Virus record (IMG/VR): IMGVR_UViG_3300030328_002692 | Location: 1 to 64,000 of that record | Length of the DNA stretch: 64,000 bases | Reading direction: 5' to 3' (one strand) | Source of the DNA: a virus | Shown here: positions 1 through 64,000 of the stretch, piece by piece | Layout of the letters: every line of letters starts with the position of its first letter | Position numbering within the stretch: position 1 is the first letter of the stretch | The notes under the pieces: model-generated | What the model was told of the DNA's origin: nothing | The model's database searches: none | Seen by the model: the letters and a program-made list of their open reading frames with translations, nothing else | Position numbers and translations under genes: made by a program

Positions 1-125
1 TTTTGCGCCGAGTAGTAAAAGTAGTAAAAGTATTAGTGTCCCCTGCGCCAGTGAGAAAACTGAAGTGAGAAAACTCAAAAGTCCGTGTGATCCTTTGGCG
101 CCGAAGGCGCCAGTGTGAAAGTCTA
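1..125. repeat. GCGCCAGTG-type repeat cluster, left edge
   Basis: GCGCCAGTG occurs at 45-53 and 107-115, each followed by a short A-rich stretch. Related short units (GAAGTGAGAAAAC, GTAGTAAAAGTAGTAAAAG) fill the rest. The same core with the extension nnAAAATGAAGTAG recurs near 921, 963 and 1743, always in non-coding DNA close to the DnaA boxes. An iteron-like or RNA-encoded role is possible. I see no credible gene here. Confidence 0.6.
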
Positions 126-219
126 GTAATTACACGAGAAGGTGTCTGTGAGGCTCTCAGAGGCTCTCTAAGCAACGATATGTCTGAGGCAAGGGAGGGG
201 TACGCCCCGCAGGGCCGAC

Positions 220-271
220 TTATCCACAGGTTATCCACAGGCAAACCCGACTTATCCACAGGTTATCCACA
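220..271 (+). other. Cluster of four perfect DnaA boxes (candidate replication origin)
   Basis: TTATCCACA occurs without mismatch at 220-228, 231-239, 252-260 and 263-271. These form two pairs with an 11-bp pitch, placing the sites on the same helical face. An AT-rich stretch (272-320) follows and could serve as an unwinding element. TTATCCACA is the high-affinity box for bacterial DnaA. The arrangement suggests recruitment or titration of host DnaA. Whether it is the phage origin is inference. Confidence 0.7.
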
Positions 272-333
272 GGCAAAATAAATTGAAAAAAACGCTTGAC
301 TTTTTGCTCAATTTCTGATAGGAAATTGACCCG

Positions 334-364
334 AAACATTTGATAAATGTTTAGCTAAACATTT
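334..364. promoter_or_regulatory. Operator-like inverted repeat over the first promoter
   Basis: AAACATTT (334-341) and AAATGTTT (345-352) form a perfect inverted repeat with a 3-bp spacer. A third half-site AAACATTT lies at 357-364 and overlaps the -35 hexamer of the 363-392 promoter. This layout fits a repressor or activator binding site. The regulator is unknown; the phage encodes several HTH proteins. Confidence 0.55.
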
Positions 365-392
365 GCATTATGTTTGGTTTTCGGGTTATAAT
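363..392 (+). promoter_or_regulatory. Sigma70-like promoter
   Basis: TTGCAT (363-368), 18-bp spacer, TATAAT (387-392). An ATG lies 6 nt after the -10 (399), in frame with the Shine-Dalgarno-preceded ATG at 423. Confidence 0.7.
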
Positions 393-422
393 ACTCTCAT
401 GATAAACAAAAAGGAGAAAAAC

Positions 423-827
423 ATGAATTTTAAAAACACATTTATTTTATATGTTGGTGTTGGTATGCACAGACTAGACCCTATAGATACGCTCACCGTA
501 GGCACTACAAGGCTTGATTTAATCAACTGTAGGTCTAATCAAAAGACTATGCAAATCGTCCACGTGTTCACGCTCTCACGCTCTGACGTGACCAAAGGAC
601 AATTTGAATATTGGGAAAGCCACACACTTTCACCAAAGCTAGATAAGATGTTGGAAAAAACAAGAGTTATTTATGACACCTTGTCTATGAATGGAAAATG
701 TCAAGGTAGAACTAATAACTGGTGGCTACTTAACGATACTAAACTAGAGGAGGTAATATTGTATGTCAAAAAAGAATTTGAAGCCTATGACAAAGGCACA
801 ACTGATACAGAGGATAAAGAGGACTAA
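423..827 (+). CDS. Hypothetical protein, 134 aa
   Basis: I do not recognise this protein. It has no evident signal peptide or membrane helix, a hydrophobic N-terminus (FILYVGVG) and an acidic, Asp/Glu/Thr-rich tail. The start at 423 is chosen because AAGGAG lies 8 nt upstream. An in-frame ATG at 399 coincides with the predicted transcription start and would add eight residues (MINKKEKN). It is the first gene after the DnaA-box cluster and sits under a promoter with an operator-like repeat, so an early regulatory or host-interaction role is plausible but not shown. Confidence 0.75.
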   Translation: MNFKNTFILYVGVGMHRLDPIDTLTVGTTRLDLINCRSNQKTMQIVHVFTLSRSDVTKGQFEYWESHTLSPKLDKMLEKTRVIYDTLSMNGKCQGRTNNWWLLNDTKLEEVILYVKKEFEAYDKGTTDTEDKED

Positions 828-836
828 AAATCCTCA

Positions 837-923
837 CCTCAAAATGAGGTTGCTCAAACTCCTACATTCAATGTAGGAGGTAGGGCTGGCTCGATCGAGC
901 CAGCTCGCTGAGTGCGCTCAGCG
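837..923. repeat. Array of four adjacent perfect hairpins/palindromes
   Basis: Four inverted repeats follow one another: CCTCA-aaa-TGAGG (837-849), a 9-bp stem CTCCTACAT/ATGTAGGAG with a 3-nt loop (859-879), a 20-bp perfect palindrome GCTGGCTCGATCGAGCCAGC (885-904), and CGCTGAG-tgcg-CTCAGCG (906-923). None has a clear T-tract on the plus strand, so a simple terminator is unlikely. They sit directly after the first gene and next to GCGCCAGTG repeats and DnaA boxes. They could be protein-binding sites, an origin element or a 3' end structure. Confidence 0.7.
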
Positions 924-1018
924 CCAGTGGTAAAGTGAAGTAGTAGATCGATAGTGCGCGCAGCGCCAGTGCAAAAACGAGTGCAAAAATGAAAGGTCTA
1001 CGAGTGCGAAAGCGACAT
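921..1018. repeat. GCGCCAGTG-type repeat cluster
   Basis: GCGCCAGTG at 921-929 and 963-971, followed by GTAAAGTGAAGTAG and CAAAAACGAGTGCAAAAATG. A degenerate unit, GAGTGCGAAAGCG, lies near 1001-1013. Together with 837-923 this fills the space between the genes at 423 and 1212. I see no gene in this stretch. Confidence 0.6.
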
Positions 1019-1067
1019 ATGTTCCCCTTTTAGCGGGGTCTTGTCCTTCCCTCCCCTCCACCCCATT

Positions 1068-1096
1068 ATTATAACATACTTCTTCCCGCTTGTCAA
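1068..1096 (-). promoter_or_regulatory. Minus-strand sigma70-like promoter without a gene
   Basis: On the minus strand TTGACA (1091-1096), 17 bp, TATAAT (1068-1073): a perfect consensus. It points left into 1061-830, which holds repeats and hairpins and no convincing ORF. A small untranslated RNA is the likeliest product. Confidence 0.65.
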
Positions 1097-1123
1097 GGGT
1101 TTTTTTGAGAAAATTTAAAAAAG

Positions 1124-1143
1124 TTATCCACAGGTTATCCACA
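1124..1143 (+). other. Second DnaA-box pair
   Basis: Perfect TTATCCACA at 1124-1132 and 1135-1143, with the same 11-bp pitch as the boxes at 220-271. It lies between a minus-strand promoter (1068-1096) and a plus-strand promoter (1176-1204), so DnaA binding could also influence transcription. Confidence 0.7.
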
Positions 1144-1175
1144 GGAAATTAACAGAAAATACACAGGATATTCAG

Positions 1176-1204
1176 TTGACAAATCCTATTTGGCTCTATA
1201 TAAT
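1176..1204 (+). promoter_or_regulatory. Consensus sigma70 promoter
   Basis: TTGACA (1176-1181), 17 bp, TATAAT (1199-1204). The ATG of the next gene begins 8 nt after the -10 (1212), so the mRNA is predicted to be leaderless. Confidence 0.8.
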
Positions 1205-1211
1205 ACTCATT

Positions 1212-1361
1212 ATGGAAAACAAAAAAGAAACTGCAAAAAGACCAAGCAAAAAAGTTTTAATGGCACAAATAGAAGCTAAAGGCGTAGACAAAACAATTGT
1301 CGCTTCTTTAAGCAGAGCTAACATTGAAACAATGGTTTGGGTCAAAAGTCTACTTGACTAA
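1212..1361 (+). CDS. Small basic protein, 49 aa, leaderless
   Basis: The protein starts MENKKETAKRP. Its second half (KGVDKTIVASLSRANIETM) resembles the C-terminal segment of the HTH proteins at 2344 and 5789, where the pattern is LxxLxKASKADLxxL. It may therefore be a stand-alone copy of that domain. No Shine-Dalgarno is possible because the transcript should begin at about 1211. Function is unknown. A structured 3' region and terminator follow. Confidence 0.65.
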   Translation: MENKKETAKRPSKKVLMAQIEAKGVDKTIVASLSRANIETMVWVKSLLD

Positions 1362-1413
1362 TTTCGCTGAACGCTACTAACTCGTTTACTACTCAAGGTT
1401 AGGAACACATGTG

Positions 1414-1512
1414 GGACAGATGTCTAAACTGTCCAAGCGAAAGCGACAAAGCCGACAAATGTTGTGTAGCATGGTGAGGGAAAAGCCTGAAGCAACAAAT
1501 GTCGGTTTTTTT
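1414..1512 (+). terminator. Structured 3' region with intrinsic terminator
   Basis: A hairpin GGACAG/CTGTCC (1414-1419/1429-1434) is followed by a GCGAAAGC mini-hairpin. The terminator arm CCGACAAATGTTG (1452-1464) pairs with CAACAAATGTCGG (1493-1505) through an internal AAAT/AAAT loop and ends in seven T (1506-1512). This ends the transcript of the gene at 1212. Confidence 0.7.
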
Positions 1513-1538
1513 ATGCGACAAAAGTCGCGTTGGCGCCC

Positions 1539-1567
1539 ATTATATCATAGCGGGGATGTTTTGTCAA
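1539..1567 (-). promoter_or_regulatory. Minus-strand sigma70-like promoter without a gene
   Basis: Minus strand TTGACA (1562-1567), 17 bp, TATAAT (1539-1544). It reads left, antisense to the structured 3' region and the gene at 1212-1361. No ORF follows it, so an antisense RNA is possible. Confidence 0.65.
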
Positions 1568-1742
1568 GGAAAATTTTGTTTTTTTAACGCGACCCTACTT
1601 TTCATTGGTCTTTTACTCTTTTTAGACGCCTTTTAGACTTAAAAACCCCGCCCAAACTCCTTTTAAGACACTTTTTGATGGTTTTACAGGGCTTTTTTGC
1701 TTTAAAATCGCTGTTTTTGGCTCATAGGGGCTGCGCCGGCCT

Positions 1743-1765
1743 GCGCCAGTGCGAAAATGAAGTAG
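1743..1765. repeat. GCGCCAGTG-type repeat, fifth copy
   Basis: GCGCCAGTG at 1743-1751 followed by CGAAAATGAAGTAG. This is the fullest match to the inferred consensus of the family seen at 45, 107, 921 and 963. Confidence 0.6.
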
Positions 1766-1852
1766 TTTTTCTATGGCTACGCGTGCGCCGACGCGCGCTA
1801 GAGTAGAAAAATGAGGCTTCCGCCGGCGCGGGGATATAATAATGTTATTGAT

Positions 1853-1881
1853 AGTATAACATATTAACCCCCGCCTGTCAA
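1853..1881 (-). promoter_or_regulatory. Minus-strand sigma70-like promoter without a gene
   Basis: Minus strand TTGACA (1876-1881), 17 bp, TATACT (1853-1858). It reads left across the GCGCCAGTG repeat at 1743, where no ORF is seen. Confidence 0.6.
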
Positions 1882-2033
1882 GAGAAAACTTATGCGGGGT
1901 TAGGCGCAGATTTACGGCGATTTGCGACTAATTTTCCTCTTTTTGCGAGATTTTCCACGAAGATGGACGATTTCGCGACCGGCCCCCCGGAATTCGCTAG
2001 CGTTATTTTATTATGCTAAGCGTAAGATTCTTC

Positions 2034-2062
2034 TTGACGCCACAGAATACGCCCTATATAAT
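2034..2062 (+). promoter_or_regulatory. Sigma70-like promoter
   Basis: TTGACG (2034-2039), 17 bp, TATAAT (2057-2062), preceded by TTC as in the other phage promoters. The next ATG (2069) begins 7 nt after the -10 ends, at the predicted +1. Confidence 0.75.
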
Positions 2063-2068
2063 ATAGAT

Positions 2069-2248
2069 ATGAAATTGAGAAATATACAGCAAAAGATAGA
2101 AGCGACATGCTACAAGTGGAAATACACCACTAAAAGTGGCAAGTGGTGGAATAGAAGAACTAGCGAAGAAAGATTAGTTATCTGGCTAGTAAGTCTTCAA
2201 GCGATATGTATTTCTTCGCTTCTAGTGTTGGACAAGTGCTTCAATTAA
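2069..2248 (+). CDS. Small basic protein with one membrane helix, 59 aa, leaderless
   Basis: The N-terminal half is basic and Trp-rich (YKWKYTTKSGKWWNRR). A hydrophobic segment LVIWLVSLQAICISSLLVL follows near the C-terminus and is likely a membrane helix, giving a cytoplasmic-basic single-pass topology. The start at 2069 coincides with the predicted transcription start, so no Shine-Dalgarno can exist. The reading frame extends further upstream but would then precede the promoter. No recognised family; a host-membrane role is only a guess. Confidence 0.6.
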   Translation: MKLRNIQQKIEATCYKWKYTTKSGKWWNRRTSEERLVIWLVSLQAICISSLLVLDKCFN

Positions 2249-2271
2249 CAGAAAAAACTTCGGCCAACCTA

Positions 2272-2301
2272 TTGACAGGCGTAAGAAAACTATAGTATAA
2301 T
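2272..2301 (+). promoter_or_regulatory. Consensus sigma70 promoter
   Basis: TTGACA (2272-2277), 18 bp, TATAAT (2296-2301). An ATG at 2311 lies near +1 and is in frame with the Shine-Dalgarno-preceded start at 2344. Confidence 0.8.
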
Positions 2302-2343
2302 ATACTCATAATGAAAATAATAAACTACATCAAGGAAAAGATT

Positions 2344-2670
2344 ATGGCAAATACAAATGCAAAAGCTAGACCTAAAAACTATACAGATGAGATGGTCGCT
2401 CAGATGACAGAGGCTTACACAGCTAATCCAACAAGAGAAACTGTGGACACTCTAGCCAAAGAACTTGGCAAATCTGTAAGAAGCATTATTGCTAAACTTT
2501 CAAGAGAAGGCGTTTATGTAGCTCAGCCTAAAGTAACCAAAACAGGCGAGCCCGTAGTAAGAAAAGCAGAACTAGTATCAGTAGTTGAAGCTCACTTCGG
2601 TATAGCATTACCAACTCTTGTAAAAGCTAGCAAAGCTGACTTACAAAGATTAGTTGATAACATCAGCTAA
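2344..2670 (+). CDS. HTH DNA-binding protein (phage paralog family), 108 aa
   Basis: This is a predicted DNA-binding protein. A helix-turn-helix-like N-terminal domain carries NPTRETVDTLAKELGKSV and IIAKLSREGVY (about residues 28-58). A linker with KTGEP and a C-terminal segment LPTLVKASKADLQRLV follow. It is closely similar to the protein at 5789 and more distantly to those at 15034, 19241 and 7456 (minus). The start at 2344 is chosen for AAGGA 7 nt upstream and because the paralogs also begin MA. The in-frame ATG at 2311 sits near the transcription start. Similar proteins are familiar from marine phages; their targets are unknown to me. Confidence 0.8.
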   Translation: MANTNAKARPKNYTDEMVAQMTEAYTANPTRETVDTLAKELGKSVRSIIAKLSREGVYVAQPKVTKTGEPVVRKAELVSVVEAHFGIALPTLVKASKADLQRLVDNIS

Positions 2671-2740
2671 GAACTCCCAAAGGCAGAGGGCGGATTGAAA
2701 ATAAACGCCCTCATAAGCCCGAACTGTTTTCGGAGTGCTT
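2669..2740 (+). other. Structured 3' UTR element
   Basis: A strong hairpin GAGGGCG/CGCCCTC (2686-2692/2706-2712) is flanked by an outer helix AAGnACTCC/GGAGTnCTT (2669-2677/2732-2740). A second small hairpin CCGAA/TTCGG (2719-2723/2729-2733) competes for two bases. There is no T-tract, so it may be an RNA stability or protein-binding element rather than a terminator. Confidence 0.5.
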
Positions 2741-2784
2741 AAAGAAATACGCAGTAAATATCTTAAGCAATCCAAAAAAAGTTC

Positions 2785-2813
2785 TTGACTTGGCAGTTAA
2801 AATTTTGTATAAT
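2785..2813 (+). promoter_or_regulatory. Promoter of the large non-coding RNA
   Basis: TTGACT (2785-2790), 17 bp, TATAAT (2808-2813), preceded by AAAAAAAGTTC as in other phage promoters. Predicted start is at about 2820. No gene follows on the plus strand for nearly 1 kb. Confidence 0.8.
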
Positions 2814-2819
2814 ATATAT

Positions 2820-3712
2820 AGAAATTGAGAGAACAAGGGAAGCCTCAAAAACGCAAGTAGAAATATGAGCATTAGCCATCATCTCTACAGCAAGAGGCTC
2901 CCAACTCCGAGCTCTAACCACATTAAGAGCTGTAGCAACAAAACCATGTGGCGCAGACTGATAGCGATAACAATAGTAGTAATTGAGCCGTAGATTATGA
3001 CTAGACAATCTCGGGAGTGGAACGCTCTTTTATAAGGCAGTAATCCTACAACGCGTGGAGATAGTATCAATAAGCAGTTGGTAGTAGTAAGCCCAAGTAA
3101 GAAAACTATCCCCACATCACTTGGCGATGGGATATAAAAAAGTGGCAGTCCTATACGGCATAGCCCACCTAAGAAGGAGCCCCAAGCGTCTTGCAACACG
3201 AAAGCAACGAGCACTCTGATAGATATTGGCGACCACCTGTGTAAACAGTAAGGATAGCAAGGTTGGGCAAGAAGAACGCTCCCAACATCAGCGACAATAA
3301 TCCGAAAGGAGAGCAAAGCGAAGTTGAAGAGAGTAGCCACAATCGTTTGAGGTTAGCTGTAAAGAAATCCGAGATACAGGCAAAGAGAGTAGACTTATAC
3401 GCAGGACTAACCCAAAGGGATTAACACGCCTCTGTAACCAAATTGCCTGTGTGGTAGACTTGGTAGACAAGCGATAACAAAGTAGCTAGACAGATTGAGA
3501 GTGCTATAGTTATGAACTTACGGGGAAGACCTAAACCAATGTGCGAAATAGCTTAAGTAAGCATTGGCAAGGGCAAAGTAGTCATAAGTCCTTTACTCAC
3601 GCAGGCAGACACAGTAGTAGGGTATGAGTTATCCCACGCTGAAGGAATAAAACTTGGAGTAGCAAATTGCGAAACATACTTTTTCAACCCAGCCAAGTCG
3701 CTGGGTTTTTTT
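2820..3712 (+). ncRNA. Large structured non-coding RNA (about 890 nt), candidate GOLLD/ROOL-type
   Basis: The stretch has its own promoter and intrinsic terminator, no plus-strand ORF, and visibly higher GC than neighbouring genes. Helices found by eye: GGG-a-AGCCTC/GAGGCTCCC (2837-2846/2894-2902); AGCTCT/AGAGCT (2910-2915/2926-2931), whose loop CCACAT (2918-2923) can pair with ATGTGG (2946-2951) as a pseudoknot; CATC/GATG inside TATCC/GGATA (3107-3134), whose loop ACTTGG pairs with CCAAGT (3093-3098); CTGT-gtaa-ACAG (3237-3248); TCC-gaaa-GGA (3301-3310); ACAGGCAA/TTGCCTGT (3376-3383/3443-3450); CCAATG/CATTGG (3536-3541/3562-3567). Phages are known to carry giant ornate RNAs (GOLLD, about 800-900 nt; ROOL, shorter). 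Size and setting fit GOLLD, but I cannot verify class membership by sequence. Confidence 0.75.
3686..3712 (+). terminator. Intrinsic terminator of the large RNA
   Basis: AACCCAGC (3686-3693), 6-nt loop, GCTGGGTT (3700-3707), and a run of seven T ending at 3712. This is a canonical Rho-independent terminator. Confidence 0.9.
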
Positions 3713-3733
3713 ATGCCCAGCTGAAAATAAATC

Positions 3734-3762
3734 TTGACATATTAATAAAGGCGTGATATAAT
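3734..3762 (+). promoter_or_regulatory. Consensus sigma70 promoter of the 3.8-6.4 kb operon
   Basis: TTGACA (3734-3739), 17 bp, TATAAT (3757-3762). Unlike several others it is followed by a conventional leader of about 40 nt with AGAAGGAG before the ATG at 3809. Confidence 0.85.
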
Positions 3763-3808
3763 ATACATATTAAAAAATAAAATAGAAAATTTTAGAAGGA
3801 GAAGCGAT

Positions 3809-4024
3809 ATGAACTTAACATTTTTAAGCAAAACAGACAAAGACCTTCATGCTATGCGTTTACAACAAGACAGCGATGGCAAAGAGGCAAGACGCGAAAT
3901 CCAAAGAAGAAAATTAGTAGGATATTGCGATGGCACAAACATCACTTGGGTAGACCCTAAAGCCGAAGTTGAGACACAGTCACGAGTTGGCACAGTTATC
4001 ACTTACACTAAAGGGAGTAGATAA
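3809..4024 (+). CDS. Hypothetical protein, 71 aa
   Basis: First gene of a compact operon of small genes. AAGGAG lies 8 nt upstream of the ATG. The protein is charged, with the pattern KEARREIQRRKLVGY and WVDPKAE, and has no membrane segment. The start of the next gene follows the stop codon directly. I do not recognise it. Confidence 0.7.
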   Translation: MNLTFLSKTDKDLHAMRLQQDSDGKEARREIQRRKLVGYCDGTNITWVDPKAEVETQSRVGTVITYTKGSR

Positions 4025-4411
4025 ATGATGTGGGACGAGCTACAAAAGTGGGAAACTAGAAACAATGCGAAAGTATTTATGGTTATCACCACAGAAGAAG
4101 TTAGGAACGATTTATATGATTATAACGCTTTTGACCCAGAGAATGAAGAAGATTTCATCTGCAAAATAGATGATGTTCGCGAGAGTCTAATGCTAGAGGC
4201 ATTAGACCACGCTTACGAAACAGTAAACTATGAATGGGGCTTAACTTTTGAAGATATAAACGATATATGCTACGAATACATAGTAGAAAAACTAAGTAGC
4301 AAAACTAAGGGGCTAGACAAAGGACAACTTTGGAATAGCGAAACAAAAACATTTGAAAGTGTAAAAGACTTTCAGGCTAGATATAATAAGGAGAAGAATA
4401 ATGCCAGCTAA
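4025..4411 (+). CDS. Hypothetical acidic protein, 128 aa
   Basis: The gene starts directly after the preceding stop codon, with AAGGGAG upstream. The protein is acidic and soluble (FDPENEEDFICKIDD), with no motif I can name. It overlaps the next gene by 11 nt, as expected for translational coupling in this operon. Confidence 0.7.
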   Translation: MMWDELQKWETRNNAKVFMVITTEEVRNDLYDYNAFDPENEEDFICKIDDVRESLMLEALDHAYETVNYEWGLTFEDINDICYEYIVEKLSSKTKGLDKGQLWNSETKTFESVKDFQARYNKEKNNAS

Positions 4412-4637
4412 ATTTAAACCAAGCCAGAGGGTTTATGACAGAAACCAGAGAGGCGTTAGAATGAATACTCAAAATCCTGTCAAAAAATACAAGCACGAAT
4501 ATTTAAAGTGCCAAAGTAAAGAAACATTATTCGCTGAAATTAACAAGTATAATGTTAAGCCAAAACAAAGACAAAAATGCTTAAACGAGTTAGCTCGCAG
4601 AGGTATCAAAGTAGTGTGGAGGGAAAAATGCGAGTAG
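4401..4637 (+). CDS. Hypothetical basic protein, 78 aa
   Basis: A strong Shine-Dalgarno (AAGGAG) lies 8 nt upstream. The protein is Lys/Arg-rich and contains KYKHEYLKCQSKETL and QRQKCLNELARRGIK. Its charge suggests nucleic-acid binding, but no fold is recognised. It overlaps both neighbours by about 10 nt. Confidence 0.65.
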   Translation: MPAKFKPSQRVYDRNQRGVRMNTQNPVKKYKHEYLKCQSKETLFAEINKYNVKPKQRQKCLNELARRGIKVVWREKCE

Positions 4638-4810
4638 TAAATCTAAAACAAGCAGAATACAAGCAGTTCAAAAGACGAGTAGCAATTCTACAGGAGAAAG
4701 GCATAGAACTAGACTTCTCAGTAGCGCAACCCAATAAAAGAGTAGTGAAAATCACTTTAAATAAAGAATACGATTGGAACAAATTAGATGAGGTGTGCGA
4801 AAATGGCTAG
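4628..4810 (+). CDS. Hypothetical small protein, 60 aa
   Basis: The ATG at 4628 is preceded by GGAGGG within the end of the upstream gene. The frame continues 51 nt further upstream, but no ribosome-binding site supports that. The protein begins MRVVNLKQAEY and contains KRRVAILQEKGIELDF. It is a mid-operon gene with no recognised family. Confidence 0.6.
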   Translation: MRVVNLKQAEYKQFKRRVAILQEKGIELDFSVAQPNKRVVKITLNKEYDWNKLDEVCENG

Positions 4811-5060
4811 AAGTAAGATAGAAACAACAAGAGATGGCTATACACTTTTAGACGGAAAATTAGTAGGAAAGCGAAAATTTCTAGTCAAGGGCGAGTTCAG
4901 TATCACATTAAACGAAGAATTGATATTACTCGCTCATGACAAAGAAAGCGCAGAAGATAGATTTACAGAACTATGTAGTAAGAAAGCTAAGCAATTAGGT
5001 GGAACTATAGATACTGTATTCGTAGACTTCGCTGAGCCAGAGGAGTATTTCAGTGGCTAA
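4803..5060 (+). CDS. Hypothetical protein, 85 aa
   Basis: The ATG at 4803 follows GAGGTG with good spacing and overlaps the upstream gene by 8 nt. The protein has alternating charged and hydrophobic segments (YTLLDGKLVGKRKFLV). It has no named domain and no membrane helix. Confidence 0.65.
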   Translation: MARSKIETTRDGYTLLDGKLVGKRKFLVKGEFSITLNEELILLAHDKESAEDRFTELCSKKAKQLGGTIDTVFVDFAEPEEYFSG

Positions 5061-5382
5061 AAAGTATAAGGATAATATTATAGAATTTCCAACGAAGCAT
5101 AAGCCTAGTAATAAGTTTATGCTTCAAACTATTGAAGCCAGAATTGGTGAAATAGAGTTGGAAAACGATATGATGCGAGCAGATATAGATTATCTTAGTG
5201 GCGCTATAAACAAAAATGTAAGTGAGCTTGAAGACCTCTTGAAACAGATGTCTTTACTTGCTGGCTTAGAAAAACCAATAGTAGAGTTGAAAGAAGATGA
5301 GCACGGGCAAATGGAGTTTGAGTTCAATTTAGGTCAGCTAGACGATATTTTAAACAATAAAAACGATAAGGAAGAAGATTAA
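5053..5382 (+). CDS. Hypothetical protein with coiled-coil potential, 109 aa
   Basis: GTG start preceded by GAGGAG, overlapping the upstream gene by 8 nt. The central region (IGEIELENDMMRADIDYL, then NVSELEDLLKQMSLL) has heptad-like leucine/isoleucine spacing that suggests a coiled coil. The C-terminus is strongly acidic. Function unknown. Confidence 0.65.
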   Translation: MAKKYKDNIIEFPTKHKPSNKFMLQTIEARIGEIELENDMMRADIDYLSGAINKNVSELEDLLKQMSLLAGLEKPIVELKEDEHGQMEFEFNLGQLDDILNNKNDKEED

Positions 5383-5591
5383 TGGAAGAAAAAGGAACAT
5401 TTATGGGTAAAGACAGCTCGCTTCATGTTTATGAAGATGACGGGCTATTATATATTGTAGTGGACACAAATACAGAGCTGGGCCCATCAGCTAGTGGTAA
5501 ATCTACAATGGTGGCGAGTAGTGGTGGCAATATCCCTATTTCGCTAGAGAATGGTAAACAAGTTAAGTTAGGGCTTAACCTATATTACTAA
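5382..5591 (+). CDS. Conserved phage-type hypothetical protein, 69 aa
   Basis: The protein carries NTELGPSASGKSTMVASSGG, resembling a short family I know from marine and cyanobacterial phages with the pattern LGxSxSGKxxxVAxxxG. Despite the GKST string it is too short to be a P-loop ATPase. An internal ATG at 5403 with AGGA upstream is an alternative start. It shares one base with the upstream stop codon. Confidence 0.65.
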   Translation: MEEKGTFMGKDSSLHVYEDDGLLYIVVDTNTELGPSASGKSTMVASSGGNIPISLENGKQVKLGLNLYY

Positions 5592-5692
5592 TGGAAGTAT
5601 TATTTTATATTGGCTTACTCATATTTGGACTATATTGCCTAGTCACTGAAGATATAGAGAAAGTCAAGAAAGATTTTGGAGTAGACGAATGA
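5591..5692 (+). CDS. Small membrane protein, 33 aa
   Basis: Begins at the last base of the preceding stop codon (TAATG). The first 20 residues (MEVLFYIGLLIFGLYCLV) form one likely membrane helix, followed by a charged tail ending KKDFGVDE. Its stop overlaps the next ATG. Support comes from the tightly coupled context. Confidence 0.5.
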   Translation: MEVLFYIGLLIFGLYCLVTEDIEKVKKDFGVDE

Positions 5693-5799
5693 CAATAGGA
5701 ACTTTAATGATGACAATAGTATTATTTATCGGCATAACAGTTGTTATACCTTTTGCCTTGCTAACGCGAGAAGATGGGGATTGTGAAGATGGCGAGTAA
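5689..5799 (+). CDS. Small membrane protein, 36 aa
   Basis: ATGA overlap with the preceding gene. The protein MTIGTLMMTIVLFIGITVV continues into one hydrophobic helix and an acidic tail. The stop lies inside the start region of the HTH gene at 5789, consistent with coupling. Two adjacent single-helix proteins suggest a pair acting at the membrane, but this is inference. Confidence 0.5.
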   Translation: MTIGTLMMTIVLFIGITVVIPFALLTREDGDCEDGE

Positions 5800-6112
5800 T
5801 TATACTAACGAACAAGTAGAGCATATGATTGAAGCTTATAGTGCAAATCCTACGAGAGAAACAGTAGATGATTTAGCTATAAATTTTGACAAGAGTGTAA
5901 AATCTATAATTGGAAAGCTTTCACGCGAAGGCGTGTATCAAAAAGCCGTCTATAAAACAAAGACTGGCGAAATCCCAATAACAAAAGCACAACTAGTAGA
6001 AAACCTAGCAGAGTTGCTAGAAATTCCAAGTAGTAAAATTATGGGATTAGAAAAAGCTCCAAAGCAAGATATTAAATTTTTGCACGATACAATAGGAGGT
6101 CTAAATGGCTGA
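5789..6112 (+). CDS. HTH DNA-binding protein (phage paralog family), 107 aa
   Basis: A close paralog of the protein at 2344: NPTRETVDDLA, KSVKSIIGKLSREGVY and KTGEIPITKAQLVENL align without large gaps. The same layout applies, with an N-terminal HTH-like domain and a helical C-terminus. The start at 5789 matches the paralog N-terminus (MA). It is the penultimate gene of the operon and overlaps the next by 8 nt. Likely a sequence-specific DNA-binding regulator; targets unknown. Confidence 0.75.
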   Translation: MASNYTNEQVEHMIEAYSANPTRETVDDLAINFDKSVKSIIGKLSREGVYQKAVYKTKTGEIPITKAQLVENLAELLEIPSSKIMGLEKAPKQDIKFLHDTIGGLNG

Positions 6113-6362
6113 CCATATAATGAAGAAATACACAGCAAAAGTAGAAAAAACTATATATGTAGTAGAAGAACTAGAGATAATTTGCGAAACTGAAAAAGAG
6201 GCAGAGGAATTACTAGATGACTATTGCTGTGATGAACATAGTGCTAAAGTGAAATTAGTGGATATTGAAGAACAGGAAACAAAAATAAATATGCGCTGGG
6301 TTGATGAAAGCACAGTATTGTCTGTAGATGAATTTATGGACTATAAAGATGGGCTTCACTAG
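6105..6362 (+). CDS. Hypothetical acidic protein, 85 aa
   Basis: Preceded by a near-perfect Shine-Dalgarno (AGGAGGT) 5 nt before the ATG, the strongest in this operon. The protein is acidic (EELEIICETEKEAEELLDDY) and soluble. The pattern YxVEKTIYVVEELEIICETEKEA recalls small phage beta-alpha domains, but I cannot name it. It is the last gene of the operon, and a stable RNA stem begins at its stop codon. Confidence 0.7.
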   Translation: MADHIMKKYTAKVEKTIYVVEELEIICETEKEAEELLDDYCCDEHSAKVKLVDIEEQETKINMRWVDESTVLSVDEFMDYKDGLH

Positions 6363-6572
6363 ATGTATGAAAGGTGCGGGGCAGTTGTGCGTCAACATAA
6401 GAACCATACCATCCCCGCCATACATTCTTAACTAAACCGTAGCGGGGCTGTTCAGCCCTCAACGCTATAACCTTAACTAAAACTGCAACGGGGCAGTATA
6501 ATTTCTATAAGTCTAGGGGAAATTTGCACAGGTATAGTTGCAATTTGATGTAGTCCATTAAGTTTTATGGAC
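6363..6572 (+). other. Structured untranslated 3' region
   Basis: ATGTATG (6363-6369) pairs with CATACAT (6419-6425), stacked on GCGGGG/CCCCGC (6376-6381/6413-6418), with an inner GTTG/CAAC hairpin. Further hairpins are AGCG-GGGCT/AGCCC-CGCT (6441-6466) and GTCCAT/ATGGAC (6553-6572). TTAACTAAA followed by CGGGGC recurs as a direct repeat (from 6428 and 6473). No terminator T-run was seen. It may be an RNA processed from the operon. Confidence 0.5.
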
Positions 6573-6667
6573 AAAAATAAATTTTGAATTGGCGTAAGTT
6601 ATTGGGATTAATAAGTGGATAAATTAGAGGGTTTTGTAGTAAATTAGTTTAGATGTTGATAACCCCG

Positions 6668-6696
6668 TTGAAGTGGAGTTTGAATCGTGGTATAAT
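6668..6696 (+). promoter_or_regulatory. Promoter-like site (weak -35)
   Basis: TTGAAG (6668-6673), 17 bp, TATAAT (6691-6696). No downstream gene on the plus strand before 7558. Confidence 0.4.
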
Positions 6697-6853
6697 TGAT
6701 TGCTTTAATCGCATAACAAACAACGATTAACGAGATATCGGCTTTCGCTTCATCTCCTTCTAGGGAAGGATATTCGCTCGGCGATACTCTTTCGTTAGAT
6801 TTTGTTGAGTGTATGAATTGTGGTTAGCTAGGTTATTATCAATTTATGTATAT

Positions 6854-6882
6854 ATTATACCACAATTTTAACAAAATAGCAA
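6854..6882 (-). promoter_or_regulatory. Promoter-like site (weak -35), minus strand
   Basis: Minus strand TTGCTA (6877-6882), 17 bp, TATAAT (6854-6859), reading left into the non-coding stretch 6363-6850. Confidence 0.4.
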
Positions 6883-6965
6883 GAGGTGTTTTTGATGACC
6901 TCATCGAAACGCGGGTCTGGGAAGGTTTTAATTAACAGAAAAAAGTGTAATTTTTAAGTAGGAAG

Positions 6966-7199
6966 TTATAATTTACCCCGTTTGGAGAAGAAGCCTCGCT
7001 GAGGTTTTAACATTTGTTCCTTTTGTCTGCGTAATTCTCTCCTGCGAGCAGCGTTTTTTAGGCGTTGTTTCTTCTGTGCAGGTTTTTCATAAAATTCTTT
7101 CTCTCGGAGTGCTTCTAGTTTGCCACTTCTTTTAACTTTATTCCTAAATTGCCTTAACATTCTGTCAAAGTTGGGTTGTTGTGGTCTGCCTCTCCTCAT
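6966..7199 (-). CDS. rpsU: Ribosomal protein bS21, phage-encoded
   Basis: A 77-aa, highly basic protein. The bS21 signature is clear: FDRMLRQFRNKVKRSGKLE (residues 11-29), LREKEFYEKP (31-40) and a following Lys/Arg-rich helix ending RRRELRRQKEQ. Cellular bS21 is a 30S protein beside the mRNA exit and anti-Shine-Dalgarno region and is needed for initiation on many mRNAs. Phage bS21 copies are known and are thought to replace the host protein. It overlaps the upstream HTH gene by ATGA and has no Shine-Dalgarno of its own, so it is probably translated by coupling. The Gln/Lys-rich C-terminus ending SKRGKL is longer than usual. Confidence 0.92.
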   Translation of the reverse strand: MRRGRPQQPNFDRMLRQFRNKVKRSGKLEALREKEFYEKPAQKKQRLKNAARRRELRRQKEQMLKPQRGFFSKRGKL

Positions 7200-7456
7200 C
7201 TATGTTTGCTTTTGCGTGGAATAATTTTCGTTCTGTCTTTATGTATGCTAGTGATAGCGTGAGGTGGTGTTGTCTTGCGAACTTTGATATCTCGCTTGGT
7301 GTCAAATGTCCAACCACGCTTTCTTAAGTAATGAACTTTAGAATGTATCGCTGAAACCGATTTGTTAAAGTGTTTGGCACACTCAGCGGCTGAATGCTTG
7401 CCATACAGTTTCTTTAGTTCGCGAACTTGCTCGTCTGTCCATTTATTATTTTTCAT
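7196..7456 (-). CDS. HTH (Myb/SANT-like) protein, 86 aa, leaderless
   Basis: The N-terminal domain KWTDEQVRELKKLYGKHSA followed by FNKSVSAIHSKVHYLRKRG (about residues 5-48) is a predicted Myb/SANT-like helix-turn-helix. It is distantly related to the phage HTH family at 2344, 5789 and 19241. The C-terminal 35 residues are basic and low in hydrophobics. The ATG is 7 nt from the -10 hexamer, exactly at the predicted +1, so the mRNA should be leaderless. It forms a two-gene operon with rpsU and is probably a regulator, possibly of the divergent ppk2 promoter. Confidence 0.75.
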   Translation of the reverse strand: MKNNKWTDEQVRELKKLYGKHSAAECAKHFNKSVSAIHSKVHYLRKRGWTFDTKRDIKVRKTTPPHAITSIHKDRTKIIPRKSKHR

Positions 7457-7462
7457 GAGTGT

Positions 7463-7491
7463 ATTATAGCAAAATTTAAGGTAGAAGTCAA
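7463..7491 (-). promoter_or_regulatory. Promoter of the HTH-rpsU operon
   Basis: Minus strand TTGACT (7486-7491), 17 bp, TATAAT (7463-7468), upstream context AAAATAGTTC. Divergent from the ppk2 promoter, with 31 bp between their -35 elements. Confidence 0.8.
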
Positions 7492-7522
7492 GAACTATTT
7501 TCAGTTGGGGTCAATATATTTC

Positions 7523-7551
7523 TTGACTTGGCTTCAATATTTTAGTATAAT
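7523..7551 (+). promoter_or_regulatory. Promoter of the ppk2 operon
   Basis: TTGACT (7523-7528), 17 bp, TATAAT (7546-7551). The ATG of ppk2 starts 7 nt after the -10 ends, at the predicted +1. Confidence 0.82.
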
Positions 7552-7557
7552 AATAGT

Positions 7558-8196
7558 ATGAAAAAAGAAATGAACATAACCAAATTAGAAGAACAACAAA
7601 TTCTGCTCAATCAAATCGTAGAGAAAGATTTTGGCAGAGTTGCAGTTATTTTAGAAGGACGCGATACCGCTGGCAAAACAGGGACTATTCGTGAGCTAAC
7701 GCACTACCTTCCGACAAGTAAGTATTCTATATCGCTTAGTACTAAACCTAGTGCTTGGGATATGAAACACTGGCTCAAGTCATGGAAGAAGAAGTTGCCT
7801 AGCAAAAACCAAATAGTATTCTTTGACAGAAGTTGGTATTCTCGTGCTATGGTTCAAAAACTGAATGGCTGGTGCACAGACAAGCAGTATGATAAGTTCA
7901 TGTCTGAAGTAGTAAAGTGGGAAAACAAGCAAAAGGATATTACTTTTATCAAACTATGGCTTAGCATTTCGGAAGAAGAACAAGCTATTAGAATTGGCAC
8001 TAGACAAATATCTCCTTTAACAAAGTGGAAATTCTCACCAAATGACGCTGTTGCACTCTCAAAGTATGACCAAATGACTATCTTAAAAGAGAGAGTATTT
8101 ACAACACTTGGAGAGTGGCACAGTATAGATTACAACGATAAGAGAGCAGGTAGACTTTCTTTGATAACTAGAATAGTTGAAGAACTAAACAAATGA
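7558..8196 (+). CDS. Polyphosphate kinase 2 family protein, 212 aa, leaderless
   Basis: A P-loop kinase of the PPK2 type. Walker A is EGRDTAGKTGT (residues 33-43). The PPK2 Walker B and arginine signature FFDRSWYSRAMVQ lies near residue 90, and the lid-side pattern KWKFSPND is near residue 160. PPK2 enzymes transfer phosphate between polyphosphate and nucleotides. In a phage this could supply (d)NTPs or ATP from host polyphosphate, which is inference. Length is close to single-domain PPK2 proteins, slightly short. The transcript appears leaderless. The stop overlaps the next ATG (ATGA), pairing it with a HAD phosphatase. A kinase acting on nucleic acid is a less likely alternative. Confidence 0.85.
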   Translation: MKKEMNITKLEEQQILLNQIVEKDFGRVAVILEGRDTAGKTGTIRELTHYLPTSKYSISLSTKPSAWDMKHWLKSWKKKLPSKNQIVFFDRSWYSRAMVQKLNGWCTDKQYDKFMSEVVKWENKQKDITFIKLWLSISEEEQAIRIGTRQISPLTKWKFSPNDAVALSKYDQMTILKERVFTTLGEWHSIDYNDKRAGRLSLITRIVEELNK

Positions 8197-8627
8197 AAAA
8201 GAAAAAAGCAATAATAGTAGACATAGACGGCACTATCGCAACACACTATGATGAAGATGGCTCGCAAATGCGCGAACACCATGATTATAGTCTAGTGATT
8301 GATGATAGGCCGATTCCTGAAATAATTAAACTCGTCAGGCTATATCATGATGCTGGTTATAACATTCTGATAACCTCAGGGCGTATGGATAACAGTAGGC
8401 AATCTACAGTAAATTGGCTTGCGCTATGGAGAGTTCCATATACGGAACTAATCATGCGTAAATTTAAAGACTTCCGACCAGATGATGAAGTGAAGCTAGA
8501 CCTATATGAAGAATATATAGAGCCAGATTACAAAGTAGAAGTAGTGCTAGATGATAGGCAGCGAGTAGTAGATATGTGGAGGCGTATAGGACTCAGATGT
8601 TTGCAGGTTGATTATGGCGATTTTTAG
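8193..8627 (+). CDS. HAD-family phosphatase, PNKP 3'-phosphatase-like
   Basis: HAD motif I is DIDGTI (residues 10-15), a Thr/Ser step follows at ITSGRMD, and the C-terminal block VVLDDRQRVVDMWRRIGL ending QVDYGDF matches the phosphatase half of T4-type polynucleotide kinase/phosphatase. The likely substrate is a 3'-phosphate on DNA or RNA ends, or a small phosphorylated nucleotide. It is translationally coupled to the upstream PPK2-type kinase. The kinase-then-phosphatase order recalls the T4 PseT fusion, but the partner here is of a different kinase type. Confidence 0.8.
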   Translation: MKKKKAIIVDIDGTIATHYDEDGSQMREHHDYSLVIDDRPIPEIIKLVRLYHDAGYNILITSGRMDNSRQSTVNWLALWRVPYTELIMRKFKDFRPDDEVKLDLYEEYIEPDYKVEVVLDDRQRVVDMWRRIGLRCLQVDYGDF

Positions 8628-8665
8628 TAGTATTAAAACGAAATAAATTTTAAAAGGAATGGTAT

Positions 8666-8809
8666 ATGGATTGGCAAACAGAGATTTGGATTGCTTTCAT
8701 AATATGTGCAGTAGCGCACATATTTTATGGATTAGGCAAAAGACAAGGTATCGGAATGACGCTAGACTATCTTAAACAAGACGGCCAGATAGACTTTGAT
8801 GAGGACTGA
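8666..8809 (+). CDS. Small single-helix membrane protein, 47 aa
   Basis: AAAAGGA precedes the ATG. The first part (MDWQTEIWIAFIICAVAHIF) forms a membrane helix. The second part, GIGMTLDYLKQDGQIDFDED, resembles a short family familiar in marine myo- and siphophages with the pattern GxxxTLxYLxxxGxIxxD. No function is known. Confidence 0.65.
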   Translation: MDWQTEIWIAFIICAVAHIFYGLGKRQGIGMTLDYLKQDGQIDFDED

Positions 8810-8819
8810 AAAATAGTTC

Positions 8820-8848
8820 TTGACATGGTGGTATTTTTTTGATATAAT
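8820..8848 (+). promoter_or_regulatory. Consensus sigma70 promoter with long leader
   Basis: TTGACA (8820-8825), 17 bp, TATAAT (8843-8848), upstream context GAAAAATAGTTC. The transcript should start near 8855 and run about 224 nt before the hsp20 start codon. Confidence 0.85.
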
Positions 8849-8854
8849 AGTATA

Positions 8855-9078
8855 GTGAAATTGTGATAATTTTACATAGATTTAAGCGCAGTAGTGAGTC
8901 TGCCGAAAACAAAACTCACATATGTCTGGCACGAGTAGGAAACACAACGCTTTCCGAGGGCGCGGCAGGAGCCTCACTTCCACCAGTGAGCGGGATTTGT
9001 TAGACATATTTAATATTAACCCGAGTCGCCGAAAGGGACTCATAGCGTGTACCGAAAGGACACAAACAGGAGAATGAA
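8855..9078 (+). ncRNA. Structured 5' leader or small RNA upstream of hsp20
   Basis: No ORF is evident, but many helices are: GTGAGT/ACTCAC (8894-8899/8914-8919); an 8-bp long-range helix ATATGTCT/AGACATAT (8920-8927/9002-9009) enclosing GGAAA/TTTCC (8938-8955) and CTCACT/AGTGAG (8973-8978/8985-8990); then two near-identical bulged hairpins, GAGTC-g-CC-gaaa-GG-GACTC (9023-9041) and GTGT-a-CC-gaaa-GG-ACAC (9047-9063). The second ends 4 nt before the Shine-Dalgarno AGGAG (9068-9072). It could control hsp20 translation (for example by temperature or a bound protein) or be an independent RNA. Confidence 0.65.
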
Positions 9079-9504
9079 ATGACAGGATTAACTGCATTTA
9101 ATGACTTTGACAAATTATTTGTCGGATTTGATCGCTTAAATAGAGAATTAGCAAACAGGATTGAAAGAGCCCCAGTAACTAACTATCCAAGATACAACAT
9201 AGTGGCTGTAGGTAAAGAAGCCTACAGAATAGAAATGGCACTGCCAGGTTGGTCAAAAGATGATATCGACATTAAGCAACACAAGAATAAACTTACCATA
9301 GAGGGAAAAGAGAAACAAGAATTAGATTCTGATAAGGAACACTATATCCATAAAGGGTTAAGTGGTAAGACCTTTAGTAGAATTTTTACATTGGGAGATT
9401 GGGTAGAGATATCCGATGCTGGTTTTCAAAATGGTATGTTAGTTATAAACCTACAGGTAAACTTACCTGATGAAGAAAAGCCCAGAACGATAAGTATAGG
9501 CTAG
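9079..9504 (+). CDS. Small heat shock protein, Hsp20/IbpA family
   Basis: The 141-aa protein has the alpha-crystallin domain (about residues 35-130): NIVAVGKEAYRIEMALPGW, the strand LTIEGKE, and the family-typical HKGLSGKTFSRIFTLGD and FQNGMLVINL. Hsp20 proteins are ATP-independent holdases that oligomerise in the cytoplasm. Marine phages often carry them, probably to protect virion proteins during assembly. AGGAG lies 6 nt before the ATG. The gene follows a long structured leader that may regulate it. Confidence 0.93.
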   Translation: MTGLTAFNDFDKLFVGFDRLNRELANRIERAPVTNYPRYNIVAVGKEAYRIEMALPGWSKDDIDIKQHKNKLTIEGKEKQELDSDKEHYIHKGLSGKTFSRIFTLGDWVEISDAGFQNGMLVINLQVNLPDEEKPRTISIG

Positions 9505-9513
9505 GAGAACGCA

Positions 9514-9660
9514 ATGCAAAAGGCAAAACGATTCTTTAATCGTCTTGCTAGTTCGCAGGCGATCAAAGAAGTAAATAGAAATAGTGATGAATTATGGTCT
9601 TTAACAATGATGATATTTGTTTTTTGGTTTATGTTCATTGCTATGCTACCAATAATGTAG
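9514..9660 (+). CDS. Small membrane protein next to lysozyme, 48 aa
   Basis: TAGGAG precedes the ATG. The basic N-terminus (KAKRFFNRLASS) is followed by one strong membrane helix, LTMMIFVFWFMFIAMLPIM, at the C-terminus. A single-helix protein just upstream of an endolysin could be a holin- or pinholin-type protein, but it lacks further evidence. Confidence 0.55.
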   Translation: MQKAKRFFNRLASSQAIKEVNRNSDELWSLTMMIFVFWFMFIAMLPIM

Positions 9661-9738
9661 CAAATGAAAACTAGAGCCATCTCAGTAGCAATTCAGTTCT
9701 TGAATCAGCTATTGAGGTGCTCACCTAATAGGAGAATT

Positions 9739-10164
9739 ATGAAAATAGGACATGAAGGACTTGAAATGATAAAACATTTTGAAGGACTAGAATTAGAAGC
9801 GTACAAATGCCCAGCAGGTGTTTGGACAATAGGTTATGGGCATATTAAAGGTGTGCAAGAAGGCGACGTAATTACAGAGCAACAAGCAGACGATATGCTA
9901 GTAGAGGAACTAAATGAGTATGAAAACTATATAAATGATATGGTTAGTTGTCCTTTATCACAAAATCAATTCGACGCGTTGGTTTCATGGGTTTATAATC
10001 TTGGACCCGCCAACTTAAAAGCCTCAACACTTTTAAAGGTGTTAAATGCAGGCGACTATGCTGGAGTCCCAGCACAAATTATGAGATGGAATAAGGCAGG
10101 AGGTAAAGTTCTTGAAGGACTTACTCGCCGTAGACAAGCGGAGGCTGACTTATTTGAAAATTAA
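9739..10164 (+). CDS. Endolysin, T4/P22-type lysozyme (GH24)
   Basis: The 141-aa protein begins MKIGHEGLEMIKHFEGLELEA, with the catalytic Glu in HFEGLEL, followed by TIGYGHIKGVQEGD and the C-terminal FDALVSWVYNLG and LTRRRQAEADLF. All are standard for GH24 muramidases that cleave the MurNAc-GlcNAc bond. There is no signal peptide or SAR helix, so a holin is needed for export. The start at 9739 is set by TAGGAG upstream. The frame runs open 75 nt further upstream, where small hairpins (for example AGGTG/CACCT) lie. The gene overlaps the next by 11 nt. Confidence 0.93.
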   Translation: MKIGHEGLEMIKHFEGLELEAYKCPAGVWTIGYGHIKGVQEGDVITEQQADDMLVEELNEYENYINDMVSCPLSQNQFDALVSWVYNLGPANLKASTLLKVLNAGDYAGVPAQIMRWNKAGGKVLEGLTRRRQAEADLFEN

Positions 10165-10315
10165 ATTTGAAGGTAAAGAATACGCAATAGGACAAGAAAT
10201 GTGGGACGCTATGAACGCGCAAGCAGCAGAAAGAGGAATGACTATTGATGAGTATATAAGTGAAGCCTTCACATTACTAAAGGAGAAAGATGCCAAACAC
10301 AAACCAGAACAATGA
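10154..10315 (+). CDS. Hypothetical protein, 53 aa, TTG start
   Basis: TTG at 10154 with GGAGG upstream. The protein starts MKIKFEGKEYAIGQEM and continues with AAERGMTIDEYISEAF, a helix-turn-helix-like spacing that recalls ribbon-helix-helix proteins, though this is weak. It overlaps the lysozyme 3' end and the next gene. Confidence 0.55.
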   Translation: MKIKFEGKEYAIGQEMWDAMNAQAAERGMTIDEYISEAFTLLKEKDAKHKPEQ

Positions 10316-10526
10316 GCATGAAGAATATTCTACCTATGTTAAAGGTAATAGAATAGCTCATGTAATAAAACATAGAAAGAGCGGAAGTTGGGGTGTTCAT
10401 TTAATACAAGATAATAAGCTACCCGGGCTAATTGAATACTACCCTACTAAAAGCGAAGGGTGGGCAGAAAACTGTGCCGAGAATTTTGTAGAAGGAATAA
10501 AGAATTGGACAGTAGACTACCGATAG
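10290..10526 (+). CDS. Hypothetical protein, 78 aa
   Basis: AAGGAG lies 5 nt before the ATG. The protein is polar and aromatic (VIKHRKSGSWGVHLIQD, EGWAENCAENFVEGI), without a membrane segment. It sits in the lysis region between lysozyme and a coiled-coil gene. No recognised family. Confidence 0.65.
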   Translation: MPNTNQNNEHEEYSTYVKGNRIAHVIKHRKSGSWGVHLIQDNKLPGLIEYYPTKSEGWAENCAENFVEGIKNWTVDYR

Positions 10527-10666
10527 AAAATGAAGTAGTAATTCTACGAAGCAATTTAAAAATGCTTCAAGGACAACTACAAGACGCATACAAACGGGTG
10601 CACGAATTAACGGAACAAATAAATGACTTGGATAAACGACAAGAAATGGCAAAAAGAGTCAGATGA
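10505..10666 (+). CDS. Small coiled-coil protein, 53 aa, TTG start
   Basis: TTG at 10505 with GAAGGA 8 nt upstream. The sequence has regular leucine spacing (VVILRSNLKMLQGQLQDAY, then VHELTEQINDL), typical of a two-stranded coiled coil. It has no membrane helix, so it is not a complete Rz-type spanin. It overlaps both neighbours, which is common in this operon. Confidence 0.55.
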   Translation: MDSRLPIENEVVILRSNLKMLQGQLQDAYKRVHELTEQINDLDKRQEMAKRVR

Positions 10667-10919
10667 GTGGATAAAAATGACAGACAAAAACAGGGAAATG
10701 AAAGAAAAAAGGAACAAAAATAAACAGATTCAGGGATATAAAGTTGAAATTATATTTACACAACCTTTAAATGCCCCAGACCCCTTTGATTGGATTTCAG
10801 AGGCAATGGACGAAGGAAATTTTAAGTATAAAACTGAAGCAGTTCACGCAACATCAGTAGAGCCTATTGATATTGAAAGTGATGAATATAAGTGGTTGCG
10901 TGATGCAAGCACAAGCTAG
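10623..10919 (+). CDS. Hypothetical protein, 98 aa
   Basis: A basic, Lys/Asn-rich N-terminus (KEKRNKNKQIQGYK) precedes a small mixed region (VEIIFTQPLNAPDPFDWI) and an acidic end. The upstream ATG at 10623 has a weak ribosome-binding site, and an internal ATG at 10677 is an alternative. Unknown function. Confidence 0.55.
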   Translation: MTWINDKKWQKESDEWIKMTDKNREMKEKRNKNKQIQGYKVEIIFTQPLNAPDPFDWISEAMDEGNFKYKTEAVHATSVEPIDIESDEYKWLRDASTS

Positions 10920-10942
10920 GTAAAACTAGAGAGAGAACTAAA

Positions 10943-11314
10943 ATGGCAGATGAAAGATTTTCTGGAGATATGAGCCGTAATGAAGTTGAGATAGACCTTA
11001 ACAAGTTCATGGCAATGGTTTCCGAAATAGGAGAACTTAAGCAGACCATAATGGAAATGGAAAATGAGAAAGAGCCTGATAATCCTTATCAAAAATGGAT
11101 TTGGCTTTCAAATATGATAGACGCATGGAGAATATTCCCAAGAGCGTTTTTAAGTATTTATATTTTCTTACTTTACTATTCAACAATGTGGTTTATGGGA
11201 CTTGAAGACCCAACATTAGAACAGTCAGGTTTGATTTCGGTTATAGTTGGAGCAGGCGCAGCTTGGTTTGGACTATATGCTGGAACAGCTAAAGATAAAA
11301 TAAACAGTAAGTAA
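10943..11314 (+). CDS. Membrane protein, holin candidate, 123 aa
   Basis: The N-terminal half is soluble and acidic, with a helical stretch (KFMAMVSEIGELKQTIMEM). Two membrane segments follow: FLSIYIFLLYYSTMWFM (about residues 72-90) and GLISVIVGAGAAWFGLYAG (about 96-115). The C-terminus is charged. This architecture and the WFGLYAG signature resemble a membrane family common in marine phages, often placed near lysis genes. A holin role is plausible because an endolysin without a signal sequence lies 0.8 kb upstream. Confidence 0.65.
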   Translation: MADERFSGDMSRNEVEIDLNKFMAMVSEIGELKQTIMEMENEKEPDNPYQKWIWLSNMIDAWRIFPRAFLSIYIFLLYYSTMWFMGLEDPTLEQSGLISVIVGAGAAWFGLYAGTAKDKINSK

Positions 11315-11320
11315 GTGAAA

Positions 11321-11440
11321 ATGGACGACATAGAGAAAGTTCACCCAATGAGGCAAATAGTAGCAGTATCTATAATTCAGGTATTAATATTAGCTTTCAT
11401 GGGTGTTTCTATGTCGCTCATTAATTACTTTTTCTCATGA
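11321..11440 (+). CDS. Small single-helix membrane protein, 39 aa
   Basis: The protein starts MDDIEKVHPMRQIVAVSIIQ and is followed by one membrane helix ending NYFFS. It overlaps the glutaredoxin start by ATGA and lies directly after the holin candidate. It may be an accessory membrane partner (antiholin-like), which is speculative. Confidence 0.5.
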   Translation: MDDIEKVHPMRQIVAVSIIQVLILAFMGVSMSLINYFFS

Positions 11441-11736
11441 GTAAAGGCAGTACTAGACGCCCAGGCAATCAAAATGATTATGCTAAAGCATGGGATAAAA
11501 TATTTGGAAAGAAGATGAAAGTAGAAATTTATAGTAAAGACCATTGTCCATTCTGCGACAAGGCAATAGCGTTAGCAAAGATGAAGGACATGGACTTAAC
11601 AGTTAAAAAGTTAAGTGTAGATTTTAATCTTCACGACTTACTTGAAGTAGCTCCCAACGCTAGAACATTCCCACAAATTTTTATAGATGGGGAGAATATT
11701 GGTGGATATACCGAGTTCTCTAAAATGTATGGTTAA
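11437..11736 (+). CDS. Glutaredoxin
   Basis: The dithiol active site CPFC lies at residues 37-40, followed by the conserved ARTFPQIFIDGENIGGYTEF block with cis-Pro and GG motifs. Glutaredoxins reduce disulfides with glutathione. Here the probable client is the phage ribonucleotide reductase encoded at 34676. The first 26 residues (basic, with NDYAKAWDKIFGKK) are an extension beyond the thioredoxin fold. An internal ATG at 11515 would give the bare domain. Confidence 0.9.
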   Translation: MSKGSTRRPGNQNDYAKAWDKIFGKKMKVEIYSKDHCPFCDKAIALAKMKDMDLTVKKLSVDFNLHDLLEVAPNARTFPQIFIDGENIGGYTEFSKMYG

Positions 11737-12271
11737 AATATTTGATAATGTATTAACAGAAGACGCTAGAGAAGGATTATATATGTTCTCGGTGGAAGCT
11801 GATTATCAAATAGGTTGGGGCGACTTATCTACTTTTGAAACAAGGCAATACCCTTGTCTACACCACACATTAACTAAAAGTGAGTGGTCTAGTAGTAAGT
11901 TTATAGAGAGCATAATAAACCCGAAGTTAATGACTGAATTAGAAGGATTAGTCTTTGATTCAGCAACTATTAACCTTAGCTTCCCTTCTTCAATTCAATT
12001 TCCCCATACACATGGAGATATTAAAGTATTAGTTTACTATATAAATCCTGATTGGAGAAATGAATTTTATGGAGAAACTATCTTTTATAACGATAGTATG
12101 AGTGAAGCTGAACAAAGTGTTTTATATAAACCAAATAGAGCAATTCTTTTCGATGGAAGTGTCCCCCACTCCATTAGACCTGCCTCACACATAGCACCAC
12201 AATACAGATTCACTCTCGGAATCTTTTTCAAACAACCCAACTTTATAGAAGAAGCAAAAAATAATACTTGA
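11729..12271 (+). CDS. 2OG-Fe(II) oxygenase, 180 aa
   Basis: Fe-binding motif HTHGD near residue 92, the strand LVYYINPDW followed by GETIFY, the distal His in GSVPHSIRP, and an Arg-containing last strand YRFTLGIFF. These fit the prolyl-4-hydroxylase-like 2-oxoglutarate dioxygenase fold. The substrate is unknown; such genes are frequent in marine phages. The ATG at 11729 overlaps the glutaredoxin end. The stop codon lies inside the -35 of the next promoter. Confidence 0.82.
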   Translation: MVKIFDNVLTEDAREGLYMFSVEADYQIGWGDLSTFETRQYPCLHHTLTKSEWSSSKFIESIINPKLMTELEGLVFDSATINLSFPSSIQFPHTHGDIKVLVYYINPDWRNEFYGETIFYNDSMSEAEQSVLYKPNRAILFDGSVPHSIRPASHIAPQYRFTLGIFFKQPNFIEEAKNNT

Positions 12272-12296
12272 CACAGCACTCAAAATTTAGTATAAT
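12268..12296 (+). promoter_or_regulatory. Consensus sigma70 promoter
   Basis: TTGACA (12268-12273), 17 bp, TATAAT (12291-12296). The ATG at 12303 begins 7 nt after the -10 ends. The preceding gene's TGA lies inside the -35. Confidence 0.85.
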
Positions 12297-12302
12297 ATCA
12301 TT

Positions 12303-12842
12303 ATGAATATTTTTATACTTGACGAAAACATAGAGCAGTGTGCGAAAGCTCATGTGGACAAGCATTGTGTAAAAATGATATTAGAGTCTGCGCAAATGCT
12401 TTGCACGACACATTGGATTAACAAGTATCTAGGACATATACCGAGAAAATTAACAACAGATGAATGGAATGAAGTCAAAAAACAAAAACAAAACGAGCCT
12501 AGGGATTACCCTTACCTTCCTGTTATGCACAATCACCCTTGTAGTATATGGGTACGCGAAAGTCTCGACAACTATGAGTGGCTCTACAATTTGGCATACG
12601 AACTCAATGAAGAATACGGACATAGATATGGAAAATCACATAAATCAATGCGTGAGGTTATCGCTAACTTACCCGACATCGCCATACCACAACTTGGACT
12701 TACACCATTTGTACAGGCTATGCCAGAGGAGTTACAAGGCGAAGACGCAGTCGAAGCTTACCGAAGATACTACCGAGTAGAAAAATCACGGTTAGCATTT
12801 TGGACTAAAAGAAAACAACCAGATTGGTGGGAGATAAATTGA
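12303..12842 (+). CDS. Conserved phage protein, 179 aa, leaderless
   Basis: N-terminal signature: MNIFILDENIEQCAKAHVDK, then HCVKMILESAQMLCT. I know this pattern (DxxxxxxAxxHxDKHxxKMxxExxQML) from a widespread family of phage proteins of unsettled function. The conserved His, Asp, Lys and Glu residues suggest an enzyme or nucleic-acid-binding protein. The C-terminus has YRRYYRVEKSRLAFWTKR and WW residues. The start codon coincides with the predicted transcription start. Confidence 0.72.
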   Translation: MNIFILDENIEQCAKAHVDKHCVKMILESAQMLCTTHWINKYLGHIPRKLTTDEWNEVKKQKQNEPRDYPYLPVMHNHPCSIWVRESLDNYEWLYNLAYELNEEYGHRYGKSHKSMREVIANLPDIAIPQLGLTPFVQAMPEELQGEDAVEAYRRYYRVEKSRLAFWTKRKQPDWWEIN

Positions 12843-13006
12843 GATTATTAGTAGAAACATTTAAAGACGGAAAAGTCAGAGTATTTAGGGACAGGTCATT
12901 AGTTGGCATACCTAGATGGATAGTAGAAGATAAAATAAATAACAGCACAACAATATATAATAAGTTGTGGTATAAGTGGACAGACATAAGGAAAATATAC
13001 GAATGA
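12839..13006 (+). CDS. Hypothetical protein, 55 aa, TTG start
   Basis: TTG at 12839 overlaps the previous stop (TTGA), with GGGAG upstream. The protein is small and basic, with strand-like segments (VETFKDGKVRVFRDRS, GIPRWIVEDKI). No recognised family. It overlaps the MazG gene start by ATGA. Confidence 0.55.
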   Translation: MRLLVETFKDGKVRVFRDRSLVGIPRWIVEDKINNSTTIYNKLWYKWTDIRKIYE

Positions 13007-13455
13007 CAGAAGAAAAATTTAACGACTACGCAAGATTCGTAGCAACAACAACATCAGAAATGAGCAAGAACACATTAGGACTTTCTAGCAGAATATTAAG
13101 ACTAGAAGGCACTACATCGCACACCACCGATAATAGTGGTGAAACTATAAGAACAGCCGACATACACATGGCAACACTACTAACTTCAGTAATAGGAATG
13201 TTAGCAGAAAGTGGAGAATTTGCAGAAGTAGTAAAGAAAAAACTATTTCAAGCAGATACAAATTTCACTGATGATGAAATATTCCATATGAAAAGAGAGT
13301 TGGGAGATGTTTTATGGTATTGGGTACAAGGCTGCACAGCATTAGGTTTTACACCTGATGAAGTGATGGACGAAAACATCAGAAAACTAGAGCAAAGATA
13401 TCCTAACGGATTTGAAGTAGTTCGCTCAGAAGTGAGAGCTGATGGCGATATTTAA
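13003..13455 (+). CDS. MazG-like nucleotide pyrophosphohydrolase
   Basis: All-alpha NTP pyrophosphatase features: an ESGEFAEVVKK helix with paired acidic residues, the second metal-binding helix KRELGDVLWYWVQGC, and DENIRKLEQRYPNGF at the end, a typical MazG-family tail. Such enzymes hydrolyse (d)NTPs or alarmone-like nucleotides. In phages they are proposed to clean the nucleotide pool or alter ppGpp signalling. The start at 13003 (ATGA overlap) is preferred over the ATG at 12976. Confidence 0.85.
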   Translation: MTEEKFNDYARFVATTTSEMSKNTLGLSSRILRLEGTTSHTTDNSGETIRTADIHMATLLTSVIGMLAESGEFAEVVKKKLFQADTNFTDDEIFHMKRELGDVLWYWVQGCTALGFTPDEVMDENIRKLEQRYPNGFEVVRSEVRADGDI

Positions 13456-13726
13456 CAAGAAAAAACCTATTGAGTATAAATTTGACGAAGATAGGATACT
13501 CACAGTAGCACAATTATATATTGATAAAACATATAATGAACACTATGCAGGTAAAACACAAGCAACTGAGTTTATTTCAGATTCAGGGCATGGAGAGGGT
13601 TTTTGTGTCGGTAATATCATAAAATACGCAAGTAGATTTGGTAAGAAATCGGGCAAAAACAAGTTAGATATTTTAAAGATAATACATTATGCAGTAATAT
13701 TATATAGTATAGATGAAACAGACTAG
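13442..13726 (+). CDS. DUF3310-like small protein, 94 aa
   Basis: The protein has the pattern of the SaV-like/DUF3310 family: HYAGKTQATEFI, then GNIIKYASRFGKKSGKNKL and DILKIIHYAVIL. The GNxxKYxxRxxKK segment is the family's most constant part. The function of the family is unresolved; it is often next to nucleotide-metabolism genes, as here beside MazG. It overlaps both neighbours by 14 nt. Confidence 0.72.
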   Translation: MAIFNKKKPIEYKFDEDRILTVAQLYIDKTYNEHYAGKTQATEFISDSGHGEGFCVGNIIKYASRFGKKSGKNKLDILKIIHYAVILYSIDETD

Positions 13727-14426
13727 AAAAAGAGATTATGAAAAACTAGACGAGGCTAATATCAGTAGAGTAATTACTCTATTAGAAGATGAAAAACCTA
13801 TAACTAAAAAAGTTGCCTGCGAAATGTTAAATATTAGTTATAATACTACTAGATTAGGAAATATTATAGCTGAACATAAAGATATAGTAGAGTATAGAGC
13901 CACTCGTAAGGCTCAGAATAGAGGTAAAAGAGCAACAGACCTTGAAAAGAAAGACGCTATTGAGAGATACCTAGATGGACAGGCAATCTCAGAAATAGCA
14001 CAAGGTATGTATAGGTCTACTACTTTTATTCGTAATTTAATTGATAACATTGGTGTGCCGCAGAAAGTAGCAAAATCAGAGTTGTCAGTATATAGGAACA
14101 AAACACCTATGCTGCCAGAACAATGTGTAGCAGATAGTTTTGAAATTAATGAAAGGGTATGGAGTGCCCGCTATAACTCCATAGCTATAATTAAGAATGA
14201 ATTAACTCTTGCTTATCAACAAGAAAGAGCAGGATATAGTAATCCCATAGATTACGAAGAAAAATATGGAGCCAAGTACTATAATATGTTTGTTATTACT
14301 ATGACAGACTTTGATACAAAGTATTTTGGCTGGCAAGAAATTGGCGGATTTTGGTCTGGAGCACTCGCTTACGATTTAGGTAGTTTAAGACATTTAAAAG
14401 AATACGGAATAGACATCTATAAATAA
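13713..14426 (+). CDS. Putative HTH DNA-binding protein, 237 aa
   Basis: Two helix-turn-helix-like segments: TKKVACEMLNISYNTTRLGN (about residues 31-50) and ISEIAQGMYRSTTFIRNLI (about 93-111). Both have the spacing of Homeodomain-like/resolvase-type HTH units. The C-terminal half has no motif I can name and contains Tyr/Trp-rich strands (YFGWQEIGGFWSGAL). Likely a transcriptional regulator or DNA-binding adaptor, but no regulon can be seen. It overlaps the previous gene by 14 nt. Confidence 0.65.
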   Translation: MKQTRKRDYEKLDEANISRVITLLEDEKPITKKVACEMLNISYNTTRLGNIIAEHKDIVEYRATRKAQNRGKRATDLEKKDAIERYLDGQAISEIAQGMYRSTTFIRNLIDNIGVPQKVAKSELSVYRNKTPMLPEQCVADSFEINERVWSARYNSIAIIKNELTLAYQQERAGYSNPIDYEEKYGAKYYNMFVITMTDFDTKYFGWQEIGGFWSGALAYDLGSLRHLKEYGIDIYK

Positions 14427-14437
14427 GGAGAAACGCG

Positions 14438-14695
14438 ATGGACGTACTAACAGGTATTGGTGCGTTTTGGTTGTCGACTTGGGTTATGATACTTTTTAGA
14501 ACAGTAAGTATTGTAGACAAATTAGTTGACACTTATGAAATCACTTTAATACAAAAATATAGAGCATTTCATTATATTATATATGCTTTTTCTACATTAC
14601 TGATAGCCCCTTTACTGTGGCAAATAGTAGTGTCAGATTATAGTAGGAAAAAGTTTATAATATCTTATGTAGATGCCTTAAGGAAAAGAAAATGA
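14438..14695 (+). CDS. Membrane protein, 85 aa
   Basis: AAGGAG precedes the ATG. Two membrane helices: IGAFWLSTWVMILFRTV (residues 6-22) and FHYIIYAFSTLLIAPLLW (about 44-61), followed by a basic C-terminal tail. The protein is unknown. It overlaps the next gene by ATGA. Confidence 0.65.
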   Translation: MDVLTGIGAFWLSTWVMILFRTVSIVDKLVDTYEITLIQKYRAFHYIIYAFSTLLIAPLLWQIVVSDYSRKKFIISYVDALRKRK

Positions 14696-14904
14696 ATTAT
14701 TTATTAATAGCACTTTGTGATAAACTAGAAGCTGAGATAGCTGTGGCTGAAGCAAATATACAGGTATATATGAGCAACCCTGCGGGGATTGGCGAACACC
14801 CTGATATAGTTCAAGCTATAGAAACTCAGGTCGAGGCTATTGCTAATGCAGAAGACAAACTTCATGCAATTCATGAGCATTTTGGTCATGGAAAAGAAAA
14901 ATAG
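14692..14904 (+). CDS. Conserved phage hypothetical protein, 70 aa
   Basis: A helical, acidic protein with YMSNPAGIGEHPDIVQAIET, a pattern I associate with a small family in marine T4-like and other phages. Coiled-coil-like helices flank it (KLEAEIAVAEANIQV, QVEAIANAEDKL). No function is known. The stop codon precedes a strong promoter by 4 nt. Confidence 0.65.
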   Translation: MNYLLIALCDKLEAEIAVAEANIQVYMSNPAGIGEHPDIVQAIETQVEAIANAEDKLHAIHEHFGHGKEK

Positions 14905-14907
14905 TTC

Positions 14908-14936
14908 TTGACTCGGCACTTATAATATTGTATAAT
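14908..14936 (+). promoter_or_regulatory. Consensus-like sigma70 promoter
   Basis: TTGACT (14908-14913), 17 bp, TATAAT (14931-14936), upstream context GAAAAATAGTTC. An ATG at 14944 lies at about +1 or +2 and is in frame with the Shine-Dalgarno-preceded start at 15034. Confidence 0.85.
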
Positions 14937-15033
14937 AGATATTATGAGTGATAGATTTTATCAACAAATGAGAGATGCGACAGGTTGGGCACCAGGCCTA
15001 CCTGAGCACTACAAAAAAACTAGGAGAAGACGA

Positions 15034-15390
15034 ATGGCATGGACAGATGAATCCAAAGCACAAGCCGTTGAAATGTATACAGACGCTGAGGCAACCCCAG
15101 AAACAAGTATGGAGATTGTCAAGGATATAGCTGAAGAATTAGGAGAAAGTCCTAATGGAGTCAGAATGATTCTTACCAAAGCTGGTGTGTATGTTAAGAA
15201 ATCCCCTGCTACAAGTTCTAGCAAATCATCAACAGGTGGTGGAACTAGAGTTAGTAAAGCTGATGCAGCCGCTGCTTTAAGCGCAGCTATCAGTGACGCA
15301 GGTCAAGAAATTGATGATGACATTATCAGTAAATTAACTGGTAAGGCTTCAGTATATTTCACAGGGATTATCAACGCAATCAACGACTAA
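15034..15390 (+). CDS. HTH DNA-binding protein (phage paralog family), 118 aa
   Basis: The N-terminal domain (WTDESKAQAVEMYTDAEATP, then DIAEELGESPNGVRMILTKA) is a divergent member of the HTH family at 2344 and 5789, ending AGVYVKK where the others have EGVY. A Ser/Gly-rich linker leads to a helical C-terminus (SKADAAAALSAAI). The start at 15034 has AGGAG upstream and matches the paralogs (MA). An in-frame ATG at 14944, at the transcription start, would add 30 residues including RFYQQMRDATGWAPGLP. Both starts may be used. Confidence 0.72.
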   Translation: MAWTDESKAQAVEMYTDAEATPETSMEIVKDIAEELGESPNGVRMILTKAGVYVKKSPATSSSKSSTGGGTRVSKADAAAALSAAISDAGQEIDDDIISKLTGKASVYFTGIINAIND

Positions 15391-15399
15391 TTAATACAA

Positions 15400-15439
15400 C
15401 CAATTACTAACGAGAAAGAGTTTTCTTAATAGTAATTGG
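15400..15439 (+). promoter_or_regulatory. RNA hairpin overlapping a Shine-Dalgarno
   Basis: CCAATTACTA (15400-15409) pairs perfectly with TAGTAATTGG (15430-15439), with an inner AGAAA/TTTCT helix (15413-15417/15422-15426). The 3' arm includes the first bases of the GGAG Shine-Dalgarno (15438-15441) for the gene at 15448. This suggests translational control of that gene. Confidence 0.6.
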
Positions 15440-15447
15440 AGTATTAA

Positions 15448-15714
15448 ATGAAAAAAGATGAGTTCATACGAACTGTAAAAGATTGTGGCGACGCAATCAT
15501 CACATACAGAAGTACCAACTCTCGAAAACTAAAGTACAATGTTTGTACGCTAGATTTCGATAACAAATATATCCAAAGCAAGAAAAACAGGGCTAAAGAA
15601 AGTAATGATACAGTCCTGCTATTTTGCTGGGATACGGACTCTTATCGCCTATTGATGCCCAAGAATGTAACGAGCATTGTTCCCCTCAGTGCAATTCTGA
15701 GGAATAAAAGATGA
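15448..15714 (+). CDS. Conserved phage hypothetical protein, 88 aa
   Basis: Strand-rich and basic, with YNVCTLDFDNKYI, KKNRAKESNDTVLLFCWDTD and a C-terminal VTSIVPLSAILRN. The FCWDTDSYRLL pattern is familiar from small conserved proteins of marine phages. Function unknown. Its Shine-Dalgarno is partly inside a 10-bp hairpin. ATGA overlap with the next gene. Confidence 0.65.
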   Translation: MKKDEFIRTVKDCGDAIITYRSTNSRKLKYNVCTLDFDNKYIQSKKNRAKESNDTVLLFCWDTDSYRLLMPKNVTSIVPLSAILRNKR

Positions 15715-16013
15715 AGTTACATGAGGCGCCTGAGATTTATGAGAAAATCATCTCAGAAGCTGAAGATGGCACAGAACAGATAAGACTCACAATAAATACC
15801 TTTAGAGATATAGAATACCTACATCTCAGAAAGTACTATTTAGATTTTGATGGAGATTTCAAACCCTCCAAAGACGGTGTTGCAATGAAATTAGACTTTA
15901 ACAACTCAAAAGGTCTATTTGAAGGTTTAGTAGAAATACTTTCTCTAGCAGAAAGTAAAAATATCTTAGAAACTCACTTCAAAGATATTTTAGATGAAAT
16001 TTACCTAAACTGA
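15711..16013 (+). CDS. PC4-like ssDNA-binding protein, 100 aa
   Basis: IRLTINTFRDIEYLHLRKYY followed by DFDGDFKPSKDGVAMKLDF matches the beta-sheet signature of the transcriptional coactivator p15/PC4 family (RxxYxDxxGxxKPTKKGIxL). A helix with GLFEGLVEILSLAES follows. PC4-like proteins bind single-stranded DNA and may act in replication or transcription. It is placed just before the ligA promoter, at the entry of the replication block. The assignment is by motif only. Confidence 0.68.
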   Translation: MKLHEAPEIYEKIISEAEDGTEQIRLTINTFRDIEYLHLRKYYLDFDGDFKPSKDGVAMKLDFNNSKGLFEGLVEILSLAESKNILETHFKDILDEIYLN

Positions 16014-16022
16014 AAATATTTC

Positions 16023-16051
16023 TTGACATCGCAAGTTATTTTTGATATAAT
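16023..16051 (+). promoter_or_regulatory. Consensus sigma70 promoter of ligA
   Basis: TTGACA (16023-16028), 17 bp, TATAAT (16046-16051). The ligA ATG starts 7 nt after the -10 ends, at the predicted +1. Confidence 0.85.
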
Positions 16052-16057
16052 ATAAAA

Positions 16058-17020
16058 ATGGAAAATATAAAAGCAAGTTTAAAGCGAGCAGCAATCGCAT
16101 ACTATAATGGCGACCCTATCATGTCCGATTCAGAATTTGATAGGTTAGCAGAATTATGTAATTATGAAGATGTTGGCGCGTCTAGTAAAGATAATCGCTT
16201 CCCACATGCTTTTCAGATGTTTTCATTACAAAAGGTTTTTAGTAATGAAATAAATACTAAAGACCCATTCAATAGTTATAAAGATACTGTAATCGTTAGT
16301 CCTAAACTGGACGGCGCTGCAGTATCTTTACTCTATGTAAGAGGTAGACTACACCGAGCCTTGACAAGAGGAGATGGTAAAAAAGGATTAGATATAACCT
16401 GTCAGATGAGGACATTAGCTCCTGCAAACTTTGGGTTAGATTATGTCAACTTACCAGAATATTTCCAAGTGACAGGCGAAGTAGTTGCTCCAAAAACAAT
16501 CAAAAACGCAAGGAACTATGCAGCTGGTGCTCTTAACTTAAAGGACATTGAAGAATTTAAGCAAAGAGAATTACACTTTATTGCATATGGATTAACCCCT
16601 TATCAAAAACCCGAATGGTCATGTGACCTACGCGAGTTATCAAAATTGGGATTTGACACAGTTATGGATAGTAATTGGTCTGAGTACCCTGATGATGGCA
16701 TAGTGTTTAGAATTAACTCTAATAAAGAGTTTGAGAAAAGGGGTTATACTTCGCATCACCCAAGAGGAGCATACGCACTTAAACAGATACAAACAGGAGT
16801 AATCACCACTCTCCTTGATGTAGTATGGAATGTAGGTAAATCAGGAGTAGTTGCTCCAGTAGCAATGTTAGAACCTGTTGATATTGATGGTGCGACAGTA
16901 AGTAAGGCAACTTTACACAATGCTAAATACATAGAAGATATGTGCTTAGAGCTTGGTTGTAAAGTAGAAGTAATAAGAAGTGGTGAGATTATACCAAGAA
17001 TAGTTAGGAGAGTAGATTAA
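16058..17020 (+). CDS. ligA: NAD-dependent DNA ligase, N-terminal half (adenylation and OB domains)
   Basis: 320 aa. A short Ia-like segment (AYYNGDPIMSDSEFDRL, residues 14-30) binds NAD in the family. The adenylation site KLDGA is near residue 83, followed by TGEVVAP, NYAAGALN and DDGIVFRIN. The OB-fold signature WNVGKSGVVAPVA, VSKATLHNA and SGEIIPRIV ends the protein. Zinc-finger, HhH and BRCT domains are missing; they lie in a separate gene at 18469. A two-gene NAD ligase is known in T5-like phages. The mRNA appears leaderless. Four unrelated genes separate the halves. Confidence 0.9.
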   Translation: MENIKASLKRAAIAYYNGDPIMSDSEFDRLAELCNYEDVGASSKDNRFPHAFQMFSLQKVFSNEINTKDPFNSYKDTVIVSPKLDGAAVSLLYVRGRLHRALTRGDGKKGLDITCQMRTLAPANFGLDYVNLPEYFQVTGEVVAPKTIKNARNYAAGALNLKDIEEFKQRELHFIAYGLTPYQKPEWSCDLRELSKLGFDTVMDSNWSEYPDDGIVFRINSNKEFEKRGYTSHHPRGAYALKQIQTGVITTLLDVVWNVGKSGVVAPVAMLEPVDIDGATVSKATLHNAKYIEDMCLELGCKVEVIRSGEIIPRIVRRVD

Positions 17021-17599
17021 ATGGCAAATCATGTAAGTAATTATATAACATATGAAGGAAATGACGCTGTAACAAGGCAGTGGAATATGTTATTCGCAGA
17101 ATATGGAGAATTAGTAGAAAGACCAAGTTATCGTGGAGATGACACTATAGAAATGTGGGAACATGGAGAAATCCAAAAACACCCATTCCTAGAAGGTTAT
17201 GATGAAGATAATTGGTATCAATGGGGTTGCGACAATATCGGAGCCAAATGGGCTAACTTAGAAGATGCAGACGAAGGACATGCTTATATAGTAAGTGCTT
17301 GGTCACCAATAATTCCTTATATGGAATCTCTCTATGAACATCTATTAAAATTTGATGAAGAAGTAATACTTCGATGTCAATATGAAGATGAGTTCAGAAA
17401 CTTCATAGGAGTCTGGGAAAATGATGAGTTAGAGGAAATAGAAAGTGGCGAACTAGCAGAAATGTTCGAAACTAAATATGGCGTTGATATGGACGCTGAT
17501 GACTTTGATTGGTCTGATGAACATGAAGAAAGTGGTTGTATGTATGATGAGCTATATGATGGTATAGTATATAACTGGTTCGAAGATGCCCTACAGTAA
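17021..17599 (+). CDS. Acidic protein, possibly Api92-like, 192 aa
   Basis: The N-terminus (MANHVSNYITYEGND), the WGCDNIGAKWANLED block and YIVSAWSPIIPYMESLY resemble the Api92-like/DUF1281 family (xNHVxNxI, WGTKW, xAWSPP). The protein is strongly acidic, with clustered Asp/Glu in the C-terminal half (DDFDWSDEHEESG). Its role is unknown; acidity of this degree could suit a DNA mimic, but that is a guess. The gene starts directly after the ligA stop and lies in the insert between the ligase halves. Confidence 0.65.
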   Translation: MANHVSNYITYEGNDAVTRQWNMLFAEYGELVERPSYRGDDTIEMWEHGEIQKHPFLEGYDEDNWYQWGCDNIGAKWANLEDADEGHAYIVSAWSPIIPYMESLYEHLLKFDEEVILRCQYEDEFRNFIGVWENDELEEIESGELAEMFETKYGVDMDADDFDWSDEHEESGCMYDELYDGIVYNWFEDALQ

Positions 17600-17876
17600 A
17601 GAAGAACTAAAGAATAGTAATAGAATATTCAAATCGGCAACTCCGAAGTTTGATGTATCATGGTATATCAAATGGATTGCTAGTATATTTGTACTATGTG
17701 CTATGGCTATAAGAGGTATTGAAGGATTACAATTATATGACTTAATATTCTCTATGATAGGAGTATCAGGCTGGCTAGTAGTAAGTATTCTATGGAAAGA
17801 TAGAGCATTACTTGTGTTAAATGGAGTAGGCTTAGCATTTCTACTAAGAACTCTAGCAACTACATATTTAGCGTAA
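17586..17876 (+). CDS. Membrane protein, 96 aa
   Basis: Three likely membrane helices: WYIKWIASIFVLCAMAIRG (residues 26-44), LIFSMIGVSGWLVVSILW (about 53-70) and ALLVLNGVGLAFLLRTLA (about 74-91). The GVSGWLVVSILWKDRALLVL core is a pattern I recall from small membrane proteins of marine phages. Function unknown. It overlaps both neighbours. Confidence 0.65.
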   Translation: MPYSKEELKNSNRIFKSATPKFDVSWYIKWIASIFVLCAMAIRGIEGLQLYDLIFSMIGVSGWLVVSILWKDRALLVLNGVGLAFLLRTLATTYLA

Positions 17877-18058
17877 TGTTATTATATTTAGAAGAACAAT
17901 TAAAGAACGCATATTTAGTATATTGTGATAGCATACCTGAAGGATATGATGTCATGGACGTAGAAGATTTTAGAGAAACAGTTGAAAATGACGAAGAACT
18001 CTTTGAAATGCTATTAGCAGAACACGCTAAAAGAAAGGCAGAATTCCAAGTACACTAA
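17876..18058 (+). CDS. Small acidic protein, 60 aa
   Basis: Starts inside the previous stop (TAATG). The protein is acidic, with YCDSIPEGYDVMDVEDFRET and a helical end (LLAEHAKRKAEF). No family recognised. It is located between the ligase halves. Confidence 0.6.
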   Translation: MLLYLEEQLKNAYLVYCDSIPEGYDVMDVEDFRETVENDEELFEMLLAEHAKRKAEFQVH

Positions 18059-18426
18059 TGAGCATAGGTAAGTATAATCAGACTTACTTCGACAATCACC
18101 CCGAAGAATGCGATAGGGACGGAGTTCTCTATGGGGTAGTTCTGGTCAATAAGAAAACATTTGAAAGAGAATGTATTAAGGTCGGAATTGCATCGGGCAA
18201 AGATTGGAGGCATATAATAAAGCGTAGTAGAGGGTTTAAGGGATATGATATTCGTATTCAAAAGACCTGGCACGCTCCATTATATATTGTATGGGCAACC
18301 GAACAAGACCTCCATGAAAAGTACCAACATGACAAACATGTTCCTATGTTCAAGTTTGGAGGTCATACTGAGTGTTTTAAAATTAATTCGCTCATTCTAC
18401 AGGACTTCCCGAAAAATAGTTCTTGA
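18058..18426 (+). CDS. Putative GIY-YIG-type endonuclease, 122 aa
   Basis: The GIY-YIG/T5orf172-like pattern is visible: VLYGVVLVNKK, then IKVGIASGKDWRHIIKRSR (the YIG-equivalent strand and the Arg-bearing helix), then TEQDLHEKYQ with the catalytic-type Glu, and GGHTECFKI at the end. Such nucleases are often homing endonucleases or cargo in phage genomes. It sits between the two halves of the split ligase and ends inside the ligB promoter, which suggests it may have shaped the split. Family assignment is by motif spacing and not certain. Confidence 0.62.
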   Translation: MSIGKYNQTYFDNHPEECDRDGVLYGVVLVNKKTFERECIKVGIASGKDWRHIIKRSRGFKGYDIRIQKTWHAPLYIVWATEQDLHEKYQHDKHVPMFKFGGHTECFKINSLILQDFPKNSS

Positions 18427-18451
18427 CATGGCAACTGATTTTTGTTATAAT
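18423..18451 (+). promoter_or_regulatory. Consensus sigma70 promoter of ligB
   Basis: TTGACA (18423-18428), 17 bp, TATAAT (18446-18451), upstream GAAAAATAGTTC. The preceding gene's TGA lies inside the -35. A leader of about 11 nt precedes the first ATG. Confidence 0.85.
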
Positions 18452-18468
18452 ATATAAATAATAAAGAA

Positions 18469-19239
18469 ATGAGAGAAGAAATGAGAGAAATTATCCCGCC
18501 AACTAATTGCCCTTCATGTAATGAAGCATTAGTTTGGGAGAAAGACCAACTTTTCTGTCATAACACTAAATGTAGTGGAAAGACAAGTAAAAAGATTGAG
18601 CACTTTGCTTCTACTCTCAAAATTAAAGGTCTCGGACCTAAAACAGTAGAAAAACTTCAATTAATCGATTATTTTGATTTATATGAAATGCCTCTTGAAA
18701 CTATGATAGACGCACTACAATCCGAGAAGCTAGCCGTAAAGCTTTACCGAGAAATTAAAGCCAGTAAAAGTGTTGACCTAGTCGACTTAATACCAGCTTT
18801 CTCAATAAAGTTAATTGGTCGTTCCGCCTCAGCAAAGGTCTGTTCAGTAATTAAAAATATAAATGAACTTAATGAAGACAAATGCGAACAGGCAGGACTT
18901 GGCCCATCAGCTACGGACAATTTATTAGACTGGTATTACGAAGAATATACAAACGGACTAGATAGACTACCTTTTAGTTGGAAAACTACAGTACAACCAA
19001 AAGCACAAGTAGAACTCAAAGGAACTGTATGTATATCGGGTAAACTAAAAAGCTATAAAACAAAGGCGGCCGCAACCGAAGTATTAGAAAAAATGGGCTA
19101 CCTTGTAAAAAGCAGTTTGACCAAAGATGTAGATATCCTAGTCAACGAAAGCGGAATAGAATCCGCAAAAACACAAGCAGCCCGAGATAGGGGTGTTGAA
19201 ATAATAACAAACTTAAAAGAAATAATAAAAGGAAACTAA
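18469..19239 (+). CDS. ligB: NAD-dependent DNA ligase, C-terminal half (Zn finger, HhH, BRCT)
   Basis: 256 aa. A Cys4 zinc finger uses C14, C17, C30 and C35. The helix-hairpin-helix region includes LKIKGLGPKTVEKL and IPAFSIKLIGRSASAK. A BRCT domain covers roughly residues 184-256 (GTVCISGKLKSYKTKAA, LVKSSLTKDVDILV). There is no adenylation domain. It should work with the product at 16058 as the second subunit, as reported for T5-type ligases. It has its own promoter, so expression need not match that of the first half. A second in-frame ATG lies at 18481. Confidence 0.9.
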   Translation: MREEMREIIPPTNCPSCNEALVWEKDQLFCHNTKCSGKTSKKIEHFASTLKIKGLGPKTVEKLQLIDYFDLYEMPLETMIDALQSEKLAVKLYREIKASKSVDLVDLIPAFSIKLIGRSASAKVCSVIKNINELNEDKCEQAGLGPSATDNLLDWYYEEYTNGLDRLPFSWKTTVQPKAQVELKGTVCISGKLKSYKTKAAATEVLEKMGYLVKSSLTKDVDILVNESGIESAKTQAARDRGVEIITNLKEIIKGN

Positions 19240-19240
19240 A

Positions 19241-19966
19241 ATGGCATTACCAAAATGGACAGACGAAAGAACACAACAACTAGTGGACTTCGTCGGTGAT
19301 AATTCCCCAATTTCTCAAGCTATGGTAGCTGACGCAGCTGAAGACTTAGAAACTTCAACTCGTTCAGTTTCTTCAAAGCTTAGAAAAATGGGTTATGATG
19401 TAGAACTTGCATCTTCAGTATCAAACAGAACTTTTTCTGAAGACCAAGAAGCTACATTACAAGCATTCGTTACTGACAACAGTGGTCAGTACACATACGC
19501 AGACATTGCATCTTCATTCGAAGGTGGAAACTTTTCTGCAAAATCAATACAGGGAAAAATTCTTTCTATGGAATTAACTTCTCATGTAAAACCAGCTGAG
19601 AAACCTGAATCGGTTAGAACTTACTCTCCCGAAGAAGAAAACACATTCACTACTATGGTGAACGATGGTGCATTTGTTGAAGAAATCGCAGACGCACTTG
19701 GAAAATCTGTTAATTCTATCAGAGGAAAGGCTCTTAGCTTACTTAGAAGTGGCGATATTAACGCTATACCTAAGCAAAAAGAAACTAAAGGTTCAAGCAA
19801 AGCTGATCCTTTAGCGGAAGTTAGTGATATCGAAAACATGAACGTTGAAGATATTGCTGATGAAATTGGCAAAACTGTAAGAGGTGTTAAAACAATGTTG
19901 ACCAGAAGAGGTCTAACTTGTGCTGATTACGATGGCGCTGCTAGAAAAGAGAAAGCATCTAGCTAA
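19241..19966 (+). CDS. Multi-HTH DNA-binding protein, 241 aa
   Basis: At least three repeated Myb/SANT-like HTH units: residues 5-52 (KWTDERTQQLVDFVGDN, RSVSSKLRKMGY), about 65-110 (FSEDQEATLQAFV, KSIQGKILSM) and about 127-170 (YSPEEENTFTTM, KSVNSIRGKALSL). A final half-unit reads EDIADEIGKTVRGVKTMLTR. These match the phage HTH family seen as single domains at 2344, 5789, 15034 and 7456 (minus). Repeats suggest binding to repeated or extended DNA sites. AAGGAA precedes the ATG. It is located between ligB and the replicative helicase. Confidence 0.75.
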   Translation: MALPKWTDERTQQLVDFVGDNSPISQAMVADAAEDLETSTRSVSSKLRKMGYDVELASSVSNRTFSEDQEATLQAFVTDNSGQYTYADIASSFEGGNFSAKSIQGKILSMELTSHVKPAEKPESVRTYSPEEENTFTTMVNDGAFVEEIADALGKSVNSIRGKALSLLRSGDINAIPKQKETKGSSKADPLAEVSDIENMNVEDIADEIGKTVRGVKTMLTRRGLTCADYDGAARKEKASS

Positions 19967-19984
19967 ATCTTTTTTAATAAAAAC

Positions 19985-20008
19985 GAACAGGGGAATTATC
20001 CCCTGTTC
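19985..20008. terminator. Strong hairpin between HTH gene and helicase
   Basis: GAACAGGGGA pairs with TCCCCTGTTC (19985-19994/19999-20008) around a 4-nt loop. On the plus strand no T-run follows. On the minus strand TTTTT follows, so it is a terminator in the minus direction only. On the plus strand it may attenuate or process the mRNA. Confidence 0.5.
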
Positions 20009-20031
20009 ACTTATATCTGGGAGGGTAGACA

Positions 20032-21387
20032 TTGAACTTAACTTCAGCTTTACTGAAGCAAATAATAACGCAGGAAGATTTCGAGTCTTGGGGCAACCTA
20101 AGGGAGAACTATTTATCTGCTGAATATCAATCGCTTTATAAAGTAATTGATAAACATATTAAAGATTTCAATGCTCTACCTACCTTTGAAGACCTTAAAC
20201 TATCCATTCGTGATAGAAAACTCCAAGAAAAAGTATATGCAGTAGAAGCCGTAGAGGTTGATGTTGATGCGTATGTACTATTAGAGTACTTAAAAAATGA
20301 ATATACGCAAGTAGAAATTCTAGATGAGTTAGATACTTTCATAGACAAGACTGTAGCTATATCTAATGCTGAAGAAAATGTAGAAGCATTACAAAATATC
20401 GTATTAGATATAGGTGACCGTGTTGATTTAAAACCACCCGAAGAAAGTATGCAAACTATACCATTATTTGATTCTGAAAAAGACTTGAAGAAATTCTTAC
20501 CACTAGGATTAAATGATGACTATGACCAAGGCATGAAGTTCTCGCCGAGAGACTTGGTATTAGTAGGTGGTCGTAGAGGTGCTGGTAAATCTTTAACTTG
20601 TGTAAATATTGCAAATAATGTTTATAATCAGGGAAGAAGTAGTATCTATTTTACGATAGAAATGGACAGTCGTTCCATTTTACAAAGAATGTGTGCACTT
20701 GGTGCACGAATACCTATATCCCGTTTAGCTACGCGTAACTTAACAACTGTTGAGTGGAATCGTGTGGGTGAATGGTGGGCAGGAAGATTTGAAGGTGGTC
20801 AAGAATTATTACCAGAGTTTTACGACAGTAAAGATTTTGACGCTTTCCACAAAAAATTACAAACACTACCTTTACATAAAGAAAGACAACTAGATGTAGT
20901 GTATGACCCAGTGCTTAGTCTAGCTAAAATAAGACAAGAGCTAGAGAGTAGAGTTTCGCAAAGAGAATATGGTGTTATTATAGTAGATTATCTAAACCAA
21001 GTTAAAAGAAGTAATGCACCTAGTCGTTCAGGACAATATGATTGGACAGAACAAATAGAAGTAAGTAAAACTCTAAAAAGTATGGCACAGGAATATGAAA
21101 TTCCTGTATTCTCTCCGTACCAGACAGACAACACAGGAGAGGCAAGATTTGCAAAGGGTATTTTAGATGCTGCAGATGCGGCATATACTATTGAAACATG
21201 GTCACCAGAAGACGAGTGTATCACATTCAATTGTACTAAAATGCGTAGTGCAAAAATGGAAGGATTTACAAGCGTCATGGATTGGGAAACATTAAAGATA
21301 GGCCCCCAATCCACAATGAATCCAAAGGATAGAGATGCGTTAAAAGATAGCTTATCTACAGGAGAAGATATACATGACTCAGTTTGA
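20032..21387 (+). CDS. Replicative DNA helicase, DnaB-type
   Basis: 451 aa, TTG start with GGGAGGG 6 nt upstream. The N-terminal region (about residues 1-140) resembles the helical DnaB N-domain. The RecA-like core has Walker A GGRRGAGKS (about 178-186), the H1a-type FTIEMDSRSILQRM, Walker B VIIVDYLNQ (about 314), the motif H3-like FSPYQTDN, and an Arg/Lys-rich end (CTKMRSAKMEGF). It unwinds DNA ahead of the fork as a hexamer and pairs with the primase at 22126. It overlaps the next gene by 14 nt. Confidence 0.9.
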   Translation: MNLTSALLKQIITQEDFESWGNLRENYLSAEYQSLYKVIDKHIKDFNALPTFEDLKLSIRDRKLQEKVYAVEAVEVDVDAYVLLEYLKNEYTQVEILDELDTFIDKTVAISNAEENVEALQNIVLDIGDRVDLKPPEESMQTIPLFDSEKDLKKFLPLGLNDDYDQGMKFSPRDLVLVGGRRGAGKSLTCVNIANNVYNQGRSSIYFTIEMDSRSILQRMCALGARIPISRLATRNLTTVEWNRVGEWWAGRFEGGQELLPEFYDSKDFDAFHKKLQTLPLHKERQLDVVYDPVLSLAKIRQELESRVSQREYGVIIVDYLNQVKRSNAPSRSGQYDWTEQIEVSKTLKSMAQEYEIPVFSPYQTDNTGEARFAKGILDAADAAYTIETWSPEDECITFNCTKMRSAKMEGFTSVMDWETLKIGPQSTMNPKDRDALKDSLSTGEDIHDSV

Positions 21388-21652
21388 TGAAAGAGTACAA
21401 AAGCAACGAGATAGGCTCGCTGCTGAAGCTTGGGGTAACCAAGTAAAAGATTTACACGCTTTCGATTCTAATACAGTAAATGTTCCATATACTGATAGAA
21501 AAGACGGAAGTGTTATAGATATAAGATTTAATAACGGAACAATTAAAAGAACAATATCAGCAACAGATGAAGTTATTTGGTTTGGAAAGAAAGAAAAACC
21601 AAACTCTTTACTTCATAGTTTCTTTAGAGCAATGGCGGATTGGCGTGGCTAG
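21374..21652 (+). CDS. Hypothetical protein, 92 aa
   Basis: The helical N-terminus (DERVQKQRDRLAAEAWGN) is followed by a strand-rich part (VIDIRFNNGTIKRTI). No recognised domain. It lies between helicase and a ParB-like gene, overlapping both, so a replication-linked role is possible. Confidence 0.65.
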   Translation: MTQFDERVQKQRDRLAAEAWGNQVKDLHAFDSNTVNVPYTDRKDGSVIDIRFNNGTIKRTISATDEVIWFGKKEKPNSLLHSFFRAMADWRG

Positions 21653-22139
21653 TGATAGGATAGGCAAAACAGCCGCAGAATTAGTAGCAGTACCTCCTTT
21701 TGAAGTAAGGAAGGTAACTACAGACTTTATGTTAGAACAACCTCAAGTTGCAGAAAACATAATGAAAGTACCATTGAATGAAAAACTAATGAATAGTATC
21801 AGAGAAAATGGGATTGTCAATCCACATCTTTCTATGAAACAATGGTATCCACTAGCTGGTAGTCAAAGAATACGAGCAGTGGCAGAAATAAAGAAAGATT
21901 TTCCAGACTTTAACTTGGATATAACAGTCCATAGATTTTTAGAGGATTATCATAATTGTTTTTATCTTTGGCCTGATGAAGAATTTAGAAGTCAAGCTAT
22001 TGCTATTTGGTTTCAAATGCAAGAAGTAGTTTTTAAATCTCTTTATTATAAACATGAAAAAGATGAAGATGGAACTAAAATGACCGAATATGAAGATATC
22101 GGTGAAAAACTAAAATGGGAAAGAAATGAGAGTAGATGA
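21645..22139 (+). CDS. ParB/sulfiredoxin-fold-like protein, 164 aa
   Basis: VPLNEKLMNSIRENGIVNPH followed by WYPLAGSQRIRAVAEIKK matches the ParB-N/sulfiredoxin pattern (LxxSIxxxGIxxP, GxQRxxA). GTG at 21645 is chosen because earlier codons lie inside the upstream gene without a ribosome-binding site. Phage ParB-like proteins include nucleases, CTPases and DNA-modification partners, so the role here is open. It overlaps primase by 14 nt. Confidence 0.68.
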   Translation: MASDRIGKTAAELVAVPPFEVRKVTTDFMLEQPQVAENIMKVPLNEKLMNSIRENGIVNPHLSMKQWYPLAGSQRIRAVAEIKKDFPDFNLDITVHRFLEDYHNCFYLWPDEEFRSQAIAIWFQMQEVVFKSLYYKHEKDEDGTKMTEYEDIGEKLKWERNESR

Positions 22140-22962
22140 ATTACTACAAGAAAAGAGAATTGATTTCAAAGTCTCAGGACAAGACTTTGTAGTAAAGTGT
22201 CTCAACCCTGACCATGAGGATAGCAATCCAAGTATGCGTATTGATAGTATCACAGGTATATTTAACTGTTTTTCTTGTGGCTTTAAAGGTAATTTATTTA
22301 AACATTTTGGTGCAGCAGCAAACTTCTTAGAGATAAAAAGACAAAAGTTGAAAACCTCTATAGAAGAAAAACGCTCTGCAAGCGTAGGTTTTGAGTTCCC
22401 CAAAGGCTTTCAGCCTTATAAAGGCAACTGGAGGGGAATACAACCAGAAACATATAAGCATTTTGATGCTTTTATGCACCACGACTCGCAATTTAACGGA
22501 CGAATAGTCTTTCCGATTCGTGACATAACAGGGAAGGTGGTAGCTTTTAACGGTCGTCACATGACAATGACCGAGATACCTAAGTATCTAATATACCCTC
22601 CACAAGCTAAGCTACCACTGTACCCTTCTAATGCCAAACCAATTAAAGGCAAAGTAATATTAGTAGAGGGTATATTTGACATGATAAATTTATGGGACAA
22701 AGGATTACAAAATGTAATATGTTGTTTCGGAACAAAAAATATAGACATAGAAAAGCTATCAATACTAAAAATGCAAAATATTGCAGGAGTGGATATAATG
22801 TTTGATGGCGATACTGCAGGACAAGAAGCCGCAGAAGATTTAAAGATAATGGCAGAGAAAGTCGGACTAATACCTAGAAACATAAATCTAGGCTCTAATA
22901 TAGACCCAGGCGGACTTGCACAAGCAAAGGTTAGTAGTTTAAGAGATAGGTTATATGGTTAA
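22126..22962 (+). CDS. DNA primase, DnaG-type
   Basis: 278 aa. The zinc-binding domain uses C25, H30, C48 and C51 (CHC2 type). The TOPRIM domain carries LVEGIFDMI (near residue 183) and FDGDTAG (near 225). It is shorter than cellular DnaG and lacks a clear helicase-binding C-terminal domain, as is common in phages. It makes RNA primers for the polymerase at 23247. It is coupled to the upstream ParB-like gene and followed by the polymerase promoter. Confidence 0.9.
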   Translation: MRVDELLQEKRIDFKVSGQDFVVKCLNPDHEDSNPSMRIDSITGIFNCFSCGFKGNLFKHFGAAANFLEIKRQKLKTSIEEKRSASVGFEFPKGFQPYKGNWRGIQPETYKHFDAFMHHDSQFNGRIVFPIRDITGKVVAFNGRHMTMTEIPKYLIYPPQAKLPLYPSNAKPIKGKVILVEGIFDMINLWDKGLQNVICCFGTKNIDIEKLSILKMQNIAGVDIMFDGDTAGQEAAEDLKIMAEKVGLIPRNINLGSNIDPGGLAQAKVSSLRDRLYG

Positions 22963-22975
22963 CCAAAAATATTAC

Positions 22976-23004
22976 TTGACACAGCGTTCAAAATTTGATA
23001 TAAT
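22976..23004 (+). promoter_or_regulatory. Consensus sigma70 promoter of the polymerase operon
   Basis: TTGACA (22976-22981), 17 bp, TATAAT (22999-23004). An ATG at 23012 lies at about +1 and opens a 9-codon uORF. Confidence 0.85.
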
Positions 23005-23011
23005 ATATAAA

Positions 23012-23041
23012 ATGAAAAAAGAAAGAAAAGGAAAACAATGA
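23012..23041 (+). CDS. Leaderless 9-codon uORF overlapping the next start
   Basis: It reads MKKERKGKQ and stops with TGA at 23039-23041, overlapping the ATG at 23038 (ATGA). It contains AAAGGA, the Shine-Dalgarno for that gene. Its ATG sits at the predicted transcription start. This looks like a leader peptide that couples or tunes translation of the polymerase operon. Confidence 0.5.
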   Translation: MKKERKGKQ

Positions 23042-23250
23042 AAAAATGGTATCACATATTATGGGGAAGTAAAGAGGAGGACGAGCTTGTACAAAAGCAA
23101 GTAGAGAAGTCGCCTGACCCCGCAGATTTAACAATAGAAAATGCTTACAAAACTAGATGGATTTGGTATCATACCATCTTGGCAGGACTTATGTTCTTTG
23201 CCAATATAATTCTGTTTGGCATTTTCATCTTATTAGCAGTAAAATTATGA
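23038..23250 (+). CDS. Membrane protein, 70 aa
   Basis: A charged N-terminal half (KEEDELVQKQVEKSPDPAD) is followed by one membrane helix, ILAGLMFFANIILFGIFILL. WIWYHTILAGL is a pattern I recall from small membrane proteins of marine phages. AAAGGA precedes the ATG. It overlaps the polymerase start by ATGA, so it could tether or couple replication functions to the membrane, which is speculative. Confidence 0.7.
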   Translation: MKKWYHILWGSKEEDELVQKQVEKSPDPADLTIENAYKTRWIWYHTILAGLMFFANIILFGIFILLAVKL

Positions 23251-25517
23251 AAGTAGCAATAATTGAATCAAAGATGTCCAGAACTGATTGGGCAGACCGC
23301 TTTGATGGTGCGTTTGAGTTTGACAGGTATGCCCTGTGTTCAGACGCTAGAAAGAAAAAGATTTTAAAAGCAGACGTAGATATAGAGATTAACCTTGATG
23401 ATTACACTTGGGTAGTACTTGTTGGCTCAGAAGCCTTGAAGTATTACACAAGTGTAAATTCTATCACAGAATATAGTGGTAGATGTGTAGATGACAAGTT
23501 TCTTCCTGTAATCAATCCTGCTATGCTTTCGTTTAAACCTGAGGCAAAACCTTTATGGGACGAGAGCAAAAAGAACATACAAGAATTTATTAGTGGAGAC
23601 TTGGTAGTAGCGCAAGTAACAGAAGAACAAGCTTTGGGTATAGATACTGAAGAAGAAGCAAGAGAGTTCTTGCAGGAAGCATTAGACCACCCAAACAAGT
23701 TTATAGCACTCGACTCGGAGACAACAGGACTCTATCCAAGAGATGGATATATGATTGGATTTAGTCTATCTTATAAGAAGGATATGGGAGCTTATATACT
23801 AACTGATGTTATCACGCCAGACATTGAAGAAATAATGCAAAAGATATTTGACACAAAGATAGTAGTGTTTCATAATGCTAAGTTTGACTTGGCTTTCTTT
23901 GAGTATCATTTCAACTTCAAGTTTCCACGCTTTGAAGATACTATGCTTCTTCACTATTGCTTGGAAGAACAGCCAGGTACACACGGGCTAAAACAACTTG
24001 CAATGAAGTACACAGCTTATGGTGATTATGAGAAACCAATGCACGATTGGATTGATGGATATAGAAAGTCACATGGAGTACTTAAAGCAGACTTTCAATG
24101 GGATAGTATTCCATTTAGTGTTATGAAAACATATGCTGCAATGGACGCAGTAGTAACTCTATTGGTATTTGAAAAATTATATCCAGCAGTTAAAAAGAAT
24201 CCTAAGCTATGGTCAGTATATGAAAATATACTTATACCTGGCTGTCGTTTTCTAACAGATTTGCAAGACAATGGAGTGCCTTTTGATAAAGACAGATTAG
24301 AAAAGGGTAGAGATTTAATGCAGGCAGATATTGATGCAGCAGTAAACGAACTATACGAATTTGACTCAGTAGAGAAATTCGAACAAACAATGCAAAAACA
24401 ATTTAATCCAAACAGTACAGTACAGCTAAGACAATTACTGTTTGATTTTGCAGGTTTAAAACCAACAGGCAAAAAGACTGGTACAGGCGCACATTCAACA
24501 GATGCGGAAGTACTAAAACAATTAGCAGAAGAACACGAAATACCAAAGCATATTCTTAGCATAAGACAAAAGTCAAAGATTAAGAATACATATTTGGATA
24601 AGATATTACCACAACTTGATAGAGATGAGAGGTTGCGTACAGGCTTTAATCTGCACGGCACAACATCAGGTCGTTTATCTTCTAGTGGTAAAATGAATAT
24701 GCAACAAATACCTAGAGATAATCCTATTGTAAAGGGCTGTATAAAAGCTAAAGAAGGTAATAAGATTGTTGCAATGGACTTAACAACTGCAGAAGTGTAT
24801 GTTGCTGCTGTACTTGCTGATGATAAAAATCTTATGAATATATTTAGAGAGGGTGGTAACTTCCACTCTAATATTGCAAAATTAGTATTCTCACTCCCAT
24901 GTGAAGCTGATGAAGTTGCAGAATTATATCCAACACAAAGACAGGCAGCTAAGGCTGTCACCTTCGGCATAATGTATGGTGCTGGGGCCGCTAAAATATC
25001 TCAGCAAGTTACAGCAGACTCAGGAAAATACTTTAGTAAACAAGATGCGCAAGAAGTAATTGATGATTACTTTAGACAGTTCCACAAACTAAAAGCATGG
25101 ATTGATAAGAGTAGTAAATTTATTATGGATAATGGATTTATTTATGGCGCTACAGGAAGAAAGAGAAGACTGCCGAATGTTAAGTCTGATAATCAAGGAA
25201 TACAAGGTCATGAAGTTAGGTCTGGATTGAATTTCTTAGTTCAATCAGTAGCTTCTGATATTAACTTACTTGGTGGAATAGATATGCAAGAATACATAAA
25301 AAGGACTGGAATGAAGTCCAAAATATTCGCTCTAGTACATGACTCAATTCTAGCAGAAGTGCCAGAAGATGAGATAGAACATTATTCAGAAAAATTACAA
25401 AGTTTTATTCAGCAAGATAGAGGATTCAGTATACCAGGTGTGCCAGTAGGGTGTGACTTTGATGTACATGATGATTATTCTCTAGGCAAGTTTGAGAAAA
25501 TGTATGAGGGGCTGTAG
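23247..25517 (+). CDS. polA: Family A DNA polymerase with 3'-5' exonuclease
   Basis: 756 aa. The exonuclease domain has DSETTGL (near residue 155, Exo I), VFHNAKFDLAFF (Exo II) and YAAMDAVVTL (Exo III). The polymerase domain has GRLSSSGKMNMQQIPRD, motif A AMDLTTAEVYVA (near 510), motif B RQAAKAVTFGIMYG (near 565) and motif C LVHDSILAEV (near 697). No 5'-nuclease domain is present; a separate flap endonuclease is encoded at 33829. Motif A reads DLTTAE rather than DYSQIE, and motif C reads HDS rather than HDE, a divergent but catalytically complete set. The last four codons lie inside a tRNA gene. Confidence 0.93.
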   Translation: MKVAIIESKMSRTDWADRFDGAFEFDRYALCSDARKKKILKADVDIEINLDDYTWVVLVGSEALKYYTSVNSITEYSGRCVDDKFLPVINPAMLSFKPEAKPLWDESKKNIQEFISGDLVVAQVTEEQALGIDTEEEAREFLQEALDHPNKFIALDSETTGLYPRDGYMIGFSLSYKKDMGAYILTDVITPDIEEIMQKIFDTKIVVFHNAKFDLAFFEYHFNFKFPRFEDTMLLHYCLEEQPGTHGLKQLAMKYTAYGDYEKPMHDWIDGYRKSHGVLKADFQWDSIPFSVMKTYAAMDAVVTLLVFEKLYPAVKKNPKLWSVYENILIPGCRFLTDLQDNGVPFDKDRLEKGRDLMQADIDAAVNELYEFDSVEKFEQTMQKQFNPNSTVQLRQLLFDFAGLKPTGKKTGTGAHSTDAEVLKQLAEEHEIPKHILSIRQKSKIKNTYLDKILPQLDRDERLRTGFNLHGTTSGRLSSSGKMNMQQIPRDNPIVKGCIKAKEGNKIVAMDLTTAEVYVAAVLADDKNLMNIFREGGNFHSNIAKLVFSLPCEADEVAELYPTQRQAAKAVTFGIMYGAGAAKISQQVTADSGKYFSKQDAQEVIDDYFRQFHKLKAWIDKSSKFIMDNGFIYGATGRKRRLPNVKSDNQGIQGHEVRSGLNFLVQSVASDINLLGGIDMQEYIKRTGMKSKIFALVHDSILAEVPEDEIEHYSEKLQSFIQQDRGFSIPGVPVGCDFDVHDDYSLGKFEKMYEGL

Positions 25518-25583
25518 CTCAGTTGGGAGAGCGACTGCCTTGCACGCAGTAGGTCGCAGGTTCGACTCCTGTCAGCTCCACCA
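25508..25583 (+). tRNA. tRNA-Ala (anticodon TGC)
   Basis: A complete 76-nt cloverleaf: acceptor GGGGCTG/CAGCTCC with one G-T pair, D-arm AGCTCAGTTGGGAGAGC, anticodon stem ACTGC/GCAGT with loop CTTGCAC (anticodon TGC), T-arm with GGTTCGACTCC, discriminator A and encoded CCA at 25581-25583. The first 10 nt overlap the end of the polymerase gene, including its stop codon. The final A is the first base of the next gene's ATG. No other tRNA was seen in the window. Confidence 0.95.
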
Positions 25584-26062
25584 TGATTTACGATAAATTA
25601 AAATTTCCGATATTTACAATCCATACTGATGATGTGATAGAATCAGATGGATTGCTTTGGATTGAAAACAAAGTATTAGACGATACTAATATGAAAGGCG
25701 AGACTTTAGGAATTAGAAGATTGCAGTCCCCAATGAAAAGTATATATCCTTTAAAGTATATGATAAAAGATATATCTTCTTTGCTTAGACATAAAGGAGA
25801 ACATTATATTGACAGTACAGGATATGTATTTACAAAAGAAAAAACAATAACAACACAACTAAAATATCATAAGATATTAAGAACAGATAGAAAAGGAATT
25901 GCTAGTATACTATGGATAAAGGATTGTCCTTTTCCATTTACTTTAGAAAGACCTTTAAAAGATACAGAAACTTGGGCAGGTATATTATACAGGCAAGGAA
26001 TGCCTTGGATATTATATTCTACCTCAAATAAAAAAGAAAAAGACTCTTGGAGAAAGATATAG
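25583..26062 (+). CDS. Conserved phage-type hypothetical protein, 159 aa
   Basis: The ATG shares its A with the tRNA CCA end, so any ribosome-binding site would lie in the tRNA itself. The protein includes DTNMKGETLGIRRLQSP and IYPLKYMIKDI and has basic and aromatic character. A similar short family occurs in T4-like marine phages, function unknown. tRNA 3' processing would remove or expose the start codon. An internal ATG at 25691 is an alternative. Confidence 0.65.
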   Translation: MIYDKLKFPIFTIHTDDVIESDGLLWIENKVLDDTNMKGETLGIRRLQSPMKSIYPLKYMIKDISSLLRHKGEHYIDSTGYVFTKEKTITTQLKYHKILRTDRKGIASILWIKDCPFPFTLERPLKDTETWAGILYRQGMPWILYSTSNKKEKDSWRKI

Positions 26063-26063
26063 A

Positions 26064-26573
26064 ATGATACATATAATAGATGATATATTTCCAAAACACC
26101 TATTGGAGCATTTTGGAACTACTATAAACAGAAGTATGGAACCTTTTGTTAGTGGTTATGCTTCAAAAGAAGGAGAAGGATATTTTGAATGGGAAGAACA
26201 ACACCCACATAAAGCTATGTGCAGAACTATTTTAGATAGAGCTTCTCACTATGAAAATATACCTAGTGATGTTGATGGTTATGAGTATTGGACTCATATA
26301 AACACAAGACCAAATGATACACACCAAGACAAAGACGAAGTAGCATATCTCAAACATGGTATAAGTAGATTTCCTTTATTCTCTACAGTATTTTATTTAG
26401 AGATTAAAGACCTGTATGGAGGAGAGCTTGTCTTTGAAGATGGAGTAGAGGTTATACCAAAAGCAAATAGACTAGTAGTATTTAAAAAAGGACTGGAACA
26501 TAGAGTTCGCAGTTTTAGTGGTCACAGAGTATCAATAGCAGTAAACCCTTGGAGTACAAAATTATATAAATGA
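26064..26573 (+). CDS. 2OG-Fe(II) oxygenase-like protein, 169 aa
   Basis: Fe ligands are suggested by THQDKDE (HxD, near residue 91) and the distal His of GLEHRVRSFSGHRVSIAV, where the Arg is the 2OG-binding residue. YLEIKDLYGGELVFED is the core strand pattern of the fold. Substrate unknown. It is followed by a second oxygenase with a 4-nt overlap, which suggests linked activities. Confidence 0.78.
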   Translation: MIHIIDDIFPKHLLEHFGTTINRSMEPFVSGYASKEGEGYFEWEEQHPHKAMCRTILDRASHYENIPSDVDGYEYWTHINTRPNDTHQDKDEVAYLKHGISRFPLFSTVFYLEIKDLYGGELVFEDGVEVIPKANRLVVFKKGLEHRVRSFSGHRVSIAVNPWSTKLYK

Positions 26574-27148
26574 AAAGTGTAGCAGACATACCATATTATT
26601 TTTGGGATAAAGCATTGCCAGATGAGGCTTGTGATGAAATAATAAATGCAGGATTAGCCCTTGATAATTTTAAACCAGCAGGAGTAAATTCTGATAATAC
26701 AATTGACTCTGAATTAAGACAGGGAAGTATAGGTTGGTTTCCAAAAGACCATACAGTAGATAAACTATGTCAAAGTTATGTAGGACTTGCTAATGTTGAG
26801 ACAAAATGGAATTTTATAATATCACAATGTGAAAAGGTACAGTTTTCTATATATGGATTACAGTCAAGATATGGGTGGCATAGAGATACTAATGTCACAT
26901 TACCAGAAGGAAGTCCTATAAGAAAACTATCAGTTTCGGTTCAATTAAGCCACCCAGAAGATTATGAAGGTGGTGATTTTCAAATAAAAAACTTTTTTGG
27001 AACTGAAATAACTGAAAATGCAAATGAATTAAGAAATAGAGGCACTATAATAGTATTTCCATCATTTTTGGAACACCAAGTAGTACCTGTAACAAAAGGC
27101 ACTAGGTATTCATTAGTGCAATGGTATAGCGGGCCTGATTGGAGATGA
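26570..27148 (+). CDS. PKHD-type 2OG-Fe(II) hydroxylase, 192 aa
   Basis: YGWHRDTNV (HxD site, near residue 104), KLSVSVQLSHPEDYEGGDFQ, and EHQVVPVTKGTRYSLVQWY (distal His and Arg) closely follow the PiuC/PKHD hydroxylase pattern. It probably hydroxylates a protein or nucleotide substrate. The target cannot be inferred. It overlaps an adenine methyltransferase-like gene by ATGA. Confidence 0.85.
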   Translation: MKSVADIPYYFWDKALPDEACDEIINAGLALDNFKPAGVNSDNTIDSELRQGSIGWFPKDHTVDKLCQSYVGLANVETKWNFIISQCEKVQFSIYGLQSRYGWHRDTNVTLPEGSPIRKLSVSVQLSHPEDYEGGDFQIKNFFGTEITENANELRNRGTIIVFPSFLEHQVVPVTKGTRYSLVQWYSGPDWR

Positions 27149-27633
27149 GAAGTCCTTATGATTATTACCCAACACCAGAGTGGTGTTATGAAAACTTACC
27201 TATAGATTGGAGTCAATTTAAGACTGCAATGGAACCTTGTGAAGGAGATGGTAGAATAACAAAGTTTTTACAAAGTAAAGGAATGGAAGTAACTACCTGT
27301 GAAATACAACATGGTAAAGACTTTTTAGAGTATGGGCATGATTTTACAGAAGATCATGGCTTTGACTTAATTTTTACAAACCCACCCTTTAGTATAGCAG
27401 AAGAATTTATTGAGCATAGTATGATGCTTTCTACAACAGTAGTAATGTTATTAAGAATAAATTTTTTAGGGAGTCAAAAAAGATATGACTTTTGGAATCA
27501 GTTTCCGCCCGATGGATTGTTTATTCTTAGTAAAAGACCTTCATTTACAGGTAAGGGCACAGACGCAACAGACTATGCATGGTTTGTATGGAGTGATATA
27601 AAAGAGTTGCAAGGACTCCATTGGATAAAATGA
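27145..27633 (+). CDS. DNA methyltransferase-like protein (NPPF motif), 163 aa
   Basis: TNPPFSIAEEFIEH carries the NPPF catalytic motif of N6-adenine/N4-cytosine methyltransferases, and AMEPCEGDGRIT near the N-terminus is the AdoMet-binding motif I. PTPEWCYENL at the start is typical of small phage DNA adenine methylases. The protein is short and has no obvious target-recognition domain. It may protect phage DNA or regulate it. The partner restriction enzyme is absent. Confidence 0.78.
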   Translation: MRSPYDYYPTPEWCYENLPIDWSQFKTAMEPCEGDGRITKFLQSKGMEVTTCEIQHGKDFLEYGHDFTEDHGFDLIFTNPPFSIAEEFIEHSMMLSTTVVMLLRINFLGSQKRYDFWNQFPPDGLFILSKRPSFTGKGTDATDYAWFVWSDIKELQGLHWIK

Positions 27634-28910
27634 AAGCAGTACTCAGCGACAGAATATATCTAGAAGTTCTTCCACATACACAGAAGAAAATTGATGATGA
27701 ATTAACTTATTCAATCCCTTCATTTAGATTTAATGACCCGCCTCTTATAATTAAAAATATGGCGTTAATTAAACAAGGACTAGTAGCTATACCTATTGGT
27801 AGGCAGGATTTAATACCCAACGACTACGAAATAGTAGATAAACGAACGGAGAAACCAGTAGAGTTTCCTGAATTTGCATTTGAATTAAGAGAAAGCCAAC
27901 AGTCAGTTTATAACGAAGTAGACGACAGCGCAATAATTAACGCTTGGGTCAGTTGGGGAAAGACATTTACAGCTTTAGCAATAGCAGGCAAGTTAGGTCA
28001 AAAGACACTTGTAGTTACACATACCGTCCCTTTGCGGAAACAGTGGGAAAATGAAGTAAAGAAAGTCTTTGGTTTTGAACCCGGAATAATTGGTAGTGGA
28101 AATTTCAAAATTTCGCCTCCCATTGTAATAGGGAATATACAATCATTATACAAAAAAATTAAAGAGTTGAGACAAGAATTTGGGACAATCATCTTAGATG
28201 AAATGCATCACGTTTCCTCTCCTACATTCTCACGAATTATTGATAAGTCCTGCGCTAGATATAAGATAGGACTTACAGGCACTTTACAGAGAAAAGATGG
28301 TAAACATGTTGTCTTTAGAGATTATTTTGGAGACAATGTCTTTAAACCACCAAAGGAAAACTTTATGGTGCCAAAAATTGATATCCTACAACTACCGATA
28401 AGGTTTATTGACGGAACATCAATCCCATGGGCTAATCGAATAAATGAATTAGCCTATAACCCAGAATACCAACATTCTGTGGCAATGGCTGCTGCATCAT
28501 ATGCTGCCAAAGGTCATAAAGTGTTAGTGGTATCTGATAGAGTAGATTTCCTAAAAAACTGTGCCAAACTCACTGGTGATAATGCAGTTTATGTAACAGG
28601 AGATATACCACACGAAGAAAGACCAGATATACTTCAACAGATTTATGAAGATAAAGACATACTGTATGGGACACAGTCAATATTCTCAGAAGGTATTTCT
28701 TTAAACATTCTAAGCTGTTTGATACTGGCCACACCAGTGAACAACGAGCCTCTACTTACTCAGCTAATTGGTAGGGTAATTAGGGATTATGAAGGAAAAC
28801 AACAACCCGCAATAGTAGATATTAATTTAATCGGAAAAACTGCAAAGAGACAGGCTAGTCAACGACTAGGGTACTATATCAAACAAGGATATGAGATATC
28901 AACCCTGTAA
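27630..28910 (+). CDS. SF2 helicase, T5 D10/UvsW-like
   Basis: 426 aa. Q-motif-like FELRESQQSVYNEV, motif I VSWGKTFTALA (near residue 109), motif II DEMHH (near 190, DExH), motif III GLTGTLQRKDG, motif V IFSEGISLNIL and motif VI QLIGRVIRDYEG. The SWGKT P-loop is unusual but keeps GKT. T5 D10 is a branch-migration helicase, and this gene sits in the same position, downstream of polymerase and upstream of SbcD/SbcC. It is coupled to the methyltransferase by ATGA. Confidence 0.88.
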   Translation: MKAVLSDRIYLEVLPHTQKKIDDELTYSIPSFRFNDPPLIIKNMALIKQGLVAIPIGRQDLIPNDYEIVDKRTEKPVEFPEFAFELRESQQSVYNEVDDSAIINAWVSWGKTFTALAIAGKLGQKTLVVTHTVPLRKQWENEVKKVFGFEPGIIGSGNFKISPPIVIGNIQSLYKKIKELRQEFGTIILDEMHHVSSPTFSRIIDKSCARYKIGLTGTLQRKDGKHVVFRDYFGDNVFKPPKENFMVPKIDILQLPIRFIDGTSIPWANRINELAYNPEYQHSVAMAAASYAAKGHKVLVVSDRVDFLKNCAKLTGDNAVYVTGDIPHEERPDILQQIYEDKDILYGTQSIFSEGISLNILSCLILATPVNNEPLLTQLIGRVIRDYEGKQQPAIVDINLIGKTAKRQASQRLGYYIKQGYEISTL

Positions 28911-28930
28911 GCACCTCCGAAAAATATTAC

Positions 28931-28959
28931 TTGACACGAGTTTCAAAATTTGTTATAAT
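28931..28959 (+). promoter_or_regulatory. Consensus sigma70 promoter
   Basis: TTGACA (28931-28936), 17 bp, TATAAT (28954-28959). The only good in-frame ATG (28962) starts 3 nt after the -10, upstream of the usual +1, which is an outlier among these promoters. Confidence 0.8.
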
Positions 28960-28961
28960 AT

Positions 28962-29360
28962 ATGATAAAATATAATTGGGAAAAGATATTTAGAGAAGCG
29001 AAAGGCGATAGTGTTTCAATTCTCACTATTATTCATCTCTTAACTTATAAGAGAATCCCAGCCAGCCGAAAGGATAAGACATACAAGTACTTCGGGAAAA
29101 GTTTTCTCGGGGATAGCTTTCTGTGTAATCCACGACAACTGCTGGTAGAAAGAAGAAATTATAGTAATAAAGAGGCTGCCGAATATATTGCAGTCGCTTC
29201 ATACCGTAACTACTTCGAATTTATGCAATCAGGTAAGACAACACTAGAGTTGTTACACTTGCCTGTTGACACAACGATAGTAAATCGCAACAGATTGCTT
29301 CAGATTAAAGATGGTCTAGTACACTTTAAGTTTGAAGATAACGCTAATTGGAGAAAATAA
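28962..29360 (+). CDS. Hypothetical protein at the T5 D11 position, 132 aa
   Basis: A basic protein with IASLTIIHLL-like hydrophobic and KDKTYKYFGKSF segments, and KEAAEYIAVASYRNYF in the centre. No motif recognised. Its position (between the D10-like helicase and SbcD) matches T5 D11, of unknown function, but I cannot claim homology. The start is uncertain: if transcription begins 7 nt after the -10, this ATG is lost from the mRNA and translation must begin later or rely on readthrough. Confidence 0.65.
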   Translation: MIKYNWEKIFREAKGDSVSILTIIHLLTYKRIPASRKDKTYKYFGKSFLGDSFLCNPRQLLVERRNYSNKEAAEYIAVASYRNYFEFMQSGKTTLELLHLPVDTTIVNRNRLLQIKDGLVHFKFEDNANWRK

Positions 29361-29995
29361 TGGCAATAAAATTTAATCAAGCGCAAGGTAGCGCAAAAAA
29401 AGAAAAGATAGACCAGTATACTTACAAAGAAGGAGATAACAAGTTCCGTCTAGTAGGAGATATACTGCCTAGATATGTTTACTGGATTAAAGGCGAAAAC
29501 AATAAAAATATTCCTATGGAATGTTTAGCTTTCGATAGAGATACAGAAACTTTCAATAATAAGGACAAGGATTACGTAAGAGAGTTCTTTCCTGATTTAA
29601 AATGTGGTTGGGCATACGCTATTCAGTGTATAGACCCTTCTGATGGCAATGTAAAAGTTGTTAATCTTAAGAAAAAACTCATGGAACAGATAATGGTAGC
29701 CGCTGAAGATTTAGGCGACCCGACTGACCCTGAAACAGGGTGGGACGTTCACTTCCAGAGAGTTAAAACTGGGCCTATGGCTTTCAATGTAGAGTACAGA
29801 TTACAAGCTCTTAAATGTAAGAATAGACCTTTAACCGAAGAAGAACAAGCATCAGTAGCAGACCTAAGGTCTATGGACGATGTTCTTCCTAGACCAACAG
29901 CAGATGCTCAGTTAGAGCTACTGCAAAGAGTAACTCAACCATCTGATGGAGCAGAAGCACCTTCCGATGTCGATAGTGAGTTCAGTATTAGTTAG
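29360..29995 (+). CDS. Single-stranded DNA-binding protein-like, 211 aa
   Basis: An OB-fold-like core: NKFRLVGDILPRYVYWIKG, IPMECLAFDR and WDVHFQRVKTGPMAFNVEYR. It ends in an acidic, Ser/Asp-rich tail (SDVDSEFSIS), typical of phage SSBs that dock partner proteins. GGAG lies 6 nt before the ATG, which overlaps the upstream stop. Its place among helicase and recombination nucleases supports a replication/recombination SSB. Sequence similarity to T4 gp32 is only in pattern. Confidence 0.75.
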   Translation: MAIKFNQAQGSAKKEKIDQYTYKEGDNKFRLVGDILPRYVYWIKGENNKNIPMECLAFDRDTETFNNKDKDYVREFFPDLKCGWAYAIQCIDPSDGNVKVVNLKKKLMEQIMVAAEDLGDPTDPETGWDVHFQRVKTGPMAFNVEYRLQALKCKNRPLTEEEQASVADLRSMDDVLPRPTADAQLELLQRVTQPSDGAEAPSDVDSEFSIS

Positions 29996-30005
29996 GAGAG
30001 ATAAT

Positions 30006-30512
30006 ATGATAGGAGTAGGTGACTTATTCCCAAACTTCCACTTAACAGGAGTAGAAAAAGATAATTCTATAATAGATATAGATATCTTAACTCCTAATAT
30101 GTGGAGTGTAGTATATTTTTATCCTAAAGACTTTACTTTCATTTGCCCGACTGAAATATCCGCTATGGATAAATTAACAAATAATGCAGATGTTATTGGA
30201 GTCAGCGGAGATAATGAGTATTGTAAGATTGCATGGAAAACATCAGTAGGCATGATAAGAGATATTAAACATATCTTAGCCGCTGATTGTGGGTTAAAAC
30301 TCGCTAGTAAACTAGGAATTGTAGACCCAGACGAGGGTGTATGTCTTAGAGCAACTTACATAGTCGATCCCGAAGGAGTAATCCAACATGTATCAGTTAA
30401 TGCGCTAGATACAGGCAGAAATGCTGATGAGATTCTTAGAACTTTACAAGCACTTAAAGCTGGTGGTCTCACCGCGTGTGCTTGGCAGGAAGGAGATGAC
30501 TTCGTAGCATGA
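30006..30512 (+). CDS. 2-Cys peroxiredoxin (AhpC type), 168 aa
   Basis: The peroxidatic Cys is C47 in FYPKDFTFICPTE. The resolving Cys is in the C-terminal GLTACAWQEGDD. The length equals typical AhpC/Prx1-type enzymes minus part of the tail. It reduces H2O2 or organic peroxides using thiol donors; the phage glutaredoxin is a possible partner. TAGGAG precedes the ATG. Finding it between an SSB and SbcD, inside the replication operon, is unusual and suggests protection of replication or of ribonucleotide reductase. Confidence 0.92.
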   Translation: MIGVGDLFPNFHLTGVEKDNSIIDIDILTPNMWSVVYFYPKDFTFICPTEISAMDKLTNNADVIGVSGDNEYCKIAWKTSVGMIRDIKHILAADCGLKLASKLGIVDPDEGVCLRATYIVDPEGVIQHVSVNALDTGRNADEILRTLQALKAGGLTACAWQEGDDFVA

Positions 30513-31462
30513 TTTTATTTACAGCAGATTGGCACTTAAAGTTAGGTCAAAAGAATGTACCAATGGCATGGGCGTGTACTCGTTATAAATACTTTTTTGA
30601 AACATTACATGAAATAGAAGAAAGCATAGATATGCACATTATTGGAGGGGATTTATTTGATAGAGTTCCTTCAATGGACGAACTCACACTTTATTTTGAT
30701 TTTATCAAAGAAGTAGAAGTTCCTACTATTATCTATGATGGAAACCATGAAGCTACTAAAAAGTACAAAACTTTCTTTTCTAATTTAAAGAGAGCCACAT
30801 CTGATGTAAACGACTTAGTCGAAATTGTAGATACAACTACTGAGTATCCTTGGGGTACTATCCTTCCTTATGCAGATTTGCATAGAAAAGGTGGAATAGA
30901 ATTCTGCAATAAAAACAAACCTCTATTTACTCATGTGAGGGGAGAAATCCCACCTCATGTTACACCAGAGGTAGACCTAGATAGATTTAATGACTTTCCT
31001 GTAGTTTTTGCGGGTGACCTACATAGCCACTCCAACACGCAGAGAAATATAATCTATCCAGGAAGTCCTATGACTACTTCTTTTCATAGAGAGTTAGTCA
31101 AAACAGGATACCTTATGATTGATGAAGATAATGATTTCAGTTGGGAATGGCATGAATTTGATTTGCCACAGCTTCTTAGAAAGACTGTGGACAATCCAGA
31201 TGAAATGATACCAACAGAATATCATCACACAATATATGAGATAGAAGGGGACGTAGCTGATTTAGCAAATGTTAAAAACTCTGAACTTCTTGACAAAAAA
31301 GTTGTTAAAAGAAGTTCAGAAGCTACACTTAATCTCAAAGATTTATCAATGGAAGAAGAACTGGTAGAGTACTTAAGTGCTATACTGAATTTAAATGATG
31401 AAAAAATAAAACAAATAATGGGAGTGTTTAATGATTACTCTAAAAACGCTACGTTGGGATAA
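30509..31462 (+). CDS. SbcD/Mre11-like nuclease subunit (T4 gp47/T5 D12)
   Basis: Calcineurin-like metallophosphoesterase motifs: FTADWHLKLG (residues 4-13), GGDLFDRVP (near 46), YDGNHEA (near 81) and FAGDLHSHSN (near 170), which bind two metals. The product is the nuclease half of the SbcCD/Mre11-Rad50 complex that processes DNA ends and hairpins. It is coupled to SbcC at 31431 by a 32-nt overlap and to peroxiredoxin upstream by ATGA. Confidence 0.92.
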   Translation: MILFTADWHLKLGQKNVPMAWACTRYKYFFETLHEIEESIDMHIIGGDLFDRVPSMDELTLYFDFIKEVEVPTIIYDGNHEATKKYKTFFSNLKRATSDVNDLVEIVDTTTEYPWGTILPYADLHRKGGIEFCNKNKPLFTHVRGEIPPHVTPEVDLDRFNDFPVVFAGDLHSHSNTQRNIIYPGSPMTTSFHRELVKTGYLMIDEDNDFSWEWHEFDLPQLLRKTVDNPDEMIPTEYHHTIYEIEGDVADLANVKNSELLDKKVVKRSSEATLNLKDLSMEEELVEYLSAILNLNDEKIKQIMGVFNDYSKNATLG

Positions 31463-33221
31463 TTGTTTTAGTTATGGGTCAGATAATGTTCTTGAATTAA
31501 ATGACACAAACCTTACTCAACTTGTAGGAACAAACGGACAAGGAAAGTCTAGTATTCCTTTAATACTTGAAGAAGTATTATTTAATAAAAATAGTAAGGG
31601 AATTAAAAAGCAAGAAATACAAAACAGATTCATTAACAAAGGATATTCAATTAATCTCACATTCTCAGTAGACGAGAATGAGTACGAAATTGATGTAAGT
31701 AGAAAAGCTAGTATAAAGTGTAAACTCTATGAAAATGGAGAGGATATTTCTAGTCATACTGCAACCAACACATATAAGACAGTCCAAGAACTACTTGGTC
31801 TTGATTTTAAGACTTTCACACAACTTGTATATCAAAATACGAACACATCATTACAGTTTCTAACTGCGACAGATACAAACAGAAAAAAGTTTCTAATTGA
31901 TTTGTTAAAGCTAGAAGAATATGTTGAGTTCTTTGAAATATTCAAGGACGCAGCAAGAGAGATTTCTTTTGAAGTGAACAGTCTAAACAGTAAATCTGAC
32001 ACAATTGTGAAATGGTTAAATGAAAATAAATTGGAGAGTATAGAACTACTCCCGATAAAAAACTTACCAAAATATTCACAAAAAGACGAAGATGATTTAC
32101 AGCAGTTACGAAGCGATTTTGAAAAAATCTCCGAAAATAATAAAAAAATTATAGACAATAATTCAAACCGTGAGCAGTTGCAACAGGTTGAAAAAAGTAA
32201 ATTTCTTTCTTATAAAGGCGATAAGATTCGTGTTGACGCTATGTCGCAGAAACTTGGAAAGTATTCTTCCCAATTGTCTGAATCCATAGCACACTTAGAT
32301 AAATTATCGGAACTCGAAGGGCTATGCCCAACTTGTGAGCAACAAATAGATTCCGAAAATCGCGAACGACTTATAAAAGGTTATGAAAGACTACAACAGT
32401 CGGCGCAGAAAGAAATAGCAAATGTCCGCGTGGAGATTGAAGACGCTCAAGAGCACAATGCGAATATAGTGCGTAGGGAAGTGCAACAACGCGAGTTTGA
32501 AGAACTTATGAAAATTGTGGACAACAGTCTACCTTCTCAAATTTTAGACGGTGACTTACTTTCTTCCCAAATTGACGAACTTACTTCCAAGATTGCGAAT
32601 ATTCGTTCTGAAATAGAAAATGTGAGTGCAGAAAATCAAATGGCGGAACGCCATAATACTCGTATCTCTATTATACAGGAACAAACAAGTGATATGGAAT
32701 CGCAACTGGAAGAGATTGTCGCAGCTTTGGGTAAGGTTGAAGAAAAGTCTGCACACTTAGAAATACTGAAAAAAGCATTTAGTACAAACGGACTACTTGC
32801 ATATAAAATCGAAAATCTAGTAAAAGATTTAGAACAATTAACAAATGAATACCTATCTGAACTATCAGATGGAAGATTTAGTTTAGAGTTTGTTGTAACG
32901 AACGACAAGTTAAATGTAGAGATTACAGATAATGCGAAAGTAGTAGATATTCTAGCATTATCCTCAGGAGAACTCGCAAGAGTTAATACAGCAACGCTAC
33001 TAGCGATACGAAAATTAATGAGTAGTATTTCTAGTTCAAGGATTAATACCTTGTTTCTTGATGAAATAATCAGTGTGCTTGATGATGAAGGAAAGGAAAA
33101 GTTAGTAGAAATATTACTAGAAGAAGAATTAAATACTTATCTAGTGTCTCATGGCTGGACTCACCCATTACTTGCAAAAATTGAAGTTATTAAGGAAGAA
33201 AATATTAGTCATTTAGAATGA
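31431..33221 (+). CDS. SbcC/Rad50-like ATPase subunit (T4 gp46/T5 D13)
   Basis: 596 aa. Walker A is GTNGQGKSS (residues 33-41). Long coiled-coil arms flank a zinc hook, CPTCEQQ (near 299). The ABC signature region is LSSGELARVN, and Walker B is LFLDEIISVLDDEG (near 541), followed by the switch His of LVSHGW. The arms are short compared with cellular SbcC (about 1050 aa), as in T4 gp46. GGGAG precedes the ATG. It forms the end-processing complex with the product at 30509. Confidence 0.93.
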   Translation: MITLKTLRWDNCFSYGSDNVLELNDTNLTQLVGTNGQGKSSIPLILEEVLFNKNSKGIKKQEIQNRFINKGYSINLTFSVDENEYEIDVSRKASIKCKLYENGEDISSHTATNTYKTVQELLGLDFKTFTQLVYQNTNTSLQFLTATDTNRKKFLIDLLKLEEYVEFFEIFKDAAREISFEVNSLNSKSDTIVKWLNENKLESIELLPIKNLPKYSQKDEDDLQQLRSDFEKISENNKKIIDNNSNREQLQQVEKSKFLSYKGDKIRVDAMSQKLGKYSSQLSESIAHLDKLSELEGLCPTCEQQIDSENRERLIKGYERLQQSAQKEIANVRVEIEDAQEHNANIVRREVQQREFEELMKIVDNSLPSQILDGDLLSSQIDELTSKIANIRSEIENVSAENQMAERHNTRISIIQEQTSDMESQLEEIVAALGKVEEKSAHLEILKKAFSTNGLLAYKIENLVKDLEQLTNEYLSELSDGRFSLEFVVTNDKLNVEITDNAKVVDILALSSGELARVNTATLLAIRKLMSSISSSRINTLFLDEIISVLDDEGKEKLVEILLEEELNTYLVSHGWTHPLLAKIEVIKEENISHLE

Positions 33222-33222
33222 T

Positions 33223-33399
33223 ATGGCAAAAAAAGAAGGAGATACCTTTTGGTATCACGAGTGTCCTCATACGGACAAAAAGGTGTATCTGCCTGTAGAT
33301 ATGAAATGTCCCGACTGTGTGTTGGCAGACATGAATCCTACTGAAAGGGCTTCGGTACAAATGAAACGATATTTAAACGAAATAGAAGGAACTGATTAG
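33223..33399 (+). CDS. Small zinc-ribbon-like protein, 58 aa
   Basis: The protein has a C-x-H and CPDC arrangement (YHECPHTDKKVYLPVDMKCP, with the second pair in KCPDCVL) that could bind one zinc ion. It begins 1 nt after the SbcC stop, and its stop shares a base with the GTG of the nuclease gene, so it is firmly inside the operon. Function unknown. Confidence 0.65.
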   Translation: MAKKEGDTFWYHECPHTDKKVYLPVDMKCPDCVLADMNPTERASVQMKRYLNEIEGTD

Positions 33400-33890
33400 T
33401 GGTCAATTCAAGACAAAAAGGGAGTAAAGCAGAACTTCAAGTCGCTGCTATGCTCAAAACATATACAGGACTTGAATTTACAGGAACGCCCGGAAGTGGT
33501 AGTGGTAAAATTAAGGGAGATTTGTATGTAATAGATAAACATAATATCTTTCTTATAGAAGTAAAACACTATAGGGATATGGCGTTCAATCAAAAGATTT
33601 TTACACAAAAGAATAATAATTTTGTAAAATGGTGGACAAAGGCAATTTCACAGGCAAAAGATATGAAACAAGAGCCTCTACTGATTATGAAACAGAATTA
33701 CTCGCAATGGTATATTGCGACTACAAGAAAGCCTGTGAACACAAAACGATATATGTACATAAACTGGCTCGGTGCGTATATTGTATTAGCAGATAAGTGG
33801 CTGGAATACGAAAAAGTGGAATTTACAAATGGCGATAAACTTCTCAAGCCTTGGGAACCAGATCCAGAATGGGAACTTACTGATAGTTGA
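33399..33890 (+). CDS. PD-(D/E)XK nuclease, Holliday-junction-resolvase-like
   Basis: 163 aa, GTG start. The core is KGSKAELQVAAML, GTPGSGSGKIKGDLYV (catalytic Asp) and FLIEVKHYRD (ExK), in the order expected for Hjc-like nucleases. It occupies the position of T5 D14, between SbcC and the flap endonuclease. It probably cleaves branched DNA. It overlaps the next gene by 62 nt, unusually long for this genome. Confidence 0.8.
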   Translation: MVNSRQKGSKAELQVAAMLKTYTGLEFTGTPGSGSGKIKGDLYVIDKHNIFLIEVKHYRDMAFNQKIFTQKNNNFVKWWTKAISQAKDMKQEPLLIMKQNYSQWYIATTRKPVNTKRYMYINWLGAYIVLADKWLEYEKVEFTNGDKLLKPWEPDPEWELTDS

Positions 33891-34692
33891 TGGTCTTAAT
33901 GTTGCATTTAGATGGAAACATTCAAGACAATTAGAATTTAAACACGACTATGTAAGAACTGTTGAGAGTCTGGCAAAATCCTACAACTGTGGGAACATTA
34001 TAGTACTAGCTGATGGTGGCAGTACTTATAGAAAAAATATCTATCCTGAATACAAGGCGAATAGAAAGGAAAGATATTCAGAACAAACAGAACAAGAAAA
34101 AGCTGAGTTTGCTCAATTCATGGGCGAATTTAGTAATGCCTTTACAAATTTGAAAAAGAAAGGGCATTTAACAATAAAACAAAGCGGCTTAGAAGCTGAT
34201 GATTTGGCTGCTTGGATAGTTGGTAAAAAAGAAGATTTTGGTATAGATGAAATTTGGTTGATATCGTCAGATAAAGACTGGGATTTACTTATATCAGATA
34301 AAGTATCTCGTTTTAGTACAGTAACTAGAAAAGAGATTACAATGAATAATTGGGACGACCATTATGATGTTGAGCCAGATAAATATCTAACGCTCAAATG
34401 TCTAGCAGGCGATACAGGAGATAATGTTCCTGGAATTGCTGGTATCGGTCCAAAGAGAGCTGTATCATTAATTGAACAGTATGGAGATTTGTTTGATATA
34501 TACAATGCCTGTCCAATAGATAGTCATTATAAATTCATACAAAGTCTTAATGAACACGCAGACAGACTGTTGCTCAACGCGGAACTCATGGATTTAGAGA
34601 GTTATTCCGAGCAGGCACTCATAGAAGCAGACATGAATTTAGAGGATTTATCCTCACAAATATTGGAGTATTTGAATGAAGTTAGAGATTGA
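33829..34692 (+). CDS. 5'-3' flap endonuclease, T5 D15-like
   Basis: 287 aa. Acidic residues of the FEN family: LIVDGLNVAF (residues 18-27), YKANRKERY arch region, SGLEADDLAA, SSDKDWDLL and the HhH block GDTGDNVPGIAGIGPKRA. The enzyme removes 5' flaps and RNA primers, supplying the 5'-nuclease missing from the polymerase. The order SbcD, SbcC, PD-(D/E)XK nuclease, FEN matches T5 D12-D15. Confidence 0.93.
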   Translation: MAINFSSLGNQIQNGNLLIVDGLNVAFRWKHSRQLEFKHDYVRTVESLAKSYNCGNIIVLADGGSTYRKNIYPEYKANRKERYSEQTEQEKAEFAQFMGEFSNAFTNLKKKGHLTIKQSGLEADDLAAWIVGKKEDFGIDEIWLISSDKDWDLLISDKVSRFSTVTRKEITMNNWDDHYDVEPDKYLTLKCLAGDTGDNVPGIAGIGPKRAVSLIEQYGDLFDIYNACPIDSHYKFIQSLNEHADRLLLNAELMDLESYSEQALIEADMNLEDLSSQILEYLNEVRD

Positions 34693-36442
34693 TTATAGCA
34701 AAGATAATTTGCTAACAGAATTTAGTAAGAAAACTCTAAAAGATAGATATTTAGTAGGTGATGAACAATCACCGCAGGAAGCATTTGCACGGGCAGCTTC
34801 AGCATTTGCTGATGACCAAGACCATGCACAAAGAATTTATGATTACGCAAGTAATTTATGGTTTATGTTTGCTACTCCTGTACTATCAAATGGAGGCACT
34901 CAGCGTGGCCTACCAATTAGTTGTTTTCTTAATTATGTAGATGACAGTAGAGAGGGTATTACTGGTCATTATACAGAGAATGCTTATCTATCATCAATGG
35001 GTGGTGGAATAGGCGGTAGCTGGAGTGATGTTCGTTCACAAGGAACAAAAACATCAAAAGGCTCAGAAAGTACAGGGGTTATTCCCTTTATGAAAGTAGT
35101 AGATGCGGAAATGCTTGCATTCTCGCAAGGTGTAACTCGTAGGGGTAGTTATGCATCTTATTTACATATGTCACACCCCGAAATAGAGGAATTTTTAGAT
35201 GTTAGAAAACCAACTGGCGGAGATACTAATCGTAAGTGTATTAATTTACATCATGGTGTTGTTATCCCAGATAAGTTCATGGAAGTTATCCACAAGGCGA
35301 CGAAAGAGCCAAACTTCAATGATGACTGGGAACTTATTGACCCGCATAGTAAAGAAGTTAAAAAGGTAGTAAGTGCAAGAACACTTTGGGTAAAACTATT
35401 ACAAAACAGAATGGAAACAGGAGAGCCTTATCTCATGTTTGAAGATGCTGTAGATGCAGATTTACCTGATTTTCAGAAAAAGAAAGGTTTAAAAGTAAAT
35501 CATAGTAATCTTTGTTCTGAAATTACACTTGCAACAAATGAAGAAAGGACAGCAGTATGTTGTTTATCTAGTGTAAATCTGGAGTATTTTGATGAATGGT
35601 CAAAAGTCCCAGCATTTATACCCGATTTAATAAGATTCTTAGATAATGTATTAACATATTTTATAGAAAATGCTCCAAATGAACTAGAAAGAGCTAGATA
35701 TAGCGCTTCTAGGGAAAGGAGTATAGGTTTGGGAGCTATGGGATTTCATGCTTATTTGCAAAAGAATAACATGGCTTTTGAAGGAATGTGGGCAAGTGCT
35801 AAAAATCATTTGATGTTTAAGCATATAAAAGACTACGCTCAAACAGAAACACAAAGACTTGCAGCAGAAAGAGGAGCCTGCCCAGATGATGATTCTTGTA
35901 CAGTAAGAAATGCACATCTATTGGCAATAGCTCCAAATGCAAGTAGTTCTATTATATGTGGTAATACATCTCCAAGTATAGAGCCTTTTAGAGCAAATGC
36001 TTATAATCAAAAGACTAAGTCTGGTTCGTATTTGCAGAAGAATAAATTTCTTGAAAAAGTATTAGAAGAATATGGACAAAATACAGATAATATATGGTCT
36101 AGTATTATTTCTAATAAAGGTAGTGTTCAGCATTTAGAATTCTTATCTGCAGATGAAAAAGAAATATTTAAAACAGCTGTAGAAATAAATCAGGCATGGG
36201 TAGTAGAACACGCTAGTGAGAGGCAGGAGTATATTTGTCAATCACAGAGTGTTAATCTTTTCTTCCCACCTGATGTAAATAAAGGCGACCTACACAATGT
36301 GCATATGCTAGCGTGGGCTAAAAATATGAAAACACTTTATTATTTACGAAGTGAGGCTATTAGTCGTGCTGATAATGTATCTAATGAAGTAAAAAGAGAG
36401 ATAATCTTTGAACAATCAGATTGTCTAAGTTGTGAGGGTTAA
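34676..36442 (+). CDS. nrdA: Ribonucleotide reductase class I, alpha subunit
   Basis: 588 aa. Substrate-site cysteines are in LPISCFLNY and NLCSEITLA, the second with the adjacent Glu of the active site, and a CCLSSVNLEY block follows. The C-terminal redox pair is CLSC. It reduces NDPs to dNDPs with NrdB. The N-terminal ATP-cone is missing (cellular NrdA is about 760 aa), so dATP feedback should be lost, as in other phage enzymes. GGAG precedes the ATG, which overlaps the FEN gene by 17 nt. Confidence 0.93.
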   Translation: MKLEIDYSKDNLLTEFSKKTLKDRYLVGDEQSPQEAFARAASAFADDQDHAQRIYDYASNLWFMFATPVLSNGGTQRGLPISCFLNYVDDSREGITGHYTENAYLSSMGGGIGGSWSDVRSQGTKTSKGSESTGVIPFMKVVDAEMLAFSQGVTRRGSYASYLHMSHPEIEEFLDVRKPTGGDTNRKCINLHHGVVIPDKFMEVIHKATKEPNFNDDWELIDPHSKEVKKVVSARTLWVKLLQNRMETGEPYLMFEDAVDADLPDFQKKKGLKVNHSNLCSEITLATNEERTAVCCLSSVNLEYFDEWSKVPAFIPDLIRFLDNVLTYFIENAPNELERARYSASRERSIGLGAMGFHAYLQKNNMAFEGMWASAKNHLMFKHIKDYAQTETQRLAAERGACPDDDSCTVRNAHLLAIAPNASSSIICGNTSPSIEPFRANAYNQKTKSGSYLQKNKFLEKVLEEYGQNTDNIWSSIISNKGSVQHLEFLSADEKEIFKTAVEINQAWVVEHASERQEYICQSQSVNLFFPPDVNKGDLHNVHMLAWAKNMKTLYYLRSEAISRADNVSNEVKREIIFEQSDCLSCEG

Positions 36443-37402
36443 ATGAATTTATTAGAAGAAAGAGATTATTACAAACCTTTTAACTATCCGTGGGCATTTG
36501 AGTTTTATAAAAAACAACAACAAATGCATTGGCTTCCTGATGAAGTTCCACTTCAAGATGATATAAAGGATTATAAAGAAAAACTTACACCTGAAAATAG
36601 AGCATTGGTAGATAATATCTTCCGATTCTTTACACAAGCAGATGTAGATGTATGTTGCGGATATGCTCAGCATTATCTTCCAACATTCAAACAACCAGAA
36701 GTAAGAATGATGCTAGTTAGTTTTGCTGCTATGGAAGCAGTGCACCAAGAAGCATACTCCCTACTTCTAGAGACTCTAGGTAAATCGGACGAAGAGTATC
36801 AGATGTTTACCCAGATTCAAGCAATGTCAGATAAACATGACTATCTCACAGATTTTAATATGAGAAATGAGCATGAAATGGCAAAAACAATGGCAGTTTA
36901 TAGTGGATTTACAGAAGGAGTACAACTATTTAGTAGTTTTGCTATCCTTCTTAATCTGCCTAGACATAATCTTATGAAAGGCATGGGACAAATAGTAACA
37001 TGGTCTATTAGGGACGAGTCCCTTCATGTAGAGGGAATGTCAAAACTGTTTAGAACGTTTATACAAGAAAGACCACATTTGTGGACTGACAAGTTAAAAT
37101 ATGAAGTATACTGTGCTGCAGAACGAGTAGTAGAACTAGAAGATAGTTTTATTGATGTTTGTTTTGATGGTGCAGATATTCCTGATTTGACTGGAAAAGA
37201 AGTGAAAGAATATATAAGATATATCGCAGACCGTAGACTATTAGGTCTAGGTATGAAAGCTATATTCCATAGTACTGATAATCCATTACCATGGCTGGAT
37301 CAACAGTTAAATGCTGTGGAACACGCGAACTTCTTTGAAAACCGTGCTACTGAATATGCCAAGAGTAGTACACAAGGTAATTGGCAAGATATATTTAAAT
37401 AG
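36443..37402 (+). CDS. nrdB: Ribonucleotide reductase class I, beta subunit
   Basis: 319 aa. Di-iron ligands and radical Tyr: TQADVDVC (Asp), MEAVHQEAYSLLL (Glu, His and the Tyr at the radical position), GFTEGVQLF (Glu), DESLHVEG (Glu, His). A conserved Trp/Tyr-containing end (EYAKSSTQGNWQDIF) is present. The gene starts directly after the nrdA stop. It provides the tyrosyl radical for the alpha subunit. Likely redox partner: the glutaredoxin at 11437. Confidence 0.94.
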   Translation: MNLLEERDYYKPFNYPWAFEFYKKQQQMHWLPDEVPLQDDIKDYKEKLTPENRALVDNIFRFFTQADVDVCCGYAQHYLPTFKQPEVRMMLVSFAAMEAVHQEAYSLLLETLGKSDEEYQMFTQIQAMSDKHDYLTDFNMRNEHEMAKTMAVYSGFTEGVQLFSSFAILLNLPRHNLMKGMGQIVTWSIRDESLHVEGMSKLFRTFIQERPHLWTDKLKYEVYCAAERVVELEDSFIDVCFDGADIPDLTGKEVKEYIRYIADRRLLGLGMKAIFHSTDNPLPWLDQQLNAVEHANFFENRATEYAKSSTQGNWQDIFK

Positions 37403-37411
37403 GAGAAAAAA

Positions 37412-37675
37412 ATGGCAACAGAAGTAACCAATAACGAGCCTGTATTAATGTTTAACGACAAAAAATACATAATCTCGGAACTGCATGACGATGCAAAGGT
37501 TATAGTAGCGTTATTACAAGGATTAGAGCAAGACTTAGCTCAAGCAAAGATTCAGCATGATAGACTATTATTAGCCAAAGAAGGATACACTAGTAGACTC
37601 GAGCAAGTCATAGACAAAGACCCAAATGAGGTCGAAGCAGAGCCTGTGGTAGATACACCAACAGAAGACGGTTAA
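37412..37675 (+). CDS. Conserved helical hypothetical protein, 87 aa
   Basis: AGGAG lies before the ATG. The protein starts with a strand (LMFNDKKYIISELHDDAK) followed by a coiled-coil-like helix (LLQGLEQDLAQAKIQHDRL) and an acidic tail. Similar small proteins end replication operons in other marine phages. Function unknown. It is the last plus-strand gene. Confidence 0.65.
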   Translation: MATEVTNNEPVLMFNDKKYIISELHDDAKVIVALLQGLEQDLAQAKIQHDRLLLAKEGYTSRLEQVIDKDPNEVEAEPVVDTPTEDG

Positions 37676-37692
37676 AGGCTTATAAAACGAAA

Positions 37693-37715
37693 AACCCGCC
37701 TAGTGCGGGTTTTTT
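37693..37715. terminator. Bidirectional terminator between the two halves
   Basis: AACCCGC (37693-37699), 5-nt loop, GCGGGTT (37705-37711), followed by T to 37715 and preceded by AAAAAC on the other side. It serves both the plus-strand replication block and the minus-strand virion block. Confidence 0.9.
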
Positions 37716-37731
37716 ATTGTCTATTGCGTGT

Positions 37732-37899
37732 TTAAGTATCGCTATAGTCCATTTCTTTTAGTACAGTTTCTTTTACTAAATTAGTATGTCCGTCTGAAGA
37801 AGAATTAGCCTCTTCTTTTATAAGTTTTACTGTCCATTTATCTCCAGACTTTACCCATCTAAGTATTTTTCCTGCTTCTATATTTGCCATTCCTTCCAT
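37732..37899 (-). CDS. Small hypothetical protein, 55 aa
   Basis: AGGAG lies 7 nt upstream of the ATG. The sequence MEGMANIEAGKILRWVKSGD is followed by a charged segment (VKLIKEEANSSSDGH) and ends KEMDYSDT. No membrane helix. It is the last gene of the minus-strand virion operon, just before the terminator. Confidence 0.65.
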   Translation of the reverse strand: MEGMANIEAGKILRWVKSGDKWTVKLIKEEANSSSDGHTNLVKETVLKEMDYSDT

Positions 37900-37912
37900 T
37901 TGTGTCTCCTAA

Positions 37913-40900
37913 TTAAAAGTTGAAGTGTGCGTTCTCTTGGTGAGTTGTTACCATTCTGTTTGCTTCACCTGAATGTTGTGAATCCATCCACATAATATTA
38001 TATTGACTCCATGAACCGGTGTCCAAGTTTGTTATATTTGTTGCTAAAAGATAAAATTGTATTCTATCTCCAGCAGTTACATCAAAACAAGCTGAATTAT
38101 GAATAGAGTTCCATTGACTGTTTGTATTTGTTATTAATTGATATGCCATTACTGAATTATTTGCATCATTTGCAGGTGAACGGTATATACGAGATGTGGC
38201 ATAACTAGTTGCACCAGTGGTTATTATATCTTGGTTCATATCGACCCATACTTTTCCATCTCGTTTTATGTGTATACCATAATTTCCAGTTGTATCTATT
38301 TCAAATATATTTGGATTCATATATCCACCAGCGGCATGTTGTCTTAAATCTAAAAAGCCTGAATTATTAGTAGTAATCGCACTACTATTATCTAGCCTAA
38401 ACATAGCACATTCTACAGGTCCATATCCAGGCCCACCTGGATTGACAAGTTGCATATCTTCTGCCTCTGCCTCTAGTTTTAATCTTCTCCACCCTATTAA
38501 TGTGTCGTGACCACTTGAACCACCCTTAAACTCAAATCTAATATAAATGTCTCCACTAAATACTCCTCCGATAGACATTTGTCCTATAGTACTAAAGTTT
38601 AGGGTTGCGCTTTGGTCTAATGAACCTGCTCCAAAAGTTCCAGTAGCTGCGTTTGTCCAGTTTAAATCATCAAAAGAATAATCTATATTCATAGTTCTTG
38701 TTGTGCCATCAGCTGAATTTCCACACTCATGATTAAGAGCCATTGTTGTTGCTTTACTTAAAGAAACTTTAAATTTAATATATGAATTAGTTGTACTTGC
38801 TCCCTTACCTGCACCAACATAATATAATCCGTTACTATAAGAGCCAACATCAAAATTAACATTATATGAACCAAAGCAAGCTTCTTTTAATGCCTTTTTA
38901 ATATTAGCATTGACTTCAGAGCCATGACCGCCCATACCATTAAACTCAAATGGAGTATAATGAGTAGACCTAATACCAACACTTGAAGCTGTTCTAACTA
39001 CATCAGCGTCACTACTTGTAGCAGCACCACCTGTAATACGCATTCTTTCTGTGGAAGAGCCGCCAGTAGGTTGAGTACTAAAAACTAATCTTGCATTATC
39101 TGTTGCACCATCTGTTATTGCCGATATTGTTGCCAAGTCTGTATCAGTATTATTACCAAACATGATTCTACCAATACCTTGGTCGTTGTTTGAGTCATTT
39201 CTTCTTATTTGTATTCCATGACCGCCACCTGAAGCAGGGGTTTCTATTTGGAATAAATCATCAACATGACTAGCGGTATCTCCAATAATAACTTTACCTG
39301 AACTATCGATCCGCATTCTTTCAGTGCCACCAGTTGCAAGAGCCATAAATGCTGTAGTACCAAGTGCATCTAAATATTGCCCACCAGTTGCATTTTGATA
39401 TAGCTCAAATCTACTATTACCTGTTCTATGGGCTTCGAGTATACTACCTGATCCACCTGCACTATCAATGGTTAGCATATAACCCATAGCACTTCCTGCA
39501 TGATTTGTGCTTGTTGCAATTCCAACTTTGCCACCATCATCAATCCTCATTCTTTCAGTTGGTGCTGAATCAGTTACAACATCTCTTGTAAGAAAAATAA
39601 GTTCTCCTTTTGTATCTCCTGCTGTGCTTGTTTCTTGAAAACCTATATAAGCTGGTGAGTGAGTGTTGGTAGCATCTGTATAACCAAAACCAATCATAAA
39701 ATGACCAGTACTACCATCTGGTCCAAAATCATCACTACCAAGTTGTAGATAAGTATTGGCTGCTGTTATAGATGTTGGTGCATTTTGACCTGCTGCATTA
39801 GAAATTGTGAGTTTACCTAGGGGTGCTGTATTTCCAATTCCAACCTTACCTGCACTTGTAATACGCACTCTTTCTGAGCCATTAACAGTTGCAGCTAAAT
39901 GTGAACTTCCTGCATTAATACTTATGCTTGATCCTGAATAAGCTGTAATTGCATCAGTAAATAAAGTACCATTTTGAACGTAAGAGTTACCCACAACATG
40001 CAATGGTGCTGAAGGACTCGAAGTTCCTATACCAACTCTATCTGTGCTTGCATCAACATATAACATATAATCACTACCTGTGCTATATACTGCAAAGTCT
40101 TGATTATTATTTTCTTGATTTAATCTTACTAAACTATTAGTAATTTGTAATCTTGTACTATTACCTGTGACAAAGCTTTGTGTATCTGTATCAGAAAAAC
40201 GAAAATAGTTATCTACATCCCCTGAATGCATTATTTTTGAAGGTATTGTTAAATCACTAGAAAAAGTTGCCGCACCCCCAGCTGACATATCAAGAACTAA
40301 AGCATTTACACCCGAACCACCATCATTGCCTCTAAATATTATGTCTTTGTCTTGAACACTAGCTTTTATTTGGAAATCAGAACTAGAGTTTTCAAAAACC
40401 CCAATTTCAGTACCACCATCTTTAAATCTAATATCACCACCATCTGCGTCAAGAATAATATCTCCAGCACTGTCAAGTATCATGCTTGATGTAGCATTTG
40501 AAATCGTATTACTAGAAATTGCAATGTTGCCTGAAGTTAAATTTCCTGCAAGTGCAGTTGCTGTCAAAGTACCAGTAACTGTCACACCACCTGTTACTGT
40601 TTCTAATTTTTTACTATTATCATAATATAATTCGACTGCACCATTCTCTATGGCTGATATCATTTGTTCGTTATAAGCTGCATTTTTAAGGTAAATTGCA
40701 TTTGCAGCTACTACTAAATTTCCTGTTCCATTGTCTATAATATAAGAGTTGCTACCATCATGTGTTAGTAAAAAGTCTGAACTATCTCCTAATTTAATAT
40801 AGTCATTATCTCCCATTACTAAATGAGAGGTTAAAGTAGTTGTACCTGCTAGTGTTATTCCAGAAGCTATAGTATCTGAAGTAACAGAATTATCTGCCAT

Positions 40901-41140
40901 TTTTGCCGTTGTAACTGCGTCGTCAGCTATCTTTGCGGTTGTCACATTTGCGTCCGTAATCTTAGCTGTTGTTACTGCATCGTCGTTTAGTTTGGCAGTA
41001 GTTATATTACTATCTGCTATTTTTGCCGTTGTTATAGCGTTTACTGCGATATCTGCTGGCGATATTGTGCCATCGGATAAATGCGTTGCAGTTATCGCGC
41101 TATCGGCTATTAATTCACTTGGTATCTTTGTATTTGCCAT
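37913..41140 (-). CDS. Giant repetitive tail-fibre-like protein, 1075 aa
   Basis: The N-terminus (MANTKIPSELIADSAITATH) leads into many copies of a roughly 10-12 residue unit with the pattern xxITTAKIADxxVT (about residues 5-80). Beta-rich repeats with GSNTLxLDxDG-like, ERMRIDxxGKVGIG and GIGTSSP motifs follow. This composition is typical of trimeric beta-helical phage fibres. There is no S74 chaperone end; the C-terminal about 300 residues are unique and could bind a receptor. It is the last of four long paralogs in tandem. Confidence 0.78.
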   Translation of the reverse strand: MANTKIPSELIADSAITATHLSDGTISPADIAVNAITTAKIADSNITTAKLNDDAVTTAKITDANVTTAKIADDAVTTAKMADNSVTSDTIASGITLAGTTTLTSHLVMGDNDYIKLGDSSDFLLTHDGSNSYIIDNGTGNLVVAANAIYLKNAAYNEQMISAIENGAVELYYDNSKKLETVTGGVTVTGTLTATALAGNLTSGNIAISSNTISNATSSMILDSAGDIILDADGGDIRFKDGGTEIGVFENSSSDFQIKASVQDKDIIFRGNDGGSGVNALVLDMSAGGAATFSSDLTIPSKIMHSGDVDNYFRFSDTDTQSFVTGNSTRLQITNSLVRLNQENNNQDFAVYSTGSDYMLYVDASTDRVGIGTSSPSAPLHVVGNSYVQNGTLFTDAITAYSGSSISINAGSSHLAATVNGSERVRITSAGKVGIGNTAPLGKLTISNAAGQNAPTSITAANTYLQLGSDDFGPDGSTGHFMIGFGYTDATNTHSPAYIGFQETSTAGDTKGELIFLTRDVVTDSAPTERMRIDDGGKVGIATSTNHAGSAMGYMLTIDSAGGSGSILEAHRTGNSRFELYQNATGGQYLDALGTTAFMALATGGTERMRIDSSGKVIIGDTASHVDDLFQIETPASGGGHGIQIRRNDSNNDQGIGRIMFGNNTDTDLATISAITDGATDNARLVFSTQPTGGSSTERMRITGGAATSSDADVVRTASSVGIRSTHYTPFEFNGMGGHGSEVNANIKKALKEACFGSYNVNFDVGSYSNGLYYVGAGKGASTTNSYIKFKVSLSKATTMALNHECGNSADGTTRTMNIDYSFDDLNWTNAATGTFGAGSLDQSATLNFSTIGQMSIGGVFSGDIYIRFEFKGGSSGHDTLIGWRRLKLEAEAEDMQLVNPGGPGYGPVECAMFRLDNSSAITTNNSGFLDLRQHAAGGYMNPNIFEIDTTGNYGIHIKRDGKVWVDMNQDIITTGATSYATSRIYRSPANDANNSVMAYQLITNTNSQWNSIHNSACFDVTAGDRIQFYLLATNITNLDTGSWSQYNIMWMDSQHSGEANRMVTTHQENAHFNF

Positions 41141-41143
41141 AAT

Positions 41144-43570
41144 TTATCCTTCTAATGTTGTTATTCTTGCTTCAAGCTCTTGTATTGTTTTTACTAGTAA
41201 TGGAACTAATTTGCTATTATCCATCATTTGCATATCTTCTGCATCTTTTTCTCCTACAATTGCTTCAGGAACTATGCTTGAAACTTCGTGTGCTAAGAAT
41301 CCATCTACTAATGTATCTGAGGTATCTGATATGTAGTTAAATCTTTTTGGTTTTAATTGTTTGAGTCTAGTAGTAGCATTTGTCATATCTGTTACATTTT
41401 CTTTCAATCTATAATCAGAAGTTCCACCATAAGTTATAGTTGAACCATTTTGGCTAATTGAACCTATAGTACTACCATTATTTCTAATTATCACCATATC
41501 TCCAGAACCTAAACTTCTGTTTAAAAGTAAACAAACGTCATTATTAGTAGAATTTACTTGTTGTCCACCACCAAATGAATGACCATAAGTATCATTACTA
41601 TTTGATAACCCCGAAGATGTTGTATTACCAATTACTACATTACCGCCAGCTTCAATACGCATTCTTTCAGTAAATGATGAGCCTGTATTGAATGAAATAT
41701 ATCCACCATCTAATGAAAGTTCTGCACTGTTGCTTGCAACTCCATAGCCAGTTCTGATTGTAAACTTAGTAAATCCACTATTATCTGAGTGAATAAAATT
41801 GTTAGCCATTCTTATTTCAGAATCATCTCCATCTAGCTGAAGGTTTGCACCATTACCACCTATTCCTGCACTACTATAGGAATATTTATCAGCTGAACCC
41901 TTACTAAATTTAGCTACATCATTCCCAGCAACTTTTAATTGAATATAAGGGTTTGCACCATTTTCTGTATCTTGTGCATCAAATACTACACCAGCATCTT
42001 GCTGACCACCACTTGCTGCTGTTTGTAATGATAAACCTCTACCTGAGTTGGAAGCGCCTGTAAATACTGCTTGTTCTGAGTTTACTGCACCTCTAATATC
42101 TAATCTTGCAGTAGGATTATTTGTTCCTATACCAACATTTCCACCTCTAAGATTCATAGTTTCTGTTGTACCAGCAATAAATCTCATTCTGCCACCTTCA
42201 CCAGAAGAAGATGCAAATTGAGTTATGCTTCCATAATCAATATCACCACTATCTCCTAAATTTAAAATAGCACCATGACTTGTAGTTCCTGCTTGAATTG
42301 ACATGGTGGTATAATCAGCATCTAGAAGATGCAGGATTGTTGAAGGATTATTTGTTCCTATACCAACATTTCCACCTCTTTTAAAAGTCATAACATCATA
42401 ACCAGTAGTACTATTATTTTTATTCCATAATTGTAAGGAGCCATCAGAGTCGGAATCATACCAACCCCAACCATAAGTTGCATTAGCTATTGAGATATTA
42501 TTAAATAGACCTAGCCATGGAGATGTTCCACCAGCAGTACTATTACCCATATGCATACTAGCATAATATCCGCCACTTCCTGCATATAAATGAAGTGGGT
42601 GTACAGGAGCTGTAACTCCTATACCAACTCCAGTAGTAGTAATGCGCATTCGTTCACCACCACCACCATTAAAAGCTATGACGTTAGCTGCAACTTCGTC
42701 TATGTAAGTATCACCACCGCCATCTAGGTAAAGTTTTTTTGTAGGCTGTATTGATATATGGTCGTCAAACCTAGCTTCACCGCCAACCACATGAAGTTTT
42801 TGTGCAGGACTGCTAGTTCCAATTCCAACATTACCACTCTGAAGAATGACTAATCTTGGCGTGTAAGTATCATTTGTACCGTCTGCATCTGCAGCACCAC
42901 TTGATATTTCAAATCCTGTATTAACATTTTCCTGTGCAGCAATCTGCCAGTTATAGTGTGAGGCTCCAGTTTGAAATTGTAATTGAGGGGAGGTTGTACT
43001 AACTACTAAGTTTCCAGTTATTGTTCCACCTGTTGTTGCTAAGAAAAGGTCAGTGTCTGCTGTCCATGCTACATCTGTTCCATCTGACGTAAGTACATGA
43101 CCACTTGAGCCAATACCTAACAGTGATGGATCTCCTGCAGAATCTCCTACTATTATACTTCCACGAGTTATGCCTGCCAATTGTCCTATTCCTACTGCAT
43201 TATCTGCTATCTGGTCTGCTGTTACTTGGTTGTCGTCTATGTGTTGTGTAAGGATTGCATTATTTGCTATGTCTCCACTTCCTATTGCAGCAGATGCTAT
43301 TTTTGCTGATGTGATTGTACTGTCAGCTAGTTTTACAGTTGTAATCTGACCATCAGCTATATCTGCGGTAACTATTGTTCCGTCTGCTATTTTTGCTGAT
43401 GTGATTGTGCCGTCAGCTATCTGAGTAGCCGTTACTGCGTTAATCGCTATCTGAACTGCTGTAACATTATTCTGCGCTATATGTACTGATGTAATAGCGT
43501 TATCGGCTATTAACGTACCTTGTATCGCATTAATTGCTACTAGTTCTGCTGGTATTGTTGTGTTTCCCAT
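41144..43570 (-). CDS. Giant tail-fibre-like protein with S74 chaperone end, 808 aa
   Basis: The N-terminal repeat array (AIQGTLIADNAITSVHIAQN and following IADGTITSAKIADG units) is shared with its neighbours. GIGTSSP/ERMRI repeats fill the middle. The C-terminal about 90 residues are a peptidase S74 (intramolecular chaperone auto-processing) domain: SDYRLKENVTDM with the Ser-Lys pair, DGFLAHEVSSIVPEA and LVPLLVKTIQELEARITTLE. Such domains trimerise the fibre and then cleave themselves off. Confidence 0.82.
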   Translation of the reverse strand: MGNTTIPAELVAINAIQGTLIADNAITSVHIAQNNVTAVQIAINAVTATQIADGTITSAKIADGTIVTADIADGQITTVKLADSTITSAKIASAAIGSGDIANNAILTQHIDDNQVTADQIADNAVGIGQLAGITRGSIIVGDSAGDPSLLGIGSSGHVLTSDGTDVAWTADTDLFLATTGGTITGNLVVSTTSPQLQFQTGASHYNWQIAAQENVNTGFEISSGAADADGTNDTYTPRLVILQSGNVGIGTSSPAQKLHVVGGEARFDDHISIQPTKKLYLDGGGDTYIDEVAANVIAFNGGGGERMRITTTGVGIGVTAPVHPLHLYAGSGGYYASMHMGNSTAGGTSPWLGLFNNISIANATYGWGWYDSDSDGSLQLWNKNNSTTGYDVMTFKRGGNVGIGTNNPSTILHLLDADYTTMSIQAGTTSHGAILNLGDSGDIDYGSITQFASSSGEGGRMRFIAGTTETMNLRGGNVGIGTNNPTARLDIRGAVNSEQAVFTGASNSGRGLSLQTAASGGQQDAGVVFDAQDTENGANPYIQLKVAGNDVAKFSKGSADKYSYSSAGIGGNGANLQLDGDDSEIRMANNFIHSDNSGFTKFTIRTGYGVASNSAELSLDGGYISFNTGSSFTERMRIEAGGNVVIGNTTSSGLSNSNDTYGHSFGGGQQVNSTNNDVCLLLNRSLGSGDMVIIRNNGSTIGSISQNGSTITYGGTSDYRLKENVTDMTNATTRLKQLKPKRFNYISDTSDTLVDGFLAHEVSSIVPEAIVGEKDAEDMQMMDNSKLVPLLVKTIQELEARITTLEG

Positions 43571-43571
43571 A

Positions 43572-46500
43572 TTATCCTTCTAGTGTCTCTATTCTTGATT
43601 TTAAATCTTGTATTACTGTGTCTTGTTCTTTAATTGCATTTACTAATAATGGTACGACTGAAGCGTAGTTCATCGAATAAGCTGAATTCCAGTTTTCTGT
43701 TCCATCATCTTCGTCCTTATGATATTTTAATGATTCCGGTATTATACTTTCTATTTCCTGTGCTATAAAACCAAACTCATAATTGTCTGCCATTGACCTA
43801 TTTTGATTAATTTCTGATTGTCTATTAATAGTTTGGAATCTTTTTCCTGTTAGTTGTTTTACTTTACTCAAAGCACTAGAAATTGTTGTAATGTTTGTTT
43901 TTCTTCTTCTATCTGACCCAGTAACATAAGACCCGTCAGTTCTTACATCAACTGAAAAGTCGGAACCAGATGTGCCTGGGTATGCATCTGAACTAGAGTT
44001 TGTTCCATGAAATCTAAACTCTCCTTGTAATGAACTACCATAATGTGAGTCATTTAATACAGATATACCTGGATAGTTGTTCCATATTCTATCAATTGCA
44101 AGACCTTGATATGGGAATAAAACAGATTTTCCGTGTTGTCCACCTCCTGCTACTCCTGTTCCTGCTTTACCAATGATTTGCATTGCTAAAGTTTCAGTTG
44201 TTGAAATACCATTTCTAACATGAAAATCTATTGAACCTTCTTCTGAATTATTTGTACCAGTTAGTGCTGTAGAACCAATACCAGCATAGAAATTATCTTG
44301 AGCACTTGCTGTATCTCCACCCAACCATTGAAGCATTCCTAGTTTATATCCACTACCAACATATCCATAAGTATTTAAGGTCATTTTAAGTTCATAGTCA
44401 GAAGGTTGGTTTGTATTTGGTCTTGTTTTTGAAATCTCATAATAAGAAACAGGATCTTCTGTATTTGGCCCATATCCAAAATTACCACTTCCGTCAATAT
44501 GCCAAATTGAATCTCCTACATTACCATGAGCAATAGCTAAAGTATCAGTACCACAGCTATAAGGATTTATAGCTAAAGTGAATGCATTTGAAAAAGAAGG
44601 TGAACTATCTGATAAAAATTCAGTATTTGTAGCACCATTTAAAAAAGCAATTCCAACTTCAGCAACATTTGGGTTTGCAATTCTTAATTGCTCCCAACTT
44701 GAATCAGAACTTATGATACCCATTCTTCCACCTTCTACTTGTAAAGTACTTTTTGGGTCGGTTGTTCCAATTCCAACTTTGCCGTCATCTTTATATGTTA
44801 TAACATCAGTTTCTGTACCACCATTTAGAACTCCTAATACAGTTTTATCTGCGTCATTACCCCTGTATTCAAAGAAAGCTCCGTGTTGGGTTCCGGCTGA
44901 ATCTTCAGTTAAAGTTAGTCTTGCTACTTCATTATCTCCTGATGTAGCAACTCTTAGTTCTGCATTTGCACCATGAAGATGAAGAATTGATTGAGGAGTA
45001 GTCGTTCCAATTCCAACATTACCGCCAAATGGATTTAAAAGTAAACTCTTTGCAGCGTCATTAGCATTATTGATTGCTTGAAATCTTACATCATTTGTTG
45101 AACCACTTGTTTTTAAATATATATCCGAAGACCTTGGTCTAATTGTAAAAGCAGAATTACTAAACTCTGATAAGTTTGCAGCGGTCCAACCATAATTTGA
45201 TTCAATATATGCTGCGTTTCCTGTGCCGGTATTGTAAACATGAAGGTCACCTGCAGGTGAACTAGTTCCAATTCCAACGTTGCCTGAAGAATCAATACGC
45301 ATTCTTTCAGTGTCGCCAGTGACAAAATATAAAGCATTTACATTCGCTGGCATACCTATTTGTGCACCAGCTTGTGTATTTCTAAATCCTATTTTTGGTG
45401 CAACACTTGAACTAGCTGTTTCTACTTCTAATAAATGGTCTGGTGAAGTTGTTCCTATACCAACGTTGCCGTTAGACATAATACGCATCTTTTCAGAGTA
45501 TCCACCTGAGCCTCTAGTATTAAATGCCATATCACCATAATGATTTGTATGGTCTATATTCTGTGCATTAATAGACACAGTTTCTCCAGCATTACCAGAC
45601 TCAAAACTTAATTTGGCATAATTATTTGCTGTGGTATTTGCATTCTGTATAGTTACTGTTGGACCAGTACTTCCAATAGAAGTTTGTGTTCCATATCCTT
45701 TAAAGTAAGCTACTCTGCCATCTGTTCCATCTGTTTGCATTCCTGTGACTTGCAAAGTAAAATTAGTTGCTCCAGGAGTTTGTTTTATTCCAACTCTTCC
45801 TGAAGCATCAATACGCATTCTTTCTGAGCCACCATTATGAAATAGAGTAAATCCTGTACTTAAAATACTTAAATAATCACCATTATGAGAATAAGCTACC
45901 TTGCCTTGAACACTACCACCTGAATCACCAAAGAATAAATTACCATCACCACTTGTTCCTGAAAGAATAGATATTCCTGAACTACCTGAACCTTCTATAA
46001 CTAATTCATCGGCATTTGCATTTACACTAGCTCCACTATCTGCTGATTTAACATGAAGTGTGCCTAGTGGTGTAGTTTCTCCTATACCAACGTTGCCACC
46101 ATCTTGCACCACTAAAGCACTAGCATTATTGCCTACAATAGTATTTGTGGAACTTCTATAAATTATATTTGCAGTATTACCTACATTATTTACTGTATTT
46201 GTATTTACTCTACTAACTTCTATATCTTTATTAAATGACCATTTATCTCCAGAACTTTTATAAAGTAGTGTGGCACTTGCTCCTGTAACTGTAAGACCAG
46301 CATCATTTGCAGCGGCTGCATCAGCTGCTCCACTTGCTATTGTAATATTTTTATCTGCTACGCTCAGAGTAGTAGAATTCACTGTTGTAGTAGTTCCATC
46401 GACTTGGAGATTTCCTGCAATGACTACTGTTCCTGTGTTATCACCTACTGTGGCTGGGTCGATAGTAAAAGAAGCTGGGCCTCTTAGAGCACCTGTTGTT

Positions 46501-46868
46501 GTTATTGTTCCAAAAGTCGGAGCTGCTGAACTCGAAAGTTGAGTAGCTGTTATTGAACCATCTGGTATAAGTGCAGATGTTATAGCATTATTAGCTATTT
46601 TAGCTGTAGTTACATTCGCATCTAGTATCTTTGCAGTTGTTACTTGATCGTCTGCAATATGTATAGTATCAATACTTCCTGATACTAGTTCTGCAGTATC
46701 TACTGAATTTGCTCCTAGTTGTGTGGAAGTTATACTTCCATCTGCTATTTGTACAGAAGTAACCTGGTTTTGTGCAATATGTACAGCCGTGATAGCGTTG
46801 TCCGCTATCAACGTACCCTGAATCGCATTTACTGCGACTAAACTATTTGTTACTTTTGTTATTGCCAT
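43572..46868 (-). CDS. Giant tail-fibre-like protein with S74 chaperone end, 1098 aa
   Basis: Same repeat N-terminus (AIQGTLIADNAITAVHIAQN), a long beta-rich middle with repeated GNVGIGTTSP and ERMRIDxSG units, and a C-terminal S74 domain: SDRRRKTNITTISSALS, EFGFIAQEIESIIPES, SVVPLLVNAIKEQD and the terminal coiled coil LKSRIETLEG. It is predicted to be a trimeric, auto-cleaved fibre. The N-terminal about 30 residues are almost identical to those of the neighbour at 41144, which suggests recent duplication or gene conversion. Confidence 0.82.
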   Translation of the reverse strand: MAITKVTNSLVAVNAIQGTLIADNAITAVHIAQNQVTSVQIADGSITSTQLGANSVDTAELVSGSIDTIHIADDQVTTAKILDANVTTAKIANNAITSALIPDGSITATQLSSSAAPTFGTITTTGALRGPASFTIDPATVGDNTGTVVIAGNLQVDGTTTTVNSTTLSVADKNITIASGAADAAAANDAGLTVTGASATLLYKSSGDKWSFNKDIEVSRVNTNTVNNVGNTANIIYRSSTNTIVGNNASALVVQDGGNVGIGETTPLGTLHVKSADSGASVNANADELVIEGSGSSGISILSGTSGDGNLFFGDSGGSVQGKVAYSHNGDYLSILSTGFTLFHNGGSERMRIDASGRVGIKQTPGATNFTLQVTGMQTDGTDGRVAYFKGYGTQTSIGSTGPTVTIQNANTTANNYAKLSFESGNAGETVSINAQNIDHTNHYGDMAFNTRGSGGYSEKMRIMSNGNVGIGTTSPDHLLEVETASSSVAPKIGFRNTQAGAQIGMPANVNALYFVTGDTERMRIDSSGNVGIGTSSPAGDLHVYNTGTGNAAYIESNYGWTAANLSEFSNSAFTIRPRSSDIYLKTSGSTNDVRFQAINNANDAAKSLLLNPFGGNVGIGTTTPQSILHLHGANAELRVATSGDNEVARLTLTEDSAGTQHGAFFEYRGNDADKTVLGVLNGGTETDVITYKDDGKVGIGTTDPKSTLQVEGGRMGIISSDSSWEQLRIANPNVAEVGIAFLNGATNTEFLSDSSPSFSNAFTLAINPYSCGTDTLAIAHGNVGDSIWHIDGSGNFGYGPNTEDPVSYYEISKTRPNTNQPSDYELKMTLNTYGYVGSGYKLGMLQWLGGDTASAQDNFYAGIGSTALTGTNNSEEGSIDFHVRNGISTTETLAMQIIGKAGTGVAGGGQHGKSVLFPYQGLAIDRIWNNYPGISVLNDSHYGSSLQGEFRFHGTNSSSDAYPGTSGSDFSVDVRTDGSYVTGSDRRRKTNITTISSALSKVKQLTGKRFQTINRQSEINQNRSMADNYEFGFIAQEIESIIPESLKYHKDEDDGTENWNSAYSMNYASVVPLLVNAIKEQDTVIQDLKSRIETLEG

Positions 46869-46874
46869 ATTATC

Positions 46875-47066
46875 TTAATCCGTATATGCGTGATTTTGAT
46901 TTGAGTGTTTTTCCCATTTATCACTGCTATTATATATTAATTTTAATGAGTCTCCTGCTATTATATTTGCTTTTCCTGGTGGAAACCAACATATATCTCC
47001 TGTTTTAGCTTCAGGTGTCCAAAATTCATCTGAATTTACAAATGTTAAAATTTCTGCTTCTGTCAT
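46875..47066 (-). CDS. Small hypothetical protein between fibre genes, 63 aa
   Basis: The protein starts MTEAEILTFVNSDEFWTPEA and contains ICWFPPGKANIIAGDSLKL. It is small and acidic-aromatic. It could be a chaperone or attachment accessory to the adjacent fibre proteins, but no family is recognised. Confidence 0.6.
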   Translation of the reverse strand: MTEAEILTFVNSDEFWTPEAKTGDICWFPPGKANIIAGDSLKLIYNSSDKWEKHSNQNHAYTD

Positions 47067-47078
47067 AATTATTCCTTA

Positions 47079-49736
47079 TTATATTGCGCTAGCATTACTT
47101 GATGTTTCTGATTGTATGCTAGTATCTATTTTATTATATTGACTATACTGTACAAAGTCTATTGTGTACATATGATATGCCGATTGCTTTATTCTTAAAG
47201 TTACCCAACCATCACTTGAAATATACACTGCGGCATCTCCAGTCCAACTTCCTAAGTCATCAATAGTGTCATTATGTAATCCACCGCTCCAATTATGGAA
47301 TTGGTGAATCTTATACATATTAGAACCACTTGCATATCTATAGCCTTTTATAATGAATCCACCCATTATATATTCTGTATTACCGTGTGGAGAGCCTCCT
47401 CCCCACATATTTGTTTTGAGATGATACCAACTGCTTCCATTACCTGATATTTTTGGGCCCCACCAATTATGTATATATCGACCTTGATACCCTGAGGCAA
47501 CAGGTCCTTGTACTTGCATAAATTCTCCAGACCTTAACCATGCATTACCACTGTCTGATGATTCTTTACCAACATAAAAGGTTTGGTAATGCGTACCAGC
47601 TGATCCACCGTCTGCTATCCAAAAAGTTTCATTGCCAGAATTATCTTTAGTCTGGAATGATAAGGTATCTCCACCGCCCAGTCCTTTAACTGTTAATGCG
47701 GCAGAGGGTGAGTTTTCTCTTATTCCTACTTTTCCTGCATCTAAAAATCTAGTCATCAATGCTGAATCTGTTTCATTATAAAAATAAAATCCAGTTGTAT
47801 CATGTTCTAATGAGAAGCTCTTTCCGCCTGTTCTATGCCACCTGTATTTCTTATCAGCTCCTACATTATTAACACTAAGGGTTCCATTAAATGTGGCTGC
47901 ACCTCCTTCTGACATATCAATTCTTAATGCTTCAACAGAAGAACCACCATCATCTCCTGCAAATACTATGTCTTTATCTTGTGTTGGATTGTTAAAGTAA
48001 AAATCTCCACCTGATACATAAGTTTTACCAAAAATACTACCAGAACTATGAAAATGTATTTCTGCATTACCAGCATCAAGAATAATTGTACTAGAAGAAT
48101 CCAAATTTAAGTAACCATTATCAGCTTTAATAACAGCATTAGTACCGTCTGAATAAAGTGCTAAGTCACTACCGGCTCCAAATACTGCTCTATTAGTATC
48201 TCCAAACTTAGCCCAACTATTAAATATAGCTGTGCCTGAATCTGACATATCCAATGTAAGGGCTGTAATAGCACTACCACCATCATCGCCATGAAATGTA
48301 ATATCTCCATCTTGAATAGAAGCCATAAGTTGAATATTGTTGCCATTCTTTCTTATAGAGCCAAACTGTGTTCCACCGTCTTTAAATAAAACATCTTGTC
48401 CGTCTGCATCAAGAGTAATATCTCCAGTTGCATCTAGCTCTATTGCTCCAACTGCTTCTAGTGTTAGTTTGTTTCTTTTGTTACCAAGAGCTACTTCGGA
48501 ACCATTATGTTCTATATAGAACTGTTCTGAATCAGGATTAGTATTAGCATTATAGGTAGCAATTAATGAAGTACCATCTTCTGTTGCGGAAGTAACCTGA
48601 AATAAACGAGTTGGGGAAGCTCCTATACCAACTTTACTATTAAAAGTAGCTGCTCCAGCTGCTGACATATCAAACTCAACAGCAGTAATTGTTGAACCAC
48701 CATCGTTTCCTCTAATTAATATATCTTTATCTTGTACAGTAGATTCAATAAATAAATGACTTGAAGAATTTTTAATTACTCCGATAGCTGTTCCACCATC
48801 GTTAAACCATATATCTCCACCATCTGCATCAAGGACAATATCTCCTGCTACATCTAAAGTAAGATCTCCTACAGTTTGATTAAGAGTCATTGCAGAACCT
48901 GTATGGTATAAAGATGCGTCCCCACCTGAACCAAACACTATTTGACCATTATCAACTAATCTTATGTCATGGTTAAAATAAGCTGTTCCTGCATCTGACA
49001 TATCAAGGGTAAGAGCAGTGATTACTGAACCACCATCGTTACCTTTAAATATTATATCTTTATCAGATAGTAGAGACCTAATGTTAAAGTTATCATCTCC
49101 AACCTGTATTTCCCCAACAGATGTTCCTGACCTTTTATAGATTACATCACTACCTGCAGCATCAAGAATAATATCTCCTGCTACATCAAGAGTTAAGTCA
49201 CCTGTATTATTAGTAATTTGACCAGCTGAACCTGTATGTAAGACTCTTAAATCTAAATCTGCACCTATAAATATAGTTGCATTATCTGTTGCCATAGACA
49301 AATTGCCAGTTGCTGTAACAGTTCCAACATTAACAGCGTTAGAACCAGAACCTATTGGTCCTGTATGTGTACCCGCAAGTATAGAACTTACTGGAATTTT
49401 CTTTAGCGCATTTGAATCACTAATATCTGCAACCATAAGTAAGTCACCTGTAGCTGCCGTTACTTCTGTTAGTGATGTAATAACTGTTATGTCTAGGTGT
49501 TCTTCAGATATAGCATCATCAGCTATTTTAGCTGCTGTAACTGCGTCTGCTCCTAATTGGGAAGTTGTGACTTGACCGTCACCAATATGTTTAGTAAGAA
49601 TACTATTTTGTGCTATCCTGTTGGATGTAACTGCATTATTTGCAATATCTGCAGTCGCAATTCCGCCATCACTTATATGTGCTGATGTTACTGCGTCATC
49701 TTTTACAAGACTGCTTGATACTTTAGTTAGTGCCAT
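47079..49736 (-). CDS. Giant repetitive tail-fibre-like protein, 885 aa
   Basis: The N-terminal repeats (VTSAHISDGGIATADIANNA and following) are related to the neighbours. The central part has at least five copies of a longer unit around DIILDADGGDIxFxDGGT, KDIxFxGNDGGS and ALTLDMSxxGxAxFN (roughly residues 170-620). No S74 domain. The C-terminus contains LHNDTIDDLGSWTGD and aromatic-rich strands that may bind a receptor. It is a long repeat-built beta fibre. Confidence 0.78.
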   Translation of the reverse strand: MALTKVSSSLVKDDAVTSAHISDGGIATADIANNAVTSNRIAQNSILTKHIGDGQVTTSQLGADAVTAAKIADDAISEEHLDITVITSLTEVTAATGDLLMVADISDSNALKKIPVSSILAGTHTGPIGSGSNAVNVGTVTATGNLSMATDNATIFIGADLDLRVLHTGSAGQITNNTGDLTLDVAGDIILDAAGSDVIYKRSGTSVGEIQVGDDNFNIRSLLSDKDIIFKGNDGGSVITALTLDMSDAGTAYFNHDIRLVDNGQIVFGSGGDASLYHTGSAMTLNQTVGDLTLDVAGDIVLDADGGDIWFNDGGTAIGVIKNSSSHLFIESTVQDKDILIRGNDGGSTITAVEFDMSAAGAATFNSKVGIGASPTRLFQVTSATEDGTSLIATYNANTNPDSEQFYIEHNGSEVALGNKRNKLTLEAVGAIELDATGDITLDADGQDVLFKDGGTQFGSIRKNGNNIQLMASIQDGDITFHGDDGGSAITALTLDMSDSGTAIFNSWAKFGDTNRAVFGAGSDLALYSDGTNAVIKADNGYLNLDSSSTIILDAGNAEIHFHSSGSIFGKTYVSGGDFYFNNPTQDKDIVFAGDDGGSSVEALRIDMSEGGAATFNGTLSVNNVGADKKYRWHRTGGKSFSLEHDTTGFYFYNETDSALMTRFLDAGKVGIRENSPSAALTVKGLGGGDTLSFQTKDNSGNETFWIADGGSAGTHYQTFYVGKESSDSGNAWLRSGEFMQVQGPVASGYQGRYIHNWWGPKISGNGSSWYHLKTNMWGGGSPHGNTEYIMGGFIIKGYRYASGSNMYKIHQFHNWSGGLHNDTIDDLGSWTGDAAVYISSDGWVTLRIKQSAYHMYTIDFVQYSQYNKIDTSIQSETSSNASAI

Positions 49737-49738
49737 AA

Positions 49739-52321
49739 TTAACTTACTATGGTTCTATCTGTACTTCTTCTCCAGTTAGTGCCATCGCTAAACGCTAATA
49801 CTGCACCGCCTGTTTCATCTGTTACAAATATAACTCCGCCTGCGACAGCAGTTGGCAATGAAGCAACTGCATAGCTTTTAACTTTTAATACATCAGGCAT
49901 ATCCAACCTAGCTGATGCTAATTTAGCTGAAGTAATACTTGCGTCTGTTGGAACATTTACACTTGTCTGTGTAAATATCATTACTTCTACTGTTGATGTT
50001 GAGGGTGGTGCTTCTGAGAAAGTTATTGTAGTACCTGAAGTACTATAACTTCCTTTCTGCTGATATACACCATCTATAAATACTTGTGTATTATTTTCTG
50101 TAATTGGGGCTAATGATAAAGTAAATGCTACTCTACTTCCATTAACGTTGTTCGGGCTTGACGTTGAACTTGTATAAGTATCAATATTAGTATTTCCACC
50201 AGAAATTAATGCTTTAATATGATGAACTACAATTGTTCTTCCGTTTGCTGGTGCTGTATCAAAGGTTAATCTTGCACTATTTAGTACATAGTCATTTTTA
50301 TTTTGATATACACCTTCTATAAATACCATTAAATTATCTTCGCTATTCGGTATTTGACTTAAATCTACATAGGCTTGAGACCCATCACCTGTGAAAGTTT
50401 GAGTGGTAAAGTTTGACTCTCCACCGCCAATTCCTCCCCAGCTACCAGAGTATCCCTCAAATAAATTATTATCAGTATTAAATCGAATCATTCCAACAGC
50501 CGCACTTCCAGGTCTTTGAGCGGTTGTCCCATCAGGCACTCTTATAGACCCAGTACCACTGAGTACTATATCGTCAGCAATTTGATCTCCTGTGATTTGA
50601 TTATCGTCAATATGTCTAGTTAAAATTGAGTTTGATGCAATTTTTGTTCCATCTACGGCATTATCTGCAATGTTTGAAGTTGCAATAGTATTAGCCGCTA
50701 TTTTTGCTGATGTAACTGAAGCGTTTACTATAGAAGCTGTGACTACTGAGCTAGCTGCTAGTTCGTCGGCTCCTACTGCGTCATCTGCTAAGTGTTCGTT
50801 TAATATGCTACCGTTTGGTATTTTTGCTGCTGTTACTGAGTTAGCTGCTATTAGTCCTGAAGTGATTGCTCCAGTTGCTATCATGCCTGTCTCTACTGCT
50901 TGTGAAGCTATAGTCATAGCACCTGTTGATGCTAGTGTTACATCTCCTGATATTACTTTGTTATCCCAACTGTTAGAGCCATCATAAATCATTAAGTGAC
51001 CTGCAGCTGGAGAAGATACTACTGTGTCTGTCAAAGCTGCTAAAGTTGATACAACACCTGTTAAGTTTGAGCCATCTCCATAAAATGCTCCACCATGAAT
51101 ATCTGCATAAGAACTAACAGTTACATTGCCTGCTGTTGTTCCATCTTCTGTTGTATTGATTGCTGACCATCTGTCTGCACTTTCGTCCCATATCCAACCT
51201 ACGTTGGCTGAGGTTCCTCTTTCGACTATTATACCTGAGTCTTTACTAGGTGTTCCTGTTTCTCCAGAGGAGTATACTGCTAGCGGGTCTGCAACTTTTA
51301 TATTTGTTGTATTTACAGTTGTAGTTGTTCCTGAAACAGTTAAGTTACCTTGAACTACTAAATTTCCTGAGATTGTTGGACTTGCATCTAAAGCGATACT
51401 TACTTGGTTGTTTGTAACTGTTGAAGTTAGGTTTGAGCCACCAGCTATTGTAAAAGTATCTGTACCTACAGTTAGTGTATCGTTAGAGCCTGAGTCTGCT
51501 CCTATAGTAAGAATACTACTTGTAGCTGCTGTTGAAGCTGCTGTAATTCTTCCATCTGCGTCTACTGTTAATACAGGTATTGCTGAACTTGACCCATATG
51601 AACCAGCTGTTACTGCAGTTGCGGTTAATTGAGTTGCTCCAATAGAGCCATCAGCTATTTTTGCTGAAGTTACAGAGTTATCTGCTAGTTTGGAAGTTAC
51701 TACTGCTCCAGTTGCTATTTTATCTGCAGTTACTGCATCATCAGCTACTGCTGAAGCTGTACCAGTTAAATTACCTGTAACATTACCTGTTAGTGTTGCT
51801 ACTAGAGTTCCTGTAACTGTTGCTCCTGTGTTTGTTGTTTCAAACTTTTTAGAATCATTAAAGTAAAGACTTACTGCTCCATCATCAACGAAAGTAGCCA
51901 TAGTTTCACCAGTTCCTAGTATATCTACTTGACTTCCTTTTATTTTTAAGTTTCCTGTTCCTGAATCTTCTACATAAGAATCCGAACCGTCATGATATAG
52001 TAGTAAATCTTGAGAAGTACCTAACTTAATTTGTGCATTATCATTAAATAATACATGACTTGTTAGAGTTGCTATTTGGTCAGCTGTTACAGCGTCATCT
52101 TGTATTTGAAGACTTCTTACTGCATCAGTTTTTATTTCTGAGGCATCTATTGCATTTGCTGCTACTAGTGCGCTTGTTACTGAATTTGCTGCTAATAAAG
52201 AAGTAGTTACAGCTCCTGTAGCTATTTCTCTTGCTGTGATGTTGTTTTCTGCGATTAAGTTTGATGTGATAGCATTTATCGCTGGAAAAGTATCTACTGG
52301 TTTCTTACCTATATATGCCAT
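49739..52321 (-). CDS. Giant repetitive tail-fibre-like protein, 860 aa
   Basis: Two arrays of AxNSVTSAKIAD-type units, at the N-terminus (about residues 10-90 and 190-230) and again at about 480-590. Both are joined to a block with TVSGTTTTVNTTNIKVADP that is shared with the proteins at 43572 and 52852. Near the C-terminus two VFIEGVYQNKNDY/VFIDGVYQQKGSY units repeat. No S74 domain. It is the first of the four long fibre paralogs transcribed from the 54939-54967 promoter. Confidence 0.78.
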   Translation of the reverse strand: MAYIGKKPVDTFPAINAITSNLIAENNITAREIATGAVTTSLLAANSVTSALVAANAIDASEIKTDAVRSLQIQDDAVTADQIATLTSHVLFNDNAQIKLGTSQDLLLYHDGSDSYVEDSGTGNLKIKGSQVDILGTGETMATFVDDGAVSLYFNDSKKFETTNTGATVTGTLVATLTGNVTGNLTGTASAVADDAVTADKIATGAVVTSKLADNSVTSAKIADGSIGATQLTATAVTAGSYGSSSAIPVLTVDADGRITAASTAATSSILTIGADSGSNDTLTVGTDTFTIAGGSNLTSTVTNNQVSIALDASPTISGNLVVQGNLTVSGTTTTVNTTNIKVADPLAVYSSGETGTPSKDSGIIVERGTSANVGWIWDESADRWSAINTTEDGTTAGNVTVSSYADIHGGAFYGDGSNLTGVVSTLAALTDTVVSSPAAGHLMIYDGSNSWDNKVISGDVTLASTGAMTIASQAVETGMIATGAITSGLIAANSVTAAKIPNGSILNEHLADDAVGADELAASSVVTASIVNASVTSAKIAANTIATSNIADNAVDGTKIASNSILTRHIDDNQITGDQIADDIVLSGTGSIRVPDGTTAQRPGSAAVGMIRFNTDNNLFEGYSGSWGGIGGGESNFTTQTFTGDGSQAYVDLSQIPNSEDNLMVFIEGVYQNKNDYVLNSARLTFDTAPANGRTIVVHHIKALISGGNTNIDTYTSSTSSPNNVNGSRVAFTLSLAPITENNTQVFIDGVYQQKGSYSTSGTTITFSEAPPSTSTVEVMIFTQTSVNVPTDASITSAKLASARLDMPDVLKVKSYAVASLPTAVAGGVIFVTDETGGAVLAFSDGTNWRRSTDRTIVS

Positions 52322-52656
52322 TATGTTTGCTCCATTACTGATACGATAGTGTCTACCGATGCTGCTGTGTTTGAGACTACTTTTATTTTATCTCCTGTTT
52401 CTAATACGAGTTTTTGGTCTCCACCTACAGCCACTAATGCGCCTCCAGTATATATCTGGGCGTCTTTTACTATGTTAAAATTATTATTTGCGGAAGAATC
52501 GTAGAATTTTATAGTTACAAGTATAGGACTAGTACTTGACACATTTGCGCAAGTCAATCCGATTACTGTAGCCGTAACTCCACTTCCTGCTGTATAAGCG
52601 TCCGTTAAAGTTGTGCCTGTAGCTGCGATAGCAGCGTTTTTAAAAGTATTTGCCAT
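52321..52656 (-). CDS. Small virion-associated protein, 111 aa
   Basis: The strand-rich, Ala/Thr/Val-rich sequence (TVIGLTCANVSSTSPILVTI, KVVSNTAASVDTIVS) resembles small beta-sandwich virion proteins found between fibre genes in other marine phages. Its exact role is unknown. It shares one base with the neighbouring fibre gene start. Confidence 0.65.
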   Translation of the reverse strand: MANTFKNAAIAATGTTLTDAYTAGSGVTATVIGLTCANVSSTSPILVTIKFYDSSANNNFNIVKDAQIYTGGALVAVGGDQKLVLETGDKIKVVSNTAASVDTIVSVMEQT

Positions 52657-52660
52657 TGTT

Positions 52661-52852
52661 TTATCCTAGTGCTATTGCGAGTGCTATTGCATCGTCTTCA
52701 GAAGCGTCTATTGGTTTTATAGTATTATCTGTTTGTCTAATATATAATTTTCCATCTACTGCGCTAATACATACTTCTCCTATTGCTATGTCATCTACAC
52801 CTGGTGCAGTAGTATTAGTGACGTTTCTTTTTAATTTAATTTGTTGTGTCAT
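52661..52852 (-). CDS. Short fibre N-terminal-like protein, 63 aa
   Basis: IKLKRN at the start, IAIGEVCISAVDGKLYIRQ and TIKPI follow the pattern of the virion-binding N-terminus of phage fibres (IKLKRxxxxxxPxxLxxGELAINxxDGKLY). Here it is a stand-alone 63-aa protein, so it may be a truncated fibre or a separate adaptor. Confidence 0.65.
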   Translation of the reverse strand: MTQQIKLKRNVTNTTAPGVDDIAIGEVCISAVDGKLYIRQTDNTIKPIDASEDDAIALAIALG

Positions 52853-54168
52853 TAGCTATATGTTCCACCGTCTATGTTCTGCATTTGAAAACCAGACCCT
52901 GTTGAGACCATTATTTGACCTGTAGAACCATGAGAAGTCATACCTGTTCCACCATATTGTGTACCTACTGCAGTACCATTCCAAGTACCGCTTCCTATTG
53001 TTCCAACCACTGTCAGATTAGTTAAACTATCTATTGCTGCTTCAAGTGTTGCTTCTGTTGTATTATCTATAACATCAATATTTTGTAGTGTTAAAGTACC
53101 TGAACTATCTGAGAAAGGAACTGAAGAACCAACAGTTAAACCTGTATTTCCTGTTTCAAGATTTGCTTTTAATGTACCAATACTTCCACTAAACACATTT
53201 GAAGTATCAGTAGCGTCTGGAATAAATGCAAATTTATTATCAGATTCATCAAATCCCATAAATGCAAATTTAGTTGCTCCACCTGCATTATATTTAAGTT
53301 TTAAACCTCTATCTAAATTATCATCACTAGAATCATCTCCTAGTTCAAAAATTGGGTCTTTGATTGAAACTGTTGTTGAATTTACAGTAGTAGTTGTACC
53401 ACTTACTGTTAAATTACCTGTAACTGTTAAGTTATCACTAACTGTTACTTCTGATGTGGTATGACCAATTGTTACTGGTATGCCTGATGTTGCTGTAGCT
53501 ACTTTAACACCATTTGTACTATCTGAAGTATCTATTGTAACAGCACCACTTGCATCAACGTCCATAGTAGTAGCATTTAAATCTACTGCCCCGTCTACTG
53601 TTAGTGAGCCGTCAATATCAGTATTATCTAAGTTTGCAACTCCATCAACATCAATATTACCTGATACGTCTAGAGTTGCTGCATCTAGCTCACCTGTTAA
53701 AGTAATATTTCTAAAACCTGTTACGTCTTTGTTAGAATCTACAATTACAGCTTTACTTGCAACTACTGTGCCTACTGTAGAACCGTCTAGTAGATTTAAT
53801 TCTGTTGCTGTAGAAGTTACTCCGTCTAATATATTTAGTTCTGCTGCTGTTGATGTTACAAGTGTATCTGAGCCACTTGTTCCTATGTATAATGCTGCTG
53901 TTCTTAACTCTGAAGTCGACTTATTTGCGTCTACAATTAATGCCGAACTTGCTGTAGTTGTACCATGAGCATGATCCATTAGATTGCTGAAGTAATTACC
54001 GCCTATTACTGTTACAGCGTTTGAGTTTGCAGGGTCACCAATAAATAGCCTTTGTCCCATGTTGGACTGTGTACCAGCCCCACCTGAAAACGCTAATTCT
54101 CCCGCATTTAAAGAACTGGGTGCGGTACTACCTGTCGTTCTTTTAATTTTAATTATGTTTGTTGCCAT
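52852..54168 (-). CDS. Fibre or virion structural protein, 438 aa
   Basis: The N-terminus (IIKIKRTTGSTAPSSLNAGE) is the fibre-attachment pattern. The middle has a beta-repeat region with AELNILDGVTSTATELNLLD and TLDVSGNIDVDGVANLD. A TVSGTTTTVNSTTVSIKDP block is shared with the giant fibres. It ends with IDSLTNLTVVGTIGSGTWNG. It is probably a trimeric structural fibre or collar linking the tail to the giant fibres. Confidence 0.7.
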   Translation of the reverse strand: MATNIIKIKRTTGSTAPSSLNAGELAFSGGAGTQSNMGQRLFIGDPANSNAVTVIGGNYFSNLMDHAHGTTTASSALIVDANKSTSELRTAALYIGTSGSDTLVTSTAAELNILDGVTSTATELNLLDGSTVGTVVASKAVIVDSNKDVTGFRNITLTGELDAATLDVSGNIDVDGVANLDNTDIDGSLTVDGAVDLNATTMDVDASGAVTIDTSDSTNGVKVATATSGIPVTIGHTTSEVTVSDNLTVTGNLTVSGTTTTVNSTTVSIKDPIFELGDDSSDDNLDRGLKLKYNAGGATKFAFMGFDESDNKFAFIPDATDTSNVFSGSIGTLKANLETGNTGLTVGSSVPFSDSSGTLTLQNIDVIDNTTEATLEAAIDSLTNLTVVGTIGSGTWNGTAVGTQYGGTGMTSHGSTGQIMVSTGSGFQMQNIDGGTYS

Positions 54169-54177
54169 TTTATTTTC

Positions 54178-54579
54178 CTAGAATGAGCCACCGTCTAAGG
54201 TAAAGCTCGTAGGGGAAGATCCCCCTGCTGAGGCAATTGTATGCCATTCATATCCACCTGAAACTTGTCTATATACTAATAATTCTTCACTTGAAGTATT
54301 ATACCATAAATCTCCTTCTGCTAAGTTACTGCCTGAAGGAGTTGCAGATTGTCTAAAAAATTGGTCTGCTAAGTCTGCTAGTGCGTCCTGCACATTACCA
54401 CCAGGTAATGAGCCGTGTTGTGTGTAAGTTACATCAGCTGCTAATCCTAAAGCTGTTATCAAGTCTGTACTTGTTGTAACTGTAATAGGATTATCACTCT
54501 GATTAAGAGTTACTTCCGTATTAGTCTCATTAACTGTTACATAAGTTGGAGTTTCTGTTACAGTTACTTGAATCGACAT
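54178..54579 (-). CDS. Virion-associated protein, 133 aa
   Basis: The Thr/Val-rich start (VTVTETPTYVTVNETNTEVT) is followed by ALADLADQFFRQSATPSGSN and LAEGDLWYNTSSEELLVYR, a pattern seen at the N-terminus or linker of phage tail proteins (GDLWxNTxxxxLxVY). Probably a small tail or baseplate decoration protein. It overlaps its upstream neighbour by one base. Confidence 0.62.
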   Translation of the reverse strand: MSIQVTVTETPTYVTVNETNTEVTLNQSDNPITVTTSTDLITALGLAADVTYTQHGSLPGGNVQDALADLADQFFRQSATPSGSNLAEGDLWYNTSSEELLVYRQVSGGYEWHTIASAGGSSPTSFTLDGGSF

Positions 54580-54914
54580 TATCTTGTTACTTGTGGTGTA
54601 AGTGTTACCTTACCCTGCAGTATTCTTGTTACTGCACCTGAAGATGCGGTGATTTCCACATCATATACATATATGCCTTCTTCTATTGCTCCTGTAGCCG
54701 ATGCCGTCATAGACAAAGTTATCTGCCCTGCACTCGCATTGGTTATGGACGCAGTAATTGTGCCCACCACGCTATTCGAATCGTGGCTTGATCGAAACTG
54801 CGAAGCAGCCGAGTACCCAGTTAAGTTCATAACTGAATCGTTTTCCTTAAGGGTAAGCAACCTTGTAAAAGTCGCTCCTTGCTCTATCGTGAAATTATAG
54901 GTTCCTGCTGCCAT
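54579..54914 (-). CDS. BppU/baseplate-like small protein, 111 aa
   Basis: YNFTIEQGATFTRLLTLKE, then NLTGYSAASQFRSS and YVYDVEITASSGAVTRILQG, fits the small beta-sandwich family found in many phage tails (YxFxIxQGxxxxxxxxxxxxxxxxdLTGYxxxxQxR). First gene behind the 54939-54967 promoter; GGAG lies upstream of the start. It likely forms part of the tail tip or fibre attachment. Confidence 0.7.
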   Translation of the reverse strand: MAAGTYNFTIEQGATFTRLLTLKENDSVMNLTGYSAASQFRSSHDSNSVVGTITASITNASAGQITLSMTASATGAIEEGIYVYDVEITASSGAVTRILQGKVTLTPQVTR

Positions 54915-54938
54915 TTTATTATTTTCTCCATGTTTATA

Positions 54939-54967
54939 ATTATACCAAAATTTAAGGTATGTGTCAA
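54939..54967 (-). promoter_or_regulatory. Internal promoter of the fibre operon
   Basis: Minus strand TTGACA (54962-54967), 17 bp, TATAAT (54939-54944), upstream AAAATATTTC. It lies in the only sizeable gap of the virion block (54915-55000) and would drive the fibre genes separately from the tail-tip genes. Confidence 0.85.
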
Positions 54968-55000
54968 GAAATATTTTCTAGATGGGGTATGCTAGAAGTA

Positions 55001-55186
55001 TTATTTTGGGTATTTATCCTTTACTGCCTTTCTACCTAAATAAAAAGTACCTGTTTTAGCGTCTGCTCCGAATTTGCCCCCATCAATATCGTGATAAAGT
55101 TTGTCTAACTGTGTAGCTAGAGTTTCATAATAAGCTGCTCGCTTAGTAGTATTATTTGCACTTGGTTTTAATAAATTTATATTCAT
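55001..55186 (-). CDS. Small hypothetical protein, 61 aa
   Basis: A basic, helical protein with NTTKRAAYYETLATQLDKLY, DIDGGKFGADAKTGTFYLG and RKAVKDKYPK. It resembles short tail-region proteins of marine phages only in size and position. ATGA overlap with the upstream gene. Confidence 0.6.
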   Translation of the reverse strand: MNINLLKPSANNTTKRAAYYETLATQLDKLYHDIDGGKFGADAKTGTFYLGRKAVKDKYPK

Positions 55187-55605
55187 GTGTATCTCGATAC
55201 TTGTATCTTTTGTGTAAAGTCATAGTATTTATCTTTTACAAATTTTATTATAAAAGAGCCTGCCATACTTCCTGTTAATGTTAAAGCCCCGTTAGAGTAT
55301 GTTCCTGCGGAGACATCGTCTAAGAATATCTCCGTTCCTGCGGGACAACCTGTTATTGTTACTGTGCCATCTATGGCTATTGTTGTTGCTGAAAAATTCA
55401 AACTAAAACTATGATAGGCTACTAGGCCGTTTTCTGCATCGTTTACATACCACTGGTCGCATGGTGGTATTTGCTCTAAGCTTTGGGTCATATGTGAAAT
55501 ACCCGCTGCTGCCTGTGTACTTATTATAGTTGAGTCTACAGGTGCATCTGTAGCCCACTTAATGTTTTTGTTTGAATCATAAAAAATATTATATGTAGTG
55601 CTCAT
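55183..55605 (-). CDS. Hypothetical virion-region protein, 140 aa
   Basis: Strand-rich, with NIFYDSNKNIKWATDAPVDS at the start and an Ig/TonB-like beta end (AIDGTVTITGCPAGTEIFLD, YDFTQKIQVSRYT). The GTVTITGCPAGTEIFLDD part recalls a carbohydrate- or Ig-like domain. It is likely part of the tail tip, though unproven. Confidence 0.62.
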   Translation of the reverse strand: MSTTYNIFYDSNKNIKWATDAPVDSTIISTQAAAGISHMTQSLEQIPPCDQWYVNDAENGLVAYHSFSLNFSATTIAIDGTVTITGCPAGTEIFLDDVSAGTYSNGALTLTGSMAGSFIIKFVKDKYYDFTQKIQVSRYT

Positions 55606-56183
55606 AAGCCTAATCCTCCTGTAAAATCCTTTGCTTTAAAAATAACATAAGCATAATATATTGTTTGTTTGTTTGTTCCAAATTCTTCAGCAGGTGCTAC
55701 TCCTGCATCATCATCTCCTACTTCTATACTATGACCAAATTCATGATTATAAATAATTAAATTACTAGTATTAGCAGTTGTTGATACTCCACCAAGATCA
55801 CTCTCTTCCCAGTCACTTTGTTCCTCATCATCAGCAAAATAATAATTCCCCTCTTTGTAGCTATAATCTGAAGGAGTGTACATTCTTGTAGCTACTCCAC
55901 TTGATAAATCACTTGCATAACACCATCTTACTGCGTATAGTGGAACATATCCTAGTCCATGAGAGATTGTTACTGATGTAGGATTATCAACACCACCCGA
56001 ATTATTAGAAGCATATGGTGCTAAAGAACCTTCTCCTTTTGCATGTAGTACCATTCCTCTTACTGACCTTGAATCAAAAGCAAGAGGTGTTGTAAGTGAT
56101 GTATTTGTAACATCTGTATCTTTTTGAGATACAAATAGTCCATAAGTACCGCCTCTGTTTCCTAATAATACTCTGTTTGCCAT
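55602..56183 (-). CDS. Tail-region paralog A (MANR family), 193 aa
   Basis: Begins MANRVLLGNRGGTYGLFVSQ, the same start pattern as the two genes upstream (MANRxxxGxxxxTYGLxxSxxxxDVT). The rest is beta-rich (SVRGMVLHAKGEG, IIYNHEFGHSIEVGDDD), with a GLGYVPLYAVRW segment also present as LGYIPLIISM in the copy at 56655. It is one of three tandem paralogs between fibre genes and tail hub. Function unknown; receptor-binding or decoration is plausible. Confidence 0.68.
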   Translation of the reverse strand: MANRVLLGNRGGTYGLFVSQKDTDVTNTSLTTPLAFDSRSVRGMVLHAKGEGSLAPYASNNSGGVDNPTSVTISHGLGYVPLYAVRWCYASDLSSGVATRMYTPSDYSYKEGNYYFADDEEQSDWEESDLGGVSTTANTSNLIIYNHEFGHSIEVGDDDAGVAPAEEFGTNKQTIYYAYVIFKAKDFTGGLGL

Positions 56184-56185
56184 GA

Positions 56186-56653
56186 TTAGTACAAAGCCGC
56201 GCTAGAAAACCCACCCATTACTGTGAGTGTGAATGTTGCCGCAGTATTTCCTCCATTACTTATAGTTCCTGAACTTGCTCCTGTTAAACCACCATTTATA
56301 AACCTACTAACAGTAGTTGTACTACCACCATCTGATAAGTTAGCATAGCTAGTAGAGGGGTTTGTAAAGAAAAAATTATTGGCACCTAAATTTGCAAAAT
56401 TGATTGTAGAACTAGAACTTGCATTGACAGTAAACGAAGCTGTTGCAGCTGTGCCTGAAAATGGGACTATTTTATATTGCCCTATATCAATGGCTCCTGA
56501 AACGGAGCCTACATTATCTGTATTAAAAATTAATTGGTCTTTCGTACAATTAGTAATATCATCGCCTGTTCTAGATATGTATAAACCGTATTTTCCTCCA
56601 GAGTGTCCTAAATTTGAATTTGTGCTTTTTCCTACTATGATTCTATTTGCCAT
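56186..56653 (-). CDS. Tail-region paralog B (MANR family), 155 aa
   Basis: Starts MANRIIVGKSTNSNLGHSGG, then KYGLYISRTGDDITNCT. The tail (GAIDIGQYKIVPFSGTAATA, then beta strands ending TLTVMGGFSS) differs from its neighbours. It is the middle copy of the tandem family. Confidence 0.68.
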   Translation of the reverse strand: MANRIIVGKSTNSNLGHSGGKYGLYISRTGDDITNCTKDQLIFNTDNVGSVSGAIDIGQYKIVPFSGTAATASFTVNASSSSTINFANLGANNFFFTNPSTSYANLSDGGSTTTVSRFINGGLTGASSGTISNGGNTAATFTLTVMGGFSSAALY

Positions 56654-56654
56654 A

Positions 56655-57116
56655 TTAACTCCAGAGACTCGCGTCAGTCATTTTTCCATATTGTAGAGGT
56701 ATTTTTATAACTTGAAATCTAAAATTTGTTGCTGTTCTACTATTACCTGCCATACCATTGGCGTGTGCAGACTGCCTAAATTTTATAGGATTGACATTAG
56801 TAGTAGTTGCTTCATGCATTCCTGCCCTGTCTTGATATTCCTCTATCATATTAGCAGCATTATAAGTTTCAATTGTTCCTTGTTTATCGTCCATTGAAAT
56901 TATTAAAGGAATATACCCTAATGTTCCTTTTGTTGCTGACCAATTGACTCCTGTAGTGTTACCCGATATATTCCCTCCAGCATAAACCATTCCACTTCTT
57001 GCTGAAGTAGAATCAAAAATTAAAGGCTCACTTGGACTAAGTACATTATCTCCTGGTTGAGATACTTTCAATACATAAGTACTTCCATCATTTCCTAGTA
57101 ATATTCTATTTGCCAT
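56655..57116 (-). CDS. Tail-region paralog C (MANR family), 153 aa
   Basis: Starts MANRILLGNDGSTYVLKVSQ followed by LIFDSTSARSGMVYAGGN, aligned with paralog A (LAFDSRSVRGMVLHAKG). LGYIPLIISMDDKQG and a beta-rich end (NFRFQVIKIPLQYG) complete it. It is adjacent to the tail-hub gene, from whose coding frame it is separated by 2 nt. Confidence 0.68.
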   Translation of the reverse strand: MANRILLGNDGSTYVLKVSQPGDNVLSPSEPLIFDSTSARSGMVYAGGNISGNTTGVNWSATKGTLGYIPLIISMDDKQGTIETYNAANMIEEYQDRAGMHEATTTNVNPIKFRQSAHANGMAGNSRTATNFRFQVIKIPLQYGKMTDASLWS

Positions 57117-57118
57117 AA

Positions 57119-60100
57119 TTAATCCGTTATTAAAATTCTGTTATTTCCACCGTCCAATACGATGTTTCCTCCACCAACTGTTATAGTTGATGCTGCGTTT
57201 ATTCTGTCTCCATTTACTGAGCCTGTTACTACCATATCTCCATGAACCATTCCGACTACAGCTGACCACGAACTTCCATTATATTTGAAAGCATTAGTAT
57301 CTGAAGAAGAACTATTTGTAGTTACTGTAACCACATCATTTGCTATTGGGGCTCTTCCAACTGCATTAGTAAATTCAGTATTTGTAGGAGCGTCTGTGTT
57401 TCCTAGTACTAATACAAAGTGAGCTGCCATAACAGCATTTGAGCCTGCAGGTCCTGGACCTCCTGTCGGTCCTGGGCCTCCTGTTGGTCCTGGACCACCT
57501 GGAGGTCCTGGATTACCATTAGTACCATTAGTTCCATTAGTCCCATTAGTTCCATCAGTACCATCAGTACCATCAGTTCCATCAGTACCTGGACTACCTG
57601 GGCTACCTGCTGGTCCTGCTAATGAGAAGTTACCTGCTAAAGATAGAGCTCCTGAACTTGCAGTATATTTTAAATGGTTTGTAGAATCTCCTAAATAGAA
57701 GTTACCACTTGTATCTAAGTAGAATCCATTATCGTTGTCTGTAAATGAAGTCTTATTTGGAGTATAGAAAGCACCACCATTTGCTAATACCATATTACTT
57801 CCTACATTTAAATTATTTGTTAGAGTAGTATTTGCTGTAAGTTTACCTGCACTTAATGTGCCGTCTACAATTACACTTCCATCAAAAGTTTCTGTAACTA
57901 ATGAACTGAAATCAGCTGCATCTGCTTCAGATGCTGTAGCAGTTGCTGTAGCTGTATACACTCTTGTGCCTGCTTTATTTGCACTATTGTCTGTTATTGT
58001 TATTCTGTCGTTTGGTTGTATTTTACTGTCTGAAGCTGCTGCTATTACTAAGGCTGCTATTGCATTAGCATTAGCATCATCTAATGACCCTACCCAGTTT
58101 GTTACGTTTGATGCACTCAACCCACTAGTGCTTGATTCTTCAAAATTAAACACACTTCCACCACGAGAACCTGCTGCTCCTGCACTACCAGGGCTACCTG
58201 CACTACCGTCTGCTCCTTCTGCTACTTTTGTAATAGTTGAGGAACTAGTATAAGTGTTGGCTGCTCCAGCATTTCTTTCTGCAGTAGTACTTGTTACAGT
58301 TGCAGTAACTACAACTGAAGCATTACTATTGCCCATGTTTGCTTTTGATAATACTCTAGTATCTCCACTTCCTGTTAATGTTACGGAAGGACTGGTTGTA
58401 AATACTGGACTTGCTGATAAATTATGTCTGTTTGCTGTAAATGTTATATCGTTTGGACTTTGTAAAACACCACTTGAATTAGCTAAAAATGCTCCTGCAT
58501 CTGATTGTAATACTACATCATATAGAGTACTTGGTATAACTGTTGTTGCATTTGCAGGCCCGTGAAATGATGAGTATAGTACTTTTGATTTATTTTGTCC
58601 ACCCGAAGTTAGTACTACTCTTTTACCATGTCTAATCCAATAATACCTCTGTGCATTATCTGCTCCTAGAGCGTGGGCAAATACCTTAGTTGCTCCATCT
58701 GTTTTATGAAGTAATGTTCTATTATTTACATTAGTATCTGGACTTATATGTATTTCTGTAAACATATTATCAGTAAATGCAGTTGCGTTTGTCCAAGCTA
58801 AATCTATTGTTCCAATGTTTGTAGCTGTTGCAGTTAAACCATTAGGGGCTCCTGGTGATGCTGTTATACCACTTCTTTGGTCATTTCCAGATACACTTGG
58901 TAATGCTGGTTTTGATATAGTGTAAAAACTATCATCATATTCTTCAGCTGTTATTGAGGCTGTACAGTTTTGATTAAAGTTAATATTAGTTACTCTGAAA
59001 TATTTTTGGTCAAAGCCAAACTTATCATGGCTTACAGTAATTGTATCGCCTACAGTAAGTAGTAAAGCTTTGGGCCCAAGCTTAAAGCTTATTACCATAT
59101 TAAATCTAGACTTTCTTAAAAAGTTTTCTACATTTATACGAGCATTATAGTAACTTGAAATAGAAGCTACATTTACCGTACCTGATTTAATAACGTTCTT
59201 ATCTGCTCTCAAATAATTAGAATCATAGAATGAAACAGCAGTTCCTTTAAATTGGTTTCCTGGGTCTAGTATGGAAGATTTTACAGTATTATATGATTTA
59301 GAAGGGCCTTTATCATCAACTTTTACAGTTCCTATAATGTCTTCTTCTCTTATTACTCTTGGGTTGTGTTCTACTCCTATAGTATATCCAGTATAACTTC
59401 CTATGTTTGACGAAGTCACTTTTGTGCTTGTAATTACATCAGAAGTAGTTTCTATTTTGAGAATATATTTACCACCTTCATATGATAATATACCGTTGAA
59501 CTGTTTTAAGAAACCATTTATATTTTCAAATACAGATTTAGAAGTATCTACAACACCTGAAGTCTGGTGTCTTGTAACCTCTCTTTGATGGGGAGAGTTC
59601 CACCCTAAATATCTCCAATATTTTACAAAGTCTGCATCAAATATACTATATCCAGTATCAAAAGTTTTATTATCAGCATTATATTCAGACACATAATTTC
59701 TATACTCACCACTAGAAGACCTAGATAGACTTATAGTTGTACTTGAAATAGTGCCATTAGTATTTAACTTATATAAAGGTATTGAAGTAAGTGGACCTGT
59801 AAATCCTGTAGGGTTAGTTCCAGTTGGTTTTGTTGTTTTTGTACCTGCTGATGTTACTCTATAATATCCTGCATCAGTATAAATTATATCTCCTACAGTA
59901 TAAGAGTGATGATTCTTCATAAACATTTTTGAGAATTTTCCAAAACATTCTTCAAATACTGTATAGTCTGTCCCAGCTGAATCTGTGAAGTCACCTTTAG
60001 ATTTTACTTTACCCATAGATACCACAGTTCCTGAACTTGTACCATCTGAGGTTAATACATACCTATCTCCAACTGTAGCTGTTTTAGAGCCTGTAACCGT

Positions 60101-62899
60101 TTGAGTTCCTCTAGTATCACAAGTTCTTGCTGCTAATAACCAGTCTGATAATGAGATGTCTTTTTCTAAATCTAAACCTTTCCCGTATATATTGGAAATA
60201 GAATAGTCTAATAACTGTATAGCTGGGTTAATACTTATTCTTTTATCGCTTGTTGTTAGTTTAGTTAATAATTCATAAGTATAAACAGCATTATCAGAAT
60301 CAATAACATCATCTGGGTCTGGTTCTAAACCAGCGTCCCACATCTGAGATACTGTTGCTACTCTTTCACTTCCATCATAATCTGTTATTTCTCTTATTTG
60401 TTCTTGTCTTTGTTTTACGCCATCTATAGTAGTGGTTTTTATTAGTTTAATATCATATCCATTATAAGCATCGTCTGTTGAACTAGCACTACTAGCTAAT
60501 TTTATTTTATCGTTTGAAACTAATGTTTGTGAGCCTGAAGTAGCACCTGTAGAGTTTCCACCTGTATGAGTTAATGTTGTTCCTGAAGTATCAAAAACAA
60601 AACTTTTTCTAAAATAAGGCAAAGAATTGCTTGCCCAAGTAAAGTTCATTAATCCTGCTATACCATCAAAACCAGTTGCAAACCAGTTAGGGTTACTTCC
60701 TGTAGCAGCTGTTAAAGGAGCATTGGTAGGAGTACTTACTGTAACATCTACTGATAAAGTTGCTGGAACTGTTCCTGTATGTAGCTTATGATTATAAGTT
60801 ACCATATTCCAGGTATTAGAGCCATCTGTCATATAGAAAGCAGTAATTGCTGGAATTCCGTCAGTGTAATTTAATTCTGGTGGAGCGCTGAATCTGAATC
60901 TTTGTCTTATATTTGCATCTGAATCCACAAATGTCCATTTATCTATAATGGTAACAGCACTATTTATTGTTGCATTAGTATCTGTTCTTTTTAAATCTAC
61001 TACATCTCCTACTTTGAAGTTTGCTGCGTCTTCTCCACCTGCTCCTGTGTGGTCATAACTATAGTCATAGTTATAACAATCTAGTTCTTTACCTCTAACA
61101 ACGTACTCTATTTCAGGTACTGTTGTAGAATCTTCAGCAATCTCGCAATCTAATACTATATATGCTGTATCTAATAATCTGTGATTTGGACTCCAATATT
61201 CTTCATCTCCTGTAAAATAGTCGTTTTGTCTTTTAAATCCAGGACTTTGAGCAATTGAAACCAAAGTATCGTCTGCTTTTTGGAAAGGGCCTCCAGTATG
61301 GAGAGTTAACTGCATATTGTTAGGGTTACTAACTCTTATAGTTTCTCCATCAAGAACACCACCACCATTAGCATCAGTAGCTGTTAAACTTGGTAGATTA
61401 TTATTTGTATTGTAATAATGATTGTAATATGCGTCTATATATTCTTCTTCATAATCATATCCAGAGTCTCCATATCCAGCAAAACTTCTTTTTGGTGTAT
61501 AGTTACTTGCATTAGACCCACTTACTCCTGACCCTGATTTTCTGACTCCTCCTAGAGTATTTCCTAAATCTTGTCTGCCTCTACAAAATACTTCTATCCC
61601 ATCAACAGGAGTTGTTATTGAGTCATCTCTATCGTCTGAATCTTCTTTATTTATACAAACTAAAGGACTGCCATCAATGTATAAATCATATATTCCACCA
61701 ATTTTTCCTTCTGAAAGTGCATATGCTATGTATATGTTATTAGGGTCATTTGATTTTGTATCAACAAAAACAGGTAATCCAGCAACCCGGTCGATTCCAT
61801 AAACTACCGGAATTGTTCTTGAAGCTAGTGAGAAATTTAAATTTACATCTCGTTCTACTTCGACATCTTCCATGTAAGTAGATACTTTAACTTTACCGTA
61901 CCACTTTTTCTTTGTTTTTACGCGCATTTCCTGCTCTATAGCAGTATATGTTGCTAAAATATTTGTGGTTTGTTCTGCGTGCAGAAATCCTAAATCATTT
62001 GCATACTCAGGACGAATAGCAGCCTCTGGCTGTCCCCTATTATTAGCGTCTGCAGCCCTGTGAATTTTATCACTGGTCATTCTTCCTTTTATTTGGGCAA
62101 AATCTCCCCAATGACTTGTAAGGTTCCATTTTACTCTAAGACCTTGTGTAGGATTATCACTTATGCTAGTGGCATTTATAATCCCTTTAAATATGAGTAA
62201 AGGAGCTCCTGTGATTACCCCTGTTTCTGGATTTAAAAATGCTTTATATACAAATACTTCTCTATTGTGATATGATTTTAATGAACCATCATTTATCTCC
62301 CCGATCGGACCTTTTAGTTCGTCTGAGGCTACACTTATGGTTATGCTTGTACCACTTGACTGATTTCCAACAGCATGGTCTATAGCAGCTAAGGTTAATG
62401 CTGTATTATTTGTTTTTATTCCTGTTATTTTGTAATATTTTCCACTATTAGTACCACCTGAAATTAATATTTTATCTCCTTCCCTGAATCCTTTTTGAAC
62501 AAAATCTATACCAGAGGTAGTAGGTACACTAAGCACTGAGGAGCTTATAGTTACTTCTGAACTAGTAACACTTAGATTTAGGGATTCTGCAGCGAACTCT
62601 AGACTCATTCCAGAGGCTCTTGCCTCTATAGTCTCTTGATAAGTTCCTACTTTTAATATTTTGTCTGCTATATAAGTTTGTGAGCCATTTGAATTTCCAT
62701 CAGTATCTAAACTTCCATCATCAAAAGCTATATTATGTCCTGCATCAGTATAGTATGCATATCTTACTGCATCAGTACTGAATTTACCATTGAGCATGGC
62801 TTTACTAGGTCTTTCGAATTTAATTAAATGACAATAAGAAAACGGCTCATTATTTATGAGTACTTTTCTTAAATTTGCGTTTAAACTTCTTTCTGCCAT
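57119..62899 (-). CDS. Tail-tip/central hub protein (J-like), 1926 aa
   Basis: The first about 300 residues (LNANLRKVLINNEPFSYCHL, FKGIINATSISDNPTQGL) look like a DUF2163/hub-domain region. RTIPVVYGIDRVAGLPVFVD and the middle (FNGILSYEGGKYILKIETTS, ISFKLGPKALLLTVGDTITV) match the lambda J/gp27-like tail hub. A fibronectin III-like domain starts near residue 1345 (PNGLTATATNIGTIDLAW). A collagen-like Gly-X-Y stretch lies at about residues 1763-1822, followed by a short beta C-terminus. It forms the tail tip that contacts the host. The TAATG overlap with the upstream gene indicates coupling. Confidence 0.82.
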   Translation of the reverse strand: MAERSLNANLRKVLINNEPFSYCHLIKFERPSKAMLNGKFSTDAVRYAYYTDAGHNIAFDDGSLDTDGNSNGSQTYIADKILKVGTYQETIEARASGMSLEFAAESLNLSVTSSEVTISSSVLSVPTTSGIDFVQKGFREGDKILISGGTNSGKYYKITGIKTNNTALTLAAIDHAVGNQSSGTSITISVASDELKGPIGEINDGSLKSYHNREVFVYKAFLNPETGVITGAPLLIFKGIINATSISDNPTQGLRVKWNLTSHWGDFAQIKGRMTSDKIHRAADANNRGQPEAAIRPEYANDLGFLHAEQTTNILATYTAIEQEMRVKTKKKWYGKVKVSTYMEDVEVERDVNLNFSLASRTIPVVYGIDRVAGLPVFVDTKSNDPNNIYIAYALSEGKIGGIYDLYIDGSPLVCINKEDSDDRDDSITTPVDGIEVFCRGRQDLGNTLGGVRKSGSGVSGSNASNYTPKRSFAGYGDSGYDYEEEYIDAYYNHYYNTNNNLPSLTATDANGGGVLDGETIRVSNPNNMQLTLHTGGPFQKADDTLVSIAQSPGFKRQNDYFTGDEEYWSPNHRLLDTAYIVLDCEIAEDSTTVPEIEYVVRGKELDCYNYDYSYDHTGAGGEDAANFKVGDVVDLKRTDTNATINSAVTIIDKWTFVDSDANIRQRFRFSAPPELNYTDGIPAITAFYMTDGSNTWNMVTYNHKLHTGTVPATLSVDVTVSTPTNAPLTAATGSNPNWFATGFDGIAGLMNFTWASNSLPYFRKSFVFDTSGTTLTHTGGNSTGATSGSQTLVSNDKIKLASSASSTDDAYNGYDIKLIKTTTIDGVKQRQEQIREITDYDGSERVATVSQMWDAGLEPDPDDVIDSDNAVYTYELLTKLTTSDKRISINPAIQLLDYSISNIYGKGLDLEKDISLSDWLLAARTCDTRGTQTVTGSKTATVGDRYVLTSDGTSSGTVVSMGKVKSKGDFTDSAGTDYTVFEECFGKFSKMFMKNHHSYTVGDIIYTDAGYYRVTSAGTKTTKPTGTNPTGFTGPLTSIPLYKLNTNGTISSTTISLSRSSSGEYRNYVSEYNADNKTFDTGYSIFDADFVKYWRYLGWNSPHQREVTRHQTSGVVDTSKSVFENINGFLKQFNGILSYEGGKYILKIETTSDVITSTKVTSSNIGSYTGYTIGVEHNPRVIREEDIIGTVKVDDKGPSKSYNTVKSSILDPGNQFKGTAVSFYDSNYLRADKNVIKSGTVNVASISSYYNARINVENFLRKSRFNMVISFKLGPKALLLTVGDTITVSHDKFGFDQKYFRVTNINFNQNCTASITAEEYDDSFYTISKPALPSVSGNDQRSGITASPGAPNGLTATATNIGTIDLAWTNATAFTDNMFTEIHISPDTNVNNRTLLHKTDGATKVFAHALGADNAQRYYWIRHGKRVVLTSGGQNKSKVLYSSFHGPANATTVIPSTLYDVVLQSDAGAFLANSSGVLQSPNDITFTANRHNLSASPVFTTSPSVTLTGSGDTRVLSKANMGNSNASVVVTATVTSTTAERNAGAANTYTSSSTITKVAEGADGSAGSPGSAGAAGSRGGSVFNFEESSTSGLSASNVTNWVGSLDDANANAIAALVIAAASDSKIQPNDRITITDNSANKAGTRVYTATATATASEADAADFSSLVTETFDGSVIVDGTLSAGKLTANTTLTNNLNVGSNMVLANGGAFYTPNKTSFTDNDNGFYLDTSGNFYLGDSTNHLKYTASSGALSLAGNFSLAGPAGSPGSPGTDGTDGTDGTDGTNGTNGTNGTNGNPGPPGGPGPTGGPGPTGGPGPAGSNAVMAAHFVLVLGNTDAPTNTEFTNAVGRAPIANDVVTVTTNSSSSDTNAFKYNGSSWSAVVGMVHGDMVVTGSVNGDRINAASTITVGGGNIVLDGGNNRILITD

Positions 62900-63642
62900 T
62901 ATGCCTGTGCTTCTTCTAGATTGAGTGAGAATTGGTACAAGTTATTAGTACCAAGACTATACTGTTGAACATCTGCTTTCAGTATGACTCTAATTAAAGG
63001 TTGGTAATAATCAATTGTTGCACCTGAAGAGACAGACCTTTGAAGGTTTGGTGTAAAATACACTATTCTTTGTGATGTGCTTGGTTGACTGTGTAATCCT
63101 GAGTGATAAGTTGCATTATTCATAACTCTAGTTACTCTGTAGCTTTTAGTATGCAAACTATCATTACTATCCGTTATTGTGAACATATCGCCTACTTGAG
63201 GCTCAGTTGTTTGTGTTGAGGAATGTGTTGCTTGAACCATAAACTCTCCGCCTTGGTTATAAGCAGCAGCTGAAGTAGGGCTAGTACTTTGTGTGTATGT
63301 TGTAAAAGCTGAATTTCTTGAATTAAATTGATTTGGTAATTGTATATAAAATGGATTTAACTTCCCTTGTTGTATTAAAAAAGAATAAACTGGTTCGAAT
63401 TGGTCTCGTGTCATTGGGTTGTATTTTATACTAATATCCCATGAATGAGCTCCAGTACTCCTGGTAATAACTCTTCCACTATTTGTTCGTGATATTTGGG
63501 TAGGGCTCTTTGATGAGAAGTCCATTGAAGCATATCCAGGACCTGCTGTTCCTCCATTTCCTGTAGTTAAAGACTGGCCTCCATCTCCTATTGCATTATT
63601 TGGGTCTGGAAGTATATTTGTAAATGCTGTAAATGTTGCCAT
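62899..63642 (-). CDS. Minor tail protein / distal tail-like, 247 aa
   Basis: The core includes SWDISIKYNPMTRDQFEPVY, LNPFYIQLPNQFNSRN and, at the end, PLIRVILKADVQQYSLGTNN, with FSLNLEEA last. The pattern RxTGAHxWxIxxxYxPMTRxxF recalls distal tail/minor tail proteins next to tape-measure genes. Coupled directly to the tape measure gene upstream and the hub gene downstream. Confidence 0.7.
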   Translation of the reverse strand: MATFTAFTNILPDPNNAIGDGGQSLTTGNGGTAGPGYASMDFSSKSPTQISRTNSGRVITRSTGAHSWDISIKYNPMTRDQFEPVYSFLIQQGKLNPFYIQLPNQFNSRNSAFTTYTQSTSPTSAAAYNQGGEFMVQATHSSTQTTEPQVGDMFTITDSNDSLHTKSYRVTRVMNNATYHSGLHSQPSTSQRIVYFTPNLQRSVSSGATIDYYQPLIRVILKADVQQYSLGTNNLYQFSLNLEEAQA

Positions 63643-64000
63643 TATCCTCCGTATGCTCCTGTATTAACTTCTTCCATGAATTCTTCTCCATGTTCATTTG
63701 CTGCTTCTCTAATCATGCCTATGATGTTTCCTCTTTGCTCTAGTAGTAAATCTTCTACGCCTGCAGCGTCTACAGCATTGATTGAGAAGTTAACATTAGT
63801 TGTTCCACCTAATTTATCATTAGGTACAACTTCATATCCTGCTGTTGTAGGTTTCACTATTTCTGGACCTCTTTCTCCTACTAATATTTCTCCGCCTGCT
63901 GCATATCCTCTCTTCATTCCAGCTGCTCCGCCAGGTGTAAAGTTGTTTGCATTACTACCGAATCCTTTTTGTCCTCTAAGGAAGGCTAATTCTCCTGCAG
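63642..64000 (-). CDS. Tail tape measure protein, C-terminal part (cut by window edge)
   Basis: The frame is open to the window edge without an upstream start. It reads AGELAFLRGQKGFGSNANNF, then GYAAGGEILVGERGPEIVKP, the GGxxxxGERGPE motif typical of tape-measure C-termini, and ends GEEFMEEVNTGAYGG. An internal ATG at 63917 should not be taken as the gene start. The full protein would set tail length and indicate a long-tailed (siphovirus-type) phage. Only 119 residues are visible. Confidence 0.78.
   Translation of the reverse strand, partial: AGELAFLRGQKGFGSNANNFTPGGAAGMKRGYAAGGEILVGERGPEIVKPTTAGYEVVPNDKLGGTTNVNFSINAVDAAGVEDLLLEQRGNIIGMIREAANEHGEEFMEEVNTGAYGG

Follow-up and report, generated by a model that had tools for sequence, protein, structure and literature searches.

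A T5-like marine phage carries, at the start of its genome record, three tandem pairs of perfect DnaA boxes whose geometry is that of the double box preferred by DnaA, and the same geometry recurs in a large group of marine relatives and in cultured phages of the T5 family. The paired boxes have an A2-family gene and consensus promoters as neighbours, and they lie in a control region that appears to be placed and built like its counterpart in the T5-family terminal repeat. We propose, with about even confidence, that they are double sites for host DnaA in an early (pre-early) control region, acting mainly on early promoters. If this is true, DnaA on paired boxes would set the timing or strength of the first phage gene expression. 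Throughout, the window denotes the whole stretch of 64,000 nucleotides that was analysed.

The record, 91,133 bases long, is a contig from an uncultivated virus. Its PolA-type DNA polymerase is ~45% identical to those of Demerecviridae (the T5 family), such as Aeromonas phage AhSzq-1 and Proteus phage PM135, and its capsid-protease protein also aligns with T5-family proteins. The initial annotation had credited the phage with a T5-like replisome of its own, which is borne out by the polymerase together with a DnaB-like helicase, a primase and a split NAD ligase; a ribonucleotide reductase and SbcC/D are also encoded. The NAD-dependent DNA ligase is divided between two separate ORFs (window 16058-17020 and 18469-19239) with other ORFs between them, and the early region includes a gene for polyphosphate kinase 2 (PPK2; window 7558-8196; Pfam PF03976, E 1.5e-44). 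A DNA search for near relatives among cultured phages returned only short matches, at the boxes. We rejected the candidate of a DnaA-like protein encoded by the phage itself because PF08299 (DnaA domain IV) matched nothing in the record, while the control genomes were positive. Early genes run rightward to ~37.7 kb, and from there late genes run leftward to the small terminase gene (90,028-90,489). The boxes lie at the record start, in non-coding, promoter-dense DNA; their position between the terminase and the early genes fits the terminal-repeat region of a T5-type genome, in a linear record that has a gap between its ends and no visible repeat. In those relatives whose contigs span the interval, the distance from the terminase gene to the homologue of the gene at 2311 is about 4.0 to 8.3 kb.

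An exact 9-mer count in the window recovered six perfect TTATCCACA boxes at 220, 231, 252, 263, 1124 and 1135, all on the plus strand and paired at an 11-bp pitch as first annotated. Each pair reads TTATCCACAGGTTATCCACA, with a 2-bp gap, and the starts of pairs 1 and 2 are 32 bp apart, or about three helical turns. Together with a stray seventh box at 35286 this gives 7 perfect boxes in the window against 0.84 expected, a count reached in 0 of 100 shuffles; the remainder of the full record adds one further stray box (88061, minus strand). Boxes with one mismatch are not enriched (28 versus 22 expected), which indicates that the signal resides specifically in the perfect, paired boxes. The AT-rich DNA and dispersed repeats that had been described beside the boxes are likewise present, the segments adjoining pair 2 and pair 3 (the latter at 1097-1123) having 30% and 22% GC, respectively, versus 36% window-wide. 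The elements of the array, in window coordinates, are the following:

27..131, plus strand: dispersed repeats GCGCCAGTG..AAA / AGTGAGAAAACT, of which iteron-like copies lie ahead of the boxes in relatives
220..239, plus strand: double DnaA box 1, TTATCCACA-GG-TTATCCACA (boxes 220-228 and 231-239)
252..271, plus strand: double DnaA box 2 (boxes 252-260 and 263-271)
272..420, no strand: AT-rich segment beside pair 2
910..1010, plus strand: second cluster of these dispersed repeats (GCGCCAGTGCAAAA), ahead of pair 3
1124..1143, plus strand: double DnaA box 3 (boxes 1124-1132 and 1135-1143), flanked by two divergent consensus promoters
1146..1167, plus strand: two more degenerate 11-bp repeats, AAATTAACAGA and AAATACACAGG, read from the sequence, which extend the array toward the -35 element

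Comparable degenerate units follow a single perfect box in the relatives L239, L240 and L238, and iteron-like repeats of the form GCGCC-AGTGCAAAAGTGAAGTG stand ahead of many box pairs in this phage and its relatives.

Using ChIP-seq and mutation, Stringer and colleagues found that DnaA of E. coli binds mostly as a dimer, on two boxes separated by 2 or 3 bp; a lone box, even a perfect one, often goes unoccupied (PMC11317965). All three pairs in the window are double boxes of this E. coli type, namely two TTATCCACA-like 9-mers in the same orientation with a gap of 2-3 bp. As they fit the dimer rule perfectly, they are likely to be bound by a host DnaA whose specificity resembles that of the E. 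coli protein. The initial annotation had overlooked this double-box character, the occurrence of sites of the same kind in T5-family terminal-repeat regions, and the location of the locus upstream of an A2-family gene. Tandem TTATCCACAGG pairs are also found elsewhere: at least 120 viral contigs, nearly all without relation to this phage, contain the identical 22-mer, for which the reversed control gives 0, and near matches were detected in Klebsiella podoviruses and in microviruses. Other viral contigs (L377-L496) frequently have pairs with a 13-bp pitch as well, GAAG being their commonest gap, and pairs with a 10-bp pitch are rarer, with 24 contigs. Since the 13-bp pitch is common in viruses at large, the 11-bp rule holds for this phage group only.

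The DNA around the boxes is rich in promoters, the promoter scan giving five 12/12 and three 11/12 matches in the first 4 kb. The promoters and genes closest to the boxes are:

334..375, no strand: operator-like tandem palindromes (AAACATTTGATAAATGTTT and a diverged copy), overlapping the -35 element of the promoter at 364..392
364..392, plus strand: likely promoter TTGCAT-17-TATAAT, 3' of pairs 1 and 2, read from the sequence and absent from the promoter scan output
423..827, plus strand: 134-aa ORF 3' of pairs 1 and 2, with no family match and 33% identity to an ORF of the relative L220
1068..1096, minus strand: consensus sigma-70 promoter TTGACA-17-TATAAT, 12/12, leftward, its -35 element 27 bp from pair 3
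1176..1204, plus strand: consensus sigma-70 promoter, 12/12, rightward, ahead of the gene for a 49-aa small protein
1212..1361, plus strand: gene for the 49-aa small protein, of a family repeated in relatives

A search with the 134-aa ORF as query returned zero relatives. The palindrome AAACATT-N5-AATGTTT has only two copies in the record, at window 334-352 and at record position 90683, which straddle the early/late boundary and could possibly serve as a shared operator.

The small-protein family (~45-55 aa; pattern KK..L...I...V...SL.RAN..T) has 77 members in 58 loci and no Pfam or PHROG match, and in its pattern it is similar to the C-terminal portion of the A2-like protein. Homologues of the 49-aa gene come after the box and promoter in L238-L240. 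In this phage and in L281, L283, L285, L296 and L332 a leftward promoter scoring 10-12/12 or better has its -35 element 27-28 bp from the pair, and in these five relatives it lies ahead of a member of the small-protein family; random positions have a promoter score of 11/12 or better in 8% of cases, and the fixed spacing is to be read as a pattern spotted post hoc in loci that share ancestry and are not independent. A double box is located at most 300 bp upstream, in either orientation, of 13 of the 54 non-redundant family members, and box pairs are also found 3' of, or distant from, such genes. Further downstream, window 2820-3712 is an ORF-poor stretch of ~0.9 kb that extends from an 11/12 promoter (2785-2813) to an intrinsic terminator (3686-3707) and contains short blocks conserved in relatives, making it a candidate non-coding RNA. 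Its fold has a z of -1.29, with no strong structure signal, and an Rfam search of the window recovered only a tRNA, outside this stretch.

Profile searches detect three A2-family genes in the window, and three matches also in five of six relatives:

2311..2670, plus strand: gene for an A2-like DNA-binding protein, the first recognisable gene 3' of the boxes (phrog_1725, E 6.5e-6)
5774..6112, plus strand: second, weak A2-like paralogue, from profile search
14944..15390, plus strand: strong A2 homologue, E 3e-30 to the family holding T5 A2

The first of these lies ~1.2 kb downstream of the boxes, and hhalign comparison of its product with a profile of seven A2 proteins gave 94.8% probability over 100 columns. 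The family is seen by profiles only, as tblastn with T5 pre-early proteins gave no match. The phrog_1745 profile for the DNA transfer protein A1, which does match T5 A1 as a control, found nothing in the record, whose ends are separated by a gap, or in the six relatives.

Relatives were gathered by means of two genes outside the boxes, the small terminase gene and the gene at 2311. In the terminase set, many of the loci that reach far enough upstream contain one perfect box or two; these lie at a distance of 3.0-4.6 kb from the terminase and are oriented as in this phage. Upstream of the 2311 homologues, 151 kb in total, there are 48 perfect boxes on the plus strand (a count that includes some near-identical loci) and 0 on the other, against a mean of 1.5 for permuted 9-mers. 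All 20 non-redundant perfect pairs less than 25 bp apart in the two sets have the 11-bp pitch, and the two separate clusters of the window recur in L281, L283, L285, L296 and L340. The boxes are common but not universal: they occur in 17 of the 33 relatives whose DNA extends 1.5 kb or more upstream of the A2-like gene, the other 16 having no perfect box, and 16 box-less relatives that were tested yielded only one degenerate double box, so that some members of the group can dispense with the sites. The initial annotation had named a lack of conservation in close relatives, with skew placing the origin elsewhere, as grounds for refutation; the boxes are conserved in many relatives and so pass that test. 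The same relatives' upstream DNA contains Fur-box-like palindromes (TGAGAATNATTCTCA). The 104 kb lying upstream of the A2-like gene (L273-L352) have 18 of them, compared with 2 in the 152 kb downstream of it and 2 after shuffling. These palindromes are also present in the T5 injection stop signal, at ~9590-9713 of the terminal repeat (L219); the box region of the window has none.

T5 itself has two perfect boxes between divergent pre-early promoters, one in the injection stop signal, and all its perfect boxes are within the terminal repeat and hence duplicated at the other end. We scanned the terminal-repeat or pre-early regions of seven cultured T5-family phages for double boxes with at most 2 mismatches in total and a gap of 2-3 bp, and recovered 12, versus 0 expected, in five of the seven. 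Three of these belong to T5, whose annotated injection stop signal has two, the third lying between the divergent pre-early promoters. The boxes are ~0.7-2 kb from A2 in T5, Seafire, River4, AhSzq-1, VspSw_1 and PM135, but not in Vibrio phi 3.

These observations suggest how the sites might operate. As the phage DNA enters the cell, host DnaA would bind the paired boxes as dimers and would act mainly as a transcription factor or roadblock at the divergent early promoters, thereby tuning or timing how the small proteins and the A2-like gene are expressed. Three roles had been put forward originally, namely a start of replication, a sink for host DnaA and control of early promoters. The last fits best, given the 27-28 bp between -35 element and boxes in several relatives; a sink is unlikely with six boxes, and an origin is possible, with GC skew lending it no independent support. 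Promoter control is favored by the association of the sites with promoters and small genes, by their uniform orientation and by their being dispensable in some members of the group. Against it, the adjacent promoters already match the consensus, so that an activator may perhaps be unneeded, and both the 14-kb distance of the strong A2 homologue and the failure of the A1 profile count in the same direction, as do the 16 of 33 relatives that have no perfect box and the box pairs away from the small-protein genes. That T5-family phages more generally read the replication state of the host at entry through DnaA, and so time infection to the cell cycle, is an extension that we consider unlikely.

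The foremost rival to promoter control, to which we accord a tentative and clearly smaller likelihood, is a DnaA-assisted replication origin, in which DnaA would stack on the pairs and melt the AT-rich DNA, the flanking promoters and iteron-like repeats assisting, after which the phage helicase would load there. In its favor, tandem boxes of the high-affinity type lie next to AT-rich segments (22-30% GC) that could serve as an unwinding region, iteron-like direct repeats precede the boxes in this phage and its relatives, promoters stand on both sides, and the location, with the terminase gene to one side and early genes to the other, is conserved. The raw cumulative GC skew also has its minimum at the record start. 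However, its turning points coincide with those of gene orientation, and when fourfold-degenerate sites are used the skew tracks the coding strand; in most bins C then exceeds G along the strand presumed to be leading. The skew analysis proposed in the initial annotation thus yielded no switch in strand composition independent of gene direction, and we rejected raw skew as origin evidence. An origin is further disfavored by the phage's own helicase, primase and polymerase, by the 16 of 33 relatives that have no perfect boxes, and by the location of the T5 boxes in the transfer and pre-early region. T5 replication origins map elsewhere than the boxes.

By analogy with T5, the boxes could instead belong to an injection stop signal, in which DnaA on the first-entering DNA, together with repeats and palindromes, would halt transfer until an early protein releases it; we judge this improbable. 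In its favor are the T5 double boxes inside the annotated signal, which is described as having repeats, palindromes and DnaA boxes (PMC13250531), the Fur-box-like palindromes shared by the T5 region and the same region of relatives, and the presence of A2-family genes. On the other hand, the A1 gene was not found in the record or in six relatives, the window region has no Fur-like palindrome, and no terminal repeat is visible in the linear record with its gap between the ends. Least likely of all, and in our view very improbable, is that the boxes serve as a sink, titrating the DnaA of the host and so stopping its replication: paired sites of a very high-affinity type in a phage that multiplies its genome, and similar pairs in many unrelated viral contigs, would be consistent with it, but six clustered boxes per genome would be few against the many sites of the host chromosome at entry, and a sink needs neither fixed positions by promoters nor a single orientation.

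DnaA boxes in the T5 injection stop region are already known: a 2026 paper names repeats, palindromes and DnaA boxes as features of the signal, the passage concerned citing Heusterspreute et al. 1987 and Davison 2015 (PMC13250531). In the literature that we searched we found no mention of the double-box geometry, of its being conserved in the marine group or of its A2 and promoter context, and no tested function for the T5 injection-stop-region boxes.

As in bacterial and plasmid origins, the boxes described here adjoin AT-rich DNA and direct repeats; unlike in those origins, the initiator is not identified, there is no supporting skew and the phage encodes its own helicase. The double boxes upstream of purH, polA, mutH, nrdA and mioC in E. 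coli have the same 9-mer and the same 2-3 bp gap (PMC11317965), whereas the present ones are phage-borne, perfect in both boxes and clustered, in a phage with its own replisome. The closest parallel is the T5 control region with its injection stop signal, a likeness seen from a linear record that has a gap between its ends and no visible terminal repeat. This phage differs from T5 in that its three pairs are perfect and have a pitch of exactly 11 bp, in the many consensus promoters that it has on either strand, in the A1 gene not being found in the record, and in Fur-like palindromes that are restricted to its relatives. In both phages, double boxes with 2-3 bp gaps are situated in non-coding DNA, with late genes and the terminase on the far side of the box region; and just as the double box between the divergent promoters of T5 is ~2 kb from A2, so an A2-family gene lies near the boxes of this phage.

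Follow-up and report, generated by a model that had tools for sequence, protein, structure and literature searches.

A probable family of large structured non-coding RNAs in uncultivated marine T5-like phages

What is made from almost 900 nt of phage DNA that lie between a promoter and a terminator and contain no plus-strand gene? This question is raised by positions 2820-3712 of the window, that is, the whole stretch of 64,000 nucleotides analyzed here, taken from an IMG/VR virus record of 91 kb. Judged by its genes, the source of the window is an uncultivated marine T5-like phage; its replication genes are of the T5 kind (a split ligase, an SbcC-like nuclease, an exonuclease and an SSB), and its polymerase I shares 44-45% identity with the polymerase I of cultured T5-like phages. 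The end of an HTH protein gene at 2670 is followed by the promoter of the RNA, the RNA itself, its terminator, a second promoter and the genes that start at 3809:

2344-2670, plus strand: HTH protein gene (~108 aa), with its own promoter at 2272-2301; it precedes the RNA in every locus
2785-2813, plus strand: RNA promoter, near-consensus sigma-70, its position conserved in relatives
2820-3712, plus strand: large structured non-coding RNA gene, its ends inferred from the promoter and the terminator; homologous intervals occur in relatives
3686-3712, plus strand: intrinsic terminator, with a U tract in the RNA
3734-3762, plus strand: promoter of the downstream genes (score 12/12), which separates the RNA from those genes

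The signals on which the original prediction of an untranslated RNA was based were all recovered. The promoter, TTGACT-17-TATAAT, scores 11/12; the terminator, at 3686-3707, combines a stem of 8 bp with a T tract; and the GC content, described as raised, is 43.7% in the interval, the phage having about 36%. The ~890 nt contain no plus-strand ORF longer than 53 aa, close to the mean of 48 in dinucleotide shuffles, and together with its flanks (2671-3808) the RNA forms one of the two longest gaps free of plus-strand ORFs in the rightward half of the window. Another ~1.2 kb without plus-strand ORFs, containing two small minus-strand ORFs (6966-7199 and 7196-7456), is found at 6363-7557. Folding of the window RNA on its own was uninformative (MFE z = -1.29, with 3 of 20 shuffles folding equally well) and was rejected as proof of structure; since single-sequence folding was not decisive, the structure was judged from relatives.

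The HTH protein gave access to these relatives. The protein resembles the phrog_1725 DNA binding protein and the T5 D5-like regulator phrog_323; its AlphaFold model is all-helical (pLDDT 86), and a structure search with this model gave no significant match, only a weak helix-turn-helix likeness. Searching IMG/VR with the protein returned 80 relatives initially and more via alignment, and at least 582 contig stretches of that collection encode a relative. Among the 125 loci with enough downstream DNA, a few of which come from contigs fetched twice, there were 104 in which the nearest following plus-strand ORF of at least 80 aa was 600 nt or more away. Delimited from promoter to promoter, 105 RNA intervals of 620-1650 nt were obtained (82 non-redundant); because they were selected by the promoter pattern, the conservation of the promoter is partly by construction. 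The recurring layout, also found in the window, consists of a small HTH gene, a sigma-70 promoter, 620-1650 nt without ORFs and the next promoter, with the RNA gene in the same orientation in all loci. A terminator-like element stands ahead of the next promoter in 37 of the 82 relatives, as compared with 0-3 in shuffles. In many contigs (L088:9026-9206, L011, L014, L103 and others) a second strong promoter was observed 100-300 nt before that of the large RNA, with no long ORF between the two, perhaps driving a small companion RNA.

In 11 of 12 contigs the polymerase I matched that of the window, ten at 64-67% identity and one partially at a contig end, and the RNA thus marks one uncultured lineage. 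Isolate phages yielded no match to the HTH protein (tblastn of the collection) nor to the DNA of the clade-II RNAs described below, and the weak blastn matches that they did give were rejected as homologues, since they corresponded to T5-type promoters before protein genes. Neither the 128-aa protein encoded downstream nor a search with the terminator pattern led to further members, and L094, an IMG/VR pattern match, was discarded because its contig is GC-rich and the match is due to chance.

The best-populated clade, clade II (23 sequences with a mean identity of 60%, the window not belonging to it), was used to look for covariation. Every pair of columns was scored by an APC-corrected G-test, and the null came from alignments simulated along the tree using Fitch substitution counts; the procedure re-implements the R-scape approach without being R-scape itself, and its E-values are approximate. 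Over all pairs, 8-9 reached E<=0.05, all of them Watson-Crick; the significant pairs were Watson-Crick in at least 85% of the sequences, a level that column pairs taken at random reach in 9.8% of cases. Of the 112-115 pairs that make up the RNAalifold structure, 25-26 were significant. As the first alifold z controls were contaminated by a terminator, clean coding controls were used instead: the upstream gene of the same loci gave no match in the all-pairs test and one in the structure test, and the downstream coding DNA (906 columns, 0.9 kb) gave none in either. One covarying pair crosses a hairpin, joining a loop base with a downstream base, and is a sign of tertiary pairing. An early run on small clades had little power, and clades III, IV and L088 showed only 4-10 significant structure pairs each, and none of their Watson-Crick pairs reached significance when all pairs were tested.

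A 139-nt core could be followed in twelve sequences. Compensatory double changes affect 15 of its 24 pairs, 99% of the cells are paired, and in one helix all 7 pairs have changed with zero breaks; none of 500 shuffles reached any of these measures, and pairing fell to 33-38% when the partner was shifted by one column. A covariance model of the core (R1) recovered 31 loci at E<0.01 (approximate, the calibration having been shortened), all on the plus strand within the RNA gene, and had no match elsewhere in 648 kb. This core is absent or unrecognizable in the window RNA, and is thus not universal in the family.

By alignment, the window RNA is a divergent family member: its neighboring gene is 76-82% identical to those of the closest relatives, while the RNA aligns over only 15-47%. 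The following elements could be compared:

2837-2902, plus strand: 5' domain, with P1 (2837-2840/2899-2902 and 2842-2846/2894-2898) and P1b (2857-2861/2884-2888)
2865-2879, plus strand: bulged-A hairpin of the 5' domain (2865-2867/2877-2879 and 2869-2870/2875-2876, A2868 bulged, loop AUUA at 2871-2874)
2988-3014, plus strand: module 'GAGCCGUAGAU...AUCUCGGGAG', with a helix at 2992-2996/3007-3011; a pattern scan matches the same gene in other phages
3595-3629, plus strand: 3' helix ACUCA/UGAGU (3595-3599/3625-3629)

The MFE shape of the 5' domain is the same as in L064 and L066, both of which carry the core, and the part aligned with them contains no broken pair and three compensatory changes (C2843-G2897 versus A-U, A2861-U2884 versus U-A and A2865-U2879 versus C-G). 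Both remaining helices show compensation among clade-I relatives: that of the module is kept in 12 relatives, with five compensated cells and one broken, and the 3' helix occurs in seven relatives, one of its pairs being compensated in 7 of 7 and none broken. Beyond these three elements, most helices of the window RNA are predicted only. The structure expected by the original prediction is thus supported for the family in clade II, and for the window member in the 5' domain and two helices. Its two proposed pseudoknots (2910-2951 and 3093-3134) correspond to real complementarities in the sequence and, without comparative proof, remain candidates; the second is compatible with L027, the sole relative aligning there, and the first lies in a region not alignable in other relatives. 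The hairpin at 2865-2879, AUG(A)GC-AUUA-GCCAU, has a layout like that of the MS2 coat-protein operator; as its loop varies in relatives (AUUA, AAUA, UUCG, CUCG), this likeness was set aside as convergence and probably coincidence.

The comparison of relatives also revealed how the RNA is built. The promoter-proximal 5' domain and the terminator are kept and the interior is variable. The bulged-A hairpin recurs with stems AUUG/CAAU, AUUU/GAAU, UUCC/GGAA, UUUG/CAAA, CUG/CAG and AUG/CAU, capped by loops that are unrelated but stable. In the window RNA the module 'AUUGAGSCGUAGAU' is located near nucleotide 200, in L088 near 470, a difference in position which implies that modules move. Relative to dinucleotide shuffles, hairpins capped by UNCG (25 vs 3.8), GNRA (36 vs 13) and CUYG (10 vs 1.4) tetraloops are enriched 2.7- to 7-fold, other tetraloops are not, and the AGUA/GAA bulged-G motif is modestly so (15 vs 5.6). 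In the family, the 11-nt tetraloop receptor (CCUAAG/UAUGG) was not enriched, two-fold symmetric RUAA internal loops were not significant, and palindromic (kissing) hairpin loops were, if anything, depleted (75 vs 97-150 in shuffles). The RNA evolves faster than the adjacent gene; where the genes are 75-80% identical, just 34% of the RNA can be aligned. These comparisons portray a mosaic, fast-evolving family.

Taken as a whole, the data make it probable that a large structured non-coding RNA, acting in trans as a folded scaffold, is encoded at 2820-3712 by a gene of its own, and that its family marks one marine T5-like lineage. Synteny, an own promoter and terminator, the lack of a long conserved plus-strand ORF, a supported family structure, a shared 5' domain and the lack of any Rfam match are the established parts of this reading. 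As the promoter is of the T5 type and near-consensus, the RNA would be made in high amount, and probably early, by the host sigma-70 RNA polymerase. Folding while it is transcribed, it would form a chain of hairpin domains and act as a folded scaffold or RNP, as is thought for GOLLD, ROOL and the RNA of phage ICP1. An mRNA leader or a replication primer is disfavored because of the terminator and the separate downstream promoter, and the RNA would not act as an antisense RNA either. Peripheral modules would be swapped and rebuilt quickly, the 5' domain, start and end being kept. Self-assembly of the GOLLD/ROOL type into an oligomeric cage is possible by analogy, with no positive sign of it found among the palindromic loops. 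A bolder version, which we hold to be unlikely, sees a modular RNA machine in which exchangeable hairpin domains, carried by a constant 5' scaffold, assemble into a large particle during infection; such a particle, made of RNA alone or with phage proteins, would add a third ornate architecture to those of GOLLD and ROOL, and one that would evolve by domain shuffling.

The rapid turnover makes a serious rival, even if a rather improbable one, of the idea that the RNA is an anti-defence decoy, an abundant and fast-changing bait occupying a host defence nuclease, sensor or toxin. Module swapping would then be the trace of an arms race, and the strong promoter, the mosaic modules and a turnover far above that of the neighboring gene all fit. 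However, almost every member of the lineage has kept the RNA, which is not typical of accessory anti-defence genes, no defence-linked neighbors were identified, and rapid drift is also normal for a structural RNA.

It is also doubtful that the RNA works in a CsrB- or antisense-like way, as a sponge for proteins or a regulator by base pairing, with the adjacent HTH protein or mRNAs as its targets. The HTH gene adjoins the RNA in every locus, and the motifs AGUA (1110 vs 666) and UAAGUCC (50 vs 5) are over-represented. Nevertheless, AGUA shows no preference for unpaired positions (0.49, as compared with 0.49-0.63 for words of the same composition), which leaves a sponge acting through unpaired AGUA unsupported, and except for A-rich linkers there is no long conserved single-stranded stretch.

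GOLLD and ROOL, homo-oligomeric RNA nanocages of 14 and 8 subunits, respectively (PMC12286853), were named in the original prediction as possible relatives. A divergent GOLLD or ROOL RNA is now largely refuted and very improbable, despite the similar size, phage origin and own promoter. The GOLLD model RF02032 (gathering score 150 bits) had no match at E<=10 in six phage records, nor did the ROOL model RF03087 (99.1 bits), the latter in a search without a positive control, and neither appeared in a cmscan of the window region and eight relatives, where no family of the whole of Rfam reached its threshold. The accession given for GOLLD, RF01998, actually denotes group-II-D1D4-1, a group II intron domain, which the window RNA does not match either. 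GOLLD resembles the new RNA in being phage-encoded, about 800 nt long, stand-alone and ornate, with variable and conserved regions. In GOLLD, however, the 3' region is universally conserved and the 5' region less so (PMC12286853), whereas here the 5' domain and the terminator are conserved and the interior is variable; furthermore, GOLLD is often found near tRNA genes, and the only tRNA of the window, at 25508, is 22 kb from the RNA. ROOL is likewise a large RNA of phages or prophages, but differs from this mosaic family of 620-1650 nt in the lack of an RF03087 match. The other suggestion of the original prediction, a new class of untranslated structured RNA, fits the absence of any Rfam match.

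In the region upstream of the RNA, the DnaA box (TTATCCACA) occurs in six perfect copies, arranged as tandem pairs at 220-271 and 1124-1143; these are unusual in a T5-like phage and possibly a replication origin or a DnaA titration site. The boxes had been predicted to adjoin the RNA; they exist, but 1.6-2.6 kb upstream. A GC-rich motif, 'GCGCCAGTG', followed by A-rich sequence is repeated on the plus strand near 46, 107, 921, 964 and 1744, within the ORF-poor sequence at 1-1770. A candidate second RNA family at 1176-1926 ("family B") proved on inspection to be a 61-aa ORF plus intergenic sequence. That 2820-3712 is a cis-acting DNA region (a replication origin or hairpin-rich regulatory DNA) and not an RNA gene would be in keeping with the DnaA boxes, but is highly improbable given the promoter at one end, the terminator at the other, the enrichment of UNCG, GNRA and CUYG RNA tetraloops and the single orientation in all loci. 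A protein gene missed through frame errors or on the minus strand is disfavored to the point of being hardly credible: a 151-aa minus-strand frame overlaps the RNA at 2885-3340 and exceeds those of all 300 shuffles, yet it has no family match, tblastn finds short pieces only where the DNA itself is conserved, the longest minus-strand ORFs of relatives are mostly of 50-110 aa and the changes are compensatory in the RNA, so that this frame is probably a side effect of sequence bias.

Returning to the stand-alone structured RNA, the large structured RNAs known from phages are only a few, of which two proved to be RNA cages. The present family is common, its natural variants are numerous and divergent enough for the structure to be solved by covariation, and the RNA is short enough for transcription and imaging. 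The family makes the purpose of large phage RNAs and the generality of self-assembly directly testable, and its module exchange represents a natural experiment in RNA domain shuffling.

The papers searched contained no description of this marine phage RNA. The large bacterial structured RNAs OLE and the raiA motif are similar in kind but cellular, and neither was matched here in Rfam. A closer parallel, and a precedent for expression, is found in the Vibrio phage ICP1, where an RNA of ~800 nt without ORFs, located between gp139 and gp140, outnumbers every other transcript (PMC7567579). Both RNAs occupy an ORF-less space of about 1 kb, end at an intrinsic terminator followed by a promoter and contain UUCG or GNRA hairpins; they differ in phage lineage, are similar in sequence only at the terminator and downstream promoter, and are not homologous. 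The ICP1 RNA (L150:10098-11108, minus strand) has no Rfam match above the gathering score and looks like another unclassified large phage RNA. From these comparisons, the RNA described here represents a family that is new but of a known kind, that of large structured phage RNAs.
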